DNA of 64,000 bases from Bacteroidota bacterium (GTDB taxonomy: Bacteria > Bacteroidota > Ignavibacteria > Tepidaquicellales > Tepidaquicellaceae), in NCBI GenBank assembly GCA_018266845.1, contig JAFDZO010000025.1, forward strand, positions 1-64,000, read 5' to 3'. Shown one piece after another: positions 1 to 64,000 of the stretch (its first letter is position 1; the number at the start of each line of letters is the position of its first letter). The translations under genes were made by a program, and so were the position numbers. The notes under the pieces are model-generated. The model was not told where the DNA came from, ran no database searches, and worked only from the letters and a program-made list of their open reading frames with translations.

Positions 1-1359
1 CGTTATTGCTATACGCAATGGCTGAAAAAATTTCTTTCCCTTGATTCCCAATTTCTTCTGGGCTTCACTGAAAACATTTTTTATATTTTCTGTTTGAGAA
101 AAATCTGTTTCTTTAAATACAGGAATTAAATAGTTAAAAATTTTCTTTGAATCTTCAGAGGTAACTTCTTTCTTAAATTCCTCATCCTCAACACTTACCT
201 TATCCTGATAAAACATTTTCACATGCTCCCCTATTTCATTGAGTTTATTCAGATAAACTCTCACAGCGCCGACAATCTTTTTAGTTGTTTCGAAATCAGA
301 GGTATCATATCCTGCTTCATTAATAAAAGGAATCGCAAGCTCAGTCAACTTATCCAAATCATAATTCTTTATATACTCATTATTCATCCAGTTCAGCTTA
401 TCAATATTAAACACCGCCCCTGCGCTGTGAACTCTTTCTAGGGAGAATAACTCAATCAATTCTTCTTTAGAAAAAATTTCTTTATCAATCCCCTCACCCG
501 GATGCCAGCCGAGAAATGCATTAAAATTAATTAACGCTTCATTCAGATAGCCTTTCTTCATATAATCTTCCACTGCAACATCACCTTGTCTTTTGCTCAA
601 CTTAGTTTTATCGGAATTCAAAAGCAGCGGCAGATGCGCCATCTTCGGCACTTCCCAACCGAAAGCTCTGTATAATATAATATGCTTCGGAACTGATGTA
701 ACCCATTCTTCTCCTCTTATAATATGAGTGATTGCCATAAGATGGTCATCAATAACATTTGCAAGGTGATACGTAGGGAATCCATCAGCTTTCAGCAACA
801 CCTGATCATCAATAATATTCGTTTCGATTTTAATGTTTCCTCTAATCAAATCTTCAAAAATAATTTCCTCACCAAGAGGTACTTTCAATCGTATAACATG
901 CGGAATGCCCGAATCTAACTTTTCTTTCACTTCTTCAGGAGTAAAATCGCGCGCGCGCCTATCGTACATAGTCTGCCTGCCTTCAATCTGTTGAAGCTTT
1001 CTCATTTCCTCAAGCTCTTCAGGGGTTTCAAACGCATAATATGCCATTCCTTTTTCAAGCAGCTCATCACAATATTTTTTGTAAATATCCAATCTCTGTG
1101 ATTGATAATATGGACCGTAGTCCCCCCCTTTAAATGGACCTTCATCTATATCTAATCCTAATTTATTCAAAGTATCAATCATGTTTTCAATAGCGCCTTC
1201 AACTTTGCGGGTTTGGTCAGTATCTTCTACCCTTAAAATAAATTTCCCTTTATTGTGTTTTGCAAAAAGATAATTGAACAACGCTGTTCTTAATCCCCCG
1301 ACATGTAAATAACCGGTTGGAGACGGCGCAAAACGAACTCTTACTTCTGTGTTTGACAT
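1..1359 (-). CDS. gltX: Glutamyl-tRNA synthetase, C-terminus cut by window edge
   Basis: Charges tRNA-Glu with glutamate in the cytoplasm (class I aminoacyl-tRNA synthetase). Translating the minus strand from the ATG at 1359 gives [22 protein letters not shown], carrying the HIGH-type signature (HVGG), and an uninterrupted frame of 453 codons to base 1. The KMSKS-type loop reads KLSKR, encoded near base 620. The family is usually about 480-510 residues, so roughly the last 30-60 residues (end of the anticodon-binding domain) lie outside the window. The gene is 3 nt downstream of rsmI and on the same strand, so the two are probably co-transcribed. A nondiscriminating GluRS cannot be excluded. 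Confidence 0.95.
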
Positions 1360-1362
1360 TTA

Positions 1363-2073
1363 TTATTGATTATTAACTATTATTACAAATTCGCCTTTTA
1401 TTTTTAAGCTGTTTTTATTCTGTAAAATTTCTTTTACTCTTCCGCGTTTAATTTCTTCAAATTTTTTTGTAAGCTCGCGGCATAAACTTACTTCTTTATT
1501 GCCGAAATGTTTCTGAATATCTTCCAAAGTCCGAAATACTCTGAAAGGAGATTCAAAAATTATTATTGGCATTTTTATATCTTTCAGTTCTTTGAAAGTA
1601 GTTTCTCGCCCTTTTTTCACAGGAAGAAATCCCTGATAATAAAACTTATCTGTTGAAAATCCTGAAAGAACTAACGAATGTATTAACGAAGAAGCTCCCG
1701 GAATTGAAACAACTTCTATTTCTTCCTGCACACATCTGCTAACTAAAATACTTCCGGGGTCAGATACGCAGGGAGTTCCTGCATCGGAAATAAGCGCAAC
1801 GGATTTGCCGGATTTTAACTCTCCTATAATGTAATCTAATTTTTGCGATTCAGTGTGCGAATAATAGCTCATGAGCCGTCCTTTTATACCATAAGCATGA
1901 AGCAAAATTCCTGATGTACGTGTATCTTCTGCGGCAATTAAATCAACATTTTTTAAAACGTGGATTGCTCTGAAAGAAATGTCCTCAAGATTTCCAATTG
2001 GAGTTGAAACAATGTAAAGTGTTCCGCCGGAAATTTTTAAATCCGGGAATTCAATCTGAGGAAGTTCAACCAT
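1363..2073 (-). CDS. rsmI: 16S rRNA (cytidine1402-2'-O)-methyltransferase
   Basis: RsmI family SAM-dependent methyltransferase (tetrapyrrole methylase fold) that 2'-O-methylates C1402 in the 16S rRNA decoding centre. Family motifs are visible in order: GTLYIVSTPIGNLEDIS near residue 17, AEDTRTSG near residue 48 and SDAGTPCVSDPG near residue 95. At 236 residues it is shorter than the E. coli protein (286), and the C-terminal extension of some members is missing. This is common in the family and is not obviously a truncation. It sits between aspA (6 nt upstream) and gltX (3 nt downstream) in a tight minus-strand operon. Confidence 0.93.
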   Translation of the reverse strand: MVELPQIEFPDLKISGGTLYIVSTPIGNLEDISFRAIHVLKNVDLIAAEDTRTSGILLHAYGIKGRLMSYYSHTESQKLDYIIGELKSGKSVALISDAGTPCVSDPGSILVSRCVQEEIEVVSIPGASSLIHSLVLSGFSTDKFYYQGFLPVKKGRETTFKELKDIKMPIIIFESPFRVFRTLEDIQKHFGNKEVSLCRELTKKFEEIKRGRVKEILQNKNSLKIKGEFVIIVNNQ

Positions 2074-2079
2074 TGGTAC

Positions 2080-3477
2080 TCACTTTCTTTTCAACCCGGT
2101 CATATTTTCAGGAGACATAATAATTTTCAGTTCTTCATTTGATACTAAATTTCTCGCTATGATTAATTCATAAACAGACTTACCTGTTGCCAGCGCTTCT
2201 TTTGCAATCTCGGAAGATTTTTCATAACCGATTACCGGCACCATTGCCGTTACTAAGCCAATGCTGTTTTCAACATATCTTCTGCACACATCAACGTTCG
2301 CAGTTATGCCGTTAATACATTTTTCATATAAAGTTCTGCACGCATTATTTAGAATAGAAATGGTATCAAATAATTTAAAAGCAATTACGGGTTCCATTAC
2401 ATTCAGTTCAAGCTGCCCTGCTTCCGCAGCCATTGTTATTGTTAAATCGTTTCCAATTACCTGAAATGCAACCTGATTCACAACTTCCGGCACAACGGGA
2501 TTTACCTTTCCCGGCATAATAGAAGAGCCGGGCTGCAGCGGAGGAAGATTTATTTCATTCAATCCTGCGCGCGGTCCCGAAGAAAGAAGGCGCAAGTCGT
2601 TACAAATTTTTGAAAGCTTTACAGCAAATCTTTTAAACACACCGCTCACCTGAATATATGCGCCGGTATCTTGCGTTGCTTCAACTAAGTTAACTGATAC
2701 GCTAAGCGGAATTCCTGTAATCTGTTTGAGATAGCTGCATACAAGGTCAGGGTAGTCGGGATGAGAATTAATTCCGGTGCCAATTGCAGTAGCTCCCATA
2801 TTAATTTCCGTAATCAATCCCATAGCTTCCTTAATTCTCTTCATATCTTCATCAATCATTTCAGCATAAGCTCCGAACTCCTGCCCCAAAGTCATAGGCA
2901 CTGCATCCTGAAGCTGCGTCCTTCCCATTTTTATAACATGCTTAAACTCTTTTTCTTTCTTTTTCAAAGAGGATTTGAGTTCCGCAATTATTTTCAGTAA
3001 ACCGAGAGTTGATAAATATAAAGCTATTCTAAAGGCTGTCGGGTAAGCATCATTAGTTGACTGCGACATGTTTACATCGTTATTCGGATGAACTTTAGAA
3101 TACTCCCCTTTTTTCCCGCCAAGTTTCTCTATCGCGATATTTGCAATCACTTCGTTTGCATTCATATTGGTTGAAGTGCCTGCTCCCCCCTGAAGCATAT
3201 CCACTATAAACTGGTCATAATATCCGCCCTTAATTATTTCATCACACGCATATACAATCGCTTTCGTTTTCGTTCTATCCAGCAGCCCTAATTTATTATT
3301 TGCTAAAGCCGCAGCTTTCTTTACATAAGCAAGAGAATTTATAAAAATATGATTTATGGAAAGCGGGATTCCGGTAATTTTAAAATTCTCCGCAGCCCTC
3401 ATTGTTTGTACACCGTAATATTTTGTATTTGGAATCTGAAGACTTCCGAGAAAATCTTTTTCTATTCTGTATTTCAT
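2080..3477 (-). CDS. aspA: Aspartate ammonia-lyase
   Basis: Cytoplasmic enzyme of the fumarase/aspartase superfamily that deaminates L-aspartate to fumarate and ammonia. The 465-residue length is typical. The superfamily signature loop GSSIMPGKVNP, which holds the catalytic serine, is present near residue 317. The start MKYRIEKDFLG with YYGVQT, and the GRTQLQDAVPMTLGQEF segment, resemble aspartases more than class II fumarases, so aspartase is preferred; substrate identity still rests on similarity. First gene of the aspA-rsmI-gltX run. The 118-bp gap upstream is divergent with rlmB and probably carries both promoters. Confidence 0.9.
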   Translation of the reverse strand: MKYRIEKDFLGSLQIPNTKYYGVQTMRAAENFKITGIPLSINHIFINSLAYVKKAAALANNKLGLLDRTKTKAIVYACDEIIKGGYYDQFIVDMLQGGAGTSTNMNANEVIANIAIEKLGGKKGEYSKVHPNNDVNMSQSTNDAYPTAFRIALYLSTLGLLKIIAELKSSLKKKEKEFKHVIKMGRTQLQDAVPMTLGQEFGAYAEMIDEDMKRIKEAMGLITEINMGATAIGTGINSHPDYPDLVCSYLKQITGIPLSVSVNLVEATQDTGAYIQVSGVFKRFAVKLSKICNDLRLLSSGPRAGLNEINLPPLQPGSSIMPGKVNPVVPEVVNQVAFQVIGNDLTITMAAEAGQLELNVMEPVIAFKLFDTISILNNACRTLYEKCINGITANVDVCRRYVENSIGLVTAMVPVIGYEKSSEIAKEALATGKSVYELIIARNLVSNEELKIIMSPENMTGLKRK

Positions 3478-3595
3478 AACTATATTTAAAAATATAAAAT
3501 TAACTTTTTTAGCTTTGAATTGTAATGAAAAACAATTCTCCTAATAGTATTAATAAGAACAACGAATTTAACAGCCTTATTTAGTAAATTGTTGT

Positions 3596-4339
3596 ATGCT
3601 TGTAATAGGAAAAAATCCGGTTTTTGAAATCCTCAAAAATAATCCCAAGGACATAAACAAAATTCTTGTCCTTAAAAAAATTGATCCCGATAAGCGTTCC
3701 AAAGAAATTGTGAAAACTGCCGAGGCTTTAAAAATTCCCGTTCACTTTATGAACGACACGCAGTTCAAAAACTATTTTGATAAAAAAAATAAAGCCGAGG
3801 GAATTGATCAAGGAATAATTGCTTTTATCAAAGATTACGAATATAAAGAGCTAAGGCAAATTGTAAATAAGCTCAAAGATAAACCCAAAAGTGTAATTGC
3901 AATTCTTGATGAAATAACTGACCCGCATAACTTCGGCGCAATAATCCGCTCTGCCGTATGCCTTGGTGTTGATGCCATTGTTATACCAAAACATAATTCG
4001 GCAGAAGTGAATCATACGGTTTTGAAAACTTCTTCAGGAACTGCTAAAATGATAGATATTGCCATGGAGGGAAATCTGAATAACTCAATCAGATTCTTAA
4101 AAGACAATGGATATTGGATTGCAGGGGCAGATTTATCAGGCGAAAAATTTATTAATGAAGCTGATTTAAGAAATAAGATAGGTATTGTGCTTGGAAGCGA
4201 AGGAACAGGGATGAGAAAAAGCGTAAAAGAAAATTGTGACTTTCTTATAAAAATTCCGATGAGCGGAAAAACAGACTCACTTAATGTATCTGTCTCTGCC
4301 GGAATAATTTTTTATGAAATACAAAGACAAAATTTATAA
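3596..4339 (+). CDS. rlmB: 23S rRNA (guanosine2251-2'-O)-methyltransferase family, SpoU type
   Basis: SPOUT-class RNA 2'-O-methyltransferase. The N-terminal substrate-binding domain begins MLVIGKNPVFEIL. The knotted SpoU domain follows, with ILDEITDPHNFGAIIRSA (motif 1), IGIVLGSEGTGM (motif 2) and IPMSGKTDSLNVSVSAGI (motif 3). The 247-residue length suits RlmB; related TrmH/RlmB-like enzymes cannot be separated with certainty by eye. The gene is convergent with the NtrC-like regulator, and the two 3' ends overlap by 6 nt. Confidence 0.88.
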   Translation: MLVIGKNPVFEILKNNPKDINKILVLKKIDPDKRSKEIVKTAEALKIPVHFMNDTQFKNYFDKKNKAEGIDQGIIAFIKDYEYKELRQIVNKLKDKPKSVIAILDEITDPHNFGAIIRSAVCLGVDAIVIPKHNSAEVNHTVLKTSSGTAKMIDIAMEGNLNNSIRFLKDNGYWIAGADLSGEKFINEADLRNKIGIVLGSEGTGMRKSVKENCDFLIKIPMSGKTDSLNVSVSAGIIFYEIQRQNL

Positions 4340-5695
4340 TTCCTGCTTCGTTTTTGATGGAAGCGGAATATCGTACTTTGCCATTAATTTATACAAATGA
4401 CTGCGTTGAATCTGTAAAGCTTCTGCGGTGTGGCTTACGTTGTATTTATAATCGTGCAGCATTTTTTGGATGAACAATTTCTCTGACTCATTTTGGAAAT
4501 CGTTCAAGGACATATCTTTATTCAGAAGCTCGTTATAAAGTTTCAGCTCTTTATTGGCTGGAAGCTCTATATCTTCATCATCAATTATTTTCCTGTCGCT
4601 CGTAATAATTAAACGCTCAACCAGATTTTTCAGCTCGCGGACGTTTCCCGGATAACGGAAAGATTCTAAAGCTTCGATTGCCTTATCGGAAAATTTTTTA
4701 ACCGGAATTCCGTTTTGAGTGCAAATTGTTTTTGTAAAGTACTCAACAAGCTCCTTTATATCATCAGCATGCTCCCTTAAAGGAGGAAGATTTATCTGAA
4801 GAACATTTATTCTATGATACAAATCTTCACGAAAATGTTTTGCATCAATTTCCGAAATCAAGTCCATGTTAGATGAAAAAATAAATCTCACATTAAGCTT
4901 AATAAAAATATTGCTTCCCTCGCGGGTAATGACATTATCCTCAATTACTTTTAGAAGCTTTGACTGAAGGTCTAAGGAAAGGTTGCTGATTTCATCTATA
5001 AAAACTGTTCCGCCTTCTGCCAGTTCAAGCGAGCCTTTTATTACATTATTATTTTCTACTCCCCCGAAAAGTTTTAGCTCGATGTTTTCTTCCGTAAGAT
5101 TAGCGCTGTTAAGCTCGATAAACTTGTTATCTGCTCTGGATGAACGGTAATGAATCTGCCTGGCTGCAAGCTCTTTGCCCGTTCCGCTCTCGCCGCAGAT
5201 TAAGACGTGTGAGTTTACCTTTGAATACTTATCTATTAAATTGTTTACTTCTTTTATCTTTTCGCTTGAGCCGACAATCTTGCTCTCTTCAAGAGCCTTC
5301 TCTTTATACTTTTTTAACTCATCAAGCGATTTCTTAAATCCGATTGCATTTTTTATAATAAGCTTGAACTCGTATAAGTCGGGAAGGGGTTTCTGTAGGA
5401 AATTATATGCGCCTTTTTTAGTTGCTTCGACGGCAGTTTCAATAGTACCGTGCCCTGAAATCATTATCACAACGGCATCTTTATCAATCTCTTTTATCTT
5501 CTCCAGCGCTTCAATGCCGTCCATCTTAGGCATTTTTATATCGAGCAAAATGAGGTCATAAAAGTTTGACTTCACTTTGTTTACGGCAGAAAGACCGTCA
5601 TTTGCGCTGTCAATTTCGTAATCGTCCTGATTAAGTATCATTGAAATGCTGTCAACAATACTCTGCTCGTCGTCCACAATTAAAATTTTGCTCAT
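4334..5695 (-). CDS. NtrC-like response regulator lacking the GAFTGA sigma-54 contact loop
   Basis: Three-domain regulator of 453 residues. Receiver domain, residues 1-120, has the phospho-acceptor Asp52 in LLDIKMP and Lys102 in QKPL. The AAA+ domain, about 140-380, has Walker A GESGTGKE at 168-175, a Walker B-like VFIDEIS and arginine-finger-type residues. A Fis-type helix-turn-helix at the C-terminus includes the segment TAEALQIQRSHLYKLM. The stretch after LFG (about residue 211) goes directly to NNNVIKGSLELAEGGT, so the usual HEKGAFTGA loop is deleted. In enhancer-binding proteins that loop touches sigma-54, so this protein probably acts on another holoenzyme or as a repressor (inference). 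No histidine kinase is adjacent. Confidence 0.9.
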   Translation of the reverse strand: MSKILIVDDEQSIVDSISMILNQDDYEIDSANDGLSAVNKVKSNFYDLILLDIKMPKMDGIEALEKIKEIDKDAVVIMISGHGTIETAVEATKKGAYNFLQKPLPDLYEFKLIIKNAIGFKKSLDELKKYKEKALEESKIVGSSEKIKEVNNLIDKYSKVNSHVLICGESGTGKELAARQIHYRSSRADNKFIELNSANLTEENIELKLFGGVENNNVIKGSLELAEGGTVFIDEISNLSLDLQSKLLKVIEDNVITREGSNIFIKLNVRFIFSSNMDLISEIDAKHFREDLYHRINVLQINLPPLREHADDIKELVEYFTKTICTQNGIPVKKFSDKAIEALESFRYPGNVRELKNLVERLIITSDRKIIDDEDIELPANKELKLYNELLNKDMSLNDFQNESEKLFIQKMLHDYKYNVSHTAEALQIQRSHLYKLMAKYDIPLPSKTKQEL

Positions 5696-5795
5696 AGTGC
5701 AAATTTAACAACTATGAGCGAAATAAAAAGTCAGATATGCAATTGAAAGGAAAGCCCGGCAAAATATACCGGCGCTAAAACTATTGTGAAATCTT

Positions 5796-6113
5796 TTAAA
5801 AAGCAGGGTGAAGTAAAACATCCATTGCTGTTAAAAGCGTTACGATTTTTTCGAAATAAACATCTCTTTTATGTTTTTCATAGAAAGAAAGCTCGAATAA
5901 CTTATTTACATTTGAAGTTGAGCCTGACAATCCGCGGAAATCGTAAAAAAATTCTATTACATAAACTTCCTTGTCATTTATTATCTTAACATCATTTTTT
6001 ATATATATAATTCTGTTCAAATCTAAAATGAAAGTGTTGCCGCCATCAAGCATATCGCTCGTGCCTTTGAGGTAGAGGAATCTTCCTTTCAAGCTTACAA
6101 TATTGTCTGTCAT
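5796..6113 (-). CDS. Hypothetical protein, 105 residues
   Basis: I do not recognise this family. The protein is 105 residues, with no signal peptide or membrane segment, and alternates short hydrophobic and charged stretches (for example FLYLKGTSDML, NTFILDLNRIIYIK, EVYVIEFFYDF) that suggest a small beta-rich fold. The C-terminal third (NKLFELSFYEKHKRDVYFEKI) looks helical. Coding is supported by a start 73 nt downstream of mutS2 on the same strand and by length beyond its shadow frames. It may be transcribed with mutS2 upstream and the response regulator downstream. Confidence 0.65.
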   Translation of the reverse strand: MTDNIVSLKGRFLYLKGTSDMLDGGNTFILDLNRIIYIKNDVKIINDKEVYVIEFFYDFRGLSGSTSNVNKLFELSFYEKHKRDVYFEKIVTLLTAMDVLLHPAF

Positions 6114-6185
6114 AGTGTTTCTCCTTATAGAATGGAGCCTCTACTATATTTAACGCTTCTTGTGCCTGAAAAGTTTTCTTTTCTG

Positions 6186-8546
6186 TTATAGCTCCACTAT
6201 AGTTACTCCGGTATCTCCCTCGTTCCAGTTTCCCAATCTGTACGAACGCACATTCGGATTCGACTTCAGATATTTCTGCACTTCGTTTCTTAGTTTGCCT
6301 GTTCCTTTTCCATGGATGATTTCAACTGATTTTAATCCGTTAACGCTTGAGTTATGAAGAAATTTATCTATCAATTCGTAAATTTCTTCCGCATATTTTC
6401 CGCGTAAATCAAGCGCTCTTTCTATTGGTCCTTCGTTGACTTCTATAGTAGAAGTTTTAGAGTGTTCTTTTTTAACCTCTGCCTTCTTAGTTTTTTCTAT
6501 TTCGGTAAGTTTTGCTTTTATAAGAAGCCCATTAATATTTATTGAAGCGCTTCCGTCTTTTATTTCCATTAGCTCACCTGAGGAGTTTGTACCTGTTACC
6601 TTTACAAAATCACCAACTCTAAAATCTTTCTTTTCAGCATCAGTAAGCTCTTCTTCTATGGGTTTTTCATCTTCTATTTTTGTAATACTTTTTACCTGAG
6701 CCTGAAACTCTTCCTTTATTTCTTTTGCTGAAAAATTCTGCTTCTCTCTTATTTCGCGTATTGTATTTTCAATCAGCTTATTAGCATTTTGCAATATATC
6801 TTTAGCATCTTCTTTTGCTTTTCGCATTACTTCTTTTTCATTGGCTTTCAATTGGCTTACTTTCGTTTCATAAAGAGAATTTAAACCCTTTAGCCTTGTT
6901 ACTTCCCTGTCATATTCGTGTTTCAATTCTGAAAATTTCTGCTTGTTTTCATTCAGCTCTTTTAATAAATCTTCCAGCTTATTTTCACTTTCATTTAGAT
7001 ACGACTTTGCAGTTGATACAACTTCAGCAGGAAAATTATACTTTTCTGCAATTTCAAATGTAAAGCTCTGCCCCGGAATGCCGATATTAAACTTGAAATT
7101 AGGAGACAGAGTTTCGTTGTTAAATTCAAGCGAAGCATTTTCTATCTTTTCATGGTTGTACGCAAATGCTTTAAGCTCCGAGTTATGTGTGGTAACAACG
7201 GAAAATGAATTTTTATCGGAAAAATCCTGAATAACTGCGCATGAAAGAGCGCTGCCAAGCACGGGATCGGTGCCTGAACAAATTTCATCAATTAATATTA
7301 ATGACTTATCATCGGCTTCATCAAGAATTTTTTTAAGATAAGCTATGTGCGAGCTGAATGTGCTCAAATCATTTTCCAAAGACTGCTGATCACCTATACT
7401 GACAAAGATATTTTTTAATATTTTGAACTTGCTGTCATATTGAGCCGGCACAAGAATTCCGCACTGGAGCATTAGAGCAAGCAGTCCTATAGTTTTTAAA
7501 GAGACAGTTTTCCCCCCGGCATTTGGTCCTGAAATAATTACGGAGTTATACTCACCTCCGATTTTAAAATTAAGAGGCACAACCTCTTCTCTCTTGTGTG
7601 TCTGCAAAAGTACCGGATGATAACCGGATTTTATTTCATATTCGCTTTCACTCAGCGCCGGTTTTTCTGCAATAATTTCTATTGCATAACGCGCCTTTGC
7701 CTGAAGAAAGTCAATCTCCGCAAGTATTTTACAATTACCTTTCAATTCATCCAGATGAAGCCTTACTTTTTTTCCAAGCTCTGCTAAAATTCTTTCGATT
7801 TCTCTTTTCTCTTCGTACTGCAATTCGGTAATATCGTTGTTAAGCTCAATTGTCGCAGCAGGTTCGATGAAAACTGTCTGCCCTGTATTCGATGAACTAT
7901 GTATTAACCCCGGCACCTTTCTTTTATTCTCAACTTTCACGGGGACAACAAATCTGCCGTCCCGTTGAGTGATAATATCATCCTGCGAGTAATCTTTATC
8001 GGAAATTTCCTTTAATATTTTCTCAAGGGATTTTCGCAGATTTTCGGTTTTCTTTCTGATTGTAATGCGAATTCTTTTTAGCTCTGCTGACGCAGTCTCC
8101 CGAACTGAACCGGTTTCATCTATTGTCGAGTCAATATTGTTTTCAAGTATCCTGTCAACGAAAAGCAATGAGGTAATTTTAGGAATTAACTCGTAATCAT
8201 ACTCTCCGCCTGTATTAATTTTCGCAAAATAGCTTTTTACTATTCTGGAAATTCTTAAAAAAGTAAGAAGTGAGAGGAATTCACCGGATGAGATATAATT
8301 TCCTTCAATATTCAAACGCGAAAGGGTTTTTCTTACATCCTGCAAACCATCGAGCTGAAGATATTCTTCACGGTTGATTATATCTTTCATTTCTGAAGTT
8401 TTCAAAAGCTCATGCTCAAGGGTATCTCTATCTGAAATGAAAGAAATATTTTCACAGAGTTCCATACCCAGACCGGAATAGATGTATGATTTTATCCGTG
8501 ATAAAATTTTTTCAAATTCTAATAATGTATAAATGTTTGTATCCAA
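6186..8546 (-). CDS. mutS2: MutS2 family endonuclease/ATPase
   Basis: MutS2 proteins lack the mismatch-reading N-terminal domains of MutS and act on recombination intermediates or, in some bacteria, on collided ribosomes. Seen here in 786 residues: a MutS core and lever region, Walker A GPNAGGKT near residue 340, ABC-type LILIDEICSGTDP, a long coiled coil at about 515-620, and a C-terminal Smr domain with LDLRG and HGKGTGKLR, the motifs of the nuclease domain. Length matches the family (about 780-800). It follows the small membrane protein and cvpA-like gene by 4 nt, so is probably co-transcribed with them. Confidence 0.95.
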   Translation of the reverse strand: MDTNIYTLLEFEKILSRIKSYIYSGLGMELCENISFISDRDTLEHELLKTSEMKDIINREEYLQLDGLQDVRKTLSRLNIEGNYISSGEFLSLLTFLRISRIVKSYFAKINTGGEYDYELIPKITSLLFVDRILENNIDSTIDETGSVRETASAELKRIRITIRKKTENLRKSLEKILKEISDKDYSQDDIITQRDGRFVVPVKVENKRKVPGLIHSSSNTGQTVFIEPAATIELNNDITELQYEEKREIERILAELGKKVRLHLDELKGNCKILAEIDFLQAKARYAIEIIAEKPALSESEYEIKSGYHPVLLQTHKREEVVPLNFKIGGEYNSVIISGPNAGGKTVSLKTIGLLALMLQCGILVPAQYDSKFKILKNIFVSIGDQQSLENDLSTFSSHIAYLKKILDEADDKSLILIDEICSGTDPVLGSALSCAVIQDFSDKNSFSVVTTHNSELKAFAYNHEKIENASLEFNNETLSPNFKFNIGIPGQSFTFEIAEKYNFPAEVVSTAKSYLNESENKLEDLLKELNENKQKFSELKHEYDREVTRLKGLNSLYETKVSQLKANEKEVMRKAKEDAKDILQNANKLIENTIREIREKQNFSAKEIKEEFQAQVKSITKIEDEKPIEEELTDAEKKDFRVGDFVKVTGTNSSGELMEIKDGSASININGLLIKAKLTEIEKTKKAEVKKEHSKTSTIEVNEGPIERALDLRGKYAEEIYELIDKFLHNSSVNGLKSVEIIHGKGTGKLRNEVQKYLKSNPNVRSYRLGNWNEGDTGVTIVEL

Positions 8547-8550
8547 AATT

Positions 8551-8733
8551 CTAAAATTGTTTTAATAAAAATGCAATCAAGTATAATAACATTATAGCTG
8601 CAAGTAAAAAAACTATTGCCTTAAATCCTTTTCCGAACAAAGTATAATTTCTATTCTTATTAACCGAGAAATCAAAGAAATTTTTTATAGTTTTTACAAC
8701 CCCAATTATGAAATCTTCGTTGTGTAAACTCAT
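8551..8733 (-). CDS. Small single-pass membrane protein, 60 residues
   Basis: A 60-residue product with a polar N-terminal half and one hydrophobic segment near the C-terminus (AIVFLLAAIMLLYLIAFLL, about residues 39-57). Family not recognised. Its ATG overlaps the TGA stop of the cvpA-like gene in an ATGA arrangement, and its stop lies 4 nt before mutS2. This translational-coupling layout is the main support that it is a real gene. A role alongside the cvpA-like membrane protein is possible but is inference. Confidence 0.65.
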   Translation of the reverse strand: MSLHNEDFIIGVVKTIKNFFDFSVNKNRNYTLFGKGFKAIVFLLAAIMLLYLIAFLLKQF

Positions 8734-9242
8734 TTAGTTAAAGACTTAATTTCCTCATAAAATGATTTTGAATTTGGCAGCAGCGATGAGATTGAATTGA
8801 ATGTCCTTGGAGCAAAATCATTCACAAATATATACAGCTTTGAGTTATTTATGGTTTCCTTGTTCATTAAATCAAAATTATTTATTGCTATTACACATAA
8901 GCTTGCTATTATCATTCCCTGAATAATGCCGATAAAAAGCCCGAGCGTTTTATCTACAGATTTCGTTATGGAATTAATGTTTGAAATTTTCTTTGCAATA
9001 TAAATTCCGACGCTGTAAACTGCCATCATTATAACAACAAATGCAAATATATTGGAAGTTTTCTGAGATAGCCCTGAAAACTTCATTACAAACAGTGAAA
9101 CATCTTCATTGAATTTTGTTGCAAGGTATAAGCCGGTAACCAAAGAAACTAATGAAAGCACTTTCCGCAAAAAGCCTTTTGATAAACCTATCAGAGCGGG
9201 AATTGCTATGAGAATTACTATTACTATATCAAGTTTGTTCAT
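8730..9242 (-). CDS. cvpA: CvpA family membrane protein
   Basis: CvpA family inner-membrane protein, named from colicin V production in E. coli. Four hydrophobic segments are visible: DIVIVILIAIPALIGL, a second near residue 30, FAFVVIMMAVYSVGIYI and LFIGIIQGMIIASLCVIAI. I place the start at the ATG at 9242 (MNKLDIVIVI). The longer frame from 9260 would begin inside the terminator hairpin of the gene upstream. From this start the protein is 170 residues. It overlaps the 60-residue membrane protein by 4 nt. Molecular function in this group is not established. Confidence 0.82.
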   Translation of the reverse strand: MNKLDIVIVILIAIPALIGLSKGFLRKVLSLVSLVTGLYLATKFNEDVSLFVMKFSGLSQKTSNIFAFVVIMMAVYSVGIYIAKKISNINSITKSVDKTLGLFIGIIQGMIIASLCVIAINNFDLMNKETINNSKLYIFVNDFAPRTFNSISSLLPNSKSFYEEIKSLTK

Positions 9243-9271
9243 ATAAAAAAAAATCCGCATTAAGCGGATTT
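9243..9271 (-). terminator. Intrinsic terminator after yqeY
   Basis: Inverted repeat AAATCCGC (9251-9258), loop ATTAA, GCGGATTT (9264-9271), followed on the minus strand by a run of Ts (complement of the A run at 9245-9250). It ends the transcript of the TPR and yqeY genes. It also explains why the cvpA-like gene should start at 9242 and not 9260. Confidence 0.85.
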
Positions 9272-9302
9272 AATAATAAAAAAATTATATTAATTTTTTA
9301 AA

Positions 9303-9749
9303 TCAACTTAACTTCGATTTTACAATTTCCTGAATTATCTTTCCGTCAATTTTTCCTTTTAATTCTTTTGCAGCCGCGCCCATTACTTTTCCGAAATCTT
9401 TTGCAGTAGAAGCGCCTGTATCAGCAATAATTTTGTTTATCACTTCTTCGGCTTCTTCCTGCGAAATTTGCTTCGGAAGATATTCCGAAATTATATCAAA
9501 TTGAACTTGCTCTTTATCAACTAAGTCCTGTCTGCCTGCTGCGGCAAACATTTCAATAGATTCTTTTCTTTGCTTCGCCTGTTTTGTCAAAAGAGCAATT
9601 TCTTCTTCGGGAGTCATTTCTCTGTTCATTCCCGATTTGTCCATTTTCAAAATTTCTGCTCTAATAGAACGGAGAGTTTCCAGCCGGGCAGCTTCGCCGG
9701 CTTTCATTGCATTTTTCAGGTCTTCGTTTATTGTATCTTTTAAACTCAT
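9303..9749 (-). CDS. yqeY: GatB/YqeY domain protein
   Basis: 148-residue YqeY-type protein, related to the tail domain of the GatB amidotransferase subunit. Visible family features are the N-terminus LKDTINEDLKNAMKAGEAARLETLRSIRAE and the C-terminal GKVMGAAAKELKGKIDGKII, in which the glycines are conserved. Family members are soluble and thought to bind tRNA or assist amidated-tRNA metabolism, but the exact role is unproven. It lies 10 nt downstream of the TPR membrane protein and is closed by a strong terminator. Confidence 0.9.
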   Translation of the reverse strand: MSLKDTINEDLKNAMKAGEAARLETLRSIRAEILKMDKSGMNREMTPEEEIALLTKQAKQRKESIEMFAAAGRQDLVDKEQVQFDIISEYLPKQISQEEAEEVINKIIADTGASTAKDFGKVMGAAAKELKGKIDGKIIQEIVKSKLS

Positions 9750-9759
9750 ATAAAAAAAA

Positions 9760-10395
9760 TTAATCTATGCTATAGTTATATCTTTGAGACTGCGCTATAT
9801 ATTTTGATTTCGGAAAATCATTTTTAAGCTGGTCAAAGACTCTTTTTGCAGATGCTTTATCATTTCCCATTGCAAAATCCCTTCCGGCGTAAAATAAATA
9901 TTCATCTCGGAAAGGGTTATCTTTATCGTAGTTAGCAGCGCGCTCAAATTCTTTTGCTGCGCCTACATAATCATTTTGCGCTTCTTTTACACTTGCGATT
10001 CCTGTAATAGCTGCAACTTTTGAGAGTTTATTGCTGCCGCCAAAATCGTCATAATACTTCAGAGCATTCTGAAAATCTCTTAAACCATAATAAGCATTTG
10101 CAAGCATCAGCTTTGCCAATTGTCCGTTTTCTGAAGAGCCGTATTCGTTAACAATAAATAAAAGCCCCTTGTTTCCTAATGAATCTCCATTAATTGCTGC
10201 CTGAAAGTTTCCGGCTTCGTATGAAGGTCTAATCTTAGTTAAAGCCACAGAAGCATCTTCATTTTGCGCAGACCTCTTTGAAGTAAAAAGTATGATACCT
10301 ATAACGATAACTATTATTGCGCCGCCGATGATTAACACCTGATTTTTGTTCCTGTTAAAATAGTCACTGATGACTGCAAACGGATTATCTGACAT
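9760..10395 (-). CDS. Membrane-anchored tetratricopeptide repeat protein (YfgM-like)
   Basis: 211 residues. A short cytoplasmic N-terminus (MSDNPFAVISDYFNRNKNQ) precedes one membrane segment (VLIIGGAIIVIVIGIILF, residues 20-37). The rest contains helical TPR-type repeats at about 60-205, for example LAKLMLANAYYGLRDFQNALKYYDDF and EYLFYAGRDFAMGNDKASAKRVFDQL. Layout resembles YfgM and the TPR_21 family, which work near the Sec translocon or in envelope chaperone networks; that role is inferred only from architecture. First gene of a two-gene unit with yqeY. Its upstream region holds the repeated motif at 10584-10682. Confidence 0.8.
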   Translation of the reverse strand: MSDNPFAVISDYFNRNKNQVLIIGGAIIVIVIGIILFTSKRSAQNEDASVALTKIRPSYEAGNFQAAINGDSLGNKGLLFIVNEYGSSENGQLAKLMLANAYYGLRDFQNALKYYDDFGGSNKLSKVAAITGIASVKEAQNDYVGAAKEFERAANYDKDNPFRDEYLFYAGRDFAMGNDKASAKRVFDQLKNDFPKSKYIAQSQRYNYSID

Positions 10396-10583
10396 TTGTA
10401 ATCTCTAAATTTTAAAAATTTGATAAACAATAAATATAATGAATAAAATTAAGTTTTTAAATGAGATTTTTTGGTATTTATATGTATCCGGTAAATCATC
10501 AAAATATTTCAAAAAAGACTTATACAATGGTTAAGTCTATGTCATAAGAGAGCTTCTCCCCCTAAATCAAAACCACCTGAAAT

Positions 10584-10682
10584 AGTAACATTATTGTAAC
10601 ATTTTGAATTCTAAGTATTGATTTTTCAATATTTAAAATGTTGCATTTTTTGAATTTCCGAAACAAAATGTAACATTTTTTT
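10584..10682. promoter_or_regulatory. Two-part repeated motif in the 539-bp intergenic region 10396-10934
   Basis: The 23 bases starting at 10584 contain GTAACATTATT followed by GTAACATTTTG, a direct repeat of GTAACA with an 11-bp period (one helical turn). An AAAATGTTGCATTTTT element follows at 10635 and a related AAAATGTAACATTTTT at about 10665. The same core and an AAAATG or AATATG element at the same 50-51 bp spacing occur twice at 46581-46776. The core is 189 bp upstream of the TPR gene start. The rest of this gap holds only weak hairpins (about 10770-10790 and 10818-10833) and the terminator at 10872-10911; no gene is seen. Confidence 0.55.
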
Positions 10683-10871
10683 GCTTCTCAAAAATAGGTG
10701 TTTTTTATAAAAGCAACCGGAATGGCGCAATGCTTTCAAAGAGCAGCATTTATCCTTATTGCACCACCATAATAAAATATGGTAATACAAATTGTATTTA
10801 AAGTCATTTTTTTATACCGAAGCCACCTTCGGAGAATTCAATTTTCATATATGGATAGAAGTTCACGTGGA

Positions 10872-10911
10872 GTAAAAAAAAAGACAGACATTAAAAAATG
10901 CCTGTCTTTTT
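10872..10911 (-). terminator. Intrinsic terminator after the first T9SS protein
   Basis: Read on the minus strand, AAAAAGACAG pairs with CTGTCTTTTT, with further pairing of CATT and AATG inside, followed by a long T run. It lies 24 nt beyond the stop of the T9SS cargo gene at 10935. Confidence 0.85.
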
Positions 10912-10934
10912 GAAGGAGAGTAAATGTTAGTTAA

Positions 10935-12593
10935 TTATTTAATCAGTGTCATCTTTTTTACTTCGGAGTACCCCGCAGTTTCAAGCTTGTAGAAATAAAT
11001 TCCGCTTGGTAAACCGGCAGCATTGAAATCATAATCGTATGTTCCTGCTGCAAGATTTTGACTGACTAATTTAGTAACTTCCTTGCCGGTAATATCAAAT
11101 ACTGTTAGTGAAACAAATCCCGATTTGTTTATATCAAACATTATCTTTGTAGAAGGATTGAAGGGATTAGGATAATTTTGATGTAAACTGTATTTTTCAG
11201 GGACATCTGTGGAAATATTATTCACGCCTATAACAAAGTTACCTGCATAAGCTGCCTGTACCGTATCACACATTTGTTTCAGCTTTGTTACAGAGTTTTT
11301 GTTGTTTGAACCTCTTGCAATTAATTGAGCAACGACAAAAGTTTGAGTATCTAAAGGATTAACTTTTAAATTGCCAGCTCCAGAAGCAATAATTAATCTT
11401 CTATCTCCGGGTGAGCTTGCTTCAACAGTACCCGTTGTTGCTCCACCGCAATTTTTAATTATACCTGTATATTCTGTCCATCCTGTTCCTGTTTCAGGGT
11501 CGCCGGTAAAGCAGAACTTAGTAATCTGTGGAGGAGTTAAAGCAGCATTGAGAAAAGGTGTTCCATCCCTTTTTAATCCTTTCAAATAGTTGTAAGCATT
11601 TACGGGCGCGCCGCTGGGGTCCTGTTCACAAGTAGGTCCGCCTGAGCCGCTATTAGTAAAATAGTTCAAAGATGTTATTCCTAATTCCGAACCGCCTGAA
11701 AGCTTTGCGCTTTTCAGCATCCTGAAACCAACAGCCGGAGGATTTGCACCATAACTTGTTCCTGAACCGGTGCCGTCAGTATTATCTGCATTATAACAGT
11801 AACCTAAATTTCTTGTAATATCACATCCTATAAAATCATCACTGGCATCACCAAGGTCAGGGTCAGTAACTAAGCCGAAATATGTGCTATCCCATGCAGA
11901 GCTATTTTTATTAATAATCTGCATTTTTAAAAATTGAACATCATTTAATGATGCAACGTTATCATAAGACCAAACAGTCAATCTCATTTCTGCTTTTAAT
12001 GGACTTGTTCCTCCGCTAAAGCCTTCAGATGCTGAATGACTTGTGGAATCGGCATCAGTTAAGCAAACAAAAACTGTTTGTGCCGCGCTTTTTACACCCG
12101 GCTTATCTACACCTGCATCATATACTCCGTTACCATTTACATCATCAAATGGCGCGCCGTAAGGAACCATTAATCCCCAGTTCGCATAGTCTGGATTGTT
12201 TCCGGCATTATCACCTCTGCTTACTTTATATAATTTGAAAGAAGAGTTGGTTGTGAACACTCCGTTTAACACATATCCCGGGGCATACTCTCCATTATAA
12301 GAAACAGATGCCAAACGTAAACCCCCGTTGACGTACGCTCCTGTAGATAATCCGGCAGTGAATATGGCAAATTTTCCTGCGCCTTTTGGCCATTCAAACC
12401 CGGGAGTATTACTTACAGATAAATCCTGGTCAAATACGCCTGTGTTCCATACTTTTGACGCTATATTATTTGCATTAGTTGTAACCTGCGCTTTGACGAC
12501 AGAATAAGGGTTCGAGAAAAAATTTTCCTTAGGTCTTGCGAATGAAGAGAGGGCTAAGGAAAAGCTGAAGAAGAGAATAAAGAATGTCTTCAT
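10935..12593 (-). CDS. Secreted protein with T9SS type A sorting domain (paralogue 1)
   Basis: 552 residues, predicted to be exported through Sec and then across the outer membrane by the type IX system. Signal peptide MKTFFILFFSFSLALSSFA. The body begins VWNTGVFDQDLSVS and carries DVNGNGVYDAGVDKPG, an Asp-rich calcium-loop-like motif. The C-terminal 85 residues are a T9SS sorting domain with HQNYPNPFNPSTKI, GLPSGIYFYKL and a final VKKMTLIK. The body family is unknown to me. It is paralogous to the next upstream gene over its whole length. Probably surface-anchored or released; substrate unknown. Confidence 0.85.
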   Translation of the reverse strand: MKTFFILFFSFSLALSSFARPKENFFSNPYSVVKAQVTTNANNIASKVWNTGVFDQDLSVSNTPGFEWPKGAGKFAIFTAGLSTGAYVNGGLRLASVSYNGEYAPGYVLNGVFTTNSSFKLYKVSRGDNAGNNPDYANWGLMVPYGAPFDDVNGNGVYDAGVDKPGVKSAAQTVFVCLTDADSTSHSASEGFSGGTSPLKAEMRLTVWSYDNVASLNDVQFLKMQIINKNSSAWDSTYFGLVTDPDLGDASDDFIGCDITRNLGYCYNADNTDGTGSGTSYGANPPAVGFRMLKSAKLSGGSELGITSLNYFTNSGSGGPTCEQDPSGAPVNAYNYLKGLKRDGTPFLNAALTPPQITKFCFTGDPETGTGWTEYTGIIKNCGGATTGTVEASSPGDRRLIIASGAGNLKVNPLDTQTFVVAQLIARGSNNKNSVTKLKQMCDTVQAAYAGNFVIGVNNISTDVPEKYSLHQNYPNPFNPSTKIMFDINKSGFVSLTVFDITGKEVTKLVSQNLAAGTYDYDFNAAGLPSGIYFYKLETAGYSEVKKMTLIK

Positions 12594-12719
12594 AGTTTTT
12601 TTGTTTAATTTTTAAAGCTAAACAAAACTACAACTATTTTTCACTGCAAGGCAAAGACATTTATTTCAATTTTCGCCTTCGATTAATTATATATATATCA
12701 ATAACTTATAATAAAAATT

Positions 12720-14357
12720 CTATTTTACTAAAATCATCCTTTTTGTTTCTGAAAAAGATGAAGAATAAAATTTATAAAAATAAATTCCCGATGAAAGATT
12801 TTTAGGAGAAAAATTTACTTCGTAAGTTCCTGCGTTAAGATTTTCATTAACCAGAGTTTCGACAAGTTTTCCACTTAAATCAAAAACCTGAAGCTGAATG
12901 AAATCGGATTTCGGAACATCGAATTTTATTTTTGTTTCGGGATTGAAAGGGTTGGGATAATTCTGATGAAGAGTAAATTTTTCAGGAACAGAAGTTGAAA
13001 TTGGATTAATACCAATGATAAAGTTATTGTTATACAGCTGCTGAGCTTTATCGGAAAGCTGCTTCAGCTTTGTAACAGAATTTTTGTTATCAATCCCCCG
13101 GGCTACAATTTGAGCATAATGAAACTGCACAAATGAAGGGCAGGGCAGATTGTAGTTTTCGCTTCCTGTACTCATAATAAAAGTTCTTGCTTTGGCATAA
13201 TTCGGAGTAACCTGCCCTGTTGTACCGCCATTACAATTACCTATTACACCATTATATTCTGTCCACCCGCTACCGGTTTCCGGGTCGCCCGAAAAAGTAT
13301 ATTTAGTTTTTTTCGGAGGATTAGTAGCAGCATCTAACCATGATGTACTGTCTTTTTTTAATCCTCGCATTAAATTATAAGCTTCCACAGGCGAATAAGG
13401 AAACTCCTCACAAGGAGGGCTTGGTTCAAACTGTAAAGGTATTACATAATGGAAAGATGTCATCCCTAATCCCCCATTATGGTTAAGCAAAGTCATCCCG
13501 ACTGCCGGAGGAGCAGAGCCATAAGAGTTACCTGCGCCGGTCCCATCCTGATTATCCCTATTGTAAGCATAACCTAATCTCCTCAAAGTATCACAGCCAA
13601 CATAGTCATCCAGCGAATCCCCGATTTGAGGATTTACAAACATTGAGAAAAAAGTTTTTTTCCATTCTACTAAACTTTTGTTAATAATCATATAGCGCAT
13701 AAAATGAATATCTTCGTATCCGGGATAATCGTAAGACCATGTATAAAATTGCACTTCGGAGTATAATTGGGCAGTACCGCCTGAAAATCCTTCGGCTATA
13801 TTATGGTTTTCTGCAAATCCGTCAGTAAGGCATACAAATATAGTTTGATATGCGTTCTTTACTCCGGGAATATCAATACCATTATCGTAAATCCCATTGT
13901 TGTTTACATCATTGTACGGCGCTCCTCTTTCTATCATAGTGTACCAATAACAATAGTCATTATTATTTACGCAATTATCTCCCTTTGAAACTTTATATAA
14001 GTGAAAAGCATCAGATGTTTTCGCAATGGGAGTTCCTCCGCCGTTAATAACATATCCCGGGCTGAACTCGCCATTATAAGTTGCGTTTGCAATCCTCAAT
14101 TCGCCGTTGTAATAAGCTCCGATGCACATACCCGCGGAAAGACCAACATATTTTCCAGAATTCTCGGGCCATTGAAAGCCCGGCATATTACTTTGAGAGT
14201 TCAGGTTTTGATTAAAAACTCCTGTGTTCCAAATAAATGAAGAAAAACTTCTGCCTTCAAAAGAGTACTGGGATTTCAAAAAGGAAACGTTGTAAGCAAT
14301 AGGGGTCGAACAAAGAACCGAGGGAATAAACAACATAAAAAAGAAAAACTTTTTCAT
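12720..14357 (-). CDS. Secreted protein with T9SS type A sorting domain (paralogue 2)
   Basis: 545 residues from the ATG at 14357, chosen because MKKFFFFMLFIPSVLCS is a good signal peptide; the open frame extends to 14471 but adds a basic, cysteine-rich stretch before it. The body shares IWNTGVFNQNL, MPGFQWPENSGKY, GAYYNGELRIA and DVNNNGIYDNGIDIPG with paralogue 1, and both have the same order of conserved blocks. It ends with HQNYPNPFNPETKI and a KRMILVK tail typical of T9SS cargo. The two genes are head-to-tail with 126 bp between them, an AT-rich spacer with no clear terminator. Function unknown. Confidence 0.83.
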   Translation of the reverse strand: MKKFFFFMLFIPSVLCSTPIAYNVSFLKSQYSFEGRSFSSFIWNTGVFNQNLNSQSNMPGFQWPENSGKYVGLSAGMCIGAYYNGELRIANATYNGEFSPGYVINGGGTPIAKTSDAFHLYKVSKGDNCVNNNDYCYWYTMIERGAPYNDVNNNGIYDNGIDIPGVKNAYQTIFVCLTDGFAENHNIAEGFSGGTAQLYSEVQFYTWSYDYPGYEDIHFMRYMIINKSLVEWKKTFFSMFVNPQIGDSLDDYVGCDTLRRLGYAYNRDNQDGTGAGNSYGSAPPAVGMTLLNHNGGLGMTSFHYVIPLQFEPSPPCEEFPYSPVEAYNLMRGLKKDSTSWLDAATNPPKKTKYTFSGDPETGSGWTEYNGVIGNCNGGTTGQVTPNYAKARTFIMSTGSENYNLPCPSFVQFHYAQIVARGIDNKNSVTKLKQLSDKAQQLYNNNFIIGINPISTSVPEKFTLHQNYPNPFNPETKIKFDVPKSDFIQLQVFDLSGKLVETLVNENLNAGTYEVNFSPKNLSSGIYFYKFYSSSFSETKRMILVK

Positions 14358-14575
14358 ACACATAATTTGATGAGAACAGCAACAATTTGAATCTACACTA
14401 AAAAAGTTATTAAAAAAACAACGAAGTTTTACTCTTTTTCTTTTTCCCTTCCAAGATGATTTGAAAAGCAATTGAGGAGATTCTATTTCACATGTAAAAT
14501 TTAAACGGAATTTCTCAAGTGTATCATACTTGAATAAAGCATTTAATTTATGTTTTATTATAGTTATTTTGCAGT

Positions 14576-14767
14576 TTGGAAGAAAATAAGATTAATACTG
14601 AAGAAAAAACAAATTACGAAGAGATTCGGGAGCAGCCTCAATTGGATAACCCTGCATTGAATTATAAAAAGAATCTTTTAAGACTTCTTATCCTCTCGGC
14701 TTTAGGATTATTAAGTGTTATTCTTCTTGCTGTCAGTCTATTTCTTATCGGAATTAAAATTTTTTAA
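14576..14767 (+). CDS. Small single-pass membrane protein, TTG start
   Basis: 63 residues. The N-terminal 30 are acidic and polar (EENKINTEEKTNYEEIREQ), and the C-terminal part is one membrane segment (LLILSALGLLSVILLAVSLFLIGI). The frame is closed upstream by a TAG, so TTG at 14576 is the only standard start. It is 6 nt before the ygfZ gene, so probably co-transcribed. I do not recognise the family. Confidence 0.6.
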   Translation: MEENKINTEEKTNYEEIREQPQLDNPALNYKKNLLRLLILSALGLLSVILLAVSLFLIGIKIF

Positions 14768-14773
14768 CAAGAT

Positions 14774-15664
14774 TTGAGTTTAAACCTTTACAAGAAAAAT
14801 TGTGGTGTTTTAATTTTTAAGGGAAAAGACAGAATTGACTTTCTAAACAGAATGTCAACAAACGACCTGACTTCCCTTCCTCCGCAGCATTATAAAAAAA
14901 CCGTTCTTACCACCGATAAAGGAAGAATAATTGACCTGATAACAATTCTAAATTATTCTGACCATTCCATAGTATTAACAACAGAAAATTACGAACAAAG
15001 AATAACAGAACATCTCGATAAGTACATCATAATGGACGATGTATTTATTGAAAGACCGGAAAAAAAATATTCCTCTTTAATTGTATGGGGGGAAGGCATA
15101 GCAAATAAGATAAATGAGCTTGAAAGCATAACGCTTTCGGGCGACAATTTTTTTGAAAAGGAAGACAATATTATTTTTGCAGATGACTTTGGTTACGAAA
15201 AAGTTATCTATCTTACTGGTGAAGATAAAGCAGATAACATAAAAGAAAAATTTCCGGGAAGCGCTGAATTTAGCTTTAACAATTACGAAAACTTCAGAAT
15301 CTCACTCGGTATTGCCGAAGGAGAAAATGAATTTAACGATTTAATAAATCCGAAAGAGTGCGGTCTTGAAAGATATATTTCATACACGAAAGGATGCTAC
15401 ATAGGGCAGGAAGTTATTGCAAGGTTAGATGCGCAAGGAAAGATTCCCAAGCAGATGGTTAAATTAGTTTCCGATTCATCTTTAACCAAAGATGAGAAGA
15501 TTTATCTTGATGGAAAAGAGGTCGGAGTAATAACAAGTGTATCTGGCAATATAGGTCTCGGCTTCATAAGAAGTATTGCAATTGACACCTCAAAAGAATA
15601 CGAATCAGCAGGATGTAAAATTAAAATAGAAAAAATTTTATTTAACGAAGAAATATTAAACTAA
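14774..15664 (+). CDS. ygfZ: YgfZ/GcvT-like folate-binding protein
   Basis: 296 residues of the YgfZ family, folate-dependent factors for maintenance of iron-sulfur enzymes, related to the aminomethyltransferase GcvT. The family signature KGCYIGQE is present near residue 213, followed by VIARLDAQGK. The N-terminus (GKDRIDFLNRMSTNDL) matches the start of the domain. Start is TTG at 14774; no in-frame ATG gives a complete domain. It follows the small membrane protein and precedes the aldolase by 11 nt. Confidence 0.88.
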   Translation: MSLNLYKKNCGVLIFKGKDRIDFLNRMSTNDLTSLPPQHYKKTVLTTDKGRIIDLITILNYSDHSIVLTTENYEQRITEHLDKYIIMDDVFIERPEKKYSSLIVWGEGIANKINELESITLSGDNFFEKEDNIIFADDFGYEKVIYLTGEDKADNIKEKFPGSAEFSFNNYENFRISLGIAEGENEFNDLINPKECGLERYISYTKGCYIGQEVIARLDAQGKIPKQMVKLVSDSSLTKDEKIYLDGKEVGVITSVSGNIGLGFIRSIAIDTSKEYESAGCKIKIEKILFNEEILN

Positions 15665-15675
15665 ATTAACTAACC

Positions 15676-16734
15676 ATGATTGATAAAATTAAAGAACTTT
15701 TGGGCAAAGACAATGAGAGTCTTTTAACCCATGAATGCAAAACAATTTCTAAAGAAGATATTCATTTGCCCGGAAGCGATTTTATTGACAGAGTCTGGAA
15801 AGATAGCGATAGAAGCCCGAACGTTTTAAGAAATATGGCAGCAATATACAACACAGGAAGACTTGCGGGAACAGGTTACGTTTCAATATTGCCGGTTGAC
15901 CAGGGTATTGAACACTCAGCAGGCGCTTCGTTCGCGCCGAATCCGATTTACTTTGACCCGGAAAATATAATAAAGCTGGCAATTGAAGGCGGCTGCAATG
16001 CAGTAGCATCTACATACGGCGTGCTTGGCTCATGCGCAAGAAAATACGCGCACAAAATTCCTTTTATTGTGAAAATTAATCACAACGAATTTTTATCGTA
16101 TCCTAATAAATATGACCAGATAATGTTCGGCAGAGTTGAACAGGCGTTTGATATGGGCGCAGCAGCCGTTGGCGCAACAATTTATTTCGGCTCTGATGAG
16201 TCAGCAAGACAAATTCAGGAAGTATCACAGGCATTCTCCTATGCACATGAGCTTGGCATGGTAACAATCCTTTGGTGCTATCTAAGAAATTCAGCATTCA
16301 ATGTAAAAGGCGATAAAGATTATCATGTATCAGCCGATTTAACAGGGCAGGCAAACCACTTAGGAGTTACAATAGAAGCAGACATTATTAAACAAAAATT
16401 ACCTGAAAACAACGGCGGATATAATGCGCTGAAATTCGGCAAGACACACAAATATGTTTACGAAAAATTGACAACGGATAATCCGATTGACTTAACAAGA
16501 TACCAGATTGCTAACTGCTATATGGGAAGAGCAGGATTAATTAATTCAGGCGGCGCATCTTCAGGAGAATCAGATTTAAGCGAAGCAGTAAAAACCGCAG
16601 TTATTAATAAACGCGCAGGAGGTATGGGACTTATTTCAGGAAGAAAAGCATTCCAGCGCCCGATGAAAGAAGGAGCAGCATTGCTTAATGCAATTCAGGA
16701 TGTTTATTTAGAAAAAGAAGTAACCATTGCTTAA
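15676..16734 (+). CDS. fbaB: Class I fructose-bisphosphate aldolase, FbaB/DhnA type
   Basis: 352 residues, cytoplasmic glycolysis/gluconeogenesis enzyme that forms a Schiff base and splits fructose 1,6-bisphosphate. Family stretches visible are [21 protein letters not shown] near residue 72, [10 protein letters not shown] near 132, and [15 protein letters not shown] with [15 protein letters not shown] near the C-terminus (phosphate-binding strands of the TIM barrel). Length matches the bacterial FbaB family. It lies downstream of ygfZ and upstream of a 32-residue basic peptide, all before one terminator. Confidence 0.92.
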
Positions 16735-16759
16735 AAAATTTAACTAACCAAACCATACA

Positions 16760-16858
16760 ATGAATAAACCAAAAAAAGTAGCTTTAAGAAAACACAGAAA
16801 GAACAAAGCGAAATCTAAAGCGAAAAAGAAAGAATCTTTAGCTAAGAAAAAAGCTTAA
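16760..16858 (+). CDS. 32-residue lysine-rich basic peptide
   Basis: ATG at 16760, stop TAA at 16856-16858. The product begins MNKPKKVALRKHRKNKAKSK and continues with more lysine. About half of its residues are Lys or Arg and there is no hydrophobic segment. It is 25 nt downstream of the aldolase and directly followed by an intrinsic terminator, which supports a genuine last gene. Tiny basic proteins of this sort are often ribosomal or RNA-binding, such as bTHX or bL37, but I cannot assign it to either. Confidence 0.65.
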   Translation: MNKPKKVALRKHRKNKAKSKAKKKESLAKKKA

Positions 16859-16863
16859 CTTAC

Positions 16864-16889
16864 TTAAGGGGCGTAAAGCCCCTTTTTTA
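16864..16889 (+). terminator. Intrinsic terminator after the aldolase operon
   Basis: AAGGGGC (16866-16872), loop GTAAA, GCCCCTT (16878-16884), then a run of Ts. It ends the ygfZ-aldolase-basic peptide transcript. Confidence 0.9.
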
Positions 16890-16955
16890 TATTGTAAAAA
16901 ATTATTACCTCAATTTGTCTTTGTAAGGGAAATATCCCCTTACATGATAAGAATT

Positions 16956-17050
16956 CTCCCCTTGAGGGGAGTCCGACCTGCAAGGTCGGGAGGGGTGTTT
17001 CATATGACACCCTCCGTCTCGCCAAGGCTCGACACCTCCCTTAAGGGAGG
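16956..17050. repeat. 95-bp multi-hairpin palindromic element (REP-like)
   Basis: Five consecutive inverted repeats: CTCCCC/GGGGAG at 16956-16971, CCGACC/GGTCGG at 16973-16989, a near-palindrome centred on CATATG at about 17004, GTCnnGCC/GGCnnGAC at about 17017-17034, and CCTCCC/GGGAGG at 17035-17050. The outermost pairs make the whole unit close to an overall palindrome. It is GC-rich compared with its neighbours and lies between a terminator and the EamA gene. No second copy was noticed in the window. Confidence 0.7.
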
Positions 17051-17069
17051 AATTTATTTGTGATTCTTA

Positions 17070-17981
17070 ATGAAAAAAATTCTTCTTGTAGCGTTTCTTA
17101 CATTTGCTGCGGCATTTACTCCGATTGCCGCAAAATATACCGTTGCGCAAATCTCTCCCCTTTCGTTAGCTTTTTTAAGATTTGGAATGGCAACAGTTTT
17201 ACTTTTACTTGTATGCGCTCACAAAAAAGTAAACCTTAGAATTGAGAAGGAAGATTTTACTAAATTTTTATTCACAGGTTTTCTGGTAATTCCATTTAAC
17301 CAGATAGTATTTTTAGTCGGGATAAAACTTTCAGCCGCATCTCACTCCGGCGTACTTTACTCATGCACTCCGATGATTGTATATGTATGTTCAATATTTT
17401 TGAAACACGAGAAGTTTCAGCTTAAAAAAATATTTACTATTTCTTTAACAATTATAGGTATATTCCTCATATTCTATGAGAATATTGTAAACGTAAACAA
17501 AGACGGAAACGAAATTTTAATAGGAGATATACTGTTATTTTTTGCCGTGCTTTCATTCGGAATGTATTTAGCGTTCAGCAAAAACCTGATTGTTAAATAC
17601 GGTTCGTTAAAGGCGCAGACATTATCTTTTTCAATCGGCAGCATAATGTATATTCCTATATTTTTGTACGATATTCAGAATGTGAATTTCAGCGGTGTAA
17701 ATTTCTACGGGTGGCTGGGATATATTCACCTTACATTTATTGTGGCTTTCGCAAGTTACTTCTTATATTCATATACCACAAAATTTATACATACAAGCAC
17801 TCTGACCACTCTTACGAATATGGCGCCTGTTTTCACTCTCATATTTTCGTGGATTTTATTAAAGGAAAGTTTATCTTATTTTTTTATAATCGGCGCTGTA
17901 ATAACTTTCATAGGAGTATTTCTTACCCAGTTAATGTCGCGGGCTAGAAAAAATGAACCGGTTGAAGTAACGAATTTATAA
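17070..17981 (+). CDS. EamA/DMT family transporter
   Basis: 303 residues with about ten hydrophobic segments in two EamA halves, the drug/metabolite transporter layout. N-terminal segment FLTFAAAFTPIAAKYTVAQISPL matches the family's first helix followed by the conserved Pro-rich turn. The second half contains TTLTNMAPVFTLIFSWILLKESL, the typical ninth-helix motif with its glutamate. Exports or imports small metabolites; substrate cannot be told from sequence. ATG at 17070 lies 19 nt after the palindromic element; the next gene starts 6 nt after its stop. Confidence 0.88.
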   Translation: MKKILLVAFLTFAAAFTPIAAKYTVAQISPLSLAFLRFGMATVLLLLVCAHKKVNLRIEKEDFTKFLFTGFLVIPFNQIVFLVGIKLSAASHSGVLYSCTPMIVYVCSIFLKHEKFQLKKIFTISLTIIGIFLIFYENIVNVNKDGNEILIGDILLFFAVLSFGMYLAFSKNLIVKYGSLKAQTLSFSIGSIMYIPIFLYDIQNVNFSGVNFYGWLGYIHLTFIVAFASYFLYSYTTKFIHTSTLTTLTNMAPVFTLIFSWILLKESLSYFFIIGAVITFIGVFLTQLMSRARKNEPVEVTNL

Positions 17982-17987
17982 TTTGAT

Positions 17988-19385
17988 TTGGAAGAAACAT
18001 CTAAAATAAAAGTTAAGGTAGCCCTTAATTCATTGTTCGCTGCAATATTTATTACATTGATAAAGATTCTCGCAGCATACTTCAGCGGCAGCTTGGCAAT
18101 TTTAACAGAGGTAGTAAACTCCGGCATTGATATTTTTGTGTGCCTTGTTACAATCTTCTCCGTTAAATACGCTGCAAAGCCCGCCGATGAAGACCACAAC
18201 TACGGACATGATAAAGCTGAAAATATTTCTGCTTTGATACAGGTATTATTTTTGTTCGGCACCAGTTCATTTATTATTTATGAAGCTGTACAGAGAATAT
18301 TTTTAGGAAAGCATCCCAACCTGCATATCACTGCATGGACGTTTGCGGCTTTGATAATTTCAATGGCAATTGATTTTTTCAGGGCAAGAGCATTAAACAG
18401 AATTGCAGATGAAACGAAATCAAATGCCTTAAAAGCTGATGCTCTGCATTTTTCATCGGATATATTAAGCTCAATGATTGTTATCATCGGCTTAATATTC
18501 AGTTTCTTCGGATTTGAAAAAGCCGATGCCATAAGCGCATTTGTTGTTGCCATAATAATAATTATTCTCGGTGTGAATATGTCCCGCAAAGCGATAGATT
18601 CCTTGCTTGACAGAGTTCCACCGGGGCTTTCGGAAAAAATAAGATACGAAACTCTTTTAATCGAAGGCGTTGAAGGGATAAGAAATTTCAGGATTAGAAG
18701 CACAGGAGCAAAGATATTTATTGATATGACGATTGAGATAAGCAGAATAATTCCTTTCTCAAAAGCTCATGACATAATGGATGCCGTTGAAAGAAGGCTG
18801 CACCAATTAATAGATAATGCTGATATTGTGATTCACTCCGAACCCGTTGAAACGGATAAAGAAACAATTAATGATAAGATAAAAATGATTGTGAACAGCT
18901 TCGGGATGAAAAGCCACGATGTGTTTTCGCATAAGATAGGAAATGAGATTATTTCAGAGCTTCACATAGAAGTAACGGATACTAACGATTTGATAAAGGC
19001 GCATGACCGGATTACTGAAATAGAAGAAAAAATAAAGCGTGATATTGATATTATATCAGATGTGAAAATTCACATTGATGAGCCGAGTAACATTTTGTAT
19101 GATACGATTGATATTACCGGAAAATCCGAAGAAATGATTATGGAGATAAAGAAAATAATCGGGAGAAATAAAGATGTAACATCTTGCAGTGATTTCAGCG
19201 TAATCATTACAAACGGTAAAATAAGAGTATCTCTAAACTGCATCTTCGATTATCATTTTTCACTGGAAGAAGTTCACGATATAGTAACTTTGCTTGAGAG
19301 CAAAATATTTTCCGAGCTAAAGGAAAGGTATCCGAAACTTTCCAATGTAATTATTCATGCAGAGCCGACAGAAATAAATAAATGA
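17988..19385 (+). CDS. Cation diffusion facilitator with three C-terminal repeats
   Basis: CDF-family metal/proton antiporter of 465 residues (usual length about 300). The membrane part, about residues 1-200, has six segments, HNYGHDKAEN and DALHFSSDI (metal-site His and Asp). The long C-terminal part seems to hold three consecutive ferredoxin-like (ZT_dimer type) repeats, each ending in a similar strand: IVIHSEP with His283, VKIHIDEP with His362 and VIIHAEP with His457. Most CDF proteins have one such domain. Metal not assignable (Zn, Fe, Mn and others possible). TTG start 6 nt after the EamA stop. Confidence 0.88.
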   Translation: MEETSKIKVKVALNSLFAAIFITLIKILAAYFSGSLAILTEVVNSGIDIFVCLVTIFSVKYAAKPADEDHNYGHDKAENISALIQVLFLFGTSSFIIYEAVQRIFLGKHPNLHITAWTFAALIISMAIDFFRARALNRIADETKSNALKADALHFSSDILSSMIVIIGLIFSFFGFEKADAISAFVVAIIIIILGVNMSRKAIDSLLDRVPPGLSEKIRYETLLIEGVEGIRNFRIRSTGAKIFIDMTIEISRIIPFSKAHDIMDAVERRLHQLIDNADIVIHSEPVETDKETINDKIKMIVNSFGMKSHDVFSHKIGNEIISELHIEVTDTNDLIKAHDRITEIEEKIKRDIDIISDVKIHIDEPSNILYDTIDITGKSEEMIMEIKKIIGRNKDVTSCSDFSVIITNGKIRVSLNCIFDYHFSLEEVHDIVTLLESKIFSELKERYPKLSNVIIHAEPTEINK

Positions 19386-19460
19386 AATCACCGACCGTAT
19401 GTTTTTTTATGATTAAGCGATGCAATTATTTTCAATTAAAGAAACAAAACTAGAATAAAT

Positions 19461-20468
19461 ATGAGCAATAAAATAAGAGTAGGGCTTTTCGGAGTCGGGC
19501 ATTTAGGGAAAGTTCATTTAAAATTACTAAAGGAGCTTTCCACTGAACGAAATGATTTTGAAATAGCGGGGATAAATGATTTAAACAAGGAAAACTTAAA
19601 CACAATAGCAGAAGAATTTGATATAAAGGGATTTGAGTCTTCGGATGATTTGATAAAAAAAATTGATGCCGGAGTAATTGTTGCTTCCACAAGCGCGCAT
19701 TATGAGCTTGCAAAAAAAATGCTAAACAATAATATACATGCCTTTATAGAAAAACCTGTAACCGATACTATTATTGAAGCAAATGAACTATTGGAAATTT
19801 TTAACAAGAAAAATTTAATAGTTCAGATTGGACACATTGAAAGATTTAACCCTGCTTTGCTTGCAATTGAAAAATATAATCTAACTCCTCTTTTTATTGA
19901 ATCTCACAGATTATCGCAATTTAATCCGAGGGGAACAGATGTATCTGTGATAAAAGATTTAATGATTCACGATATTGATATAATTTTAAATTTGGTAAAA
20001 TCCAAAGTGAAAAATATTTCTGCCAACGGAGTTGCAATCATAACGGATAAAATTGATATTGCAAACGCGAGAATAGAATTTGAAAACGGATGCGTAGCAA
20101 ATGTTACTGCTTCAAGAATATCCCAGAAAAAGATGCGAAAGATGAGAATCTTCCAGCAGAATGCCTACATATCAGTTGACTTCGCAGAGAATACTTCGGA
20201 AGTTTTCCGGCTTTCTAAAGAGGCATCCAAAGAAGGATTTTCAATGCCGGTAGGACAAATAGAAAAGAACGGAGAAAATTTGAACGTTTATTACGATAAG
20301 CCGAATCATCCTGAAATAAATCCTCTGAAATTTGAATTGAGTTCATTCATTGACTCGATTAAAAATAATTCAGAGCCTAAGGTAACCTTGGAAGACGGAA
20401 TGGAAGCACTAAGAGTTGCAGAGATGATTGTAAAGCAAATAGAAGAAACACAAAAATTTAAAATATAA
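19461..20468 (+). CDS. Gfo/Idh/MocA family oxidoreductase
   Basis: 335 residues. N-terminal Rossmann domain begins IRVGLFGVGHLGKVH, the dinucleotide-binding glycine motif. FIEKPVTD at about residue 95 is the family EKP motif with its catalytic lysine. The C-terminal part is the GFO_IDH_MocA alpha/beta domain. Family members reduce or oxidise sugars and related substrates with NAD(P); the substrate is unknown here. Starts 75 nt after the CDF gene and overlaps the phosphoesterase start by one base (TAATG), so the two are co-translated. Confidence 0.9.
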   Translation: MSNKIRVGLFGVGHLGKVHLKLLKELSTERNDFEIAGINDLNKENLNTIAEEFDIKGFESSDDLIKKIDAGVIVASTSAHYELAKKMLNNNIHAFIEKPVTDTIIEANELLEIFNKKNLIVQIGHIERFNPALLAIEKYNLTPLFIESHRLSQFNPRGTDVSVIKDLMIHDIDIILNLVKSKVKNISANGVAIITDKIDIANARIEFENGCVANVTASRISQKKMRKMRIFQQNAYISVDFAENTSEVFRLSKEASKEGFSMPVGQIEKNGENLNVYYDKPNHPEINPLKFELSSFIDSIKNNSEPKVTLEDGMEALRVAEMIVKQIEETQKFKI

Positions 20469-21352
20469 TGTACAGGATAGCTCACATTACTGACCTGCAT
20501 ATAAAAAGTCTTGATTTAAAAGGATATAAAAAACAATTGTACAATCTTCTCGATGATATTAAGAGAAGGGATTGCAACCACATTTTTATCACCGGTGATA
20601 TGATTGATAACGGAGAAGAAAAAGACTACCATGCTTTGATTAAAATATTTAATGAATATGGATTGATGAACTCCGATAAAATAAGCGTTACAATAGGAAA
20701 CCATGAGATTTATGGGGGTACACAGGCTGCTGAAGATGTTTTTCTTTTCCCTACCCGCTGCCAGAAAACCGACTACAACTCTCAAGTAAAACTTTTTTAT
20801 GATTTTTTCAAGCCGGCTTTTGAAGGCGCTGATATAAATAATGAAGAAAACCCTTTCCCCTATTGTAAAATTTTGTTTGATAAAATAGCAGTGATAGGGG
20901 TAAACTCAAACGCCCATTGGTCGAAATTAAGAAATCCCATAGGCTCAAACGGAGCAGTATATGACGAGCAATATAAGAAGCTTTCGAAAATTTTAGAATC
21001 GCATTCGATAAAAGATAAAATCAAAATTGTTCTCATTCATCATCATTTCAACAAAATCAGTGAAAGCGGAAGCAGCATGGTTCACTCTTTATGGCTTTAT
21101 GTAGAGAGAAGAACAATGAAACTTCATAATAAAAAAAGATTGTTTAAGCTTTTTAAAGAAGCAAAAGTTGATTTAATATTGCATGGGCATACACACATAT
21201 CCGATTCGTACAATAGGAAAGGTAGTTTATTTGTAAACAGTTCTGCATGTGTAATTCCATTCACTGAGAGCAAGCTAAGAAAATATCACATCATTAAAAC
21301 TCCGAAAGATAAAAATAGATTAACGTTTGATTTGCAATTAATAAACTTATAA
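20468..21352 (+). CDS. Calcineurin-like metallophosphoesterase
   Basis: 294 residues with all five metallophosphoesterase motifs: DLHI near the N-terminus, GDMID, GNHE, HHHF and GHTH. These residues bind the two metal ions. No signal peptide, so probably cytoplasmic. Specific substrate (nucleotide, phospholipid or protein) unknown. Overlaps the oxidoreductase gene by one base and sits 3 nt before the CCA-adding enzyme gene, so the three form a run. Confidence 0.9.
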   Translation: MYRIAHITDLHIKSLDLKGYKKQLYNLLDDIKRRDCNHIFITGDMIDNGEEKDYHALIKIFNEYGLMNSDKISVTIGNHEIYGGTQAAEDVFLFPTRCQKTDYNSQVKLFYDFFKPAFEGADINNEENPFPYCKILFDKIAVIGVNSNAHWSKLRNPIGSNGAVYDEQYKKLSKILESHSIKDKIKIVLIHHHFNKISESGSSMVHSLWLYVERRTMKLHNKKRLFKLFKEAKVDLILHGHTHISDSYNRKGSLFVNSSACVIPFTESKLRKYHIIKTPKDKNRLTFDLQLINL

Positions 21353-21355
21353 GAT

Positions 21356-22756
21356 TTGGTATTAGAATTAAAAGATAAAATATTAGAAACACTCGGCAAA
21401 GAAGCCGATAAAACAGGATATAGGATATATGTAGTCGGCGGTTACACACGGGATTTTATTCTTGGGAAAAAAGATACGGATATAGATATTATGGTATTAG
21501 GCGATGCGACTGAGTTTGCGCATGTAGCAGCAAAAAAATTCGGCACTGAATTAAATGCAGTTTATAAAAATTTTGGAACTGCGCTGCTGATAATAAATCA
21601 AAATGATTTTGAGTATAAAATAGAATTCGCTTCTGCCCGCAAAGAAAGCTACAACAAAAATTCGAGAAAACCGGAAGTGGAATTTGCTACTCTGCAAGAA
21701 GATATTTCCAGAAGAGATTTTACAATAAATACTCTTGCAGTATCTTTAAACAGTGAAAATTTCGGAGAGCTGATTGATTTATATAACGGAGAAGAAGATA
21801 TTCGTCATGGTATTATTAAAACCCCTTTAGACCCGCTCAAAACTTTCGATGACGACCCGCTAAGAATAATGAGGGCAATACGTTTTGCTTCAAAGCTAAA
21901 CTTTAAAATTGAAGAAAATACTTTCAACGCTGTTATCAAAATGAAGGAACGGCTTGCAGAAAGCGAGGTTGTTTCCGTGGAAAGAATTACAGATGAGTTT
22001 TTGCAAATACTGATGACTCCCAAGCCATCCATAGGGTTAGATTTAATGTTTAAGACAGGTGTAATGGCAATTGTCTTCCCCGAAATTTCAATTATGGCTG
22101 GAGTTGACCAAAGAAAAGACTATCATCATAAAGATGTTTTTTATCACACGCTTCAGGTTGTGGATAATATATCGCAAAAAACTGATAATGTCTGGCTGCG
22201 TTTTGCTGCTTTGGTACACGACATTGCAAAACCAAAAACGAAAAAATTTGTAGAAGGAATCGGGTGGACTTTTCATGCTCACGAAGAGGTGGGCGCAAGA
22301 ATGATGAAAAAAATTTTTCAGAGAATGAGACTGCCTTTAGCGCAGCTTCCCTATATTGAAAAATTAATCAGGCTTCATTTGCGGCCTATTCCGCTTGCCA
22401 AAGATGAGGTAACCGATTCGGCTATAAGAAGGTTAGCAGCAGACGCAGGCGAGGATTTGGAAGACTTGCTTACACTTTGCCGCGCAGATATTACTTCAAA
22501 AAATATTGCTAAGGTCAGCAAATTTTTTAAAAACTATGAAATCGTAGAAAAAAAGATAATAGAAGTACAAGAAAAAGATAAGCTGCGCAATTTCCAATCG
22601 CCCGTCAGAGGAGAGGAAATCATGGAGTACTTCAAAATTCCACCCAGCCGCGCTGTAGGCATAATAAAGAAGAAAATTGAAGAAGCTATTCTGGAAGGGA
22701 TAATCCCCAATGAATATGAAGATGCACGGAGATACATGGAAACTTTGGAGTTGTAA
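21356..22756 (+). CDS. cca: CCA-adding tRNA nucleotidyltransferase / poly(A) polymerase family with HD domain
   Basis: 466 residues. Class II nucleotidyltransferase head: VVGGYTRDFILGKKDTDIDI has the GG motif and catalytic DxD, followed by the ENTF-type neck helices. A C-terminal HD domain includes LVHDIAKP. It adds or repairs the 3' CCA of tRNAs; none of the four tRNA genes in the window encodes CCA. Start is TTG at 21356, 3 nt after the phosphoesterase stop. A-adding-only or poly(A) polymerase variants cannot be excluded. Confidence 0.88.
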   Translation: MVLELKDKILETLGKEADKTGYRIYVVGGYTRDFILGKKDTDIDIMVLGDATEFAHVAAKKFGTELNAVYKNFGTALLIINQNDFEYKIEFASARKESYNKNSRKPEVEFATLQEDISRRDFTINTLAVSLNSENFGELIDLYNGEEDIRHGIIKTPLDPLKTFDDDPLRIMRAIRFASKLNFKIEENTFNAVIKMKERLAESEVVSVERITDEFLQILMTPKPSIGLDLMFKTGVMAIVFPEISIMAGVDQRKDYHHKDVFYHTLQVVDNISQKTDNVWLRFAALVHDIAKPKTKKFVEGIGWTFHAHEEVGARMMKKIFQRMRLPLAQLPYIEKLIRLHLRPIPLAKDEVTDSAIRRLAADAGEDLEDLLTLCRADITSKNIAKVSKFFKNYEIVEKKIIEVQEKDKLRNFQSPVRGEEIMEYFKIPPSRAVGIIKKKIEEAILEGIIPNEYEDARRYMETLEL

Positions 22757-22777
22757 CTTTAGTATTCTGCAAAGTTG

Positions 22778-22809
22778 TTTGAAAAAGGTCAATTTTTGTT
22801 GTAATTTTG
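22778..22809 (+). promoter_or_regulatory. Bacteroidota-type promoter for the hybrid kinase gene
   Basis: TTTG at 22778-22781, exactly 20 bp spacer, then TAATTTTG at 22802-22809, matching the TTTG / TAnnTTTG consensus of Bacteroidota primary-sigma promoters. It predicts a leader of about 65-70 nt before the ATG at 22884. Confidence 0.65.
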
Positions 22810-22883
22810 CACATCCACCCGCATAAATACGTTTACTAAAATATTATAAATACGGCATATTTTTTGAGGGCATATTTATTAAT

Positions 22884-25394
22884 ATGTTAAAAATCTTCTC
22901 ACCCCTGATATTTTTTTGTCTCGTAAATTTTTCGAGCGCTCAGTTGTCTCCCGATAGCTTATTAAAGGATTTACAGAGCAAAACGAATGGAGATAAAATA
23001 GACAGCTCTGCTCTTAACACCTTAGACAAGCTTACGGATTACTATCACCTTAATGACCCTTTCAAAACTCTTGAGTTCTCGAATAAATATTTAATTACCG
23101 CAAGAAATTATAATAATAAACATCACATTGCGCGGGCATATCATTTTCTGGGAGATTATTACAGAGACGAAGGCTTACCTGTTATCGCGATTGATTATTA
23201 TTTCAGTTCGATTCTAATTTACGAAGAGCTGGGTTTAACCGGCGCTGTAGCTTATACAAACATAGACATTGGAAATATCTACTTCGATTTGGTGAAGGAT
23301 GAAGTTGCAAGACAGTATTACGAAAAAGTAATAAATATGCCGGATGAAAAAGATGTAAATATAGCGAAAGCTGTAGCCTTGAATAACATCGGTTTAATTT
23401 ACAGGATGGCAAAAGACTATAAAAAAGCTCTGGAAAAATTTGAAGAAGCCCTTGCAATAAGAAAAAAATATAATGACGAAAGCCTTATTGCGCATTCTTA
23501 TATCTACATTGGCGGAATTTACTCTAACTTAGAGCAATTTGAGAACGCAGAGAGATATTTAAACATGTCTCTTGAAATTTATAAAAAGCTCAAAGACCAT
23601 ACCAATACAGGAAAAGTAATAATAAATATCAGCAACCTGTACTTCAAGAAAAACGATAAGGAAAAAGCCGTCAGGTATAGAAATGATGCGATAGATTTGT
23701 TTCTTGCAAATGAAAAACTTTTTGCGGCAGCAGATGCAATGGCAGACCTAGCCGAATATTATAAAACCGACAACAGTTTTGATGAAGCCATTAACAGCTC
23801 ATTCAGAGCGTACAACATTGCATCGGATAACAGATATACATCCATAAAGCAGCATTCACTAAAACTGCTATCGGACTTGTATTTGGCAAAGGATGATTCC
23901 AAAGAAGCTTACCGCTATTTAAAAATTTATGATGACCTTAAAGATTCTCTGGCGCGGCAGGAAGCGCAGAGAAAAATAGTTAATCTCGAGTTTTCAAATG
24001 AGCTTCAAAGACGGGACCGTGAAATGAATTTGATGAAGACTGAGAACAAATTAAAAGAACTGACAATTGATAACCAAAAGAGAAGAAACACATTACTGTT
24101 AATAATTGTAATAATTTTTTTCATTCTTCTCCTTGTGATATTTTTTGCATTTAGAATACAAAGAAAAAACTTTAAAGCTTTACAGGAAAGAAATAAAATT
24201 ATAGATGAAAGCAACAAACAAATTGAGCAAAGTCTGGCTTTGTTAAATGATGCAAAGGAAGAAGCGGAAAAAAACGCGAGAATAAAATCTGAGTTTCTTT
24301 CTATTATGAGCCATGAACTGCGAACTCCTATGAATGCAGTATTAGGAATGACTCAAGTAGTAATGGAAGAAAATCCGAGAAAAGACCAGCTGGAAAATCT
24401 TGAAACGATAAAAACTTCTGCCGAAAGCCTTTTGGCAATCATTAATGATATTCTTGATTACAACAGGCTGGAATCGGGCAAAATGCAGTTGGAAGAAAAA
24501 GATTTCTCCCTGAAGAACTTAATGACTAAACTATTTAAAATTTTCTCGGTCAGCATTAAGCAAAAAGGGTTGGAGCTTGAATACATGTACGATGATAACT
24601 TGGGTGAGGGTTTTATAGGAGATGAGATGAGAATAGGTGAGGTAATATCCAACATTCTCGGAAATGCTGTAAAGTTTACTGATAAAGGAAAAATATTCGT
24701 TGAGATAAAGAAAATTGGGATAAAGGATAAATCGAGTTTAATCAGATTTACTATTAAGGATACCGGAATAGGGATTGCTCAGCAGAATATAAAGACAATC
24801 TTTGATTCGTTTACTCAGGAGAAAACCGATACTACCAGAAAATACGGCGGAACCGGGCTTGGCTTATCAATCGTATCAAAACTATTGGAACTCATGAACG
24901 GAAAAATTTATGTGGAGAGCAAAGTCGGTGAAGGCTCTAAGTTTTACTTTGAACTGGAACTGAAAAATTCCGATAAAAAATTTGAACCGCCTCCTGCGGT
25001 TTCACCGAGTTTAAAAAGTGTTATCAACATTAAAAAAATATTAATAGTTGAAGACAACAATGTAAATCAACTGGTGATGAAGAAGATGCTGCATAATACA
25101 GGTCTTGATATTGATATTGCTGACAACGGAAAAATAGGTTATGAAAAAGTTCTAAAAAATAAATATGACCTGATATTTATGGATTTGCTTATGCCGGAGA
25201 TGGACGGCTATGAAGCGACCCGCGAAATTAGAAACTTCGATAAAGAAATTCCTATAATTGCGCTTACTGCTGACGTAATGAAAGGAGTTGAATCAAAAAC
25301 TAAGGAGGCAGGAATGAACGGCTATTTAACGAAGCCCGTCAAAAAAGACGAGCTTCTGAAAGCGCTTTCACAATATTCAATAAAAGAAAATTAA
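22884..25394 (+). CDS. TPR hybrid sensor histidine kinase with receiver domain
   Basis: 836 residues. Signal peptide MLKIFSPLIFFCLVNFSSAQ; periplasmic TPR repeats at about 60-340 (NNIGLIYRMAKDYKKALEKF is a clear example); coiled coil, then one membrane segment at about 402-422. The cytoplasmic part has a HisKA domain with His477 in MSHELRTPMNA, an HATPase domain with N and G boxes (NAVKFTDKG, DTGIGI, GTGLGLSI), and a C-terminal receiver with Asp767 in FMDLLMPEMDG. The TPR sensor probably reads a periplasmic protein partner. No dedicated output regulator is adjacent. A consensus promoter lies about 75 bp upstream. Confidence 0.93.
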   Translation: MLKIFSPLIFFCLVNFSSAQLSPDSLLKDLQSKTNGDKIDSSALNTLDKLTDYYHLNDPFKTLEFSNKYLITARNYNNKHHIARAYHFLGDYYRDEGLPVIAIDYYFSSILIYEELGLTGAVAYTNIDIGNIYFDLVKDEVARQYYEKVINMPDEKDVNIAKAVALNNIGLIYRMAKDYKKALEKFEEALAIRKKYNDESLIAHSYIYIGGIYSNLEQFENAERYLNMSLEIYKKLKDHTNTGKVIINISNLYFKKNDKEKAVRYRNDAIDLFLANEKLFAAADAMADLAEYYKTDNSFDEAINSSFRAYNIASDNRYTSIKQHSLKLLSDLYLAKDDSKEAYRYLKIYDDLKDSLARQEAQRKIVNLEFSNELQRRDREMNLMKTENKLKELTIDNQKRRNTLLLIIVIIFFILLLVIFFAFRIQRKNFKALQERNKIIDESNKQIEQSLALLNDAKEEAEKNARIKSEFLSIMSHELRTPMNAVLGMTQVVMEENPRKDQLENLETIKTSAESLLAIINDILDYNRLESGKMQLEEKDFSLKNLMTKLFKIFSVSIKQKGLELEYMYDDNLGEGFIGDEMRIGEVISNILGNAVKFTDKGKIFVEIKKIGIKDKSSLIRFTIKDTGIGIAQQNIKTIFDSFTQEKTDTTRKYGGTGLGLSIVSKLLELMNGKIYVESKVGEGSKFYFELELKNSDKKFEPPPAVSPSLKSVINIKKILIVEDNNVNQLVMKKMLHNTGLDIDIADNGKIGYEKVLKNKYDLIFMDLLMPEMDGYEATREIRNFDKEIPIIALTADVMKGVESKTKEAGMNGYLTKPVKKDELLKALSQYSIKEN

Positions 25395-25396
25395 CA

Positions 25397-27160
25397 TTAC
25401 TTAAGCAGCACCATATTTTTTGTTTCGGAATAACCAGTTGTATGTAAGCTATAGAAATAGATTCCCGAAGAAAGATCTGACCCGTCAAATTCGATTTCGT
25501 AATGCCCTGCCTGTTTTTCTTCACTCAAGAGAGAACCTACTTCTCTACCTGATACATCAAATACTTTTAATGTTGCAAACTCGTTAACAGGCAAGGTAAA
25601 TGTTATTTTAGTTGCCGGGTTAAAAGGATTAGGAAAATTTTGATTTAACTTATAATCTTTTGGCTGCACAATTGTATTATTCGAAACACCTACAAGACTG
25701 CTTTGCCCTTCAATTGCTTTGTAAAATTTATTCACTGCGACATTTGTAAAAACACTTACAGCCCCTGACTGCCATTCAATTTTTAATGAATCAATAACTG
25801 TGGCATTACCTAAGCCAAAATGCTGTTCAAGCGTCTGCGAACAATATCCGTTTTGCCCGTCAATTTCCCTTACCTGCCAGACACTTTGTCCGTTTATAAC
25901 TGCCTTAACTCTTATTTTACTTCCAATGGCTGAACGGTTTGTAGTAACTCCTTCACATTTTATCTCAAGCCATTTATTTCCATTGTTATTATCGTTTCTA
26001 TATAGCGCATTTATGTCATTCTCATTAAATGTATTCGCGCAGAAAATATCGAGGTCTCCATCCCTGTCATAATCACCCCATGCAAAACCATAAGTCCAGC
26101 CGTTGTTATTTGTTAAATCCCCTGCTGAAATTCTTTGAAATGAAGCAGTGCCGGATTCCATTTTCATATTTTTGTAAAGCATATTGTTAAGAGCGGAAGA
26201 ACCGTAAGATTGGGTTACAAACATATCTAAATCTCCGTCATTATCATAATCACCCCACCCGGTTATTGCATTTTTTCCGGCATCATTTACAATTGTATCA
26301 TTTGTAACAGTAGTGAAATTCCAATTTCCGTTGTTTTTGTAAAGCGCATTTTTTCCGCCCCAATTAGATGTAAATACATCAAGCCATCCGTCATTATCAT
26401 AATCACCCCAGCTTGCGCTCCACCATTCACCTTGTATTTGCGTTAAAGCAGTATTTGTAATTTTAGTAAAATTTCCATTCCCGTCATTTCGAAAAACTGA
26501 ATTGATGTTGTGATTCTCGTTACAGATAAACAAGTCAACATCTTTATCGTTATCTATATCAATCCACGCTGCGCCCCGGGAAGAATCAACTTCATTGACT
26601 ACAAGCCCTGTATCTATTTTTTGAAAATTACCGGCTCCAAGATTTTTATATAAATAATTTTTTGAAGCAGCAGCGCTGTTGGTGATGTATAAATCGATCA
26701 TCCCGTCGTTGTTATAATCTCCCCACGAACAGGTTTCGGAATACCCCGCAAACGAAGAGATTGGATTCGTATTTAGGAAAGAGAAATTCCCGCCTCCATT
26801 ATTCTGAAAGAGAAAATCAATTTGGTTCCACCATGTTGCAACACATAAGTCAACATTCCCGTCATTATTAAAATCGCCCCAGCTGCTTCCGTCTGCTTTC
26901 ATTGACGTTGATACTAAAGGACCGGAAGTTATTTTGGTGAATACTCCGTTGCCTTCATTATGATAAAGATAAGCTGTCGCTCCGGCAGAAGGACCCCTAG
27001 TTACAAATAAATCAAGTTTTCCGTCGTTATCATAGTCTATCCAGTTAACGCCTCGGGAAGCGCCGCCATCCTGCGAAGGAGGTGTATTGGTTATTTTAGT
27101 AAAAGTTTGAGAATAAATTTGTGATGAGAGGAGTAAAACTGTTAACAATAAATATTTCAT
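25397..27160 (-). CDS. Secreted VCBS/FG-GAP repeat protein with ASPIC/UnbV domain and T9SS tail
   Basis: 587 residues. Signal peptide MKYLLLTVLLLSSQIYSQ. Seven VCBS/FG-GAP blade repeats each have a calcium loop of the DxDxDGxxD type (DYDNDGKLDLF, DFNNDGNVDLC, DYNNDGMIDLY and four more), predicting a beta-propeller. An ASPIC/UnbV domain follows at about 385-480 (GSKIRVKAV, LEQHFGLG, IEWQSGAV). The C-terminal T9SS sorting domain has NFPNPFNPATKI and ends KNMVLLK. Probably displayed outside the cell, possibly as an adhesin or polymer-binding protein; ligand unknown. Convergent with the kinase gene, 2 nt apart. Confidence 0.9.
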   Translation of the reverse strand: MKYLLLTVLLLSSQIYSQTFTKITNTPPSQDGGASRGVNWIDYDNDGKLDLFVTRGPSAGATAYLYHNEGNGVFTKITSGPLVSTSMKADGSSWGDFNNDGNVDLCVATWWNQIDFLFQNNGGGNFSFLNTNPISSFAGYSETCSWGDYNNDGMIDLYITNSAAASKNYLYKNLGAGNFQKIDTGLVVNEVDSSRGAAWIDIDNDKDVDLFICNENHNINSVFRNDGNGNFTKITNTALTQIQGEWWSASWGDYDNDGWLDVFTSNWGGKNALYKNNGNWNFTTVTNDTIVNDAGKNAITGWGDYDNDGDLDMFVTQSYGSSALNNMLYKNMKMESGTASFQRISAGDLTNNNGWTYGFAWGDYDRDGDLDIFCANTFNENDINALYRNDNNNGNKWLEIKCEGVTTNRSAIGSKIRVKAVINGQSVWQVREIDGQNGYCSQTLEQHFGLGNATVIDSLKIEWQSGAVSVFTNVAVNKFYKAIEGQSSLVGVSNNTIVQPKDYKLNQNFPNPFNPATKITFTLPVNEFATLKVFDVSGREVGSLLSEEKQAGHYEIEFDGSDLSSGIYFYSLHTTGYSETKNMVLLK

Positions 27161-27228
27161 TTTTAAAAATTAAGTTCTTGTAAACTAAAAAAAACAGCTT
27201 AAAGAATTAACCACATTTTCGCCTTACT

Positions 27229-27306
27229 CATAGGTTTCTATTATAGTAATATTTATTAAAATTAGTTATTTTAATAAAAAATTTTATAATTTCCATAGGT
27301 TTCTAT
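27229..27306. repeat. 13-bp direct repeat CATAGGTTTCTAT spanning the start of 27305
   Basis: CATAGGTTTCTAT occurs at 27229-27241 and at 27294-27306, 65 bp apart, in the divergent gap between the VCBS protein gene and the 495-residue protein gene. The second copy contains the ATG of the latter, at 27305. Could be a regulator site or chance. Confidence 0.45.
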
Positions 27307-28792
27307 GCTGCCCACTAACCTGCTATTTAACCTCATAAAATCCCTGACAAAAGCGGAAAAAAGATACTTTACGCTCACCCATATTAGGACTGCAAAAGAT
27401 AAGAACTACTCTATTCTATTTAAGGAAATTGAAAGCCAAACTAAATCAGGTGAATACAATGAAGCTGCAATAAAGAATAAATATAAAAATGAAAAATTCG
27501 TTAAACAGCTTACGTTCACAAAAAATTACCTGCACAACATTATTGTAAAATCTTTGATTGATTTTTATTCAAATGATAATCTAGAGTATATAATTTACAA
27601 ACAAATTCTGTCTGCAAAAATTTTTTTTAGAAAATCTTTATTCGATGATTACTTTAGAGCGCTTGAGAAAGGAAAACTATTAGCTGAAAAGACCGAAAAA
27701 TTCGGAGTGCTGATAGAAATTCTTAAACTACAGATGAAATTAGTTCAGCTAAAAAACAGAAGGAAATATAAAGATAGAAATCTTTACAATGAGGAAAAAA
27801 ATGCTTTAAGGAAAATAGAAAATATTTCGGGATACAGTAAACTATTAAACACTTTTTATAGCCTCACTAAAATACCAGATTATGGCAGAAGCAAAATTCT
27901 GTATAGAGAGGCGTTGAACATATTTAACAACGAACTTCTTACACTAAAACGCAATGCTGAATCCGCGACGGCTCTTGATATGTTCTACCTTCTGAATATA
28001 TATAAAAGCGAGCTGCTGGAGGATAAAGAGAAATTATTTTCACTCTCATTAAAGAGGTACGAAGTTTACTCTAAAAATAAAGCTGCCTTTTCTTCGGACA
28101 ATGAAGACAAAGAAATGATACTGCTTTATTCACTTCTGTACTATGCTGTTCAGGCAGAGCAGTTTGATTTCTATAGAAAGCATTTAAAAGAGTATGAAAA
28201 AAAATTTCTGAGAACAAGGAATCATAAAATTGACAGACAGGAAGCTAAGAACGGATTTCATTCATTGAAAATGAACTTTGAATATAAAATCGGAAACATT
28301 AAAGAATCTGAGAAATACGCAGAAAGAGTATTTCAATATTTTAGAGAAACTGAATATGGGCAAAACAAAGATGAACTGCTTGCGTTTTACTTTCAGTATG
28401 CAAAAATATTATATGAAGGGAAAAATTATCATAAAGCGCTGGAAGTATCAAACATTATCGCAAATCACGAATATAAAACCGTACGATATGATATACTTGC
28501 ATACACCCATTTTTTGGAAATGTTTATCCACTTTGAATTAAAAAATTTTCAACTCGTCAGAAGCTATATACTTGCTATAAGCAGGAAGCTTTCTCATCAC
28601 AAAGAAAAAGAGCTGAGCGAAAAAATAATTTTGAAACTTTTATACGAACTTACCTCTGACGCAAAAAAGGATGAAGGTTTTATTCTTAAAAAGTATTATA
28701 AAAAGATTGCCGCGCTAAAAAAAAATAAATACGAAAGACCATTCTTTAACGAGCTTCCAGTGGATAAGTGGGTATTAAAAAAAATCTCTTGA
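27305..28792 (+). CDS. Hypothetical protein, 495 residues, helical
   Basis: No signal peptide or membrane segment. The sequence is almost entirely amphipathic helix rich in Lys, Glu and aromatic residues, with TPR-like spacing in the second half (for example EYGQNKDELLAFYFQYAKILYEGKNYHKAL). Its N-terminus, LIKSLTKAEKRYFTL, resembles an unnamed protein family that I recall being widespread in Bacteroidota with unknown role. Cytoplasmic helical-repeat scaffold is the best description. The start ATG at 27305 is supported by the N-terminal motif but lacks any ribosome-binding site. Confidence 0.8.
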   Translation: MLPTNLLFNLIKSLTKAEKRYFTLTHIRTAKDKNYSILFKEIESQTKSGEYNEAAIKNKYKNEKFVKQLTFTKNYLHNIIVKSLIDFYSNDNLEYIIYKQILSAKIFFRKSLFDDYFRALEKGKLLAEKTEKFGVLIEILKLQMKLVQLKNRRKYKDRNLYNEEKNALRKIENISGYSKLLNTFYSLTKIPDYGRSKILYREALNIFNNELLTLKRNAESATALDMFYLLNIYKSELLEDKEKLFSLSLKRYEVYSKNKAAFSSDNEDKEMILLYSLLYYAVQAEQFDFYRKHLKEYEKKFLRTRNHKIDRQEAKNGFHSLKMNFEYKIGNIKESEKYAERVFQYFRETEYGQNKDELLAFYFQYAKILYEGKNYHKALEVSNIIANHEYKTVRYDILAYTHFLEMFIHFELKNFQLVRSYILAISRKLSHHKEKELSEKIILKLLYELTSDAKKDEGFILKKYYKKIAALKKNKYERPFFNELPVDKWVLKKIS

Positions 28793-28815
28793 CAAATAAA
28801 TTTATTCTGTTTATG

Positions 28816-28841
28816 TTTGTTGTAGTTTGAACTACGACATA
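28816..28841. promoter_or_regulatory. Palindromic element shared with 46430-46453
   Basis: GTAGTTTGAACTAC at 28822-28835 (6-bp arms GTAGTT/AACTAC) is embedded in TTTGTTGTAGTT...CTACGACATA. The reverse complement of 46430-46453, upstream of the DUF4382 lipoprotein gene, reads nearly the same over 24 bases. Here it lies 54 bp before the 34-residue membrane peptide. TAGTTTGA within it resembles the TAnnTTTG promoter element, so the palindrome may be an operator over a promoter. Confidence 0.55.
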
Positions 28842-28894
28842 CAAAAAATTTTAAAAGCGTTTAAATCCACCATTATTAATTCAACCTTTTCTTT

Positions 28895-28999
28895 ATGAAA
28901 ACACAAAAGCAACTTAAAAAAGACAGCTTCGAGATTGGCTCAATTGCTATCGTTGTTTCTTTAATAACGGTACTTGTTGTCGGCTTTATAGTCAGGTAA
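28895..28999 (+). CDS. 34-residue single-pass membrane peptide
   Basis: ATG at 28895, TAA at 28997-28999. Product starts MKTQKQLKKDSFEIGSIAIV and continues into a hydrophobic run (SIAIVVSLITVLVVGFIV) ending with Arg: a basic N-terminus followed by one membrane helix. It follows the palindromic element at 28816 and precedes a strong inverted repeat at 29015 and the cupredoxin gene. Either a real small membrane protein or a leader peptide; no family recognised. Confidence 0.5.
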   Translation: MKTQKQLKKDSFEIGSIAIVVSLITVLVVGFIVR

Positions 29000-29014
29000 A
29001 ATTTTCGGGGACGA

Positions 29015-29055
29015 GGATATACCGATTGTTTATATTCGTGGCGGTTGGTATATCC
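29015..29055. repeat. Inverted repeat between the small peptide and the cupredoxin gene
   Basis: GGATATACCGA (29015-29025) pairs with TTGGTATATCC (29045-29055), an 11-bp stem with one G-T wobble and a 19-nt loop. It is not followed by a T run, so it is not a standard terminator. It sits 50 bp before the ATG of 29105 and could regulate it or stabilise the RNA. Confidence 0.5.
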
Positions 29056-29104
29056 ATTTTATTAGCGAGGTTAAAAATCAAATTTTAAAAAATATAAAAA
29101 GCAT

Positions 29105-29737
29105 ATGAAAAAAATCTTATTCAGCTTTATCTTCACAATCTTCATTGTTTCAAACTCATTTGCAACAATCAGAACAGTCAATGTATCGAACTTCAGCTTT
29201 ACTCCTTCAACTGTAAATGCCTTTGTAGGTGATACTATTAAGTTTCAGTGGGTTAGCGGTTCTCATACGACCACTTGCAATGGCACAAATGGAACCTCTT
29301 TACCGGCAGGAGCTGCTTCTTGGAACGCAAACATGTCGAGCGGCGCACCAACATTTTTATATAAAATTACGGTTGCCGGTAATTACCATTATGTCTGTTT
29401 ACCCCATGCACCTGATATGGCAGGAGATATTGTTGCAACTGTATCGGGGGTAAACTCTATTAGCTCCTTAGCAGATGTATTTAGTCTTTCTCAAAATTAT
29501 CCAAACCCATTTAACCCGACAACAAAAATAAACTTCAGCATTGCAAAAGCCGGGTTTGTTTCCTTGAAAGTATATGATATTCTAGGCAACGAAGTTAGCA
29601 GCATAGTAAACGAGCAGCTTTCTCAAGGAGCTTATTCAGTTGATTTTAACGGAAGCGCCCTTTCAAGCGGTGTTTATTTCTATAGGATTAGAACTTCAGA
29701 TTTCAGTGAAGTTAAAAGAATGTACTTAGTAAAGTAA
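29105..29737 (+). CDS. Secreted cupredoxin-like (blue copper) protein with T9SS tail
   Basis: 210 residues. Signal peptide MKKILFSFIFTIFIVSNSFA. A plastocyanin-like domain, about 21-112, shows the type 1 copper ligands in order: His54 (SGSHTTT), then Cys98, His101 and Met105 in YVCLPHAPDM. A T9SS type A sorting domain follows (QNYPNPFNPTTKI, SGVYFYRI, KRMYLVK). It probably carries electrons or holds copper at the cell surface (inference). Followed by a strong terminator, so monocistronic or joined only to the 34-residue peptide upstream. Confidence 0.88.
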   Translation: MKKILFSFIFTIFIVSNSFATIRTVNVSNFSFTPSTVNAFVGDTIKFQWVSGSHTTTCNGTNGTSLPAGAASWNANMSSGAPTFLYKITVAGNYHYVCLPHAPDMAGDIVATVSGVNSISSLADVFSLSQNYPNPFNPTTKINFSIAKAGFVSLKVYDILGNEVSSIVNEQLSQGAYSVDFNGSALSSGVYFYRIRTSDFSEVKRMYLVK

Positions 29738-29764
29738 TTTTTCTCATTTCCTCTTTCCTTAATA

Positions 29765-29799
29765 AAAAGAGCGGGAGTTAGAAGAACCCGCTCTTTTAC
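29765..29799 (+). terminator. Intrinsic terminator after the cupredoxin gene
   Basis: AAAAGAGCGGG (29765-29775) pairs with CCCGCTCTTTT (29787-29797), giving an 11-bp stem that ends in Ts. Confidence 0.85.
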
Positions 29800-29898
29800 T
29801 TTTTATAAGCATTTCTATTTTAACTCCGTTCCTGCATAAAAGAATTTCAAATAGATTGTAATTACTTTACAGTTTTTTTATTTTTACAAATTCCTAAT

Positions 29899-29980
29899 GC
29901 GTGATTGGCGGAACTGGCAGACGCACTAGACTTAGGATCTAGCGGGGCAACCCGTGGGGGTTCGACTCCCTCATCACGCA
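29899..29980 (+). tRNA. tRNA-Leu (anticodon TAG)
   Basis: 82 nt with acceptor GCGTGAT/ATCACGC, a D-arm, anticodon stem CTAGA/TCTAG around the loop CTTAGGA (anticodon TAG at 29933-29935), a variable arm (CGGGGCAACCCG), and a T arm with GGTTCGACT. Discriminator A; CCA is not encoded (next bases CAA). Reads CUA and probably other CUN codons. Confidence 0.96.
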
Positions 29981-30037
29981 CAACCCTTGGTTGTAATTTC
30001 TTCATCACTTACAGATTACAATTATAAAAAATTTTTA

Positions 30038-31330
30038 ATGTCAAACCGAAAATCTTCACTTCATGCACAAGTAAGATGTTCTTTCTGCGGAAGACCTGCC
30101 AGCAAAGTATCTAATATGATTAAAGGCGGTCCGGTTGACGGAGCACTTAAGGAAGTTTATATCTGCGATATATGCGTTAGCAGCGCAATGCAGATAATCA
30201 AACACAATAATTTTTCTACTACAGGACTTAGCACAAAGAATGTAAGAAACCGTGCTTCCCTCACCCCTGTAATGATTAAAAAATTTCTTGATGAATATGT
30301 AATAGGTCAGGATAGAGCAAAAAAAGCTTTAGCGGTTGCAGTTTATAATCATTATAAAAGAATGGACTCTCTCGATTTCAACTATCTCGATGGAGTTGAA
30401 ATTGAAAAGAGCAATATTTTATTAATCGGACCAACAGGAACCGGTAAAACTTTCCTTGCGCAATCACTTGCAAGATTGCTTGATGTGCCATTTGCAATTG
30501 CTGACGCTACGACATTGACGGAAGCAGGTTACGTAGGAGATGATGTTGAGAGTATATTAGTCCATCTTTTACAAAATGCAGGCTTCGATTTAAGTAAAGC
30601 TGAAAAAGGCATTATATATCTTGATGAAATTGATAAGATTGCCCGTAAGGGAGACAGCACTTCAATTACACGGGACGTATCCGGCGAAGGTGTTCAGCAG
30701 GCATTATTAAAATTGCTTGAAGGCACAATTGCAGGTGTACCACCTAAAGGCGGAAGAAAGCATCCTGAGCAATCACTAATAAACGTTAATACAAAAAATA
30801 TTCTATTCATTTGCGGCGGCGCTTTCGACGGTTTAGAAAAAATTGTTGAAAGAAGAGTTGCAAACAGCTCAATGGGATTCGGCGCAGAAGTATATTCAAA
30901 AAACGATATTGAAAGAGATGATATGCTTGCCCTAACCGAACCGGATGATTTAGTGAAGTTCGGGCTTATACCTGAATTCGTAGGAAGACTTCCCGTTATA
31001 ACTTCTTTGCAGTCGCTCGATGTAAATGCTTTATTTTCAATCCTCACAGAACCGAAGAATGCAATCGTTAAGCAATACCAGAAGCTATTCAGAATGGAAG
31101 GTGTAGAGCTTGAATTCCATGAAGATGCGCTTAAAGAAATTGCAAAAATTGCTATCCTCAGAGGCACAGGAGCGAGAGCGCTTCGTTCAATTGTAGAAAA
31201 CATAATGATGGATATAATGTACAAGCTGCCAAGCAAAGAGAATGTTACAAACTGCATTATCACTAAAGAAGTTGTAATGCACGGCAAAGAGCCGATTTAC
31301 ATGAACGCAAATAAAAAACTTTTTGCATAA
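30038..31330 (+). CDS. clpX: ATP-dependent protease ATPase subunit ClpX
   Basis: 430-residue AAA+ unfoldase that feeds proteins to ClpP. N-terminal zinc-binding domain with Cys14, Cys17, Cys43 and Cys46; Walker A GPTGTGKT; pore loop GYVG; the RKH loop (GGRKHPEQ); sensor and C-terminal domain. The ClpP-contact loop reads MGFG where E. coli has IGFG, still a hydrophobic-G-F loop. I start at ATG 30038 because the longer frame (from 29954) would begin inside tRNA-Leu. clpP is not in the window. A terminator follows. Confidence 0.95.
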
Positions 31331-31353
31331 AATTTTTTAAATATTTACAAACT

Positions 31354-31379
31354 AAAAAGGGAGAGCACTCCCTTTTTTT
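31354..31379 (+). terminator. Intrinsic terminator after clpX
   Basis: GGGAG (31359-31363), tetraloop AGCA, CTCCC (31368-31372) and a run of seven Ts, extended by an A run on the left. Confidence 0.85.
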
Positions 31380-31403
31380 ATATAGTCATAAAAGAAATTT
31401 TAA

Positions 31404-33059
31404 ATGTCCAAATTAGAAAGCAAACTTAAAAAAGACGAATCGTTCAACATAAGAGAAGATAAACATAAAAATCTTCTTAGAAAAATTAATGCTATAGGCG
31501 ATAAGCTGAAATTAGGCGGCGGAAAAAAAGCCATTGAGAAACTCCATGAAAAGAAAAAACTTCATTGCAGGGAAAGAGTAAATCTTCTCATTGATGAAGG
31601 TTCATTTTTTATGGAGCTCGGTCTTTTTGCCGGGTACGGTATGTACGAAGAATATGGCGGCGCGCCTTCCTCAGGGACAATATTCGGAATTGGAAAAGTT
31701 TGCGGCAGGAACTGCGTGATTGTTGCAAATGATGCTACGGTTAAAGCAGGTGCATGGTTCCCTATCACATGTAAAAAGAACTTGAGAGCACAGGAAATTT
31801 CTATAGAAAACAAGCTGCCTATAATTTATCTGGTTGATTCAGCCGGAGTATTTTTACCGATGCAGGATGAAATTTTCCCGGATAAAGAACACTTCGGAAG
31901 AATTTTCAGAAATAATGCAGTGATGAGTTCTATGGGCATTCCACAAATTTCAGCAATTATGGGACCCTGTGTTGCAGGCGGAGCATATCTTCCCATAATG
32001 AGTGATGAAGCATTGATTGTAGATAAAACAGGAAGTATATTTTTAGCAGGCTCACACTTAGTTAAAGCTGCAATTGGTGAAAATATAGATAACGAATCAT
32101 TAGGCGGTGCTACTGTTACAACGGAAATATCAGGAATTACCGATGAAAAAATGGCTAACGATGAAGAGTGTATCCAGAAAATCAGAAGCCTTGTAAGTAA
32201 ATTCGGCGATACACCAAAGGCAGGATTTGACAGAATAGAAAGCAAGCCCCCAGCTTACGAAACAAAAGAAATTTATGGAGCATTACCTGAAGATACTTCA
32301 AAGCAATATGATACATACGAAATAATTTCACGTATAATAGATGACAGTGACTTTGATGAATACAAACCGGAGTATGGCAAAACAATTATCTGCGGTTACG
32401 CAAGAATAGACGGCTGGGCTGTGGGAATTGTGGCTAACCAGCGTTCAATTATCAAAAGTAAAAAAGGCGAAATGCAGTTCGGCGGTGTGATTTACTCCGA
32501 TAGCGCAGATAAAGCGGCGCGATTTATAATGAATTGCAATCAGAGAAAAATACCGCTTGTGTTTTTGCAGGATGTAACGGGCTTTATGGTTGGTTCGCGC
32601 TCAGAGCACGGAGGCATTATTAAGGATGGCGCAAAAATGGTTAATGCTGTTGCAAATTCAGTTGTGCCAAAAATTACAATTATCACTGGCAACAGTTACG
32701 GCGCAGGAAATTATGCAATGTGCGGAAAAGCATATGACCCGCGATTTATTTTCGCTTACCCAAATGCGCAGATTGCAGTTATGGGCGGCGCGCAGGCAAG
32801 CAATGTTCTGATGGATATTAAAATCGGTCAGATGAAAAAAGAAGGCAAAGAAATTCATGAAGAAGATAAGAAAAAATTTCTTGACGAAATTAAATCACGA
32901 TACGACAAACAAACAGACGTTCTTTATGCTGCTTCAAGATTATGGGTAGATGAAGTAATTGACCCGGCAAAAACAAGAGAAATAATTTCATACTCAATTG
33001 AGTTAGCAAATAATAATCCCGAAATGAAACAGTTCAATCCGGGAGTAATACAAACATAA
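31404..33059 (+). CDS. Acyl-CoA carboxylase, carboxyltransferase (beta) subunit, MCC-like
   Basis: 551 residues of the biotin-dependent carboxyltransferase family. It transfers carboxyl from carboxybiotin to an acyl-CoA. Visible blocks are GFMVGSRSEHGGIIKDGAKM, GNSYGAGNYAMCGKAYDPRF and AVMGGAQASNVL near residues 390-480, plus the N-terminal crotonase half with LVDSAGVFLP and GPCVAGGAYLP. The sequence looks most like 3-methylcrotonyl-CoA carboxylase beta; propionyl- or geranyl-type substrates cannot be excluded. The biotin carboxylase alpha subunit is not in the window, so its partner is encoded elsewhere. Confidence 0.85.
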   Translation: MSKLESKLKKDESFNIREDKHKNLLRKINAIGDKLKLGGGKKAIEKLHEKKKLHCRERVNLLIDEGSFFMELGLFAGYGMYEEYGGAPSSGTIFGIGKVCGRNCVIVANDATVKAGAWFPITCKKNLRAQEISIENKLPIIYLVDSAGVFLPMQDEIFPDKEHFGRIFRNNAVMSSMGIPQISAIMGPCVAGGAYLPIMSDEALIVDKTGSIFLAGSHLVKAAIGENIDNESLGGATVTTEISGITDEKMANDEECIQKIRSLVSKFGDTPKAGFDRIESKPPAYETKEIYGALPEDTSKQYDTYEIISRIIDDSDFDEYKPEYGKTIICGYARIDGWAVGIVANQRSIIKSKKGEMQFGGVIYSDSADKAARFIMNCNQRKIPLVFLQDVTGFMVGSRSEHGGIIKDGAKMVNAVANSVVPKITIITGNSYGAGNYAMCGKAYDPRFIFAYPNAQIAVMGGAQASNVLMDIKIGQMKKEGKEIHEEDKKKFLDEIKSRYDKQTDVLYAASRLWVDEVIDPAKTREIISYSIELANNNPEMKQFNPGVIQT

Positions 33060-33087
33060 TTTTCCCCAAAAAAATAAATAAGACATT

Positions 33088-33864
33088 ATGAAGACAAAAT
33101 TAGAAATTGCAAAAAACTGGCTGCCCCGATATACAGGAATGCAAATAAAAGAATTCGGAGATTTTATCCTTCTCACAAACTTTTATGATTATGTAAAATC
33201 ATTTTCTGATATTTACGGAGCCGAAATAAAAGGTATCGGCAAGCCTATGCAGGCATGCACAAATAAAGAAGGACTTACAATTATAAACTATGGAGTAGGT
33301 TCTGCAAACGCAGCATTGATAATGGATTTGCTTGTAGCAAGAATGCCAAAAGCAGTTTTATTCCTTGGCAAATGCGGCGGGTTGAAGAAGACAACTTCAA
33401 TAGGACATTTCATTCTTCCAATTGCAGCAATAAGAGGCGAAGGTACCAGTGATGACTATATGCCGCCTGAAGTTCCTGCACTACCTTCCTTTGCGATTCA
33501 CAAATACTGCTCAAACAAAATTGTAGAATTAAAACAAGAATACAGAACAGGCGTTGTTTACACAACAAACAGAAGAGTGTGGGAATGGGATGAAGCATTT
33601 AAAAGCAAGCTTCACAATATGAGAGCGATGGCAATTGATATGGAGACTGCAACTTATTTTATAGTAGGACATGCAAATGAAATTCCAAGAGGTGCATTAC
33701 TTCTGGTTTCTGATGTTCCTATGATTCCTGAAGGAGTAAAAACTGAGGAGTCAGATAAAGTTGTAACAAAGAATTTCAGCAAGCTGCATCTTCAGATTGG
33801 AATTGAAACTATGAAGGAAGTTTCCAAGAACAAAAAGAAACTGAAACATTATAAGTTCAATTAA
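33088..33864 (+). CDS. amn: AMP nucleosidase (short form)
   Basis: 258-residue nucleoside phosphorylase-fold enzyme that hydrolyses AMP to adenine and ribose 5-phosphate. Family features are FLGKCGGLKKTTSIGHFILPIAAIRGEG (base/phosphate site), DMETATYF near residue 190 and SDVPMIPEGVKTE near 218, which carries the Asp typical of purine recognition. The short version without the E. coli N-terminal domain is typical in Bacteroidota. Overlaps the following methyltransferase by one base. Confidence 0.87.
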   Translation: MKTKLEIAKNWLPRYTGMQIKEFGDFILLTNFYDYVKSFSDIYGAEIKGIGKPMQACTNKEGLTIINYGVGSANAALIMDLLVARMPKAVLFLGKCGGLKKTTSIGHFILPIAAIRGEGTSDDYMPPEVPALPSFAIHKYCSNKIVELKQEYRTGVVYTTNRRVWEWDEAFKSKLHNMRAMAIDMETATYFIVGHANEIPRGALLLVSDVPMIPEGVKTEESDKVVTKNFSKLHLQIGIETMKEVSKNKKKLKHYKFN

Positions 33865-34634
33865 TGCCAACTGATAAGTTAACAGTAAAGTCATACGACG
33901 GCTACGCGCAAAAGTGGGCTGATAAAATGAAATCAGGCAGAAGACCTGCACACGATTTTATGGAAAAGCCTGCAATGTTTTCCATGCTGCCAAACCTTAA
34001 GAATAAAAATATTCTTTGCATCGGCTGCGGCACCGGAGAAGAATGTGCTTCATTAAAAGCCATGGAAGCGAAATCAGTAACGGGAATAGATATTTCTTTA
34101 GGGATGATTGAAGTTGCAAAGAAAAATTTTCCAGATTTGAATTTTATTGTAGGTGATGTTGAGAATCTGAAATTTAAGAAAGAATCATTTGATTTTATTT
34201 ACTCCAGTCTTGTGATGCATTATATAAATAACTGGAAAAAACCTTTAAAGAAAATTTATTCTCTTTTAAAACCAAAGTCAAAATTTCTCTTCTCTACTCA
34301 TAATCCTGTATATTATGCCGGAGAACATAAAACCATCGGCGATATCACTACTCACATATCAGGCTTCAGAAAATTGAATGATAAAACTGTAAATGTCTAT
34401 GGCGATTACACAAAGGAAAGATTAATAAAAGATAAATGGTTCGGTGATTTTAATGTAAATTACTATCACAGACCAATGTCAGCTTTGCTGAATGATATTG
34501 CTACGACAGATTTTAAAATCACAAAATGCCTTGAGCCAAAAATGACTGAAGGCGCATTGAAACATTACAAAGCGTACTATAAAATTCACGCAAAATTCCC
34601 CTTGTTTATAATTTTTGAATTAACAAAAATTTAA
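33864..34634 (+). CDS. Class I SAM-dependent methyltransferase
   Basis: 256 residues. SAM-binding motif I ILCIGCGTGEE at about residue 51, then GIDIS (motif II acidic position) and DFIYSSLVMHYI (motif for the catalytic region). The start overlaps the AMP nucleosidase stop (TAATG). Substrate unknown; small molecules are the usual targets of this subfamily. The C-terminus resembles ubiquinone/menaquinone-type methyltransferases only generically. Confidence 0.83.
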   Translation: MPTDKLTVKSYDGYAQKWADKMKSGRRPAHDFMEKPAMFSMLPNLKNKNILCIGCGTGEECASLKAMEAKSVTGIDISLGMIEVAKKNFPDLNFIVGDVENLKFKKESFDFIYSSLVMHYINNWKKPLKKIYSLLKPKSKFLFSTHNPVYYAGEHKTIGDITTHISGFRKLNDKTVNVYGDYTKERLIKDKWFGDFNVNYYHRPMSALLNDIATTDFKITKCLEPKMTEGALKHYKAYYKIHAKFPLFIIFELTKI

Positions 34635-34637
34635 TTC

Positions 34638-35471
34638 TTGATTCACATTTCAGGCACATCTGCACTTGTTTTGCTATGGGGAGGCAAGGAAGCTTATAAA
34701 AGCAATCTTGCCCAGAAATATCTGGCAAAGCTTGACCTTTCTGCAGGAAAAGAGCTCTTTGAAGAATGCAACAAATTCTGGCAGCCATATTTTGAAATTA
34801 TAAGAAACAGGAAATTTGGTGTGTTTAATTTTCTGGAATCAATTTTGGATAAAGAACCGGAGTGCCAGGTAGTTATCCTTGCAGCAGGAGTCGCTCCTCT
34901 TTCATTCGATGTAATTGAAAAATTCCCTCAGGCAAAAGTATTCGATGTAGATATTGAAAACATGCTTTTAAAAAAATCTTTGTATGAGGAAATTCATCCT
35001 GAAGCGGTTCCCGGAAGTATTAATTTTATAGAAAGTGATATTACTAACAAAAAAACATTTGAAGAGAATCTTACAAAACACGGATGGGATAAAAGCAAAA
35101 CATCAATCGTTGTTGCAGAGGGTATTTCCTATTATTTAACTGAAGAAGAACTATGGAATGCATTTTCATTATTTCAAAGTGTAAATAAATCAAATTATAT
35201 AATTCTTGAAAGCAGATTGCCCTATGAAAAAGTCGCGGAAGAAAGGCGTGAAATACAGGAAAAAGTCTGGGATTACCTTCAGAGAAGTCTTGGCTTAAAA
35301 CATGTTACAAGATATCATAATGAAAAAGTAAAAGAGTGGTCAGATAAGATTAATGCAGAGATTATAGAAAAACATACAATGAAAGATATTGAAAACTTAA
35401 GACACGGCAAAAACGAAATTTTTCCTCACCATGATTTTGGATGGATAGAAATAAGAAAATTGAAAGTATAG
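34638..35471 (+). CDS. Leucine carboxyl methyltransferase-type (LCM/PPM1) SAM methyltransferase
   Basis: 277 residues. LCM-family signs: a long N-terminal part, CQVVILAAGVAPLSFDV in the motif I position, VFDVDIENML (motif II), and VVAEGISYYLTEEELW (motif IV). Such proteins O-methylate carboxyl or phenol groups of small molecules or protein termini. TTG start 3 nt after the previous methyltransferase. Stop codon abuts that of the SMR exporter on the other strand (0 nt). Confidence 0.78.
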   Translation: MIHISGTSALVLLWGGKEAYKSNLAQKYLAKLDLSAGKELFEECNKFWQPYFEIIRNRKFGVFNFLESILDKEPECQVVILAAGVAPLSFDVIEKFPQAKVFDVDIENMLLKKSLYEEIHPEAVPGSINFIESDITNKKTFEENLTKHGWDKSKTSIVVAEGISYYLTEEELWNAFSLFQSVNKSNYIILESRLPYEKVAEERREIQEKVWDYLQRSLGLKHVTRYHNEKVKEWSDKINAEIIEKHTMKDIENLRHGKNEIFPHHDFGWIEIRKLKV

Positions 35472-35792
35472 CTACTTTGTTACGAACTTCAATCCGACTA
35501 TACCTATTACAATCACTCCTATAAAAAATAGTCTCCAAAAATCTTTTGATTCCTGAAAGAAAATTATTCCCAGTATTGCAGTACCTACAGCGCCTATACC
35601 CGTCCACACTGCGTAACCTGTTCCAACGGGCAGTTCTTTTAAAGAGTATGAAAGCAGCGCCATACTTACTATCAAAGTAATAACTGTAAAAATTGTCCAG
35701 CCGGTATTTTTAAAACCATCGGACTGTTTTAAGCCGATTGCCCAGCAGGTTTCAAAAAGTCCAGCTACGATAAGAATTATCCAGGCGTTCAA
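35472..35792 (-). CDS. Small multidrug resistance (SMR) transporter, SugE/Gdx-like
   Basis: 106 residues, four membrane helices, conserved Glu14 in GLFETCWAIGLK, and the fourth helix GIVGLKFV. The WAIGLK and helix-one sequence resemble the Gdx/SugE guanidinium exporter branch, but QacE/EmrE-type transporters look similar. Its start is only 16 nt downstream of the truncated clpB stop and in the same direction, so it may use clpB's promoter. No guanidine riboswitch can fit in that gap. Confidence 0.82.
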   Translation of the reverse strand: MNAWIILIVAGLFETCWAIGLKQSDGFKNTGWTIFTVITLIVSMALLSYSLKELPVGTGYAVWTGIGAVGTAILGIIFFQESKDFWRLFFIGVIVIGIVGLKFVTK

Positions 35793-35808
35793 ATAAAGTT
35801 TTTAAAAT

Positions 35809-37122
35809 TTATAATTCTCGTTTAAGCGCTTCACGCTCTATTTCAAGCTGCTTCAGTCTTCTTTCAATTTTATCAAGTTCCTCGGGCATTGAATCAATTT
35901 CAATTCGTAACTTTGATGCAGACTCGTCTATTAAGTCAATAGCTTTATCAGGTAAAAATCTGTCTGAAATATATCTGTCGGATAATTGGGCAGCCGCGAC
36001 TATAGCTCCGTCTGTGATTCTTACTCCGTGATGTACTTCATATTTTTCTTTAAGTCCACGCAAAATTGAAATTGTATCTTCAACATCTGGCTCAGATACA
36101 AAGACAGGCTGAAATCTTCTTTCAAGTGCGGGGTCTTTCTCAATATATTTTCTGTATTCGTCAAGAGTTGTGGCGCCTATTGCTCTTAAATCCCCTCTCG
36201 CTAAAGCAGGCTTTAACATGTTTGAAGCGTCCATTGCTCCCTGAGTTGCGCCGGCACCTACCATTGTATGCAGTTCATCTATAAATAAAATTATTTTTCC
36301 GTCTGACTCCGTTACTTCTTTTAAAACGGATTTTAATCTTTCTTCAAATTGTCCTCTGTATTGCGCGCCAGCAATCAAAGCTCCTAAATCTAATGCAATG
36401 ATTGTTTTATCTTTTAGACTTTCAGGTACGTCTCCCTGAATTATTCTATGAGCAAGTCCTTCAGCAATGGCAGTTTTACCAACGCCCGGCTCTCCTATGA
36501 GAACGGGATTATTTTTAGTTCTTCTTGAAAGCACCTGAAGCACTCTTCTGATTTCTTCTTCCCTGCCGATTACCGGGTCAAGCTTGCCTTTTTGCGCAAG
36601 CTCATTTAAGTTGCGCCCGTATTTTTGTAACGATTGATACGTGTCTTCAGGATTTTGTCCTGTTACTCTCTGGCTCCCTCTTATATCTTTTAAAGCTTTT
36701 AAAATTTCATTTCTATTTACTCCGCTATCTTTCAAAAATGAAGCAACGGAGGAATCTTTATAATCAGCAAGTCCTAAAAGTAAATGCTCAGTCGAAACAT
36801 ATTCATCTTTTAAATTTTCTGCTTCTTTAGCAGCGAGTTCTAATACCTGTGTTAAATTTTTTGAAATAGACTGGTTGCCGAAACCGGAACCGGAAACTTT
36901 CGGCAGACGCTCAAGCAGCTCTCCTGTTTTTATCTGAAGATAATCTTTATTCATTCCGAGCTTTTGCAGGATAGAAGGAACAATATTTTCAGTGTTCTGA
37001 ACTAATGCAGCAAAAAGATGCTCCGGTTCTATTAATTGATTCGAATAGTTTGATGCAATTTCGGAAGATGCCTGAATTGCTTCCTGTGATTTTGTCGTGA
37101 GTTTGTTAAAATTAAAAGCCAT
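35809..37122 (-). CDS. clpB: ClpB-like disaggregase, truncated after the first AAA+ domain
   Basis: Full ClpB has about 860 residues; this reading frame stops at 437. It holds the two Clp_N repeats (about 1-145), the first AAA+ domain with Walker A GEPGVGKT at 210-217, Walker B LFIDELH and the Arg finger ALERRFQPV. It ends 28 residues into the coiled-coil M domain at [10 protein letters not shown] followed by TAA. The second AAA+ domain is absent, and no continuing clpB frame lies beyond it, since the SMR gene starts 16 nt later. Disaggregase activity should be lost (inference). Confidence 0.9.
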
Positions 37123-37240
37123 ATATGTTCAATTTTCTACAACAAAAATGCCCTCATTGTATAGGAAAATCAAGATAAATCAATGGAGCAATTCGTTTTC
37201 AATTACAAGTTTCTTGCAGGATAGTTAATTTACATGCTTT

Positions 37241-38251
37241 ATGGTTAATATTTTAGTAGTAAGACAGAAAAATAATCAGCTTGGCGATACTATATGCACA
37301 TTGCCAATGTTTTATGCTTTAAAGAAAAAATTTCCTGATTCGTACATTGCCCTTTTGCGCGGTCCTGTTAATTATGATTTACAATATAAGAAAGTGAATC
37401 CTTACTTAGATGAAGTTTTTGTAATTGACAGGCAGGCGCCGTTTAAAGAAAAAAAAGAGCTGGTGAAATTATTGCGCAGCAAAAATTTTAATTTCGGAAT
37501 TGTGCCCTCTACTTTAGAACTTTCAACAACAGCGCACATTGTAAATTATCTATCGGGAGCGAAGAAGAGAGTCGGACTTTCGTATCAGAATGATGTTAAA
37601 AATCAGTTCGGATTTTTGCTTAACGTTAAGAAAAAATTTGACTGGGATAACAGAAAAATCAGCCAGGCAATGCGGGCAGTTGAAATAGTTGAACAAATCG
37701 GATGTACAATTACTACGGATGAAGTTGAGGCTTTGACAATTGATTTAGGCGAAAATAATTTTCAGTTTGCAGAAAACTTTGTAAGTGAAAATTTCGATAA
37801 GGATAGACTATTAGTCGGAATTCATCCCGGTGGAAAAATGGCTAACAGATGGAACGCGAAATATTTTGCCGAGGTAATTGAAGAGCTTTCCAAACAAAAG
37901 AGTGCAGAGGTTTTAATTACTTCTGGAGATATTGATAAGGATATTGTGGGAGAGCTTGCAAATATGTTAACTGAGAAAAATATAAAATACGCTATAGCGC
38001 AAAGTCTTGATATTAAAGACCTATCTGCTATAATGAGAAAGTTTGATTTGTATATAAGCAACGATACGGGAATATTACACCTCGCTTCATTGAATCATGT
38101 AAAGACAATTGGGCTTTTCGGACCGACAAGCAGTAACGAATGGAGACCAATAGGGAAAAATACCCATTGCTTACAAGCGCCGACTGATGACATTAATTCT
38201 TTAAAAAGCGAAGTAGTGTTGAATGAAGCATTGAATATTTTAAAGAACTGA
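37241..38251 (+). CDS. Glycosyltransferase family 9 (heptosyltransferase-like)
   Basis: 336 residues, GT-B fold. N-terminal ILVVRQKNNQLGDTICTLPMF matches the heptosyltransferase start. The sugar-binding C-terminal domain has VGIHPGG and SNDTGILHLASLNHVKTIGLFGPT, the nucleotide-sugar site. The family adds heptose or related sugars to lipopolysaccharide core; the donor here is unknown. First gene of a tight plus-strand cluster running to 40928. Confidence 0.88.
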   Translation: MVNILVVRQKNNQLGDTICTLPMFYALKKKFPDSYIALLRGPVNYDLQYKKVNPYLDEVFVIDRQAPFKEKKELVKLLRSKNFNFGIVPSTLELSTTAHIVNYLSGAKKRVGLSYQNDVKNQFGFLLNVKKKFDWDNRKISQAMRAVEIVEQIGCTITTDEVEALTIDLGENNFQFAENFVSENFDKDRLLVGIHPGGKMANRWNAKYFAEVIEELSKQKSAEVLITSGDIDKDIVGELANMLTEKNIKYAIAQSLDIKDLSAIMRKFDLYISNDTGILHLASLNHVKTIGLFGPTSSNEWRPIGKNTHCLQAPTDDINSLKSEVVLNEALNILKN

Positions 38252-38252
38252 T

Positions 38253-39332
38253 TTGAAAAAAGAGATTTTAATAGCAGAGTTTGAAAAGACACATACAGAA
38301 ATTTTACATTCACAGATTTTATTTTTACTACACAGAGGATATAAAATAAATTTATGGTTGAATGAAGAAGCGGATTTTGAAGATGTTTATGACGGAAAAG
38401 TTAACATAGTAAAATCAAAAACAGAGATTTCGTCTTTGAATTTAAAACTGCTTTATAAAGTTTTAAGATTTATCAAGCAGCATAATATCGAAAAAATTAT
38501 TCTTAATACTGCGCATGGTTTACTTATAAGAAATTTATGCTTTATTCTTTTAAATAAAAAAGTTGAAGTAACAGGAGTTTTACATCAGGCGCACAAGCTT
38601 ATTAAAAGCAGTACGCAAAGTATAATTTCTAAAAAAGTTAAGAAGAATTTTGTGTTAAATGATTATGTTAAAGATTTTGTTTTAAAAGAAACGAAAGGAA
38701 AATATAAGGTAGAATCCTTTTATCCGATTTATTTTAATAAATTATCGGATGTAAAGTATAAGCCGAATTATAAAATAATTATTACTGTACCTGGCAATGT
38801 TATACAATTAAGAAAGGATTATGTTTTTTTAATAAAGAATTTACTGAAGTTAGAAGATGAAATTAGAGATAATTTTCAGTTTATAATTCTAGGAAGAGCA
38901 ACAGATAAAGAAAGCCCGGAAATGCTGCAAATGATTGGTGAGAATAACATATCCGAAGACTTTGTAAAAATTTACAAAGAATATGTTTCAGAAGAAGAGT
39001 TTTCAGAAGTTGTGCAGAACTCAGATTTCATTATGCCATTAATTCATCCGACAGGACATTCTTATAATGAATACCTATCAACCGAAATTTCGGGGGCGTT
39101 TAATACAGCATTTGGTTATCATAAACCGCTGCTTATGTATGAAAGTTTTTCAAAGTTCGAAGACTTCAAGAAATTTTCAGTATTCTATAACGAAAGTAAT
39201 TTTTTACATATCCTGAAAAATTTAACCGAGAAAAATATGACAACCGAGTTAAAGAAAAGATATGAAAATTATCCAAAGTTTGATTTTAATTTCCAAGCAA
39301 ACAAGTACATCAATTTTATTGAAAACCATTAA
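38253..39332 (+). CDS. Probable GT-B glycosyltransferase
   Basis: 359 residues with TTG start 1 nt after the GT9 stop. Weak family match: the C-terminal half (about 170-330) has KIIITVPGNV, FQFIILGRATDK, FIMPLIHP and SFSKFEDF, consistent with a GT-B C-domain. The N-terminal half (HTEILHSQILFLLHRGYKINLW) looks like the acceptor-binding Rossmann domain. Low sequence conservation, so this call leans on context: between GT9 and GT2 genes, with a one-base overlap downstream. Confidence 0.6.
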   Translation: MKKEILIAEFEKTHTEILHSQILFLLHRGYKINLWLNEEADFEDVYDGKVNIVKSKTEISSLNLKLLYKVLRFIKQHNIEKIILNTAHGLLIRNLCFILLNKKVEVTGVLHQAHKLIKSSTQSIISKKVKKNFVLNDYVKDFVLKETKGKYKVESFYPIYFNKLSDVKYKPNYKIIITVPGNVIQLRKDYVFLIKNLLKLEDEIRDNFQFIILGRATDKESPEMLQMIGENNISEDFVKIYKEYVSEEEFSEVVQNSDFIMPLIHPTGHSYNEYLSTEISGAFNTAFGYHKPLLMYESFSKFEDFKKFSVFYNESNFLHILKNLTEKNMTTELKKRYENYPKFDFNFQANKYINFIENH

Positions 39333-40096
39333 TGACTAAAATTTCATCAGTAATAATCTGCAAAAACGAAGAGCGAAACATTGAAGCTTGTTTAAAAAGC
39401 GTTCAATGGGTAGATGAAATTATAGTCATAGATGCAGAAAGCACGGATAAGACTGTTGAGATTGCAAAAAAATATACGGATAAAATATTTGTAAGAAAGT
39501 GGGAGGGATTTTCTAGTCAGAGAAAATTTGGACTAGAGCAATGTTCCTGTGAGTGGATTTTCCCTATGGATGCAGATGAAAGATGCACCGAAGAATTAAA
39601 GAAGGAAATTCTAGAAGTAATAAATTCAAGAACGCACATTGCAGGATTTAAAATTCCGCGCAAGAGCTTTTACAGAAATTACTGGATAAAATATTGCGGC
39701 TGGTATCCGGGTTATCAGATGAGATTATTCAGAAAAGATAAGACAAAAGTTACCGAAAGGCTTGTTCATGAGGGATATGTTGTAGATGGTGATGAGGGTG
39801 TATTACACAATGATTTACTTCATTATACAATCAGTTCAATAAAAGAATACATAGAAAAAATAAATCACTATACAGATTTGCAGGCAATAGAAAAAAGTAA
39901 AAGAGGAAAAGTCGGATTTTGGGATTTAATACTCCGGCCTGTTGCCGCTTTTCTTTCCGAATACATAGGAAGAAAAGGATTTCTTGACGGCATTCCGGGA
40001 ATAATTGTTTGCCATTTTAATCTTATCACAAATATACTTACCTATACAAAAATCTGGGAAATGCAAAACTCACCCGAAAATTATGAACATAAATGA
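39332..40096 (+). CDS. Glycosyltransferase family 2 (WaaE/KdtX-like)
   Basis: 254 residues, GT-A fold. N-terminal SSVIICKNEERNIEACLKSVQWVDEIIVIDAESTDKT, metal-binding DxD in MDADER and YQMRLFRKDK are features of WaaE-type enzymes that add hexoses to lipopolysaccharide core. ATG overlaps the preceding stop by one base. Its last 14 nt overlap the start of the next gene. Confidence 0.88.
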   Translation: MTKISSVIICKNEERNIEACLKSVQWVDEIIVIDAESTDKTVEIAKKYTDKIFVRKWEGFSSQRKFGLEQCSCEWIFPMDADERCTEELKKEILEVINSRTHIAGFKIPRKSFYRNYWIKYCGWYPGYQMRLFRKDKTKVTERLVHEGYVVDGDEGVLHNDLLHYTISSIKEYIEKINHYTDLQAIEKSKRGKVGFWDLILRPVAAFLSEYIGRKGFLDGIPGIIVCHFNLITNILTYTKIWEMQNSPENYEHK

Positions 40097-40928
40097 AATT
40101 ATAATCTGCCCTAATTGCCAAGGTGAATTAATCTCAGAACCAAACAAGTTCAGATGCAAAAATTGTAATTCTATATATGAAGTATCTTCAAACATTCCTG
40201 TTTTAATTTCACATAATAACAGTTTAAACTCACAAGAAGAACTTGCAAAATATTTTGACTCAAAATACGCTAATGATGAAGACCCCTGGGATTACGAGAG
40301 CAGCGCAGCCGAAAAAATGAAATATGAGTTTGTGGTTAACCTGATAAAATCTATGAAAGCAAATACTGGGTTAATACTTGATGTAGGATGCAGTTTCGGT
40401 TACTTATCCAACAAGTTCTCCGTTGTAAGTAAAAATGTTATAGGACTCGACGTTTCGCTTAATGCTTTGATGAAAGCAAATGAAAAGTATAAAAAAGAAA
40501 ATATTACTTTTATTTCTGCTAGTGCGGACAGTATTCCTTTGAAAGAAAACTTAGCCGATGTTGTTATCTTATGCGACGGCTTGAACGGAATGGATTTAAT
40601 CGGAACTGTTCGCGATAATGCTGTTAAAGAAAGCAAACGTGTTCTCAAAGATAACGGTTTTACAATCTTTACTGATTACCTTAAGCCGGAGCAATTTGAT
40701 ACATATATTGAATATATTAAGCAACATAGTTATGAAATTAAAAATGTATATTATCTTAATGATAGACTGTGGTATAAACTTAAGTACGGTCTTCATGCAA
40801 TGAGAAAAACCTCAGTCTTTAAAAAATTCCTTTCAAGTATTGCAATAGGAAAATTACTTTCGAAAATCTCTTCGATATTCGGTAAAAGCGGCTCAAACCA
40901 TATTTGTATTTTAGCTGTCAAAAAATAG
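40083..40928 (+). CDS. Zinc-ribbon methyltransferase
   Basis: 281 residues. An N-terminal zinc ribbon (CPNCQGEL...CKNCNSIYEV, four Cys, Trm112-like) precedes a class I SAM methyltransferase domain with LDVGCSFGYLS (motif I) and GLDVS (motif II). I start at ATG 40083, overlapping the GT2 gene by 14 nt; the longer frame upstream is in the wrong context. In a glycan cluster it probably methylates a sugar or lipid intermediate (inference). Last of the four-gene cluster. Confidence 0.78.
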   Translation: MNINEIIICPNCQGELISEPNKFRCKNCNSIYEVSSNIPVLISHNNSLNSQEELAKYFDSKYANDEDPWDYESSAAEKMKYEFVVNLIKSMKANTGLILDVGCSFGYLSNKFSVVSKNVIGLDVSLNALMKANEKYKKENITFISASADSIPLKENLADVVILCDGLNGMDLIGTVRDNAVKESKRVLKDNGFTIFTDYLKPEQFDTYIEYIKQHSYEIKNVYYLNDRLWYKLKYGLHAMRKTSVFKKFLSSIAIGKLLSKISSIFGKSGSNHICILAVKK

Positions 40929-40949
40929 ACCATTCTGACTTTTATTACC

Positions 40950-40980
40950 TTTAATAAACTTTAGCAAAAAGTTATATTTG
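40950..40980 (+). promoter_or_regulatory. Bacteroidota-type promoter for the sigma-54 activator
   Basis: TTTA at 40950-40953 (one mismatch to TTTG), 19-bp spacer, then TATATTTG at 40973-40980, a full match to TAnnTTTG. The start codon is 20 nt further on, so the leader should be about 12 nt. Confidence 0.55.
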
Positions 40981-40999
40981 TATCACTAACTTAGTAAAA

Positions 41000-42106
41000 A
41001 TGCTTTTAGGCGATTCCGTACAGATTAAAGAAATAAACGAGATTATTAAACAGGTTGCTCCTACAGATGTAACTGTTCTTATTACAGGCGAAAGCGGCAC
41101 AGGCAAAGAAGTTGTTGCAAAGGAAATTCATAATGCCAGCAAAAGAAAAGATAAGCCGTACATAATTGTAAACTGCGGAGCTATTCCTGAGGGAATTATC
41201 GAGAGCGAATTATTCGGTCATAAAAAAGGTTCGTTCACAGGAGCAATAGAAGACCGCAAAGGTTATTTTGAAACCGCCGACAAAGGCACAATTTTCCTCG
41301 ATGAAATCGGAGAAATGCCTCTGGGCACACAAGTAAAATTGCTGCGAGTTTTAGAAACAGGTGAATTTTTACCGGTTGGTGGCAGCAAGCCGATTAAAGT
41401 TGATGTAAGAGTTATTGCTGCAACAAACCGTGACTTAGCTCAAGAAGTCGTATCAAGAAATTTCAGGGAAGATTTATATTACAGGTTACGCTCTATAAAT
41501 ATTTATATTCCACCGCTAAGAGAAAGAAAATCAGATGTAAAAATTCTTCTCGATTATTTTACTAAAATTTACTCTGAAAAAAATAATATTTCTTTTCCCG
41601 GCTTTACCGATGAAGCTTTGAACTACATTGATAATTTTCCATGGCAAGGAAATGCAAGAGAGCTTAGAAATTTCAGTGAAAGCATTTTAGTTCTTTATCC
41701 TAATAAATTAGTAACCTTAGAGGAAGTTCAAAAGCAATTAAGGGCATATAATCTTAGTGAAAATTTTAATGTTCCTATGATAATGGATGTGCCTCCGAAA
41801 AGAAATGAGAATGAGTTTTTATTCAGGGCATTATTAGAAATAAAATCTGATTTAATTGATATAAAGAATGAGCTACGCAAACGCGAAATAGAAGAAATCA
41901 AAAATGAGATTAAAGAAGATGATTTTGTGATTCCTAAAGAAAAAGCAATGGGAATGACCCTTGATGAAGTTGAAAGAGAAGTTTTAAATTATCTTCTCAA
42001 AAACAACTCATGGAATATAGAAAAAGTATCTTCTATTCTGAATCAAAGCCAGAGAAATATTTACAATAAGATTAAAAAGTATAAATTAGAAAAGGTTTAC
42101 AATTAA
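41000..42106 (+). CDS. Sigma-54 interaction domain transcriptional regulator
   Basis: 368 residues, no receiver or sensor domain. AAA+ domain from the very N-terminus: Walker A GESGTGKE (30-37), sigma-54 contact loop GSFTGA (77-82), Walker B TIFLDEIGEM and ERKSDV. Fis-type helix-turn-helix at the C-terminus (VSSILNQSQRNIYNKI). Unlike the regulator at 4334, this keeps a usable contact loop. The order with LptE downstream is one I recall from many Bacteroidota. Promoter match at 40950-40980. Confidence 0.92.
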   Translation: MLLGDSVQIKEINEIIKQVAPTDVTVLITGESGTGKEVVAKEIHNASKRKDKPYIIVNCGAIPEGIIESELFGHKKGSFTGAIEDRKGYFETADKGTIFLDEIGEMPLGTQVKLLRVLETGEFLPVGGSKPIKVDVRVIAATNRDLAQEVVSRNFREDLYYRLRSINIYIPPLRERKSDVKILLDYFTKIYSEKNNISFPGFTDEALNYIDNFPWQGNARELRNFSESILVLYPNKLVTLEEVQKQLRAYNLSENFNVPMIMDVPPKRNENEFLFRALLEIKSDLIDIKNELRKREIEEIKNEIKEDDFVIPKEKAMGMTLDEVEREVLNYLLKNNSWNIEKVSSILNQSQRNIYNKIKKYKLEKVYN

Positions 42107-42620
42107 AAATTATTTCAGATATATTGCATTGTTAGGTTTTCTTGTTTACGCTTGTAGTTTTTATGGATGCGGAGCTTATGGCTTCCGCCCGTCAAATCCG
42201 CCCGAAGGGATAAGAACTTTATATATCCCGTCTTTTCAAAACTCAAGCGGATTTTCAGAAGCAAATATCATAGATAATTTTACAATAAAGCTAAAGGACT
42301 TAATAACAAGAGATAATACTTTCTTACTAGCTGATGAAAAAATAGCTGACGGTTCTGTACGATGCACAATAACAGGGGTAACGGATGAACCATTGGTAAT
42401 TAGCGGCAATGAAACAGTAACTAAAAGAAAAATAACAGTTACTGTCAGTGCATCCTTTAGGAACTTGAAAAAAGATAAAGAAATCTGGAATAAATCTATT
42501 AGTAACTTTGGAGAATACAATTCTTCCAATGCCGGATTTTCAGAGAGAGATTTAGGAGTACAAAGCGCCATTGACAAAATCTCGAATGACATTTTAATTG
42601 AACTAACTTCAAACTGGTAA
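42102..42620 (+). CDS. lptE: LptE-like outer-membrane lipoprotein
   Basis: LptE forms a plug with LptD to place lipopolysaccharide in the outer membrane. The body is IRTLYIPSFQNSSGFSEANIIDNF near residue 45 and ends ISNDILIELTSNW, like LptE of Bacteroidota. A lipobox ends at the Cys of SFYGCGAYGF. The simple start, TTG at 42129, leaves a signal peptide with no positive charge; the frame extends to ATT at 42102, giving IKNYFRYIALLGFLVYACSFYGCG, a normal lipoprotein signal. ATT overlaps the TAA of the upstream gene. I list the ATT start; TTG is the alternative. Confidence 0.75.
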   Translation: MKNYFRYIALLGFLVYACSFYGCGAYGFRPSNPPEGIRTLYIPSFQNSSGFSEANIIDNFTIKLKDLITRDNTFLLADEKIADGSVRCTITGVTDEPLVISGNETVTKRKITVTVSASFRNLKKDKEIWNKSISNFGEYNSSNAGFSERDLGVQSAIDKISNDILIELTSNW

Positions 42621-42621
42621 A

Positions 42622-44130
42622 ATGAGTTTAGAAACTACGATATTAACGATATATATTGTCTCGCTTTCTATTTTATTTATTTTCGGTTCGCATGGATTTA
42701 TAATGATATATCATTACTTCAAAACGTATAATAAAAGAACAGAAGATTTAAAAGAAGAAGATTTTATTTTAAAAGAATATCCTGTAGTTACTATTCAGAT
42801 CCCACTCTTTAATGAAAAGTATGTTACAAAAAGACTTATAGATGCCGTGTGTAGAATGGACTATGAAAAAGATAAACTTGAAATACAGGTGCTTGACGAT
42901 TCAACCGATGACAGCATTGCTCTTACAAAAAAAATTGTTGAAGATAAGCTAGCCGAAGGCTACGATATAAAATATATTCACAGAGTTAACCGTGAAGGGT
43001 TCAAAGCCGGAGCGCTTAAAGAAGGCTTGGAAGTTTGCCGCGGCGAATACGTTGCAATTTTCGATGCTGATTTTATACCGCGCAAAAAATTTCTGAAAAG
43101 AACACTTCCCTATTTTTATAAATACGAAAAGCTTGGTTTAGTGCAGACCCGTTGGGAGCATCTCAACAGGGATTACTCAATGATTACAAAAACCCAGGCA
43201 ATTGCCTTAGATGGACATTTTGTAATAGAGCAGGCAGTTAGAAATCGAGCTAATTTCTTTATCAACTTCAACGGCACCGGAGGCATCTGGAAAAAAGAAT
43301 GTATCTTAGATGCCGGCAACTGGGAAGCGGATACTCTTACAGAAGACTTGGATTTATCTTACCGCGCCCAAATGAAAGGATGGCTTTTCAAATATCTGGT
43401 AAATTTCACCTCTCCTGCTGAACTTCCGGCAGATATTTCTGCTCTAAAATCCCAGCAGTTCAGATGGACAAAAGGCGCAATCGAAACTGCAAAGAAAATT
43501 TACCCTAAGGTTTTAAAATCTGACCAGCCAATGCGGATAAAACTTCAGGCATTTATTCACCTATGGAGCAATCTTGCTTACCCGTTTATTATGATTGCCG
43601 CTTTACTTAATTTTCCGATACTATTAATAAAACTTACAGGGAATTATGAGACTGAATTTAAATTTATGTCTATTTTTATTTTTGCATTTGTAAGCTCGTT
43701 TTTGTTTTATATGTATTCGCAAAAGGACGTTTACATTGACTGGCAGGAGCGCATAATCTTCTTCCCTGTTTTTATGGCGGGAAGCATGGGACTTGCTGTT
43801 AATAATACCAAAGCCGTGTTTGAAGGTTTGCTTAACAAAAAAAGTGAATTTGTAAGAACTCCAAAATATAAAATCGTATCTAAAGACGATTCATGGGAAG
43901 ATAAACAGTACATCGCGAAAAAACTTCCATGGACTACCTATGTAGAAGCTATCATGGCTATTTATTGTTTCTGCGGAGTTGTTGCTGCAATTGCTACTGC
44001 GCAGATTGCAGCTATTCCTTTTCAAATGATGTTCTTTATGGGATTCGCATTTACATCTTTTCTTACAATTCAACAGGTAACTAAAGCAAACAGAGCTGCT
44101 AAAAAAAGATTAAAATTGAAAACTGCATAA
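42622..44130 (+). CDS. Processive glycosyltransferase family 2 (cellulose synthase-like)
   Basis: 502 residues. One N-terminal membrane helix (TILTIYIVSLSILFIFGSHGFIMIY), a GT-A domain with DDS (VLDDSTDD), DAD (IFDADFIP), TEDLD and QQFRW, the D,D,D,QxxRW set of processive GT2 enzymes, and about four C-terminal helices. Polymer unknown. Starts 1 nt after lptE, so probably in the same operon, and ends directly at the start of the next gene. Confidence 0.9.
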   Translation: MSLETTILTIYIVSLSILFIFGSHGFIMIYHYFKTYNKRTEDLKEEDFILKEYPVVTIQIPLFNEKYVTKRLIDAVCRMDYEKDKLEIQVLDDSTDDSIALTKKIVEDKLAEGYDIKYIHRVNREGFKAGALKEGLEVCRGEYVAIFDADFIPRKKFLKRTLPYFYKYEKLGLVQTRWEHLNRDYSMITKTQAIALDGHFVIEQAVRNRANFFINFNGTGGIWKKECILDAGNWEADTLTEDLDLSYRAQMKGWLFKYLVNFTSPAELPADISALKSQQFRWTKGAIETAKKIYPKVLKSDQPMRIKLQAFIHLWSNLAYPFIMIAALLNFPILLIKLTGNYETEFKFMSIFIFAFVSSFLFYMYSQKDVYIDWQERIIFFPVFMAGSMGLAVNNTKAVFEGLLNKKSEFVRTPKYKIVSKDDSWEDKQYIAKKLPWTTYVEAIMAIYCFCGVVAAIATAQIAAIPFQMMFFMGFAFTSFLTIQQVTKANRAAKKRLKLKTA

Positions 44131-44892
44131 TTGGATACAGGAATAAATAAATATGTTTACGAATTAAAAAAGAAGCTTGACGGAAATTTTCTTTCGCCGC
44201 TGTTCGTGCGCCTTGCAAATCTTTTTTATCTTAATGAAGAATATGAAGAGTGTATTGAGCTTTGCAAAACAGGTTTAAAAATTTATCCCGAATATCTTAC
44301 AGCTAAATTAGTTCTTCTCAAAGCGCTTCTTAAAATGGAGTATCTAACAGAAGCAGAAAACTTATTTGAAGAAATAACTCCGAAGATAAAAGGAATGGAA
44401 ATACATTCCACCTATGAGAGAATTTTTTCCGAGTTGAGAAAATTATCCGGGCAGGAAAAAATTTATTATCCTTTAGATGTGAAGAACAAAATTGATTTTA
44501 AAACGTTTGAAAACTCTTTTGACATAAAAGACTTCACACGGGAAAATCTTTTGCTTGAAGAAATTATCAATGAACCGGAAATAGTAAAGTCAGATGATTT
44601 CCTCGATAAAGAGAATTTTGCTAGATTCTTAAATGACTACGGAGCATTAGAAGTTACATCGAAACCCGGTGAAAAAAATGAGGACGTAAAGTTAATAAAC
44701 CAGAGCCAGTTAAAATACTACAAACTAAAAATCATTACTGAGAGCATTGCGGATTTATATGCCCAGCAGGGAAATTTCAGAGAAGCATTTGAAGCATACA
44801 ACATACTTTTAAAACTCTCCCCCGCTAATCAGGATAGAATAAGTCAAAAAATATTTGAACTTGAAAGGATAATGGCAAATAAAATTAACTGA
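44131..44892 (+). CDS. Tetratricopeptide repeat protein, TTG start
   Basis: 253 residues with TPR-type helices at about 20-80 (LFYLNEEYEECIELCKTGLKIYPEYLTAK, KMEYLTEAENLFEE) and again near the C-terminus (AQQGNFREAFEAYNILLKLSP). No signal peptide, so cytoplasmic. The start TTG follows the GT2 stop with no gap (TAATTG). Probably a partner or scaffold of the polysaccharide machinery; inferred from position only. Confidence 0.75.
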   Translation: MDTGINKYVYELKKKLDGNFLSPLFVRLANLFYLNEEYEECIELCKTGLKIYPEYLTAKLVLLKALLKMEYLTEAENLFEEITPKIKGMEIHSTYERIFSELRKLSGQEKIYYPLDVKNKIDFKTFENSFDIKDFTRENLLLEEIINEPEIVKSDDFLDKENFARFLNDYGALEVTSKPGEKNEDVKLINQSQLKYYKLKIITESIADLYAQQGNFREAFEAYNILLKLSPANQDRISQKIFELERIMANKIN

Positions 44893-44894
44893 CT

Positions 44895-45512
44895 CTATCT
44901 TTTAATTATCTTTACAGCTATATCTCTTCCCATCTTTTGCATTATAGCAAGGTTTATCCAGCACATAGCAAGCTGTTCTATCAAATCAAACTTATCATTT
45001 CCACCGAAGTCATAACAATTTTCAAATCCAATTTCCTTTGAGAGCTTTGCGGCTATATCTTTTCCTTTAGTACTGTTCCCTGCTGTAAACATATCTATGC
45101 CATTCCCGTCATAAACCGGATTATACATATTTTCAAATCCTGTCGTGTTAAAGCACTTTACAATGTCCTTGCAATTTGTTAGCTGCAATAAGGCTTCAGT
45201 TGTATTTTTATATCCCTCCGGCTTTTTGAAAACTGAATTCATTGTGTCAATTATAATTTTATCGCTTACATCCCCAAGCGCTTCCGATATAGATCGAACA
45301 CTATCGGGTGTTGCTGCAATTAATATTACATCCGCTTCTGCAGCCGCTTGATTAATAGGCAAAATTTTGAACTCGGGATTTTCTTCAACAAGTTTTTTCG
45401 TTTTATCTGAAACAGATTCCCTGCTTCCTATGAAAATTTTATGTCCAGCTTTATGGAAAGCTTTTGCTAATGCTCCGCCGACATTACCGGCGCCAATGAT
45501 TGCTATATTCAT
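44895..45512 (-). CDS. NADPH-dependent F420 reductase-fold oxidoreductase
   Basis: 205 residues with a Rossmann start (MNIAIIGAGNVGGALAKAFHKAGHKIFIGSRE) and ILIAATPDSV, DTMNSVFK and VKCFNTTG, typical of the F420_oxidored domain. True F420 use is uncertain; many bacterial members use only NADP. Convergent with the TPR gene, 2 nt apart. Confidence 0.82.
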   Translation of the reverse strand: MNIAIIGAGNVGGALAKAFHKAGHKIFIGSRESVSDKTKKLVEENPEFKILPINQAAAEADVILIAATPDSVRSISEALGDVSDKIIIDTMNSVFKKPEGYKNTTEALLQLTNCKDIVKCFNTTGFENMYNPVYDGNGIDMFTAGNSTKGKDIAAKLSKEIGFENCYDFGGNDKFDLIEQLAMCWINLAIMQKMGRDIAVKIIKR

Positions 45513-45608
45513 TTTATGATTTTATTCAAAATTATAAAGACCAATTAATGAATACAAGGATAGCTACAGAAGTGAATAACATACTTTTGGGTGCGTTTAA
45601 TTTTATAA

Positions 45609-45646
45609 TACCAAAAGCCCGGGAAAGGAAAACAAACCGGGCTTTC
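45609..45646 (-). terminator. Probable intrinsic terminator after the DUF4382 lipoprotein
   Basis: AAAGCCCGG at about 45614-45622 pairs with CCGGGCTTT at about 45637-45645, separated by an A-rich loop. On the minus strand it is followed by four Ts only, so the U tract is short. Confidence 0.65.
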
Positions 45647-45678
45647 AGTAATTGAATTACTAATGGTGAACTGAATTC

Positions 45679-46404
45679 TTAGTTATCGTCCGGTACTCCG
45701 TTTTTATCGTCATCCCTGAATGCCTTCTTGAACGAACCTTTAATATTATCATCTATTTCATTTTCGTTTGAGCCGTTGTTAGGGTCTAATGTATTGCTGC
45801 CGCTCAAGAACCACTTAGTCTTATCGAAAAGAACTGTGATATTTGATTTAGAACCGTGATTTAATGTTGAGTTTAGATTAATTACAATGTTAACTGTTTT
45901 TTTTGATTTATATACAAAAGGAGCGCTGTTGTAATTTCCTTTTACTATGAATGAATATCTCAAGTTACCGCTTGAGCCTTCTCTAAACTCCGGGTCAGGA
46001 ATAGTTTCATTCTCTTCAGGTTTGTGAAGCTGGAATTTTATCTTCTTGTATCTTCCCGCCGGAATTATACCGGATGTCATAGCTTTTAATACACCTGCTG
46101 TATTTAATTGAACCACAATCGGTCCTACTTTAATGCTTTTTGATGAACTGTCAGATTCCACTTCTATTTCTGTAAGCAAGCCCTTTGCTTCGTTAATTTC
46201 AAGACCTGCATTATCTCCGATATTATCGGATGACATTACACTTACTGACATGTTATCATCAGAACCGGTGCCCGTTCCGGTTGTGGAAGTGGTTACGGGA
46301 TTATTACTGCATCCCGAAAGAACAAACATTGCGATGACAGTTAAGGCTAAAAGCAATGTTACCGCCTGACTAACGTTTGAGGGATTTAGTTTTACTGCTT
46401 TCAT
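45679..46404 (-). CDS. DUF4382 lipoprotein
   Basis: 241 residues from ATG 46404. This start gives a lipoprotein signal (TLLLALTVIAMFVLSGCSNN, lipidated Cys in LSGC); the longer frame from 46461 adds only a Cys-rich stretch. After a Thr/Ser linker comes a DUF4382 domain (GLLTEIEVESDSS, VQLNTAGVLKAMTSGIIPAGRYKKIKFQL). Exported lipid-anchored protein of unknown function, ending in a linker rich in Asp/Asn (DDDKNGVPDDN). The palindrome at 46430 lies 26 nt upstream. Confidence 0.78.
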   Translation of the reverse strand: MKAVKLNPSNVSQAVTLLLALTVIAMFVLSGCSNNPVTTSTTGTGTGSDDNMSVSVMSSDNIGDNAGLEINEAKGLLTEIEVESDSSSKSIKVGPIVVQLNTAGVLKAMTSGIIPAGRYKKIKFQLHKPEENETIPDPEFREGSSGNLRYSFIVKGNYNSAPFVYKSKKTVNIVINLNSTLNHGSKSNITVLFDKTKWFLSGSNTLDPNNGSNENEIDDNIKGSFKKAFRDDDKNGVPDDN

Positions 46405-46429
46405 ATTCGTGAGTTTTAATTTTAAAATT

Positions 46430-46453
46430 ATGTCGTAGCTTGAACTACAACAA
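46430..46453. promoter_or_regulatory. Palindromic element upstream of DUF4382 lipoprotein, shared with 28816-28841
   Basis: GTAGCTTGAACTAC at 46435-46448, imperfect palindrome. Read on the minus strand the surrounding sequence is TTGTTGTAGTTCAAGCTACG, which matches 28818-28837 in 18 of 20 positions. It ends 26 nt before the ATG at 46404. Confidence 0.55.
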
Positions 46454-46504
46454 AAATGCAAATAATAAAATTAAATGTCAATACCCTTTCAAAAAATTTT
46501 TCCT

Positions 46505-46776
46505 AAAATGTCGCATTTTTGTCGCATTCTTTAATTGCAGGCTACAATTGGGGTTTTTAATTGATAATACTCTCTTTAAAAGTAACATTATTGTAACATT
46601 TTGCAGCGGTACGGATGAAAAGTAGTACACAAAATGTCGGGTTTTTGCCGCATTCTTGAATTATAGTTTATAATTAAGGTTTTCAATAAATAAAAACTCT
46701 GTTAAGAAGTAACATTATTGTAACATTTTGCAGCGGTACGGATGAAAAAGTATTACACAATATGCTGCATTCTCCA
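46505..46776. repeat. Tandem ~127-bp imperfect repeat in the 609-bp intergenic region 46405-47013
   Basis: Two nearly full copies start at 46505 and 46631, and a partial third at about 46759, about 126-128 bp apart. The last 41 bases of the conserved segment (from 46581 and from 46708) are identical; the first part is only moderately similar. Each contains the GTAACA direct repeat with 11-bp period and, 50-51 bp later, an AAAATG or AATATG element. The rest of the gap holds the palindromes at 46430 and 46934 but no gene. Confidence 0.75.
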
Positions 46777-46933
46777 TTTATGCTCTAAAACTAAAACTTT
46801 CCTGCAACAAAGACTGCGTTATTTTTAAAACAGAAACATTTAATTGAAAAAAAGCTGGCGGGATTTTCCTTGCAGGCTATATTTCACACCCTCTACAATA
46901 TAAAAAACAGTTTCCATTTTTCAAACAAAATCT

Positions 46934-46955
46934 TACCTATTAGTACTAATAGGTA
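46934..46955. promoter_or_regulatory. Perfect 22-bp palindrome upstream of 47014
   Basis: TACCTATTAGT followed directly by its reverse complement ACTAATAGGTA, a perfect 11-bp dyad with no spacer. It lies 58 bp before the ATG of 47014 and is of the size of a dimeric repressor operator. No cognate regulator is recognisable in the window. Confidence 0.6.
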
Positions 46956-47013
46956 GATTATTACGAATTGAAAACACTATTTCTATTGGCTATTATCAAA
47001 AAATTTTTCACTA

Positions 47014-48222
47014 ATGATTATTGCCGTAAAATGCCCTTCCTGTAACGCCAATTTAGAGATTCCAGATGACGTGGAATTCATAAACTGTGAGTATTGCGGA
47101 ACCTCAATTAAAGTGAGGGAGATTGTAAGAGTTGAAACGGATTATGATGTGCCGGAATGGATTAAAATTGCTGATAACGCATATAAGGGAAAAAATTACG
47201 ACGAGGCGTACGAATATTACAACATGATTCTTGAAAAAGAGTCTTACCGGTCAAACGCATGGATTGGAAAAGGGCTTGCTGCGGGTCGCTTATCCGATAA
47301 CTATGAGCCGAGATTTGAAGAAATGAATCAGCTTGTTAAATACGGCATCAGTATTTCAGATGAAAAAAAGAAAAATGGAGAGCTGTCGAATGCAAAAAGA
47401 GAAATTCTTTCAATGCTTCAGGATTATTATAAAAATATTAAAACGGATGTTTTCAACTCAGCAAATGAATTTGATGAATACATAAATAGCTGTAAACCTT
47501 TTATTGAGGCATGCGGAAATTCTTATCAGAATTTTTTCACCAACGATTTAATCTTTATCAAGTTTTACAGTACAGCTTTGAGAAGCCTTGTGCAAAAAAA
47601 TTTTATAAACTCTGCCGAAACACGCAAGACAATTGAAATAAAAGACCCCCTGCGAAGAGAGTATAGAAACAAGCTAAGGGAGTTAGAAAAAGAAATTAAA
47701 ATTAATGACAGCAAGTATGTTACTTTTGATGAGTTTGAACGGAAAACAAAAATAGCAAAACTGCTTATTAGCGGCGCCGGAGTTGTGGTGTTAATTTTTC
47801 TAATCATTACGGGAGTAAACTACTTCACCAAAATTGCATCTCAAAATAAATCTAAAGCTACACAGGAAGATTCTGTTACAAATAGCAAGCAAACGGAAGC
47901 AGGTTATGAAATAATAAACAAATCGCTAAAGAATAAGAAAATTATCTATACTATTTATACAGAAACCGATAATCTATCCGATATTCAAAAATATGCGGAT
48001 GCTTTGATAGAAAGAGATAAGAAGCAATTTGAATTGATAACGCTCTACTTCTTATCCGATAAAAATGAAGCTAATGATTTAGGCGGGAGAGATATTCAGC
48101 TGAAAAATAGCAATAAAAACATGCCGAATTCTTTTTCAGCGCGGGTAAAATATACTAAAGGGAAAACCGCAAAAGAACTAAGCTATTACGAAAAGAATAA
48201 GCTGATATCGGAAAGTTATTAA
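47014..48222 (+). CDS. Zinc-ribbon, TPR-like membrane protein
   Basis: 402 residues. N-terminal zinc ribbon with Cys7, Cys10, Cys25, Cys28 (CPSC...CEYC). TPR-like region at about 50-180 (AYKGKNYDEAYEYYNMILEKESYRSNAW). Coiled coil at about 215-245, one membrane segment at about 248-270 (LISGAGVVVLIFLIITGV), then about 130 residues beyond the membrane that form an alpha/beta domain. Family not recognised; a membrane sensor or assembly factor is possible. The 22-bp palindrome lies upstream. Confidence 0.7.
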   Translation: MIIAVKCPSCNANLEIPDDVEFINCEYCGTSIKVREIVRVETDYDVPEWIKIADNAYKGKNYDEAYEYYNMILEKESYRSNAWIGKGLAAGRLSDNYEPRFEEMNQLVKYGISISDEKKKNGELSNAKREILSMLQDYYKNIKTDVFNSANEFDEYINSCKPFIEACGNSYQNFFTNDLIFIKFYSTALRSLVQKNFINSAETRKTIEIKDPLRREYRNKLRELEKEIKINDSKYVTFDEFERKTKIAKLLISGAGVVVLIFLIITGVNYFTKIASQNKSKATQEDSVTNSKQTEAGYEIINKSLKNKKIIYTIYTETDNLSDIQKYADALIERDKKQFELITLYFLSDKNEANDLGGRDIQLKNSNKNMPNSFSARVKYTKGKTAKELSYYEKNKLISESY

Positions 48223-48309
48223 AAGTTTTATTAATAAAAAAAGCTATAGTACTCAGCCTCAGCTGTTTTTAAATCAAATTTTTTCCAACAAAAGGTTTAA
48301 TAAAACTCT

Positions 48310-48942
48310 ATGAAACTTCTTTTTCTATGTTTATTCTTTTTTTTCTTTTCAAAAATTTATTCACAAGAAAATTCAGCAATACCATTATTAGGGGATGTAA
48401 AATTCGGAGAGAGTAAAAAAGAAGTTTTACAAAAGCTTAAAAATCTAAATTTAAAAGTTGATACAACAAACTGCGGCTTACTTTCAATAGAGCCAAACTG
48501 TATAGCATATAATTGCAATTTGATTTTTGGAAATTACAAAATTCCTTGTTCAATAAAGCTTTCATTCTCAAAGTACCGGTATAATACAGTAACACAAGGC
48601 ACCCGGGAAAAAAACAGTCAGGAAAACTACTTAGTTACTTCAGAATTTTCGTTTAAGAAAAATTTTAAGAATAAAAAATCGGCTAAGAATTTTACCGCGC
48701 TATTTAGAACTTTCGTTGAAAATAGTTTTAACATTAGCTTAGTATCAGCAAACAAAACTGACCTTATCTCAAGTACAAATAACAAATTCCGGGGTACAAA
48801 CAAAAATTATGATTTCAATCTTATAGAAAAGAACAAATACATAAAGGATAACCACAAACAGAGAGGGAAAAAATTAAATCTGGAAGTTATATTAAAATAT
48901 GAAGCGCTTCAACCTAACACAAACATAGAGAAAGAGAAGTAG
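48310..48942 (+). CDS. Secreted hypothetical protein
   Basis: 210 residues. Signal peptide MKLLFLCLFFFFFSKIYSQ. The mature part begins with LGDVKFGESKKEVLQKL, reminiscent of small beta-rich exported domains, and its C-terminus is very lysine-rich. I do not recognise a family. Starts 87 nt after the previous gene, same strand. Confidence 0.65.
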   Translation: MKLLFLCLFFFFFSKIYSQENSAIPLLGDVKFGESKKEVLQKLKNLNLKVDTTNCGLLSIEPNCIAYNCNLIFGNYKIPCSIKLSFSKYRYNTVTQGTREKNSQENYLVTSEFSFKKNFKNKKSAKNFTALFRTFVENSFNISLVSANKTDLISSTNNKFRGTNKNYDFNLIEKNKYIKDNHKQRGKKLNLEVILKYEALQPNTNIEKEK

Positions 48943-49004
48943 TAATAATTTTTTGCCCTATAAAATTTTTTGAAAATTAACTATTTTTAATTTTATCATA
49001 AAAT

Positions 49005-49091
49005 GGAGAGTTGCTCGAGTGGTTGAAGAGGCACGCTTGGAAAGCGTGTAAAGGGTCAAACCTTTCGAGGGTTCGAATCCCTCACTCTCCT
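49005..49091 (+). tRNA. tRNA-Ser (anticodon GGA)
   Basis: 87 nt. Acceptor GGAGAGT/ACTCTCC, anticodon stem CACGC/GCGTG around TTGGAAA (anticodon GGA at 49039-49041), a long variable arm, and a T arm with GGTTCGAAT. Discriminator is T, and CCA is not encoded. Reads UCC and UCU codons. Confidence 0.96.
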
Positions 49092-49098
49092 CAAAAAG

Positions 49099-49134
49099 AA
49101 AATCCGTTCAGATTAATTTCCGAACGGATTTTTT
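49099..49134 (+). terminator. Intrinsic terminator after tRNA-Ser(GGA)
   Basis: AAAATCCGTTC (49099-49109) pairs with GAACGGATTTT (49122-49132), then more Ts. An 11-bp stem, 8 nt after the tRNA. Confidence 0.85.
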
Positions 49135-49155
49135 ATTAAAAAATAAAATTATTCT

Positions 49156-49536
49156 CTACTCCACACCGACATTCAGCGTATAGCTTGCATTACCTCTCGT
49201 CCCGCCAACGATAATTTTATAATCGCCGCTTGAAGGAAGCGTTCCCATAAAGCTGGTTGCATCATCGCCGTCTGCTGCGCCTTTAAGAAATTTTCCTGTC
49301 TTTGTATCTTTTATCTGAAACACGGCATTATCTTCAACAGACGTTATTGTAACCGTCATTGTCTGATTTTTGCTCGCCTTCAGTAAATAAATATCTCTAT
49401 CACCTCTTATAACTCCGCCTTCAAAAGTGGCAGCTGATTGTCCTTTTTGAAATTTTACTCTTTTAGTAATGCCGTCTGCAATTACTAAAGTTGTTACTCC
49501 AAATAGGACAATAAAAACTAAAATGAGTTTTTTCAT
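49156..49536 (-). CDS. Secreted protein with PPC-like domain
   Basis: 126 residues from ATG 49536, chosen because MKKLILVFIVLFGVTTLVIA is a good signal peptide; the longer frame (from 49563) overlaps the aminopeptidase gene. The mature part (IYLLKASKNQTMTVTIT, GKFLKGAADGDDATSFMGTLPSSGDYKIIVGGTRGNASYTLNVGV) resembles the small beta domain found after secreted peptidases (PPC), here alone. Function unknown. Confidence 0.7.
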   Translation of the reverse strand: MKKLILVFIVLFGVTTLVIADGITKRVKFQKGQSAATFEGGVIRGDRDIYLLKASKNQTMTVTITSVEDNAVFQIKDTKTGKFLKGAADGDDATSFMGTLPSSGDYKIIVGGTRGNASYTLNVGVE

Positions 49537-49555
49537 TTTTCTGGTTTTTAAATTA

Positions 49556-50794
49556 TTAATCAATATTAAATTTTCCGTTAGTGATAATTGCGGTTTCCTC
49601 GCCGCTTTGAGTATAGCCTTTTACATTAATTTCATGCGAGCCAATCATAAAATCTGTATGAACTAATGAAAAGTTACATCCTCCTGCTTTCATCTTTTCA
49701 TTATTTGTCAGCTCATCGCCATTTGAAAGACAGGAAGTAAATCCCCTGCCCAATGCAATATGGCATGCAGCATTTTCATCATAAAGAATACTGTTGAATA
49801 TTAATCCGCTTTCAAAAACTTTAGAGTAACCGTCAACAAGGGCAACTTCGCCAAGGTAAGAAGCGCCTTCATCTATCTTAAAATATTTTTCAAGTATCTC
49901 AACATTATTATCTGCGCCGAAGTTAACAACTTTTCCGTCTTTGAACTCAAACCATATTCCATACAACTGCGTTTCAAGAACTTTAACAGGCTTTGTAACT
50001 CTTACCTTCCCATTTGTTCTTTTGAAGTCAGGAGTTGTAAAAACTTCTTCCGTCGGAAGATTAGGAATAAATTTTCTTCCGTTTACGCCCGTTGCAAAAC
50101 CGCCTCTCCAAACCGAAGTCTTGTTGATGCCTATTTCAAGATTTGTGCCCGGAGCAGTAAACACGAGCTTATCAAGTTTCAATTCAGTAAGAGTTTTGCT
50201 TCTCCTTACAAGATTTTCAGAGTGCTTTTTCCATTCTTCAACCGGGTTCTCTGTATCCAATCTCATAATCGGAATAATTTTTTCCCAAAGTTCTCTCTCC
50301 GATTTTTCTCCTGCTTCCATGTTTAAAATTCTGCCTGCCCACTTAGGACCCGGAACAGCGACAATCGTCCAGACATTTCGGAAACTCGTCAGGCTCTTTG
50401 ACAAATGAGAAAACGCCTGATGCTCTGCTTTCGACATAATTTGAAATTTTGACGAGTCGGAATCTTTAAGAACATCAATTTCTTCAGTGTTATCAACCTT
50501 AATAGATGCCCAATCATTTGCAAGCAGCTCGTTTGCCTTCGTCATGGTATAATTGGGGATAAACTCCAAGTCGGAGCTGTTTTTATTATTATCAATTCTA
50601 AACTTTCGCATATAATCGCTTCCTAAATTCAGGTCAACATATTTTGCGCCGTTTTCATAAGCTGTCTGCCCCAGCATTAAGGCAAACTCAAAATTTCTTG
50701 CCCCTGAATTAATGACAAGTGATTGCCCTTCGTAAAGATTCACACCCGCTTTAATAATTACTTCACAGTACTTTTTAAGATATTCTTTGTTCAT
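49556..50794 (-). CDS. M29 family aminopeptidase
   Basis: 412 residues, thermophilic-type metallo-aminopeptidase (M29, AmpS/PepS). N-terminal YCEVIIKAGVNLYEGQSLVI and C-terminal EVALVDGYSKV, NAACHIALGRGF and DFMIGSHEINVKGY, which carry the metal-ligand Glu/His and are the usual signature blocks. No signal peptide, so cytoplasmic. Starts 15 nt downstream of the next secreted protein gene; a likely minus-strand operon. Confidence 0.9.
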   Translation of the reverse strand: MNKEYLKKYCEVIIKAGVNLYEGQSLVINSGARNFEFALMLGQTAYENGAKYVDLNLGSDYMRKFRIDNNKNSSDLEFIPNYTMTKANELLANDWASIKVDNTEEIDVLKDSDSSKFQIMSKAEHQAFSHLSKSLTSFRNVWTIVAVPGPKWAGRILNMEAGEKSERELWEKIIPIMRLDTENPVEEWKKHSENLVRRSKTLTELKLDKLVFTAPGTNLEIGINKTSVWRGGFATGVNGRKFIPNLPTEEVFTTPDFKRTNGKVRVTKPVKVLETQLYGIWFEFKDGKVVNFGADNNVEILEKYFKIDEGASYLGEVALVDGYSKVFESGLIFNSILYDENAACHIALGRGFTSCLSNGDELTNNEKMKAGGCNFSLVHTDFMIGSHEINVKGYTQSGEETAIITNGKFNID

Positions 50795-50809
50795 TCTATT
50801 ATTTATGTA

Positions 50810-51730
50810 TTATTTTTTCTCGGGAAGAATGTCTTCCATTATCAGAGTGTACTCAAGAAGGAGGGAGTTACCTTTGTAAAGCTTTAGAGTACCGTTTGAT
50901 ATTTTAAATTTATTTATTTCCGATAAACTATTTCGGATAATAACATCTAACTTTTCATCATCGCAAGCCATTTTGGTAGAGACAAGCTGTCCGAACCTGA
51001 TTTTTGAATTATTAATTTCAACCCTTCCTGAAAAAGAGTTGCACCCGTCATTTCCGCTAACTCTGTTTTCATCAAGATTAAAAACTATATCTGCTTTAGT
51101 TTTACCTATATCACTCGTAAACTTTCCTTTTATTTTAATACCTTGTAGTGAAAATTTTTTCCCGCTCAATGCTTCGCGATTTTCCTTAGAAATAACCATC
51201 GTCGGTTTTTTCTCAAGAATTTTTTTCAGAGTATATTCATACGTTCTTCCCGCTCCCATATTTGTGCTTGCTTTTTTCGTTACAAGGAGCAGGTAATCAT
51301 ATCCGGCTTTGTAATTAAAGCCGTTGATTTTTCCGTAAAGATTATGCCACTCCTTTTCAGATTTTCTTTTGTATAACAGGCAGTCAAAAATTTTAGTGTC
51401 TTCACAAGTTGACATTCTGTTGGAAATTTCCAGCGTGTCTGAAGGAAGAGTTTTACTTAGTATTTTAAGCAAGGAGTAAACAGCAGAAGCATTATTCTCA
51501 TAACTTTTATCTACTAAAAGTTTGTACTCATATCCCTCTTCAAAAATAAATCCGGCTATAGAAGACTGAAAAATGTTGTAATCGTTCTGCGGAGACTCTT
51601 TGATTTGCAGACACATCACTTCCAGCATGCCTTTGCATCTTGCCATTTCGGGGGCTACATAAATCACCGATTCCTGAGCTATTAGCGAAGTGGAAAATAA
51701 TAAAAAAAGTACGAAGAAAAATCTTTTCAT
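50810..51730 (-). CDS. Secreted protein with two DUF4377-like repeats and a META domain
   Basis: 306 residues from ATG 51730 (MKRFFFVLFLLFSTSLIAQ, signal peptide); the longer frame from 51763 adds a basic stretch. Two DUF4377-type repeats follow, about 20-85 (CLQIKESPQNDYNIFQSSIAGFIFEEGYEYKLLV) and about 100-150 (CLLYKRKSEKEWHNLYGKINGFNYKAGYDYLLLV). A META/HslJ domain lies at about 190-300 (SGNDGCNSFSGRV). Periplasmic stress-type protein by family; role unknown. Confidence 0.8.
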   Translation of the reverse strand: MKRFFFVLFLLFSTSLIAQESVIYVAPEMARCKGMLEVMCLQIKESPQNDYNIFQSSIAGFIFEEGYEYKLLVDKSYENNASAVYSLLKILSKTLPSDTLEISNRMSTCEDTKIFDCLLYKRKSEKEWHNLYGKINGFNYKAGYDYLLLVTKKASTNMGAGRTYEYTLKKILEKKPTMVISKENREALSGKKFSLQGIKIKGKFTSDIGKTKADIVFNLDENRVSGNDGCNSFSGRVEINNSKIRFGQLVSTKMACDDEKLDVIIRNSLSEINKFKISNGTLKLYKGNSLLLEYTLIMEDILPEKK

Positions 51731-51922
51731 ATTTATTGCAGGAGATTGCTTGCGTCTTATCAATATACTTATAGCACGAATAATATTTAACTCAATTTTC
51801 TATGATAAAAATTCATTCATTGCCATTTTCACAGCTTACGTAATGAAAATATTTACAATAAGGTATTTTTCTTGAATTGTATAAACAGGGTATATTGGTT
51901 ATTTTCATAAGATTTCTAATTC

Positions 51923-52011
51923 GGAGAAGTGGCAGAGTGGTTGAATGCGCTGGTCTCGAAAACCGGTATTCTGCGTAAGCGGAATCGAGGGTTCGAATCC
52001 CTCCTTCTCCT
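51923..52011 (+). tRNA. tRNA-Ser (anticodon CGA)
   Basis: 89 nt. Acceptor GGAGAAG/CTTCTCC, anticodon loop CTCGAAA (anticodon CGA), long variable arm, T arm GGTTCGAAT. Discriminator T, CCA not encoded. Reads UCG. Confidence 0.95.
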
Positions 52012-52058
52012 CTAACCAACCAAATTTTCAAAACATCTCAACTCATAATTAATAATAA

Positions 52059-54488
52059 ATGGCTAAAGATAATTTAAGCAAGATAGCGAAGCTGCTGGGA
52101 AAATCGGTTGAAGATTTCAAAGAAGAAGTACTGGCAGATTTTAAGTTAGCGAATGAAAGCAGACAGGCAAGTTTACTGGGAAGAAAAGAAGTTTTAACAG
52201 GAAAAGCAAAGTTCGGCATTTTCGGTGACGGAAAAGAAGTCGCCCAGATTGCTATGGCAAAAGCATTTCAGAATGGTGATTTCCGTTCCGGTTATTACCG
52301 AGACCAGACTTTTTGCTTTGCTACGGGAATTTCAAATGTAAAAGAATTTTTTGCTCAATTATATGCAGACCCCGATATTGAACGCGAACCTGCATCAGGG
52401 GGGCGCTCCATGAACGGGCACTTTGCAAACAGGCTTTTAGATGAAAACGGTGAGTGGAAAAATCTGATGGAAATGAAAAATACTTCGTCCGATATTTCCC
52501 CTACGGGAAGTCAGATGGTTCGCTTAGTCGGGCTTGCCTACGCATCAAAGCTATACAGAGAGAATACTGCCCTGCATGGAATGACAAATTTTTCCAATAA
52601 AGGAAATGAAGTTGCGTTCGGCACAATAGGAAATGCAAGTTGCGCTGAGGGAATGTTCTTTGAGGCGCTGAATGCTGCAGGAGTTTTGATGGTGCCAATG
52701 GCTGTTTCCATCTGGGATGACGGCTATGGAATCTCCGTTCCTGCAAGATACCAGATAATGAAGGAAAATATTTCAGATATGCTTAGCGGTTACGCTTACG
52801 ATGAAAAACAAAAGAAGGGATATTATCTACACACAGCTAAGGGATGGGATTATCCGGGGCTTATAAAAATGTACATTGAAGGAATCGCAAACGTAAGGAA
52901 AAATCATATACCGGGGATATTTCACGTTACAGATGTTACTCAGCCGCAGGGACACTCAACTTCAGGCTCGCACGAAAGATATAAATCAAAAGAAAGACTG
53001 CAATGGGAAGCTGATTTTGACTGCATACTGAAAATGAAAGAGTGGATTATAGAAAACGGAATTGCAACTGAGGAGCAATGTGCTGAAATAGAAAAGAATG
53101 CTAAAGAGTATGCGCGCGAAATGCAGCAGGAAGCATGGAAAGATTATCTTGGTCCGATTAAAAAAGACAGGGACGATGTGAGAGATGCAATTAAAGAAAT
53201 CGCAGAGAGCAGCAGCAAAAAAGACGGCTTATTAAAAATTGAATCTGCATTAGATAAGTCAATTGATAATAATAGAAAAGAAATCTACAAAGCGGTTTTC
53301 GATGTTTTAAGAATGACTAAAGATGAAAAAATTCCGGCGAAAGAAAAATTAATTGAGCTGAAAAATAAGTTCGTAAAAGAGAATAATAAACGCTACAATT
53401 CTACTCTTTACAGTGATTCCAAAGAAAGCGCTCTTAATGTAGAAGAAGTAAAACCTGTTTATTCCGATGACTCAAAATCAATGGACGGTCATCAGATATT
53501 AAACCACTTCTTCGATATAATGTTTACACGTGATGCAAGAACTTACGCAATCGGTGAAGACCTTGGCTTTATCGGAGACGTTAATCAAGGCATGGCGGGA
53601 ATGCAGGCAAAACACGGCGAGATAAGAGTAACAGATACGGGTATTCGTGAGGCAACTATAATCGGGCAAGGTATAGGAACTGCAATGAGAGGTTTAAGAC
53701 CAATTGTTGAAATTCAATATCTTGATTATCTCCTCTATGCTATGCAGATTATCAGCGATGACCTTGCGACAATTCAATACCGTTCTGCCGGCGGACAAAA
53801 AGCTCCCGTTATTATCCGCACGCGCGGGCACAGGCTCGAAGGCATCTGGCACTCTGGCTCACCTATGGGAGCAGTGATTCACTTATTCAGAGGAGTTCAT
53901 GTTTGCGTTCCGAGAAACATGGTGCAGGCAGCAGGATTTTATAATACTCTTTTAAAATCAGATGAGCCGGGATTAATAGTAGAAAGACTTAATGCCTACA
54001 GATTAAAAGAAAAGTTACCTGATAATATCGGCGAGGTTTGTGTGCCTTTAGGAGTTCCCGAAGTATTAATTGAAGGAGACGATGTAACACTTGTAACTTA
54101 CGGCTCATGCGTGGATATTGCAAAAGATGCCATAGCTAAATTGAAAGATGCAGGGGTTTCAGTAGAATTAATTGATGCGCAAACATTACTGCCGTTTGAT
54201 ATTCACGGAAAGATAATCGAGTCATTAAAGAAGACAAACAGAATTGTTTTCCTTGATGAAGATGTTCCGGGAGGCGCTTCTGCTTATATGATGCAGCAGG
54301 TAATTGATAAATATAAAGGATACAGATTTTTAGATTCTCAGCCCAAGTGCATTAGTTCGCAGCCTCACAGACCTGCATACGGAACTGACGGAGATTACTT
54401 CTCGAAGCCAAACTCCGAAGATGTATTCAGATGTGTTTATGAAATGATGAATGAAGCGGAACCTGATGCCTATCCGATATTCTATTAA
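52059..54488 (+). CDS. 2-oxoacid (branched-chain type) dehydrogenase E1, fused alpha and beta
   Basis: 809 residues joining E1 alpha (about 1-390) and E1 beta (about 470-809) in one chain. Alpha part: thiamine-diphosphate site GNASCAEG to WDDGYGISVPA. Beta part: EDLGFIGDVNQGMAGMQ, IVEIQYLDYLLYAMQIISDDLA, RTRGHRLEGIWHSGSPM and the C-terminal transketolase domain VPGGASAYMMQQV. Decarboxylates 2-oxoacids, probably branched-chain, and transfers the acyl group to a lipoyl E2, not present here. The fusion is common in Bacteroidota. A terminator follows. Confidence 0.92.
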   Translation: MAKDNLSKIAKLLGKSVEDFKEEVLADFKLANESRQASLLGRKEVLTGKAKFGIFGDGKEVAQIAMAKAFQNGDFRSGYYRDQTFCFATGISNVKEFFAQLYADPDIEREPASGGRSMNGHFANRLLDENGEWKNLMEMKNTSSDISPTGSQMVRLVGLAYASKLYRENTALHGMTNFSNKGNEVAFGTIGNASCAEGMFFEALNAAGVLMVPMAVSIWDDGYGISVPARYQIMKENISDMLSGYAYDEKQKKGYYLHTAKGWDYPGLIKMYIEGIANVRKNHIPGIFHVTDVTQPQGHSTSGSHERYKSKERLQWEADFDCILKMKEWIIENGIATEEQCAEIEKNAKEYAREMQQEAWKDYLGPIKKDRDDVRDAIKEIAESSSKKDGLLKIESALDKSIDNNRKEIYKAVFDVLRMTKDEKIPAKEKLIELKNKFVKENNKRYNSTLYSDSKESALNVEEVKPVYSDDSKSMDGHQILNHFFDIMFTRDARTYAIGEDLGFIGDVNQGMAGMQAKHGEIRVTDTGIREATIIGQGIGTAMRGLRPIVEIQYLDYLLYAMQIISDDLATIQYRSAGGQKAPVIIRTRGHRLEGIWHSGSPMGAVIHLFRGVHVCVPRNMVQAAGFYNTLLKSDEPGLIVERLNAYRLKEKLPDNIGEVCVPLGVPEVLIEGDDVTLVTYGSCVDIAKDAIAKLKDAGVSVELIDAQTLLPFDIHGKIIESLKKTNRIVFLDEDVPGGASAYMMQQVIDKYKGYRFLDSQPKCISSQPHRPAYGTDGDYFSKPNSEDVFRCVYEMMNEAEPDAYPIFY

Positions 54489-54510
54489 AAGAAAAATTTA
54501 TTCAGAATAT

Positions 54511-54536
54511 AAAGCCCGTTTCACACGGGCTTTTTT
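54511..54536 (+). terminator. Intrinsic terminator after fused E1
   Basis: AAAGCCCGT (54511-54519), loop TTCAC, ACGGGCTTT (54525-54533), then Ts. Confidence 0.88.
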
Positions 54537-54563
54537 ATACATAGTTTAAACTTAACTCAAAAA

Positions 54564-55775
54564 ATGAAAAAATTACTTTTTCTTCTCATTTTAATTTTTA
54601 CTTTTCAAAGTTCATTTTCGCAAACACAGCAGGTAAAAATCGGCGCTTTGCTTTCGCTTACAGGCGAATGGTCTTCACTCGGCATTACCAGTAAAACTGC
54701 GCTTGAAATTGCCTCAAAAGAAATCAATGAATACTATAAATCAGCCGGCATTAATAAAGAGATAATTTTTGAAATTGAAGATACTAAGCTGAATCCTGAA
54801 ACCGCTTTGGAGAAATTAAAAATATTATCTTCAAAAGGAATTAATATTGTAATCGGTCCGCAATCGAGTGCAGAAGTTTCAAGCGTAAAAAACTTTGCAG
54901 ATGAAAACGGAATCTTGATATTAAGCATGGGAAGCACGGCAAGTTCTCTCTCAATTGCCGGAGATAATATTTTCAGACTATGCCCCGATGATTATCAGGA
55001 AGCGAGAGCAATTACAGCATTGATGCAGGATGACGGAATAAAAGCAATCGTGCCAATATATAGGGAAGATTTAGGAAATGAAAACTTATTTCAATCGGTA
55101 AGAAAAACTTTTGAAAGTGATAATGGAACGGTATCGGAAGCAATAACATATTCATCTGCAACAAAAGATTTTTCAACAATAATTGAAAAGCTAAAGTCAA
55201 CCATTAAGAATCTGAATCAAAAATATCCCTCTAAAAGCATAGGAATTTTTCTCGCAGGCTTTGATGAGAATAGAGACCTTTTTGGTCAAATCAAATCTTC
55301 AGACGAACTTAATGTAAATAAATGGTATGGAAGCGATGGGGCAGCTTTAAGCAGTGTAATTCTAAACGATAACACCGCGTCTGAGTTTGCCCAGAAAGTA
55401 ACTTATCCCTGCCCTATATTCGGGCTGGATTCAAAGGCTTCTGAAAAATGGCTTCCGCTTCAGTCTGCTATAAAAAATAAATCCGGCATAAATGCAGATG
55501 CGTTTACAATGTGCGCATACGACGGAGCATGGATTTGCGCAATGGCTTCACTGATATGCGGCGATACAAAAGATATTGCTGTTATCAAAACCTGCATATC
55601 AAAAATTTCCGAATCTTATTACGGGGCAACAGGATGGTGCATACTAAATTCTGCAGGAGACAGAAAGTACGGAAGCTTTGATTATTGGATTGTTAAAAAA
55701 GATATTGACGGGAAGTACGGCTGGAGCAAGCTTGAGGTATTCGATGCTGTTACAGGAAAGATTGTCGGCAATTAA
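54564..55775 (+). CDS. Periplasmic binding protein, amino-acid (LIV) type
   Basis: 403 residues. Signal peptide MKKLLFLLILIFTFQSSFSQ. Two-lobed type I periplasmic binding fold: KIGALLSLTGEWSSLGITSKTALEIA at the N-terminus, INIVIGPQSSAEVSSVKNFADENGILILSMGSTASS and the GDNIFRLCPDD segment are typical of LivJ-like proteins. Ligand unknown. No ABC permease or ATPase is adjacent, so it may serve a distant transporter or a receptor. It could also be a sensory protein. Confidence 0.85.
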   Translation: MKKLLFLLILIFTFQSSFSQTQQVKIGALLSLTGEWSSLGITSKTALEIASKEINEYYKSAGINKEIIFEIEDTKLNPETALEKLKILSSKGINIVIGPQSSAEVSSVKNFADENGILILSMGSTASSLSIAGDNIFRLCPDDYQEARAITALMQDDGIKAIVPIYREDLGNENLFQSVRKTFESDNGTVSEAITYSSATKDFSTIIEKLKSTIKNLNQKYPSKSIGIFLAGFDENRDLFGQIKSSDELNVNKWYGSDGAALSSVILNDNTASEFAQKVTYPCPIFGLDSKASEKWLPLQSAIKNKSGINADAFTMCAYDGAWICAMASLICGDTKDIAVIKTCISKISESYYGATGWCILNSAGDRKYGSFDYWIVKKDIDGKYGWSKLEVFDAVTGKIVGN

Positions 55776-55860
55776 TTCGTTTAAGGAAAAAATTCTCTTT
55801 CAAAAAGAGAAAAAAACTCTGCATTGAAAATAAAAAAATTCCTTTTTCTCCTATGAAAAA

Positions 55861-55892
55861 TTTGTTTATATAAAATGTATTCGTTATTTTTG
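55861..55892 (+). promoter_or_regulatory. Bacteroidota-type promoter for the SWIB protein gene
   Basis: TTTG at 55861-55864, exactly 20-bp spacer, then TATTTTTG at 55885-55892, full match to TTTG / TAnnTTTG. The ATG at 55928 is 35 bp further on. Confidence 0.65.
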
Positions 55893-55927
55893 TATATACC
55901 TTTTATTAAATTAACGTAAACAAATTA

Positions 55928-56353
55928 ATGGCAAAATCTACTGCTAAAAAAACTGCTAAAAAACCGGCAGCAAAAAAAGTTGTAAAAAAAGCAGCTCCTA
56001 AAAAAGCAGCTCCTAAGAAAAAAGTTGTAAAGAAAGCTGCAGCAAAAAAAGTTGTAAAAAAAGCAGCTCCTAAGAAAAAAGTTGTAAAAGCAAAGAGCAA
56101 AAGAAAACCTAATGCTCAATTTATGAAACCAATGAACATTGGCGCAGCATTACAGCCAATCGTTGGATCTAAGCCGCTTCCAAGAACAGAAATAACAAAA
56201 AAACTCTGGGCTTACATAAAGAAAAACAATCTTCAAAACCCGTCAAAGAAAACAGAAATTCTCGCTGACGAAAAATTGAAGGCTGTATTCGGCGGAAAGA
56301 AAGCTGTTGATATGTTCCAAATGACAAAATTAGTAAACGGTCATTTGTCATAA
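55928..56353 (+). CDS. SWIB/MDM2 domain protein with histone H1-like lysine-rich tail
   Basis: 141 residues. Residues 2-62 are Lys/Ala/Val repeats (AKKTAKKPAAKKVVKKAAPKK and similar), a histone H1-like DNA-binding tail. Residues 65-141 form a SWIB domain (LPRTEITKKLWAYIKKNNLQNP, LKAVFGGKKAVDMFQMTKLV). Probably a nucleoid-associated protein. Own promoter and a terminator 24 nt after the stop, so monocistronic. The antisense frames over the repeat are shadows. Confidence 0.9.
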   Translation: MAKSTAKKTAKKPAAKKVVKKAAPKKAAPKKKVVKKAAAKKVVKKAAPKKKVVKAKSKRKPNAQFMKPMNIGAALQPIVGSKPLPRTEITKKLWAYIKKNNLQNPSKKTEILADEKLKAVFGGKKAVDMFQMTKLVNGHLS

Positions 56354-56376
56354 TCTTAGTACATAATATTTAATCC

Positions 56377-56406
56377 AAAAAGCCCTGAATATTTTCAGGG
56401 CTTTTT
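56377..56406. terminator. Intrinsic terminator between SWIB gene and gpsA
   Basis: AAAAAGCCCTGAA (56377-56389), tetraloop TATT, TTCAGGGCTTTTT (56394-56406). T runs on both sides allow use on either strand; the two genes converge here. Confidence 0.9.
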
Positions 56407-56413
56407 TGTTTTA

Positions 56414-57412
56414 TTACTCTTGTTTTAATGAACGAAGCATTAATTTTTTGGTTGAGGAAATCGGATTGTGATTTTTGAAAAGAATGTTAAATACCTCGCT
56501 GATTATAGGTGATTCAAGCTTTAACTTTTTTGAAAGCTGATATGCAGATTTGGAAGTTGCAACACCTTCGGCAACCATTTTCATTTCATGTAAAATTGTT
56601 TTGAGTTTTTTCCCCTGCCCTAACTGAAAGCCCACCGATCTGTTTCTCGAGTGAAGCGACCCGCAGGTAACAACTAAATCTCCAAGCCCTGAAAGCCCGT
56701 AGAATGTTTCCCGCTTCGCGCCTAATTTGACTCCCATCTTTGTAATTTCATTTAATCCTCTCGTAATAATTGCAGCCTTTGTGTTATCACCGAAACCAGC
56801 ACCGTCAGAGATGCCTGCTGCAATAGCAATAACATTCTTCAAAGCTCCGCCGACTTCAGTTCCAATCAAATCATTTGATGTATAGCATCTGAAATATTCA
56901 TTGGAAAAAACTCTCTGAATACTTCTTGCCACTTTCTCGCTTTCACATGCGGCTACAACTGCGGTGGGAATCTTCCTTGAAACCTCCTCAGCATGCGAGG
57001 GTCCAGAAAGGGCTACAAGGTTATTTCTATCGAGTGATTTGAAAACATCAAGCAAAATATCAGATACGAGCAGCAAGGAATTATTTTCTATGCCCTTGGA
57101 AACACTTACAACAACTTTATTTTCTATATCAATATCTTTGACAGGTTCAAATACCGAACGTATGAATTGAGTTGGGGTTGAAACAACCAGCAATTCGGAT
57201 TTTAGAATCGCATCGGAAAGGTCATTTGTAATTTTTATGGATTTCGGAATCTTTACTCCCGGAAGATAATAGAAATTCTCCCTGAGATTCATCAAAGTTT
57301 CATAATAAACAGGATTAAATTCCCAAAGAGTAACATTATATTTATTATGGCTAAGCAAAATTGCAAGAGTTGTTCCCCATCCCCCTGCGCCTAAAACGGA
57401 AATATTTTTCAA
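56414..57412 (-). CDS. gpsA: Glycerol-3-phosphate dehydrogenase [NAD(P)+]
   Basis: 332 residues. Makes sn-glycerol 3-phosphate for phospholipids. Rossmann motif GAGGWGTTLAILL at residues 7-19, VSVSKGIE, ALSGPSHAEEV and the catalytic-lysine region VGGALKNVIAIAAG. C-terminal GAKRETFYGLSGLGDLVVTC is conserved. It lies 99 bp downstream of plsY on the same strand, the next enzyme of the pathway. Confidence 0.95.
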   Translation of the reverse strand: MKNISVLGAGGWGTTLAILLSHNKYNVTLWEFNPVYYETLMNLRENFYYLPGVKIPKSIKITNDLSDAILKSELLVVSTPTQFIRSVFEPVKDIDIENKVVVSVSKGIENNSLLLVSDILLDVFKSLDRNNLVALSGPSHAEEVSRKIPTAVVAACESEKVARSIQRVFSNEYFRCYTSNDLIGTEVGGALKNVIAIAAGISDGAGFGDNTKAAIITRGLNEITKMGVKLGAKRETFYGLSGLGDLVVTCGSLHSRNRSVGFQLGQGKKLKTILHEMKMVAEGVATSKSAYQLSKKLKLESPIISEVFNILFKNHNPISSTKKLMLRSLKQE

Positions 57413-57511
57413 TAGAAAAAATTTTTTAGGAAAATAAAACTAATTGAAATAAATATAAATGAAGATAGAAAGAAAAGTTTTCTGCCCCTTAAATGCTGCG
57501 AGGCGGATAAA

Positions 57512-58210
57512 TTATGATTTGCCTAAAGGGGCTTTTATTTTAAAAATTCGGATAAGCCAGAGCTTATCGAACCTGTTTTCATTTCCGTATAAAAGTCTTT
57601 TGATATTTTCCCGGTGATTATAAATTAAGAGCACCGATATGCCTATACAGAAAAATATTAGTGTTTTGTATCCGTAAATATTGACATCAAAAACATTTTG
57701 CCTGATAAACATTGAAGTCGGTAAAACAAACGAAGCAATCACCGAACCTAACGAAACATAACCGGATGATAAAAGTATTACAATAAAAAACCCGACACTG
57801 ATAGATACATCAATAGGCGCTAAGGAAATCAGCATTCCTAAAGCCGTATTTATGCCTTTGCCCCCTTTAAATTTTACAAACACAGAAAACGTATGACCAA
57901 GCACGGCAGAAACTCCGGCAATAATTTTTAAAACTGTAATATCCTCAAACGGAGTCCGGTTCTCAAAAGGTAATTTATCATAGAAGAAACTTGAAACGAG
58001 CAGCACAACTATTAAACCTTTTGCAATATCAACAACCTGAACCAATATACCGAGAGGAATGCCAAGCGTTCTAAAAGCATTCGTGGAACCAAGGTTTCCT
58101 GAACCAAATTTTCGTAAATCAATCTTCTTGAATAATTTCCCAACGATAAGCGCTGTCGGAAAAGAACCGATAAGGTAACTGACAAGTATTAGGGATATGA
58201 TGTTAAGCAT
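57512..58210 (-). CDS. plsY: Acyl-phosphate glycerol-3-phosphate acyltransferase
   Basis: 232 residues from the ATG at 58210 (the longer frame starts at TTG 58237). Integral membrane enzyme that acylates the sn-1 position of glycerol 3-phosphate using acyl phosphate. Family motifs are GSGNLGSTNAFRTLG at about residues 38-52 and GGKGINTALG. About seven membrane segments. Feeds from the GpsA product in the same unit. Confidence 0.93.
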   Translation of the reverse strand: MLNIISLILVSYLIGSFPTALIVGKLFKKIDLRKFGSGNLGSTNAFRTLGIPLGILVQVVDIAKGLIVVLLVSSFFYDKLPFENRTPFEDITVLKIIAGVSAVLGHTFSVFVKFKGGKGINTALGMLISLAPIDVSISVGFFIVILLSSGYVSLGSVIASFVLPTSMFIRQNVFDVNIYGYKTLIFFCIGISVLLIYNHRENIKRLLYGNENRFDKLWLIRIFKIKAPLGKS

Positions 58211-58305
58211 ATTTTTTAAAGTTATTGCAACACTCAAACAAAATCAATTCAAAGCAAAATACTATTGAGTTATTATAAAATCAATTCGTGAGAAATAAAA
58301 AAATA

Positions 58306-58340
58306 TTAACAAAACAAAACGGCGCTATTCAGCGCCGTTT
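58306..58340 (-). terminator. Intrinsic terminator after the Gld-like operon
   Basis: AAACGGCGCT/AGCGCCGTTT stem (58317-58340) with an ATTC loop. On the minus strand it is followed by a T-rich tail (TTTTGTTTTG). Ends the GldAFG-DUF4340 unit. Confidence 0.85.
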
Positions 58341-58361
58341 CGTTAAAGAAAAGAAAAATTA

Positions 58362-59282
58362 CTATTTTCCTAAGAATTCTTTCTTAGGTTTCAATATCAT
58401 TTTAGCAAGATTTTCATCAAACTTAAACACCTGCTTATTGCCTGAAACACGCATTAAATAATAAACAGGCTCTGCGTTAACTTTTAGCAAATCAAACTCA
58501 TACGGCTTATCAGCATCAACTTTGATAACGGATGTAAATTTCTTCACTGTATCTAAAGGCGCGCTGCTGAATCCTTGTGTGTTCATATTTTGAAGCAGAT
58601 TTAGGTACCCTTCCATTGTAGAAAACTGAATAGAATCTTTTCCTATAAAAAACATGTTAGCAGTATCCTTTGTAATCTTAAATGTTTCATCTGGATAGCT
58701 AAAGTCAATTGATTTAACCGAGCCTGAGGGTATAGAGGCAATTAACTTATCTCTCCAATCGTCTATATTATCTTTCACAAAATTCATTCTAAGAAAATTC
58801 TCAGCCAGATATATAGTGTTTTTATCAGGTCTTTTGATAAAAGTTTGAGAAGGACCTTGACCTGCATTCCCTACGACAATTACACCTTTCTGAACACCTT
58901 TTTCAAATACAGTAATGGTTGTTTTATTTGTATCGTTAAAACCATATGTATCGGCTTTTGAAGGGTTGCTTGATACTACTGAAGAAAGAGTAAAGTTTTT
59001 CAAATCTCCAACTGCAGGAGGGACAAATGTTGCGTTAACAAGGTAATCAACAGGTTCTGTTTGTCTCCATGCACCTGCAATTTTTTGCAATACGACCTTA
59101 CCGTTTTTTCTTACAATTTCAATTTTATCTACATTCGCAGAGTCAACTGTGAAAAACTCCTTGTCTTTCGGAGGAGTTTTTTCGGTTTCGGTTTTTGGTC
59201 CTCTATCAGTCGTTAAAAAATATGCAGCTATAATTAGAACAATTAAAACCGCTACGAGAATATATGTTTTATTTTTATTCAT
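58362..59282 (-). CDS. DUF4340 protein, single N-terminal membrane helix
   Basis: 306 residues. N-terminal membrane anchor (YILVAVLIVLIIAAYFLTT, about 6-24), then an exported domain of the DUF4340 family (FFTVDSANVDKIEIVRKNGKVVLQKIAGAWRQTEPV). It lies 29 nt after the GldG-like gene in the same minus-strand unit. DUF4340 proteins often accompany GldG-like ABC components and probably work with them; function not defined. Confidence 0.85.
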   Translation of the reverse strand: MNKNKTYILVAVLIVLIIAAYFLTTDRGPKTETEKTPPKDKEFFTVDSANVDKIEIVRKNGKVVLQKIAGAWRQTEPVDYLVNATFVPPAVGDLKNFTLSSVVSSNPSKADTYGFNDTNKTTITVFEKGVQKGVIVVGNAGQGPSQTFIKRPDKNTIYLAENFLRMNFVKDNIDDWRDKLIASIPSGSVKSIDFSYPDETFKITKDTANMFFIGKDSIQFSTMEGYLNLLQNMNTQGFSSAPLDTVKKFTSVIKVDADKPYEFDLLKVNAEPVYYLMRVSGNKQVFKFDENLAKMILKPKKEFLGK

Positions 59283-59311
59283 AACTTACTTAGAATTTTA
59301 ATTTTAACAGA

Positions 59312-60937
59312 TTATTTAGCTTGCAAGTTTCTCTTTCGGATTCTTCTTTGGTTTAGTTTGTATAAACCGAATAATAAGATTAGAGCCGGAGGCAATATTC
59401 TATTTAGCCAGACGACAAACATCTTTGTGCTGTCGGATTTCTCATCTAAAGGCGATTCAGAAGTTTCCTTGCTTCTGATTTCAGCCAAACCTACGTCGTC
59501 CACCAGATAATCAACCATGTTTACAAAGAAAGTAATGTTATCTGCGGGAGGTCTATTCTCTTCATTTGCAAAATCGCCATCGCCGATAACTACCATTCTT
59601 GATTCCTTTTGAGATTCATTAAACGGCACTACAGTAAATGGAGTTGAACCGGCTGCTGTATCTTTCGGAGGGGTTTTGCCGGCAAAATAACTCTTAAAGC
59701 TGCCTTCAAAAATTGCCCCTACCATTAAATTTTTCATATTAAATAAAGTGTCAGCGGCTTTTTTATCCATAGATTGGAATTGCTCCAAATTAAGGATAAA
59801 GAAGTCTTTCGCCAACCCTGATTTATCTGAAGAAAGCAGAAGCGGTTTTATTTTTACATTCTTACCCGCTGCCACGGAAGTATCTATTGTGCTCGCAAAC
59901 GTTAATGTTACACTCGCAATATTATTAAATGCAGGATTAGTTCTGTTGATATTAGTAATCATCGGGAAGTAAGGATACTTCATAGAAATAGGAATGCCAA
60001 TCTGAGACTGAACCTGAACAGATGAACAATTCAAATCCCTGACTAAATCGCTGCTGATGCGTATCCCGTAGTTAGCAAGAAAATCATCAAGCCCCAGTTT
60101 TGTAACATCTCCAATTACAATCTGCTGCTGGAAATTCGGCACAACCTTATTAATCAGCCATGCTATTCTTCCGCCTCTCATTATGTATTGGTCAAGCATA
60201 AACAATTGTGTTTCCTTAAGCTCAGTCTTAGGGCTGAAAACTATTAATGCCGAAATATCATCCGGCACAGCTTTATTCAAAGAAACGTCAACAGTTTGCA
60301 AATCATACTGGGCAGAAAGTATCTGATTAATCCTATTCATTTTCTTATAATCTGTTTCATCGTTCCCCATTAAAAATCCTATTTTCTTCTTCTTTTCCGT
60401 TGTCATTTTTTTAATCATGGAAGTAATTTCATACTCCAGATTATTCGTAGATTGAACTACCGGAATAATCTCCTGCTTGCCTCCATATAAGAACACTAAT
60501 CCGACATAAATCTTTTTCACTTCCATCTTATTATTATCAGAAACCTGAATCTGAACCGGCTGAATTCCATACTTTTCAGCCTCTTTCTGCAATTCATTAT
60601 TCTGCCCTTCTATTTCAGAACCGCCTGTCGGATTATAAAACTCGTAATTCAAATTACCCTTTGAATACGAGCGATAGTCATTTAATAAATCCTGAATATC
60701 TCTTTTAAGATTATTGTATGGCGGAGGAAGCCCGTCGCTGAAATAGCCCTTTATGACTAATTTATCTTCAAGACCCTTTACAATGTCTTTACTGATTGGG
60801 GAGAGTGTATATGATTTATTTTTTGATAAATCCACTCTGGTAAATACTCTTGTGCTGATTATATTAACTACAATTATTATCGCAATAATAACCGATATTG
60901 TAAGTATTGCTTGTTTTTTTGAACTATTTTTATTCAT
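59312..60937 (-). CDS. GldG-like ABC transporter auxiliary protein
   Basis: 541 residues. One N-terminal membrane helix (LTISVIIAIIIVVNIISTRV), a large periplasmic region (VDLSKNKSYTLSPISKDIVKGLEDKLVIKGYFS near the start, ALIVFSPKTEL and GGRIAWLINKV later) of the GldG/ABC_transp_aux type, and one C-terminal helix (ILPPALILLFGLYKL). In Flavobacterium GldG works with GldA and GldF in gliding; here the role is inferred. Second-last gene of the four-gene unit. Confidence 0.88.
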   Translation of the reverse strand: MNKNSSKKQAILTISVIIAIIIVVNIISTRVFTRVDLSKNKSYTLSPISKDIVKGLEDKLVIKGYFSDGLPPPYNNLKRDIQDLLNDYRSYSKGNLNYEFYNPTGGSEIEGQNNELQKEAEKYGIQPVQIQVSDNNKMEVKKIYVGLVFLYGGKQEIIPVVQSTNNLEYEITSMIKKMTTEKKKKIGFLMGNDETDYKKMNRINQILSAQYDLQTVDVSLNKAVPDDISALIVFSPKTELKETQLFMLDQYIMRGGRIAWLINKVVPNFQQQIVIGDVTKLGLDDFLANYGIRISSDLVRDLNCSSVQVQSQIGIPISMKYPYFPMITNINRTNPAFNNIASVTLTFASTIDTSVAAGKNVKIKPLLLSSDKSGLAKDFFILNLEQFQSMDKKAADTLFNMKNLMVGAIFEGSFKSYFAGKTPPKDTAAGSTPFTVVPFNESQKESRMVVIGDGDFANEENRPPADNITFFVNMVDYLVDDVGLAEIRSKETSESPLDEKSDSTKMFVVWLNRILPPALILLFGLYKLNQRRIRKRNLQAK

Positions 60938-60982
60938 AGAATTAAAACTCAGATATTTTCAAATGCTTTTAAATTAAAATGA

Positions 60983-61690
60983 CTACCATTTTCTGCTTTC
61001 AAGCGAAGTTCTTGCCAAAAGAAGAAAAATAAGGATACCGCTTAAATAGTAAACAATATTTCTGGAATCTATAACTCCTCTTGCAATGTTATTGAAATGA
61101 TAGCTGATGCTGATGTATTCAAATATTGAAGCAAAATTATGAGAAATTAAACCCAGGAAAAAACCAAGGAAATATAGGAATCCTATTATCACAGCGCTTA
61201 ACAGCATTGCTATAATCTGATATTCCGTTACAGATGAAGCCCAAACTCCAATCGCAACATAAACAGCCGACATAAGTAAAAGCCCGATATACGAGCCTAT
61301 AAGCGCGCCGGCATCGAGGCTTCCAATGCTTACTAAAGTAATAACATAAATAAGGGTAGGAAGCAAAATAAAGCACACCATAACAAGCGCTCCAAAAAAT
61401 TTGCCTAAGATAATTTCCATATCTGTAACCGGCTTTGTAAGAAGAAGCTCAATGGTACCGCTCTTTTTCTCATCTGCAATTGTTCTCATTGTAATTGCAG
61501 GAATGAAGATAATAAAAAGCATTGGCGCCCATTGAAAAACATTTCGCATTGTTGCTACGTTTTCAAAAAATAAAGGCGAAGTAAAAAAATAACCTAAAAC
61601 CCCAAGAAAAAGAATTCCGACTATATAAGCCACTACAGAGTTGAAATACCCTGCTACTTCCTTTTTCAAAATTGTTAGTATATTTTGCAT
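60983..61690 (-). CDS. ABC-2 type permease (GldF-like)
   Basis: 235 residues, six membrane segments, with the family pattern DEKKSGTIELLLTKPVTDMEIILGKFFGAL between helices two and three. The layout with an ATPase upstream and GldG-like protein downstream fits GldF. Substrate unknown; gliding or surface assembly is inferred by homology. Confidence 0.86.
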   Translation of the reverse strand: MQNILTILKKEVAGYFNSVVAYIVGILFLGVLGYFFTSPLFFENVATMRNVFQWAPMLFIIFIPAITMRTIADEKKSGTIELLLTKPVTDMEIILGKFFGALVMVCFILLPTLIYVITLVSIGSLDAGALIGSYIGLLLMSAVYVAIGVWASSVTEYQIIAMLLSAVIIGFLYFLGFFLGLISHNFASIFEYISISYHFNNIARGVIDSRNIVYYLSGILIFLLLARTSLESRKW

Positions 61691-61723
61691 TTTAATAACT
61701 TTTTTCTTTCAATAATTTTTTAA

Positions 61724-62671
61724 TCAATTTTTACTGGTAAGCTCTCTGAATATATCTTCAAGAGACATTACTTCCTGATTTAGCCCTAATGTAACCAGCC
61801 CGAGCTTGCCGGCAGCTTTCGCAATATCCTCAGCAATATCGTCGGTGCTTGAGCTAAGCACATCGAATGAATAGCTTTTTTCATCCTCAGCTGTAACGCT
61901 TACGCGCTCTACTCCCCTAATTCGCTTGAGTTCTTCTATAATAGCATTCTTTGAAATAGACGGGTTTAGCTTGAACTTGACATTAATTACAGTTTCGCCC
62001 TTAAATTTCTGTTGTAAATCTTCGGGAGTTCCATCTGCAACAATTTCTCCTTTGTTAATTATAAGCACTCTATCGCAGACAGCCTGAACTTCCTGCATAA
62101 TGTGAGTAGAAAGAATCAGTGTTTTCTCTTTTCCCAGATTTTTAATCAGCTTTCTAATTTCTAAAATCTGATTTGGGTCTAAACCTGATGTCGGTTCATC
62201 AAGAATCAGAACTTGCGGGTCATGTATCATCGCCTGTGCAAGCCCCACTCTCTGCTTAAAACCTTTTGAAAGTTCGCTAATATCTTTATGCTGAACTTCT
62301 TTTAATCCGCATTTATCCACTACCTTTTTGATAGCATCTTTCATCTCTGATTTCTGAACTCCCTCAAGCTCAGCGGCATAAGCGAGGTAATCAATAACGT
62401 TCATATCGAGATAGAGGGGATTTGATTCCGGCAAATAGCCGATTTTCTTTCTAACGCTAAGAGAATCTTCCTGATTATCAATACCTTCGACCCAGATTTT
62501 TCCGTCATTTGGAGTAAGGTAAGTTGTAATCATTTTCATTGTAGTTGATTTTCCGGCTCCGTTAGGACCTAAAAATCCTACAACCTGACCTGAATGAATT
62601 TCAAACGATATATTGTTTACGGCAGCTTGTTCGCCGTAGAACTTTGATAGGTTTTCTACTTTAATCGACAT
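61724..62671 (-). CDS. ABC transporter ATP-binding protein (GldA-like)
   Basis: 315 residues from ATG 62671; the longer frame from 62725 adds a poorly supported stretch. Walker A GPNGAGKS, Q-loop GYLPE, signature LSKGFKQRVG and Walker B VLILDEPTSGLDPNQ, followed by STHIMQEV (H-loop). A C-terminal extension of about 90 residues is also found in GldA. First gene of the GldA-GldF-GldG-DUF4340 unit. Confidence 0.92.
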   Translation of the reverse strand: MSIKVENLSKFYGEQAAVNNISFEIHSGQVVGFLGPNGAGKSTTMKMITTYLTPNDGKIWVEGIDNQEDSLSVRKKIGYLPESNPLYLDMNVIDYLAYAAELEGVQKSEMKDAIKKVVDKCGLKEVQHKDISELSKGFKQRVGLAQAMIHDPQVLILDEPTSGLDPNQILEIRKLIKNLGKEKTLILSTHIMQEVQAVCDRVLIINKGEIVADGTPEDLQQKFKGETVINVKFKLNPSISKNAIIEELKRIRGVERVSVTAEDEKSYSFDVLSSSTDDIAEDIAKAAGKLGLVTLGLNQEVMSLEDIFRELTSKN

Positions 62672-62822
62672 AGTTTTTGAAATTATACAAACAATAAAAT
62701 TAAAAGTAAAACAATTGATTTTCAAACCACTTAATTGGTATAAAGTTTATTGATTTACAATTCAATTTGAAAGAAAATATTATTAATTTCGTAATAAACA
62801 ATTTATAAATTAAAATACCCCA

Positions 62823-63263
62823 ATGAAGAAAGCATTTTTATGTATTATTTTTTGTTTTGTATCCAAATTGGCGTTTTGCCAAAATGATATAGAATATAAG
62901 GAAGCAATGACAAGATATATGAAGGCTACTAATGCTCTTGGAAATTTTAAAATGACCTTAGATAAGCTGTTTGCATTTTTTGAAAAGGCAAATTACAAAA
63001 TTTCAAAACGGTCTATGGAATTACTAAAGGATGAAATTTCTAACTTAACTATAGACGACCTTACTGAATTCTATACGGATATTTACATTTACACTTTTTC
63101 GGCTGAAGAGCTAAACAAACTAAGTGATTTTTATGAAACTCCATTAGGCATAAAGTATATTGCTAGTTTACCATATATTATGGAAGGAAATGATAAGGCA
63201 AAATTGAAACTTGTTTCTAAAATTATTGAAAGGATGAAAGCGAAATTGGAAGATGATTATTGA
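62823..63263 (+). CDS. Secreted DUF2059-like protein
   Basis: 146 residues. Signal peptide MKKAFLCIIFCFVSKLAFC. The mature part ends with YTFSAEELNKLSDFYETPLGIKYIASLP, a segment typical of DUF2059. Family function unknown. Starts 151 nt after the GldA-like gene, divergent. Confidence 0.75.
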   Translation: MKKAFLCIIFCFVSKLAFCQNDIEYKEAMTRYMKATNALGNFKMTLDKLFAFFEKANYKISKRSMELLKDEISNLTIDDLTEFYTDIYIYTFSAEELNKLSDFYETPLGIKYIASLPYIMEGNDKAKLKLVSKIIERMKAKLEDDY

Positions 63264-63375
63264 CTATTGAAAAAATTTGGGTTTAACTCTTAATCAGAAA
63301 ACTGATAATGATTATCCCATACTTTTAGCAAAATTTAAGAATTGAATACAAAAGTTAATTTTCAGATATTGCAGT

Positions 63376-63448
63376 GCGTCCTTAGCTCAGTTGGTAGAGC
63401 AAATGACTCTTAATCATTAGGTCGGGGGTTCGAATCCCCCAGGACGCA
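63376..63448 (+). tRNA. tRNA-Lys (anticodon CTT)
   Basis: 73 nt. Acceptor GCGTCCT/AGGACGC, D-arm AGCTCAGTTGGTAGAGC, anticodon loop CTCTTAA (anticodon CTT), T arm GGTTCGAAT. Discriminator A, CCA not encoded. Reads AAG. Confidence 0.97.
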
Positions 63449-63470
63449 CTGAGTTAACTCACAAATAATA

Positions 63471-63506
63471 AAGGCAGTTAGAAGAAATTCTAACTGCCTT
63501 TTGTTT
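63471..63506 (+). terminator. Intrinsic terminator after tRNA-Lys
   Basis: 13-bp perfect stem AAGGCAGTTAGAA (63471-63483) with TTCTAACTGCCTT (63488-63500), loop GAAA, then T-rich sequence. Confidence 0.92.
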
Positions 63507-63548
63507 TTTAAAATTTGAATTGCCGGAAAAGAAAGCAATACCTCTTAC

Positions 63549-63926
63549 TTAATATCTATTCGATACATGACAATGAATTATTTTCCAATCACTGTTTTCT
63601 TTTATAAATGCCATAGTTTCTACAGCACTGACTTCAGATGATTTTCCATTTATACTTCCTCTGAAAAAAATATGATATGCCAGCACACCTAAATCATCTC
63701 CAGCCGATATATTCGCAGTCAAATTTGAAACCTCAAAACTTTCACCGTTCCATTTGTCTTTTGATAGGAACTCAACAAAAGAAACTTTATTCATAACTGT
63801 CATATTATCCCCGAAATAAGAGAATTCATCGGATAGAATGGAAGAGAATCTGCTCCAATCTTTTGAAATGAAAGATGAATAGAATTCCTGAAGCTTATCC
63901 GTTAATTTTTGTGTGATATTATCCAT
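63549..63926 (-). CDS. NTF2-like (SnoaL/DUF4440) protein
   Basis: 125 residues, no signal peptide. The pattern LQEFYSSFISKDWSRFSSILSDEFSYFGDN, AYHIFFRGS, ETMAFIKENSDWKIIHCHVS is the cone-like NTF2/SnoaL fold. Could be an enzyme or a ligand-binding protein; no catalytic residues can be assigned. Nothing else is seen between 63927 and the window end. Confidence 0.82.
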   Translation of the reverse strand: MDNITQKLTDKLQEFYSSFISKDWSRFSSILSDEFSYFGDNMTVMNKVSFVEFLSKDKWNGESFEVSNLTANISAGDDLGVLAYHIFFRGSINGKSSEVSAVETMAFIKENSDWKIIHCHVSNRY

Positions 63927-64000
63927 GACTTTTTTTATTACACAATATAATGCCGGAAAAAGATAAACTCCAAGAAAGTATTTTTGCTTTGTGAAAGCTT

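Follow-up and report, generated by a model that had tools for sequence, protein, structure and literature searches.

What does a short direct repeat that recurs at 10.6 kb and 46.6 kb of one Ignavibacteria contig stand for: a set of co-regulated genes, or DNA that only looks regulatory? The window analysed here is a 64-kb stretch (64,000 nucleotides) of contig JAFDZO010000025.1 from the family Tepidaquicellaceae, for which a first-pass annotation described a 23-base core of two GTAACA units, a second element at fixed spacing, and a possible regulon shared by the genes nearby. The core is present as described, with GTAACATTATTGTAACATTTTG found at 10585, 46582, and 46709, all on the plus strand, and with no matches in shuffles of the window. 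Its halves are indeed spaced by 11 bp, and all three copies lie 5' of a minus-strand gene. Two of the three sites are not independent, since 46582 and 46709 belong to one 127-bp tandem duplication, while a variant core at 46510 and further genomic sites had escaped description. As a whole, the original observation is partly confirmed and its interpretation partly supported. On balance, with somewhat better than even confidence, we read the core as part of a lineage-specific and partly mobile family of intergenic repeats that carries constrained, putative protein-binding sites.

Table 1. Features of the two core-bearing loci in the 64-kb window
Feature	Position	Strand	Remark
Membrane-anchored TPR protein, left neighbour of 10.6-kb site	9763..10395	-	Pfam TPR_21
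Class A module 1: core, AT-rich palindrome, inverted repeat	10582..10695	+	profile E=5.6e-15, 56.7 bits; this copy is itself among the sequences that built the profile
Core motif copy (AWWGTHRCATT x2 + YY), in class A element	10582..10605	+	
AT-rich palindrome AAGTATTGATTTTTCAATATTT	10613..10634	+	
Inverted repeat, left arm AAATGTTGC	10636..10644	+	overlaps AAAATG element
Inverted repeat, right arm GTAACATTT	10670..10678	+	
Class A module 2: CCATAATAAAATATGG palindrome (10767-10782) + AAAGTCATTTTTTTATACC	10752..10833	+	profile E=9.9e-15
Lipoprotein-like protein, left neighbour of 46.6-kb island	45682..46461	-	no Pfam family; 71% identical orthologue beside congener island
Variant core copy GTCGCATTTTTGTCGCATT	46510..46528	+	inner-base type found in congener
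Core motif copy, first of 127-bp tandem duplication	46579..46602	+	
Degenerate core-like copy GTCGGGTTTTTGCCGCATT	46636..46654	+	directly after AAAATG at 46631; sequence inspection
Core motif copy, second of 127-bp tandem duplication	46706..46729	+	23/24 core identity between both copies
Perfect palindrome CCTATTAGTACTAATAGG, second genus-specific motif	46936..46953	.	right island edge
Right neighbour of 46.6-kb island	47014..48222	+	56% identical orthologue beside congener island

The refined motif is AWWGTHRCATT-WTWGTHRCATT-YY, i.e. AWWGTHRCATTWTWGTHRCATTYY, an 11-mer in tandem with an 11-bp period. Searching the whole genome for GTAACATT-WTW-GTAACATT returned 36 perfect copies and two with one mismatch, beyond which matches fell to chance level, with no graded series of weaker sites; the reversed motif gave none in the same genome at the strict setting and four when two mismatches were allowed. 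Leaving the inner bases free (GTNNCATTWTNGTNNCATT) gave 38 sites in this genome and some 95-96 in the sole congener compared, against none in both controls, so that the two genomes together hold about 130 near-identical sites. Across 38 own and 95 congener sites, variation is limited to the two inner bases of each half: the pair is AA in nearly all own halves, and CA, AA, CG, TA, TG or AG in the congener. Position -3 is A in 97-98% of sites. At position -1 of the first half, 97% of own sites carry A, and the congener has A or T; the own arrangement reads AGTAACA-TTAT-TGTAACA.

The second part of the proposed motif fared differently. An AAAATG or AATATG element does follow at +50/51 at each of the three window cores, as the annotation stated, but it is not shared elsewhere: it occurs at 3 of the 38 own sites, exactly those three, and at none of 96 congener sites, so that we rejected it as a second conserved part and treat the core, not the two-part motif, as the general unit. 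At 10.6 kb the element belongs to the left arm of an inverted repeat (AAATGTTGC...GTAACATTT), and at 46.6 kb its first instance sits just 5' of a decayed core copy.

The genome-wide scan that the annotation had suggested yielded neither a scatter through coding sequence nor a lack of further hits, and every site it added was intergenic. The own sites are grouped in 19 islands, all 19 outside genes by longest-ORF calls, in a genome whose window is 89% coding; sequence was read in stretches around the islands and their orthologous places. Among the genomes searched, the core family is confined to two sister species, which make up the whole sample of the genus. None of 97 relatives from its family, order, and class has the strict form, and the form with freed inner bases gave 0-2 matches in each of 42 further relatives, which is chance level. 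Broad scans of genome and viral contigs added scattered records with a single match per stretch, among the matches listed; Firmicutes, in which WalR is at home, were prominent among the listed single matches of the collection scan, Lachnospiraceae included, and the records would fit either WalR-like boxes or chance. We found no papers on such repeats in Ignavibacteria.

The resemblance to OmpR/PhoB-type boxes noted at the outset is upheld. The core consists of two direct hexamers or heptamers 11 bp apart centre-to-centre, close to the VicR consensus TGTWAHA-N4-TGTWAHA (PMC4168254), and repeats with this spacing, in multiple copies per site, are typical of ArcA and PhoB (PMC3798270). With the WalR/VicR box (TGTWAH-N5-TGTWAH) it shares both the 11-bp direct repeat and the GTAACA halves. 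It differs in that exact TGTWAHA does not occur in both halves, the first base of the first half being A or W, the inner bases of the congener H-R, and the W position being occupied by C in 54-62% of congener sites. Furthermore, the A at -3 and the YY are fixed here, and the copies are far stricter, lie in arrays, and lack regulon logic. ArcA adds repeats at 11 or 22 bp, whereas pairs here are mostly 39-372 bp apart and show no spectrum of degenerate sites.

Were these boxes the marks of a true regulon, the core pairs would be bound by a response regulator of the OmpR/PhoB family, similar to WalR/VicR or PhoB, that controls the genes beside them. Beyond the sequence likeness, this would fit the frequent position of sites 60-200 bp upstream of a gene. 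Over the two species together, divergent regions also exceed convergent ones by 18 to 4 (p=0.004; assuming divergent regions of double length, p=0.10), a hint of an association with promoters and a point against the repeat reading. The flanking genes in both species, however, have no common function (they include trigger factor, arginase, MazG, BshC, dpp permeases, IspF, a LexA-like protein, and secreted proteins), and island orientation is independent of theirs: congener islands between same-strand genes split 17 ++ to 13 --, so orientation ignores transcription. At 15 of 19 own islands the left neighbour is a minus-strand gene, and at four own islands it is the 3' end of a gene, not the 5' end, that lies to the left. 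Near-total identity among sites, with no weaker ones, is also unusual for a regulon, and the coherent genes and consistent site position expected of the targets of one transcription factor were not found. Type IX secretion cargo was considered as a target set and rejected: Por_Secre_tail occurs at 5 of 38 own and 12 of 78 congener neighbours, and with at least 150 matches in each genome enrichment cannot be claimed. Given in addition that islands are gained and lost between the sister species (below), the shared regulon first proposed is unsupported, and we regard it as unlikely.

What carries the core is clearest at 10.6 kb. This site and 11 others, all in the own genome, form what we call class A, a unit of two modules and about 250-300 bp. 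Module 1 comprises the core, an AT palindrome, the inverted repeat AAATGTTAC..GTAACATTT, and CTGCAAAATAA; module 2, 170-300 bp beyond, comprises CCATAATAAAATATGG and TATAAAGTCATTTATTTATGCC. Profiles of the two modules recover the identical 12 places in the own genome; in the congener, the module-2 profile matches nothing strongly. Within module 1 the spacers have diverged at near-constant length, while the boxes between them are strongly conserved. All six places with clearly located orthologues are without a class A element in the congener, one of them being an interruption of the dpp permease operon, where the intergenic region measures 818 bp here and 12 bp there. The other own and congener lengths are 955 vs 127, 1136 vs 144, 542 vs 294, 517 vs 163, and 576 vs about 190 bp; part of the extra own DNA consists of other repeats, so these differences are not due to class A alone. 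At the counterpart of the 10.6-kb site the core is also absent from the congener, but an extra gene is present there.

Dispersal as a unit with empty orthologous sites is one mark of MITEs and other non-autonomous transposons that class A shows, and it resembles MITEs and ERIC/BIME-type repeats as a 250-300 bp non-coding element at unrelated places. It differs from them in its conserved boxes between diverged spacers. Clean terminal inverted repeats or target duplications could not be delimited in this two-species comparison, because alignment between the intergenic regions of the two genomes is too poor to set boundaries; this, and the lack of any transposase associated with the islands, counts against the repeat reading. 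Gain and loss of islands, the fixed two-module build of class A, and orientation independent of neighbours together make the carrier look like repeat DNA that is partly mobile. Class A may thus spread as a non-autonomous mobile unit; its mobility is something we infer, since neither a transposase nor ends nor a target duplication was found.

A more specific version of mobility would have a transposase or recombinase bind the core as the end of a particular non-autonomous transposon, the arrays offering it several sites in the way of Tn7- or Mu-like ends or of REP/RAYT systems. The 12 class A copies with their empty orthologous sites, the palindrome at the far edge, and Y1 transposase genes elsewhere in the genome would suit this. 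At the same time, there is no autonomous copy, linked transposase or defined end, and some islands that lack module 2 have core arrays too. REP elements (PMC3733652) are likewise intergenic, high in copy number, lineage-specific, and found in genomes with Y1 transposase genes, yet they favour convergent and unidirectional regions, opposite to the divergent excess here. The core, moreover, is a direct repeat rather than a hairpin, lacks the 20-40 bp palindrome with a GTAG or CGTC tag, and is unlinked to RAYT genes: the four Y1_Tnp matches in the genome, read as 3-kb loci, contain no core pair or module-2 signature, and an element tied to RAYT was rejected. A transposon end thus seems distinctly unlikely. 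One of these Y1_Tnp loci (L239) carries a different repeat.

Islands of the second type, class B, which include that at 46.6 kb, are arrays of one to five core pairs, often with further repeats of 11-bp period (GACGGATTTTTGACGGATT, GTCGGGAAATAGTCGGG) and with the palindrome CCTATTASTASNNATAGG at their edge. At 46.6 kb both neighbours are orthologous, and place and orientation are the same in the congener. This island is one of six in the own genome whose orthologous place in the congener is likewise occupied by an island, where 0.8 would be expected (p=7e-5, the number of intergenic regions being extrapolated from the window); two more match decayed or AAT-spaced congener copies. That some islands are kept at orthologous places speaks for a regulon, and that several retain both place and orientation, as regulatory DNA would, speaks against the repeat reading. 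Content nevertheless turns over, since three of the six coinciding islands are class A here and arrays only in the congener. In the other direction, several congener islands are missing here, with intergenic lengths of 831 vs 219, 537 vs 150, 445 vs 78, and 598 vs 56 bp (congener vs own), and one own counterpart keeps the skeleton only, without core arrays. In one orthologous intergenic region (L222 vs L251), the arrays are oppositely oriented relative to the flanking genes.

The islands multiply by tandem duplication. When tandem units are compared with each other, their cores agree at 93% of positions and their 40-bp flanks at 61%; in this comparison the window's 46-kb entry sets the 46510 variant against the 46582 core, not the 127-bp pair. 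In orthologous islands, too, sites persist though the sequence between them does not align by eye. A core that is constrained while its flanks change suggests that it is itself being recognised, and a protein would be the simplest candidate for this. We therefore picture the core, carried on genus-restricted, modular intergenic islands, as the putative recognition sequence of a sequence-specific DNA-binding protein. The binder would most likely sit on tandem 11-bp half-sites as OmpR/PhoB-type winged-helix dimers do; such a dimer would be the most economical candidate, and an OmpR/PhoB-family (WalR/VicR-like) protein is plausible. The islands would then not be a classical regulon, but copies may secondarily influence promoters near their landing places. 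Extending this, one protein whose inner-base specificity has shifted between the sister species might recognise mobile arrays as portable platforms that rewire promoters as they spread. The shift would rest on the inner bases, almost only AA here and CA, AA, CG or TA in the congener, and we consider this extension quite improbable.

Sites dispersed over the chromosome might alternatively serve its architecture or maintenance, as targets of a nucleoid protein or as a segregation or recombination signal. Dispersed, strictly intergenic, high-copy sites with function-neutral neighbours could be expected of such a role, as could the strand bias on the 1.75-Mb contig C2 of the congener (G001; loci L252-L268), where 17 islands are on the plus and two on the minus strand. 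Strands are mixed on the other contigs, however, and no significant link to GC skew was seen; the motif as a marker of replication strand was rejected, with motif-strand skew positive in 9 of 17 own and 17 of 43 congener cases. KOPS, Chi, and parS are unlike sites that are limited to two species, turn over fast, and cluster strongly, and we give this explanation very little credence. A structured RNA was likewise rejected, as stem covariation equalled that of shuffles and seven loci gave no Rfam match.

Under the preferred reading, a repeat family with constrained sites, the two sister genomes offer about 130 natural sites with two variable positions per half, partly at orthologous places. This set could be used to find the binder, to watch binding specificity change, and to ask whether spreading repeats turn regulatory. 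It also cautions against taking even a perfect OmpR/PhoB-like box as the sure sign of a regulon.

Several other repeats accompany the islands. The intergenic palindrome CCTATTASTASNNATAGG occurs at about 14 places in the own genome and 22 in the congener, and at none in 57 other relatives; it is often at the right edge of islands and is also present without them. Most lone CCTATTA palindromes (L313-L319, L321) have a hairpin, AAAACTTACGAGGGGGCGTAAGTTTT, near them on either side, which is another repeat family. A larger repeat, AACCGCAAAG...CTTTGCGGTTAAAT, adjoins several islands (L214-L216, L219, L225, L229); some of its copies are bounded by inverted TCACACGACAAAAATTTTT, and the repeat has a MITE-like look. 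Finally, in L250-L284 the direct repeats GTHRCATTATT, GACGGATTTTT, and GTCGGGAAATA, all with an 11-bp period, occur together in islands, as if the three were one binding architecture in several sequence versions.

Follow-up and report, generated by a model that had tools for sequence, protein, structure and literature searches.

Palindromic operators and autoregulation are already known in the TrmB family of regulators, autoregulation having been proposed for Tgr of the Thermococcales (PMC4158304). The same source describes TrmBL2 as a chromosomal protein that binds coding as well as intergenic DNA and, in a table, lists a conserved DNA-contacting tyrosine (Y49-Y61) for archaeal members of the family. 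In Flavobacterium, the TAnnTTTG promoter box spans positions -12 to -5 (PMC9723704). A search of the open-access literature for TrmB regulators in Ignavibacteria found nothing. Here, in a 64,000-nt stretch of DNA from an uncultured member of that class (the window), two promoters share a palindrome that, judged from sequence comparisons, is very probably (probability about 0.85) the DNA operator of an autoregulated, TrmBL2-like repressor of the TrmB family.

A sequence-only reading of the window had reported one palindrome in two promoter regions and proposed a common operator. Both copies lie where it placed them, GTAGTTTGAACTAC at 28822-28835 and GTAGCTTGAACTAC at 46435-46448 (plus strand for both), the latter reading GTAGTTCAAGCTAC on the minus strand, toward its gene. 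The element common to the two copies exceeds the palindrome and has the form TTGTTGTAG-N6-CTACGACAT (28817-28840, plus strand; 46430-46453, minus strand), and both palindromes belong to a full element of 23 bp, TTGTYGTAGN6CTACRACA. The predicted operator copies are TTGTTGTAGTTTGAACTACGACA (28817-28839, plus strand) and TTGTTGTAGTTCAAGCTACGACA (46431-46453, minus strand), each defined by its sequence, the genome-wide pattern, and a model match. Aligned toward their genes, the window copies share TTGACA, an AT-rich spacer of equal length, the TTTG box, and then TTGTTGTAGTTYRARCTACGACATA, and beyond promoter and operator they diverge in sequence. That the two sites share one operator is strongly supported, at the level of sequence, by the genome pattern, a model of promoter plus operator, the link to a regulator gene, and the tree of that regulator's homologues, all described below.

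Allowing up to two mismatches, the 14-mer has five matches in the window, compared to 0.48 in shuffled sequences. The similar 14-mer that had been noticed inside a coding region is indeed coding, at 60447-60460; it has neither the TTGT and ACA flanks nor a promoter and is unrelated to the operator. This match sits in a longer near-inverted repeat, GATTATTC..GAATAATC (60436-60470), within the ORF at 59312-60937 (minus strand). Two other repeats occur near the second promoter. Upstream of the lipoprotein promoter, at 46492-46748, a direct repeat is present in two neighbouring copies, 126-127 nt from start to start and 74% and 93% alike in two stretches, and a second, perfect palindrome of 20 bp, ACCTATTAGTACTAATAGGT (46935-46954), precedes the ORF at 47014 (plus strand). 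With at most one mismatch, this palindrome has five sites in the same genome, two in the relative G001, and none in the other 38 relatives (control, 0), with varied contexts downstream.

Both window operators overlie a promoter of the Bacteroidota type (TTGACA ... TAnnTTTG), covering the -7 box and the predicted transcript start, with TTGACA upstream of both elements at identical spacing. In the first promoter, the -33 element TTGACA occupies 28789-28794 and the -7 element TATGTTTG, of the TAnnTTTG consensus, 28812-28819 (plus strand), with a three-base overlap with the operator; in the second, the -33 element TTGACA, read from the window sequence, is at 46476-46481 and the -7 element CATTTTTG, one base off TAnnTTTG with CA in place of TA, at 46451-46458 (minus strand), both -7 elements being placed by the site alignment. 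The sequence-only reading was mistaken in taking TAGTTTGA for a degenerate -7 element, as it lies inside the palindrome and the real box is just upstream. The alignment covers 23 of the 28 promoter-bearing sites (five closely similar sites from the f2 genomes were left out); in all 23, TTG in the -33 element and TTTG in the -7 element are invariant and the palindrome begins with the three bases that end the -7 box, and TA stands 1-2 nt ahead of TTTG in nearly all. Transferring the position of the box from Flavobacterium puts the likely transcript starts at A28824 and A46446, from which the operator would span about -7 to +16.

The pattern TTGTNGTAGN6CTACNACA occurs at four places in the genome that holds the window (G000; 3.53 Mb, 98% complete), where the reversed pattern is absent and base composition predicts about 0.008 occurrences. 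Across a comparison set of 40 relatives (132 Mb, G000 included), it is found at 30 distinct places in 18 genomes, compared to none in any of the 40 for the reversed control and about 0.3 expected by composition. At 27 of the 30 places, the sequence 27 or 28 nt upstream holds a TTG-A/C-C/A element (one mirror-strand row, L049, minus strand, was discarded from this listing of promoter spacing), the exceptions being a site in G028 (TTGCT), one on G018:C122 (assembly Ns), and G014:C2:813142, which has no visible promoter and an imperfect right arm. The sequence model of promoter plus operator returns exactly four strong sites in G000 (E 3.4e-13 to 2.2e-11), two of them in the window, and the next non-mirror match (E 0.009) covers the promoter part only. 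The many unrelated intragenic hits that the sequence-only reading had named as grounds for abandoning a common operator were not seen in this genome search. Three weak or odd model matches were left out of the membership (G001:C1:211331, G018:C160:6545, and G014:C2:542097). The second of these (L257, 6545-6589, minus strand) is an operator-like site before a gene for a Rieske-like protein, with no clear TTGACA or -33 element, and the third (L254, 542097-542151, minus strand) is a strong promoter and operator site (E 3.2e-9) followed by nothing more than a 19-aa ORF and a terminator-like stretch, and possibly produces a small regulated transcript. A further match, G018:C122:6214, lies across an N gap from a counted site and is presumably an assembly duplicate.

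The third site in G000 lies 22 nt before the gene for a 283-aa winged-helix protein of the TrmB family (G000:C41:92605-93453; L003:1543-2394), whose match to PF01978 in Pfam (residues 8-75) passes the gathering score (65.1 bits; cut-off, 25.6). In each of the 18 site-bearing genomes, a homologue of this regulator has one site 4-341 nt upstream, at a distance of 4-10 nt in 13 f2 genomes, 22-24 nt in two genomes, and 193-341 nt in three genomes with a small peptide ORF in between. In these three (G004, G018, and G014; L065, L067, and L102), a second, weaker copy, TTGTCGTAG..AACAACA, is present after the peptide ORF and before the regulator gene. A maximum-likelihood tree was built from 94 homologues, omitting weak matches (<80 bits) and one broken copy (G020:C222); in it, the site stands before 18 of the 20 members of one clade and before none of the 74 others, such that the operator recurs in the regulator's own promoter across orthologues, as expected under autoregulation. 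The fork that sets off the 20 has modest support (92/65). Of the two members without the site, one (G039) is truncated by a contig end and the other (G003, 77% complete) truly lacks it, with a clade regulator that is 62% identical, no such palindrome upstream, and none elsewhere in the genome. Among the f2 genomes, the exact site is confined to the regulator gene (13 of 13 sites).

An AlphaFold model of the regulator (pLDDT 86.6) has TrmBL2 as its best structural match, with an E-value of 2.8e-18 and a TM-score of 0.62 for 5bpd and a Z-score of 17.2 over 252 residues (rmsd 5.6) for 5bpi. The match to the TrmB structure 2f5t is limited to the PLD-like part of the C-terminal domain (130 aligned residues; Z 13.1, rmsd 2.6). 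The effector/sugar-binding domain PF11495 is not among the Pfam matches of the regulator at E ≤ 0.01, and against the NCBIfam TrmBL2 equivalog NF041141 the protein scores 41.9 of 530 bits, missing the cut-off. Y47 is invariant in 27 of 27 sequences and is a candidate counterpart of the conserved tyrosine Y50. EnfR was considered as a relative and rejected, as it is described as a Tfx-family protein and has a different fold (PMC10570040).

The genes behind the window palindromes are those that had been described. Operator 1 is followed by a 34-aa peptide with a single TM segment (28895-28999, plus strand), identified as an ORF, and then by a cupredoxin with a Por tail for type IX secretion (29105-29737, plus strand), identified by domain searches, while operator 2 precedes a DUF4382-like lipoprotein (45679-46404, minus strand), for which the Pfam match to DUF4382, at 16.9 bits (E 0.0077), is short of the gathering score of 25 bits. 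The fourth site in G000 lies before an envelope-type membrane operon (L032:6638-9959), behind a gene that, from a reading of its sequence, we take to be guaA. The operon encodes a multi-TM protein, a 1-TM protein with two predicted Ig-like domains, and an outer-membrane-like protein, and its first gene is matched in 37 of the 40 relatives. The layout recalls the type IX motor GldL/GldM, an identity that could not be confirmed; the first two proteins have no match to NCBIfam GldL/GldM at E ≤ 1, a search of PDB profiles gave no match to GldM, and nothing in G000 exceeds the cut-off for GldL/GldM, a weak test given that 14 control genomes likewise all fall below it. The model of the second protein has poor confidence outside of the two Ig-like domains and matches cadherins generically.

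The same four units carry the site in G001, and G004, G018, and G014 have it at the regulator, lipoprotein, and membrane-operon promoters, with one changed base at the operon site of G014. In all five genomes, from three genera, the site is carried by the regulator or its peptide, by the lipoprotein, before whose orthologue the operator is kept in the four relatives, and by the membrane operon. A single-TM peptide of 34-36 aa, similar to that of the window in the four other genomes, is the first gene behind one site in each of the five, preceding the cupredoxin in two and the regulator in three, and in G004 and G018 a cupredoxin gene with a Por-like tail carries a diverged version of the site. 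Outside of the five genomes, the site was found before none of the 24 lipoprotein and none of the 25 membrane-operon loci that could be read; 30 loci of each were taken among the matches listed, the reading extended 170 nt from a start codon chosen by script, and one lipoprotein locus was short of upstream sequence. Evidence for the wider regulon comes from five genomes, all in one family. From gene content, it may be guessed that the targets (a small membrane peptide, an exported cupredoxin, a lipoprotein, an envelope operon, and an exported beta-propeller) share a role in envelope or export homeostasis or in extracellular redox work.

In the proposed mechanism, a dimer of the regulator would bind the half-sites TTGTYGTAG and CTACRACA. 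As these extend over the end of the -7 box and the predicted start, RNA polymerase would be kept off. The regulator would in this way repress its own gene and three promoters, those of the 34-aa peptide and cupredoxin, the DUF4382-like lipoprotein, and the membrane operon, until it is released by some signal, for which the PLD-like C-terminal domain is a possible sensor. The link between regulator and operator can be held with high confidence, and repression, of the targets as well as of the regulator itself, is the probable sign of regulation by analogy with archaeal relatives in the TrmB family.

Other explanations of the palindrome were weighed against this mechanism. The one match to the 14-mer in a coding region might point to chance resemblance or a dispersed repeat, but a reversed control that is empty in all 40 genomes, 30 places where composition predicts about 0.3 in 132 Mb, and the divergence of the window copies outside promoter and operator all argue against it, and this explanation was rejected, also in view of the four-site result of the model, as having a negligible probability. 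The palindrome could also act at the RNA level, as a 5'-terminal hairpin of the mRNA (a leader element, stability stem, or attenuator), and a transcript that held it whole would fold well (-12.7 kcal/mol; z -2.64). However, the predicted start inside the palindrome would leave the left arm untranscribed, and neither predicted leader is more stably folded than shuffled sequences are. Pairing in the stem is not kept: of the 23 sites, 5 have an unpaired C and A at one position and 2 are unpaired at a second, and covariation is no greater than in shuffles. The C or T tolerated in the left arm changes independently of the A or G tolerated in the right, the behaviour to be expected if the arms are two DNA half-sites. 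Rfam has no family at the palindromes and identifies only four tRNAs in the window. With pairing, covariation, leader folding, and Rfam all against it, the hairpin was rejected as very improbable.

The two remaining alternatives accept a DNA operator. Many bacterial factors use inverted repeats of this kind, and the site could belong to another transcription factor for which the TrmB-like gene is one target among others; this is improbable, as the exact sites in the f2 genomes occur only at the regulator gene and the type of operator follows the regulator clade, observations that autoregulation fits best. Slightly less improbable, though still unlikely, is that the regulator acts through the site as an activator, since activation is known among TrmB relatives (PMC4158304). 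Against this, the site coincides with the -7 box and predicted start, where relatives repress according to the same source, the placing of activator sites being only implied there. Repression by the TrmBL2-like regulator at its own operator remains the preferred reading.

Other clades of the tree have different palindromes at the same place in the promoter (e.g., TTGTATTAG..CTAATACAA, TTGTTGTCG..CGACGGCAA, and GCCGTAGTTAAAnnGACGGC), and operator types, in a rough grouping based on patterns, cluster on the tree with 9 changes, compared to a mean of 29.2 for shuffled labels. The GCCGTAG type belongs to a clade adjoining that of our regulator and is also found before genes of the DUF4382-like lipoprotein family in f2 loci, and the beta-propeller gene behind the GCCGTAG-type regulator resembles, as judged by eye, the one behind our regulator in f1. 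A tentative scenario is that a TrmBL2-like protein, a chromatin component in archaea, radiated in the Ignavibacteria into site-specific repressors that address themselves, with each paralogue clade owning a distinct palindrome at its own transcript start and several having genes for exported or type IX-tagged proteins behind them. The window palindrome would be the address of one such repressor, with a regulon of envelope and export genes in which the 34-36-aa peptide may report the state of the membrane or of export back to the regulator.

What was an unexplained pair of repeats becomes a regulator, operator, and regulon that can be tested, in a group of which few regulators have been studied, and the paralogous regulators with matched operators offer a natural series from which the DNA-recognition code of the TrmB family could be read. 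A bacterial TrmBL2-like repressor, its operator, and its envelope and export targets appear to be undescribed in the open-access literature, and the findings suggest that Ignavibacteria control envelope and export genes through a type of regulator whose study has otherwise concerned sugar metabolism and chromatin in archaea. Compared to the sigma-A promoter of the Bacteroidota (TTG / TAnnTTTG; PMC9723704), the aligned sites have the same -33 and -7 elements, and the palindrome is added on top of the promoter rather than being a part of it. The regulator resembles TrmBL2 (TK0471 / PF0496 of the Thermococcales) in full-length fold, length (264 aa, compared to 283 aa here), TrmB winged helix, and a PLD-like C-terminal domain with no sugar-binding domain found, but unlike TrmBL2 it would act site-specifically, at few promoters, and in a bacterium. 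It shares with TrmB and TrmBL1/Tgr of the Thermococcales a palindromic promoter operator and, putatively, repression by polymerase block (PMC4158304), whereas those regulators recognize TACTN3AGTA and TATCACN5GTGATA rather than TTGTYGTAGN6CTACRACA and combine an effector domain with regulons of sugar metabolism in place of the envelope and export genes that are the proposed targets here.
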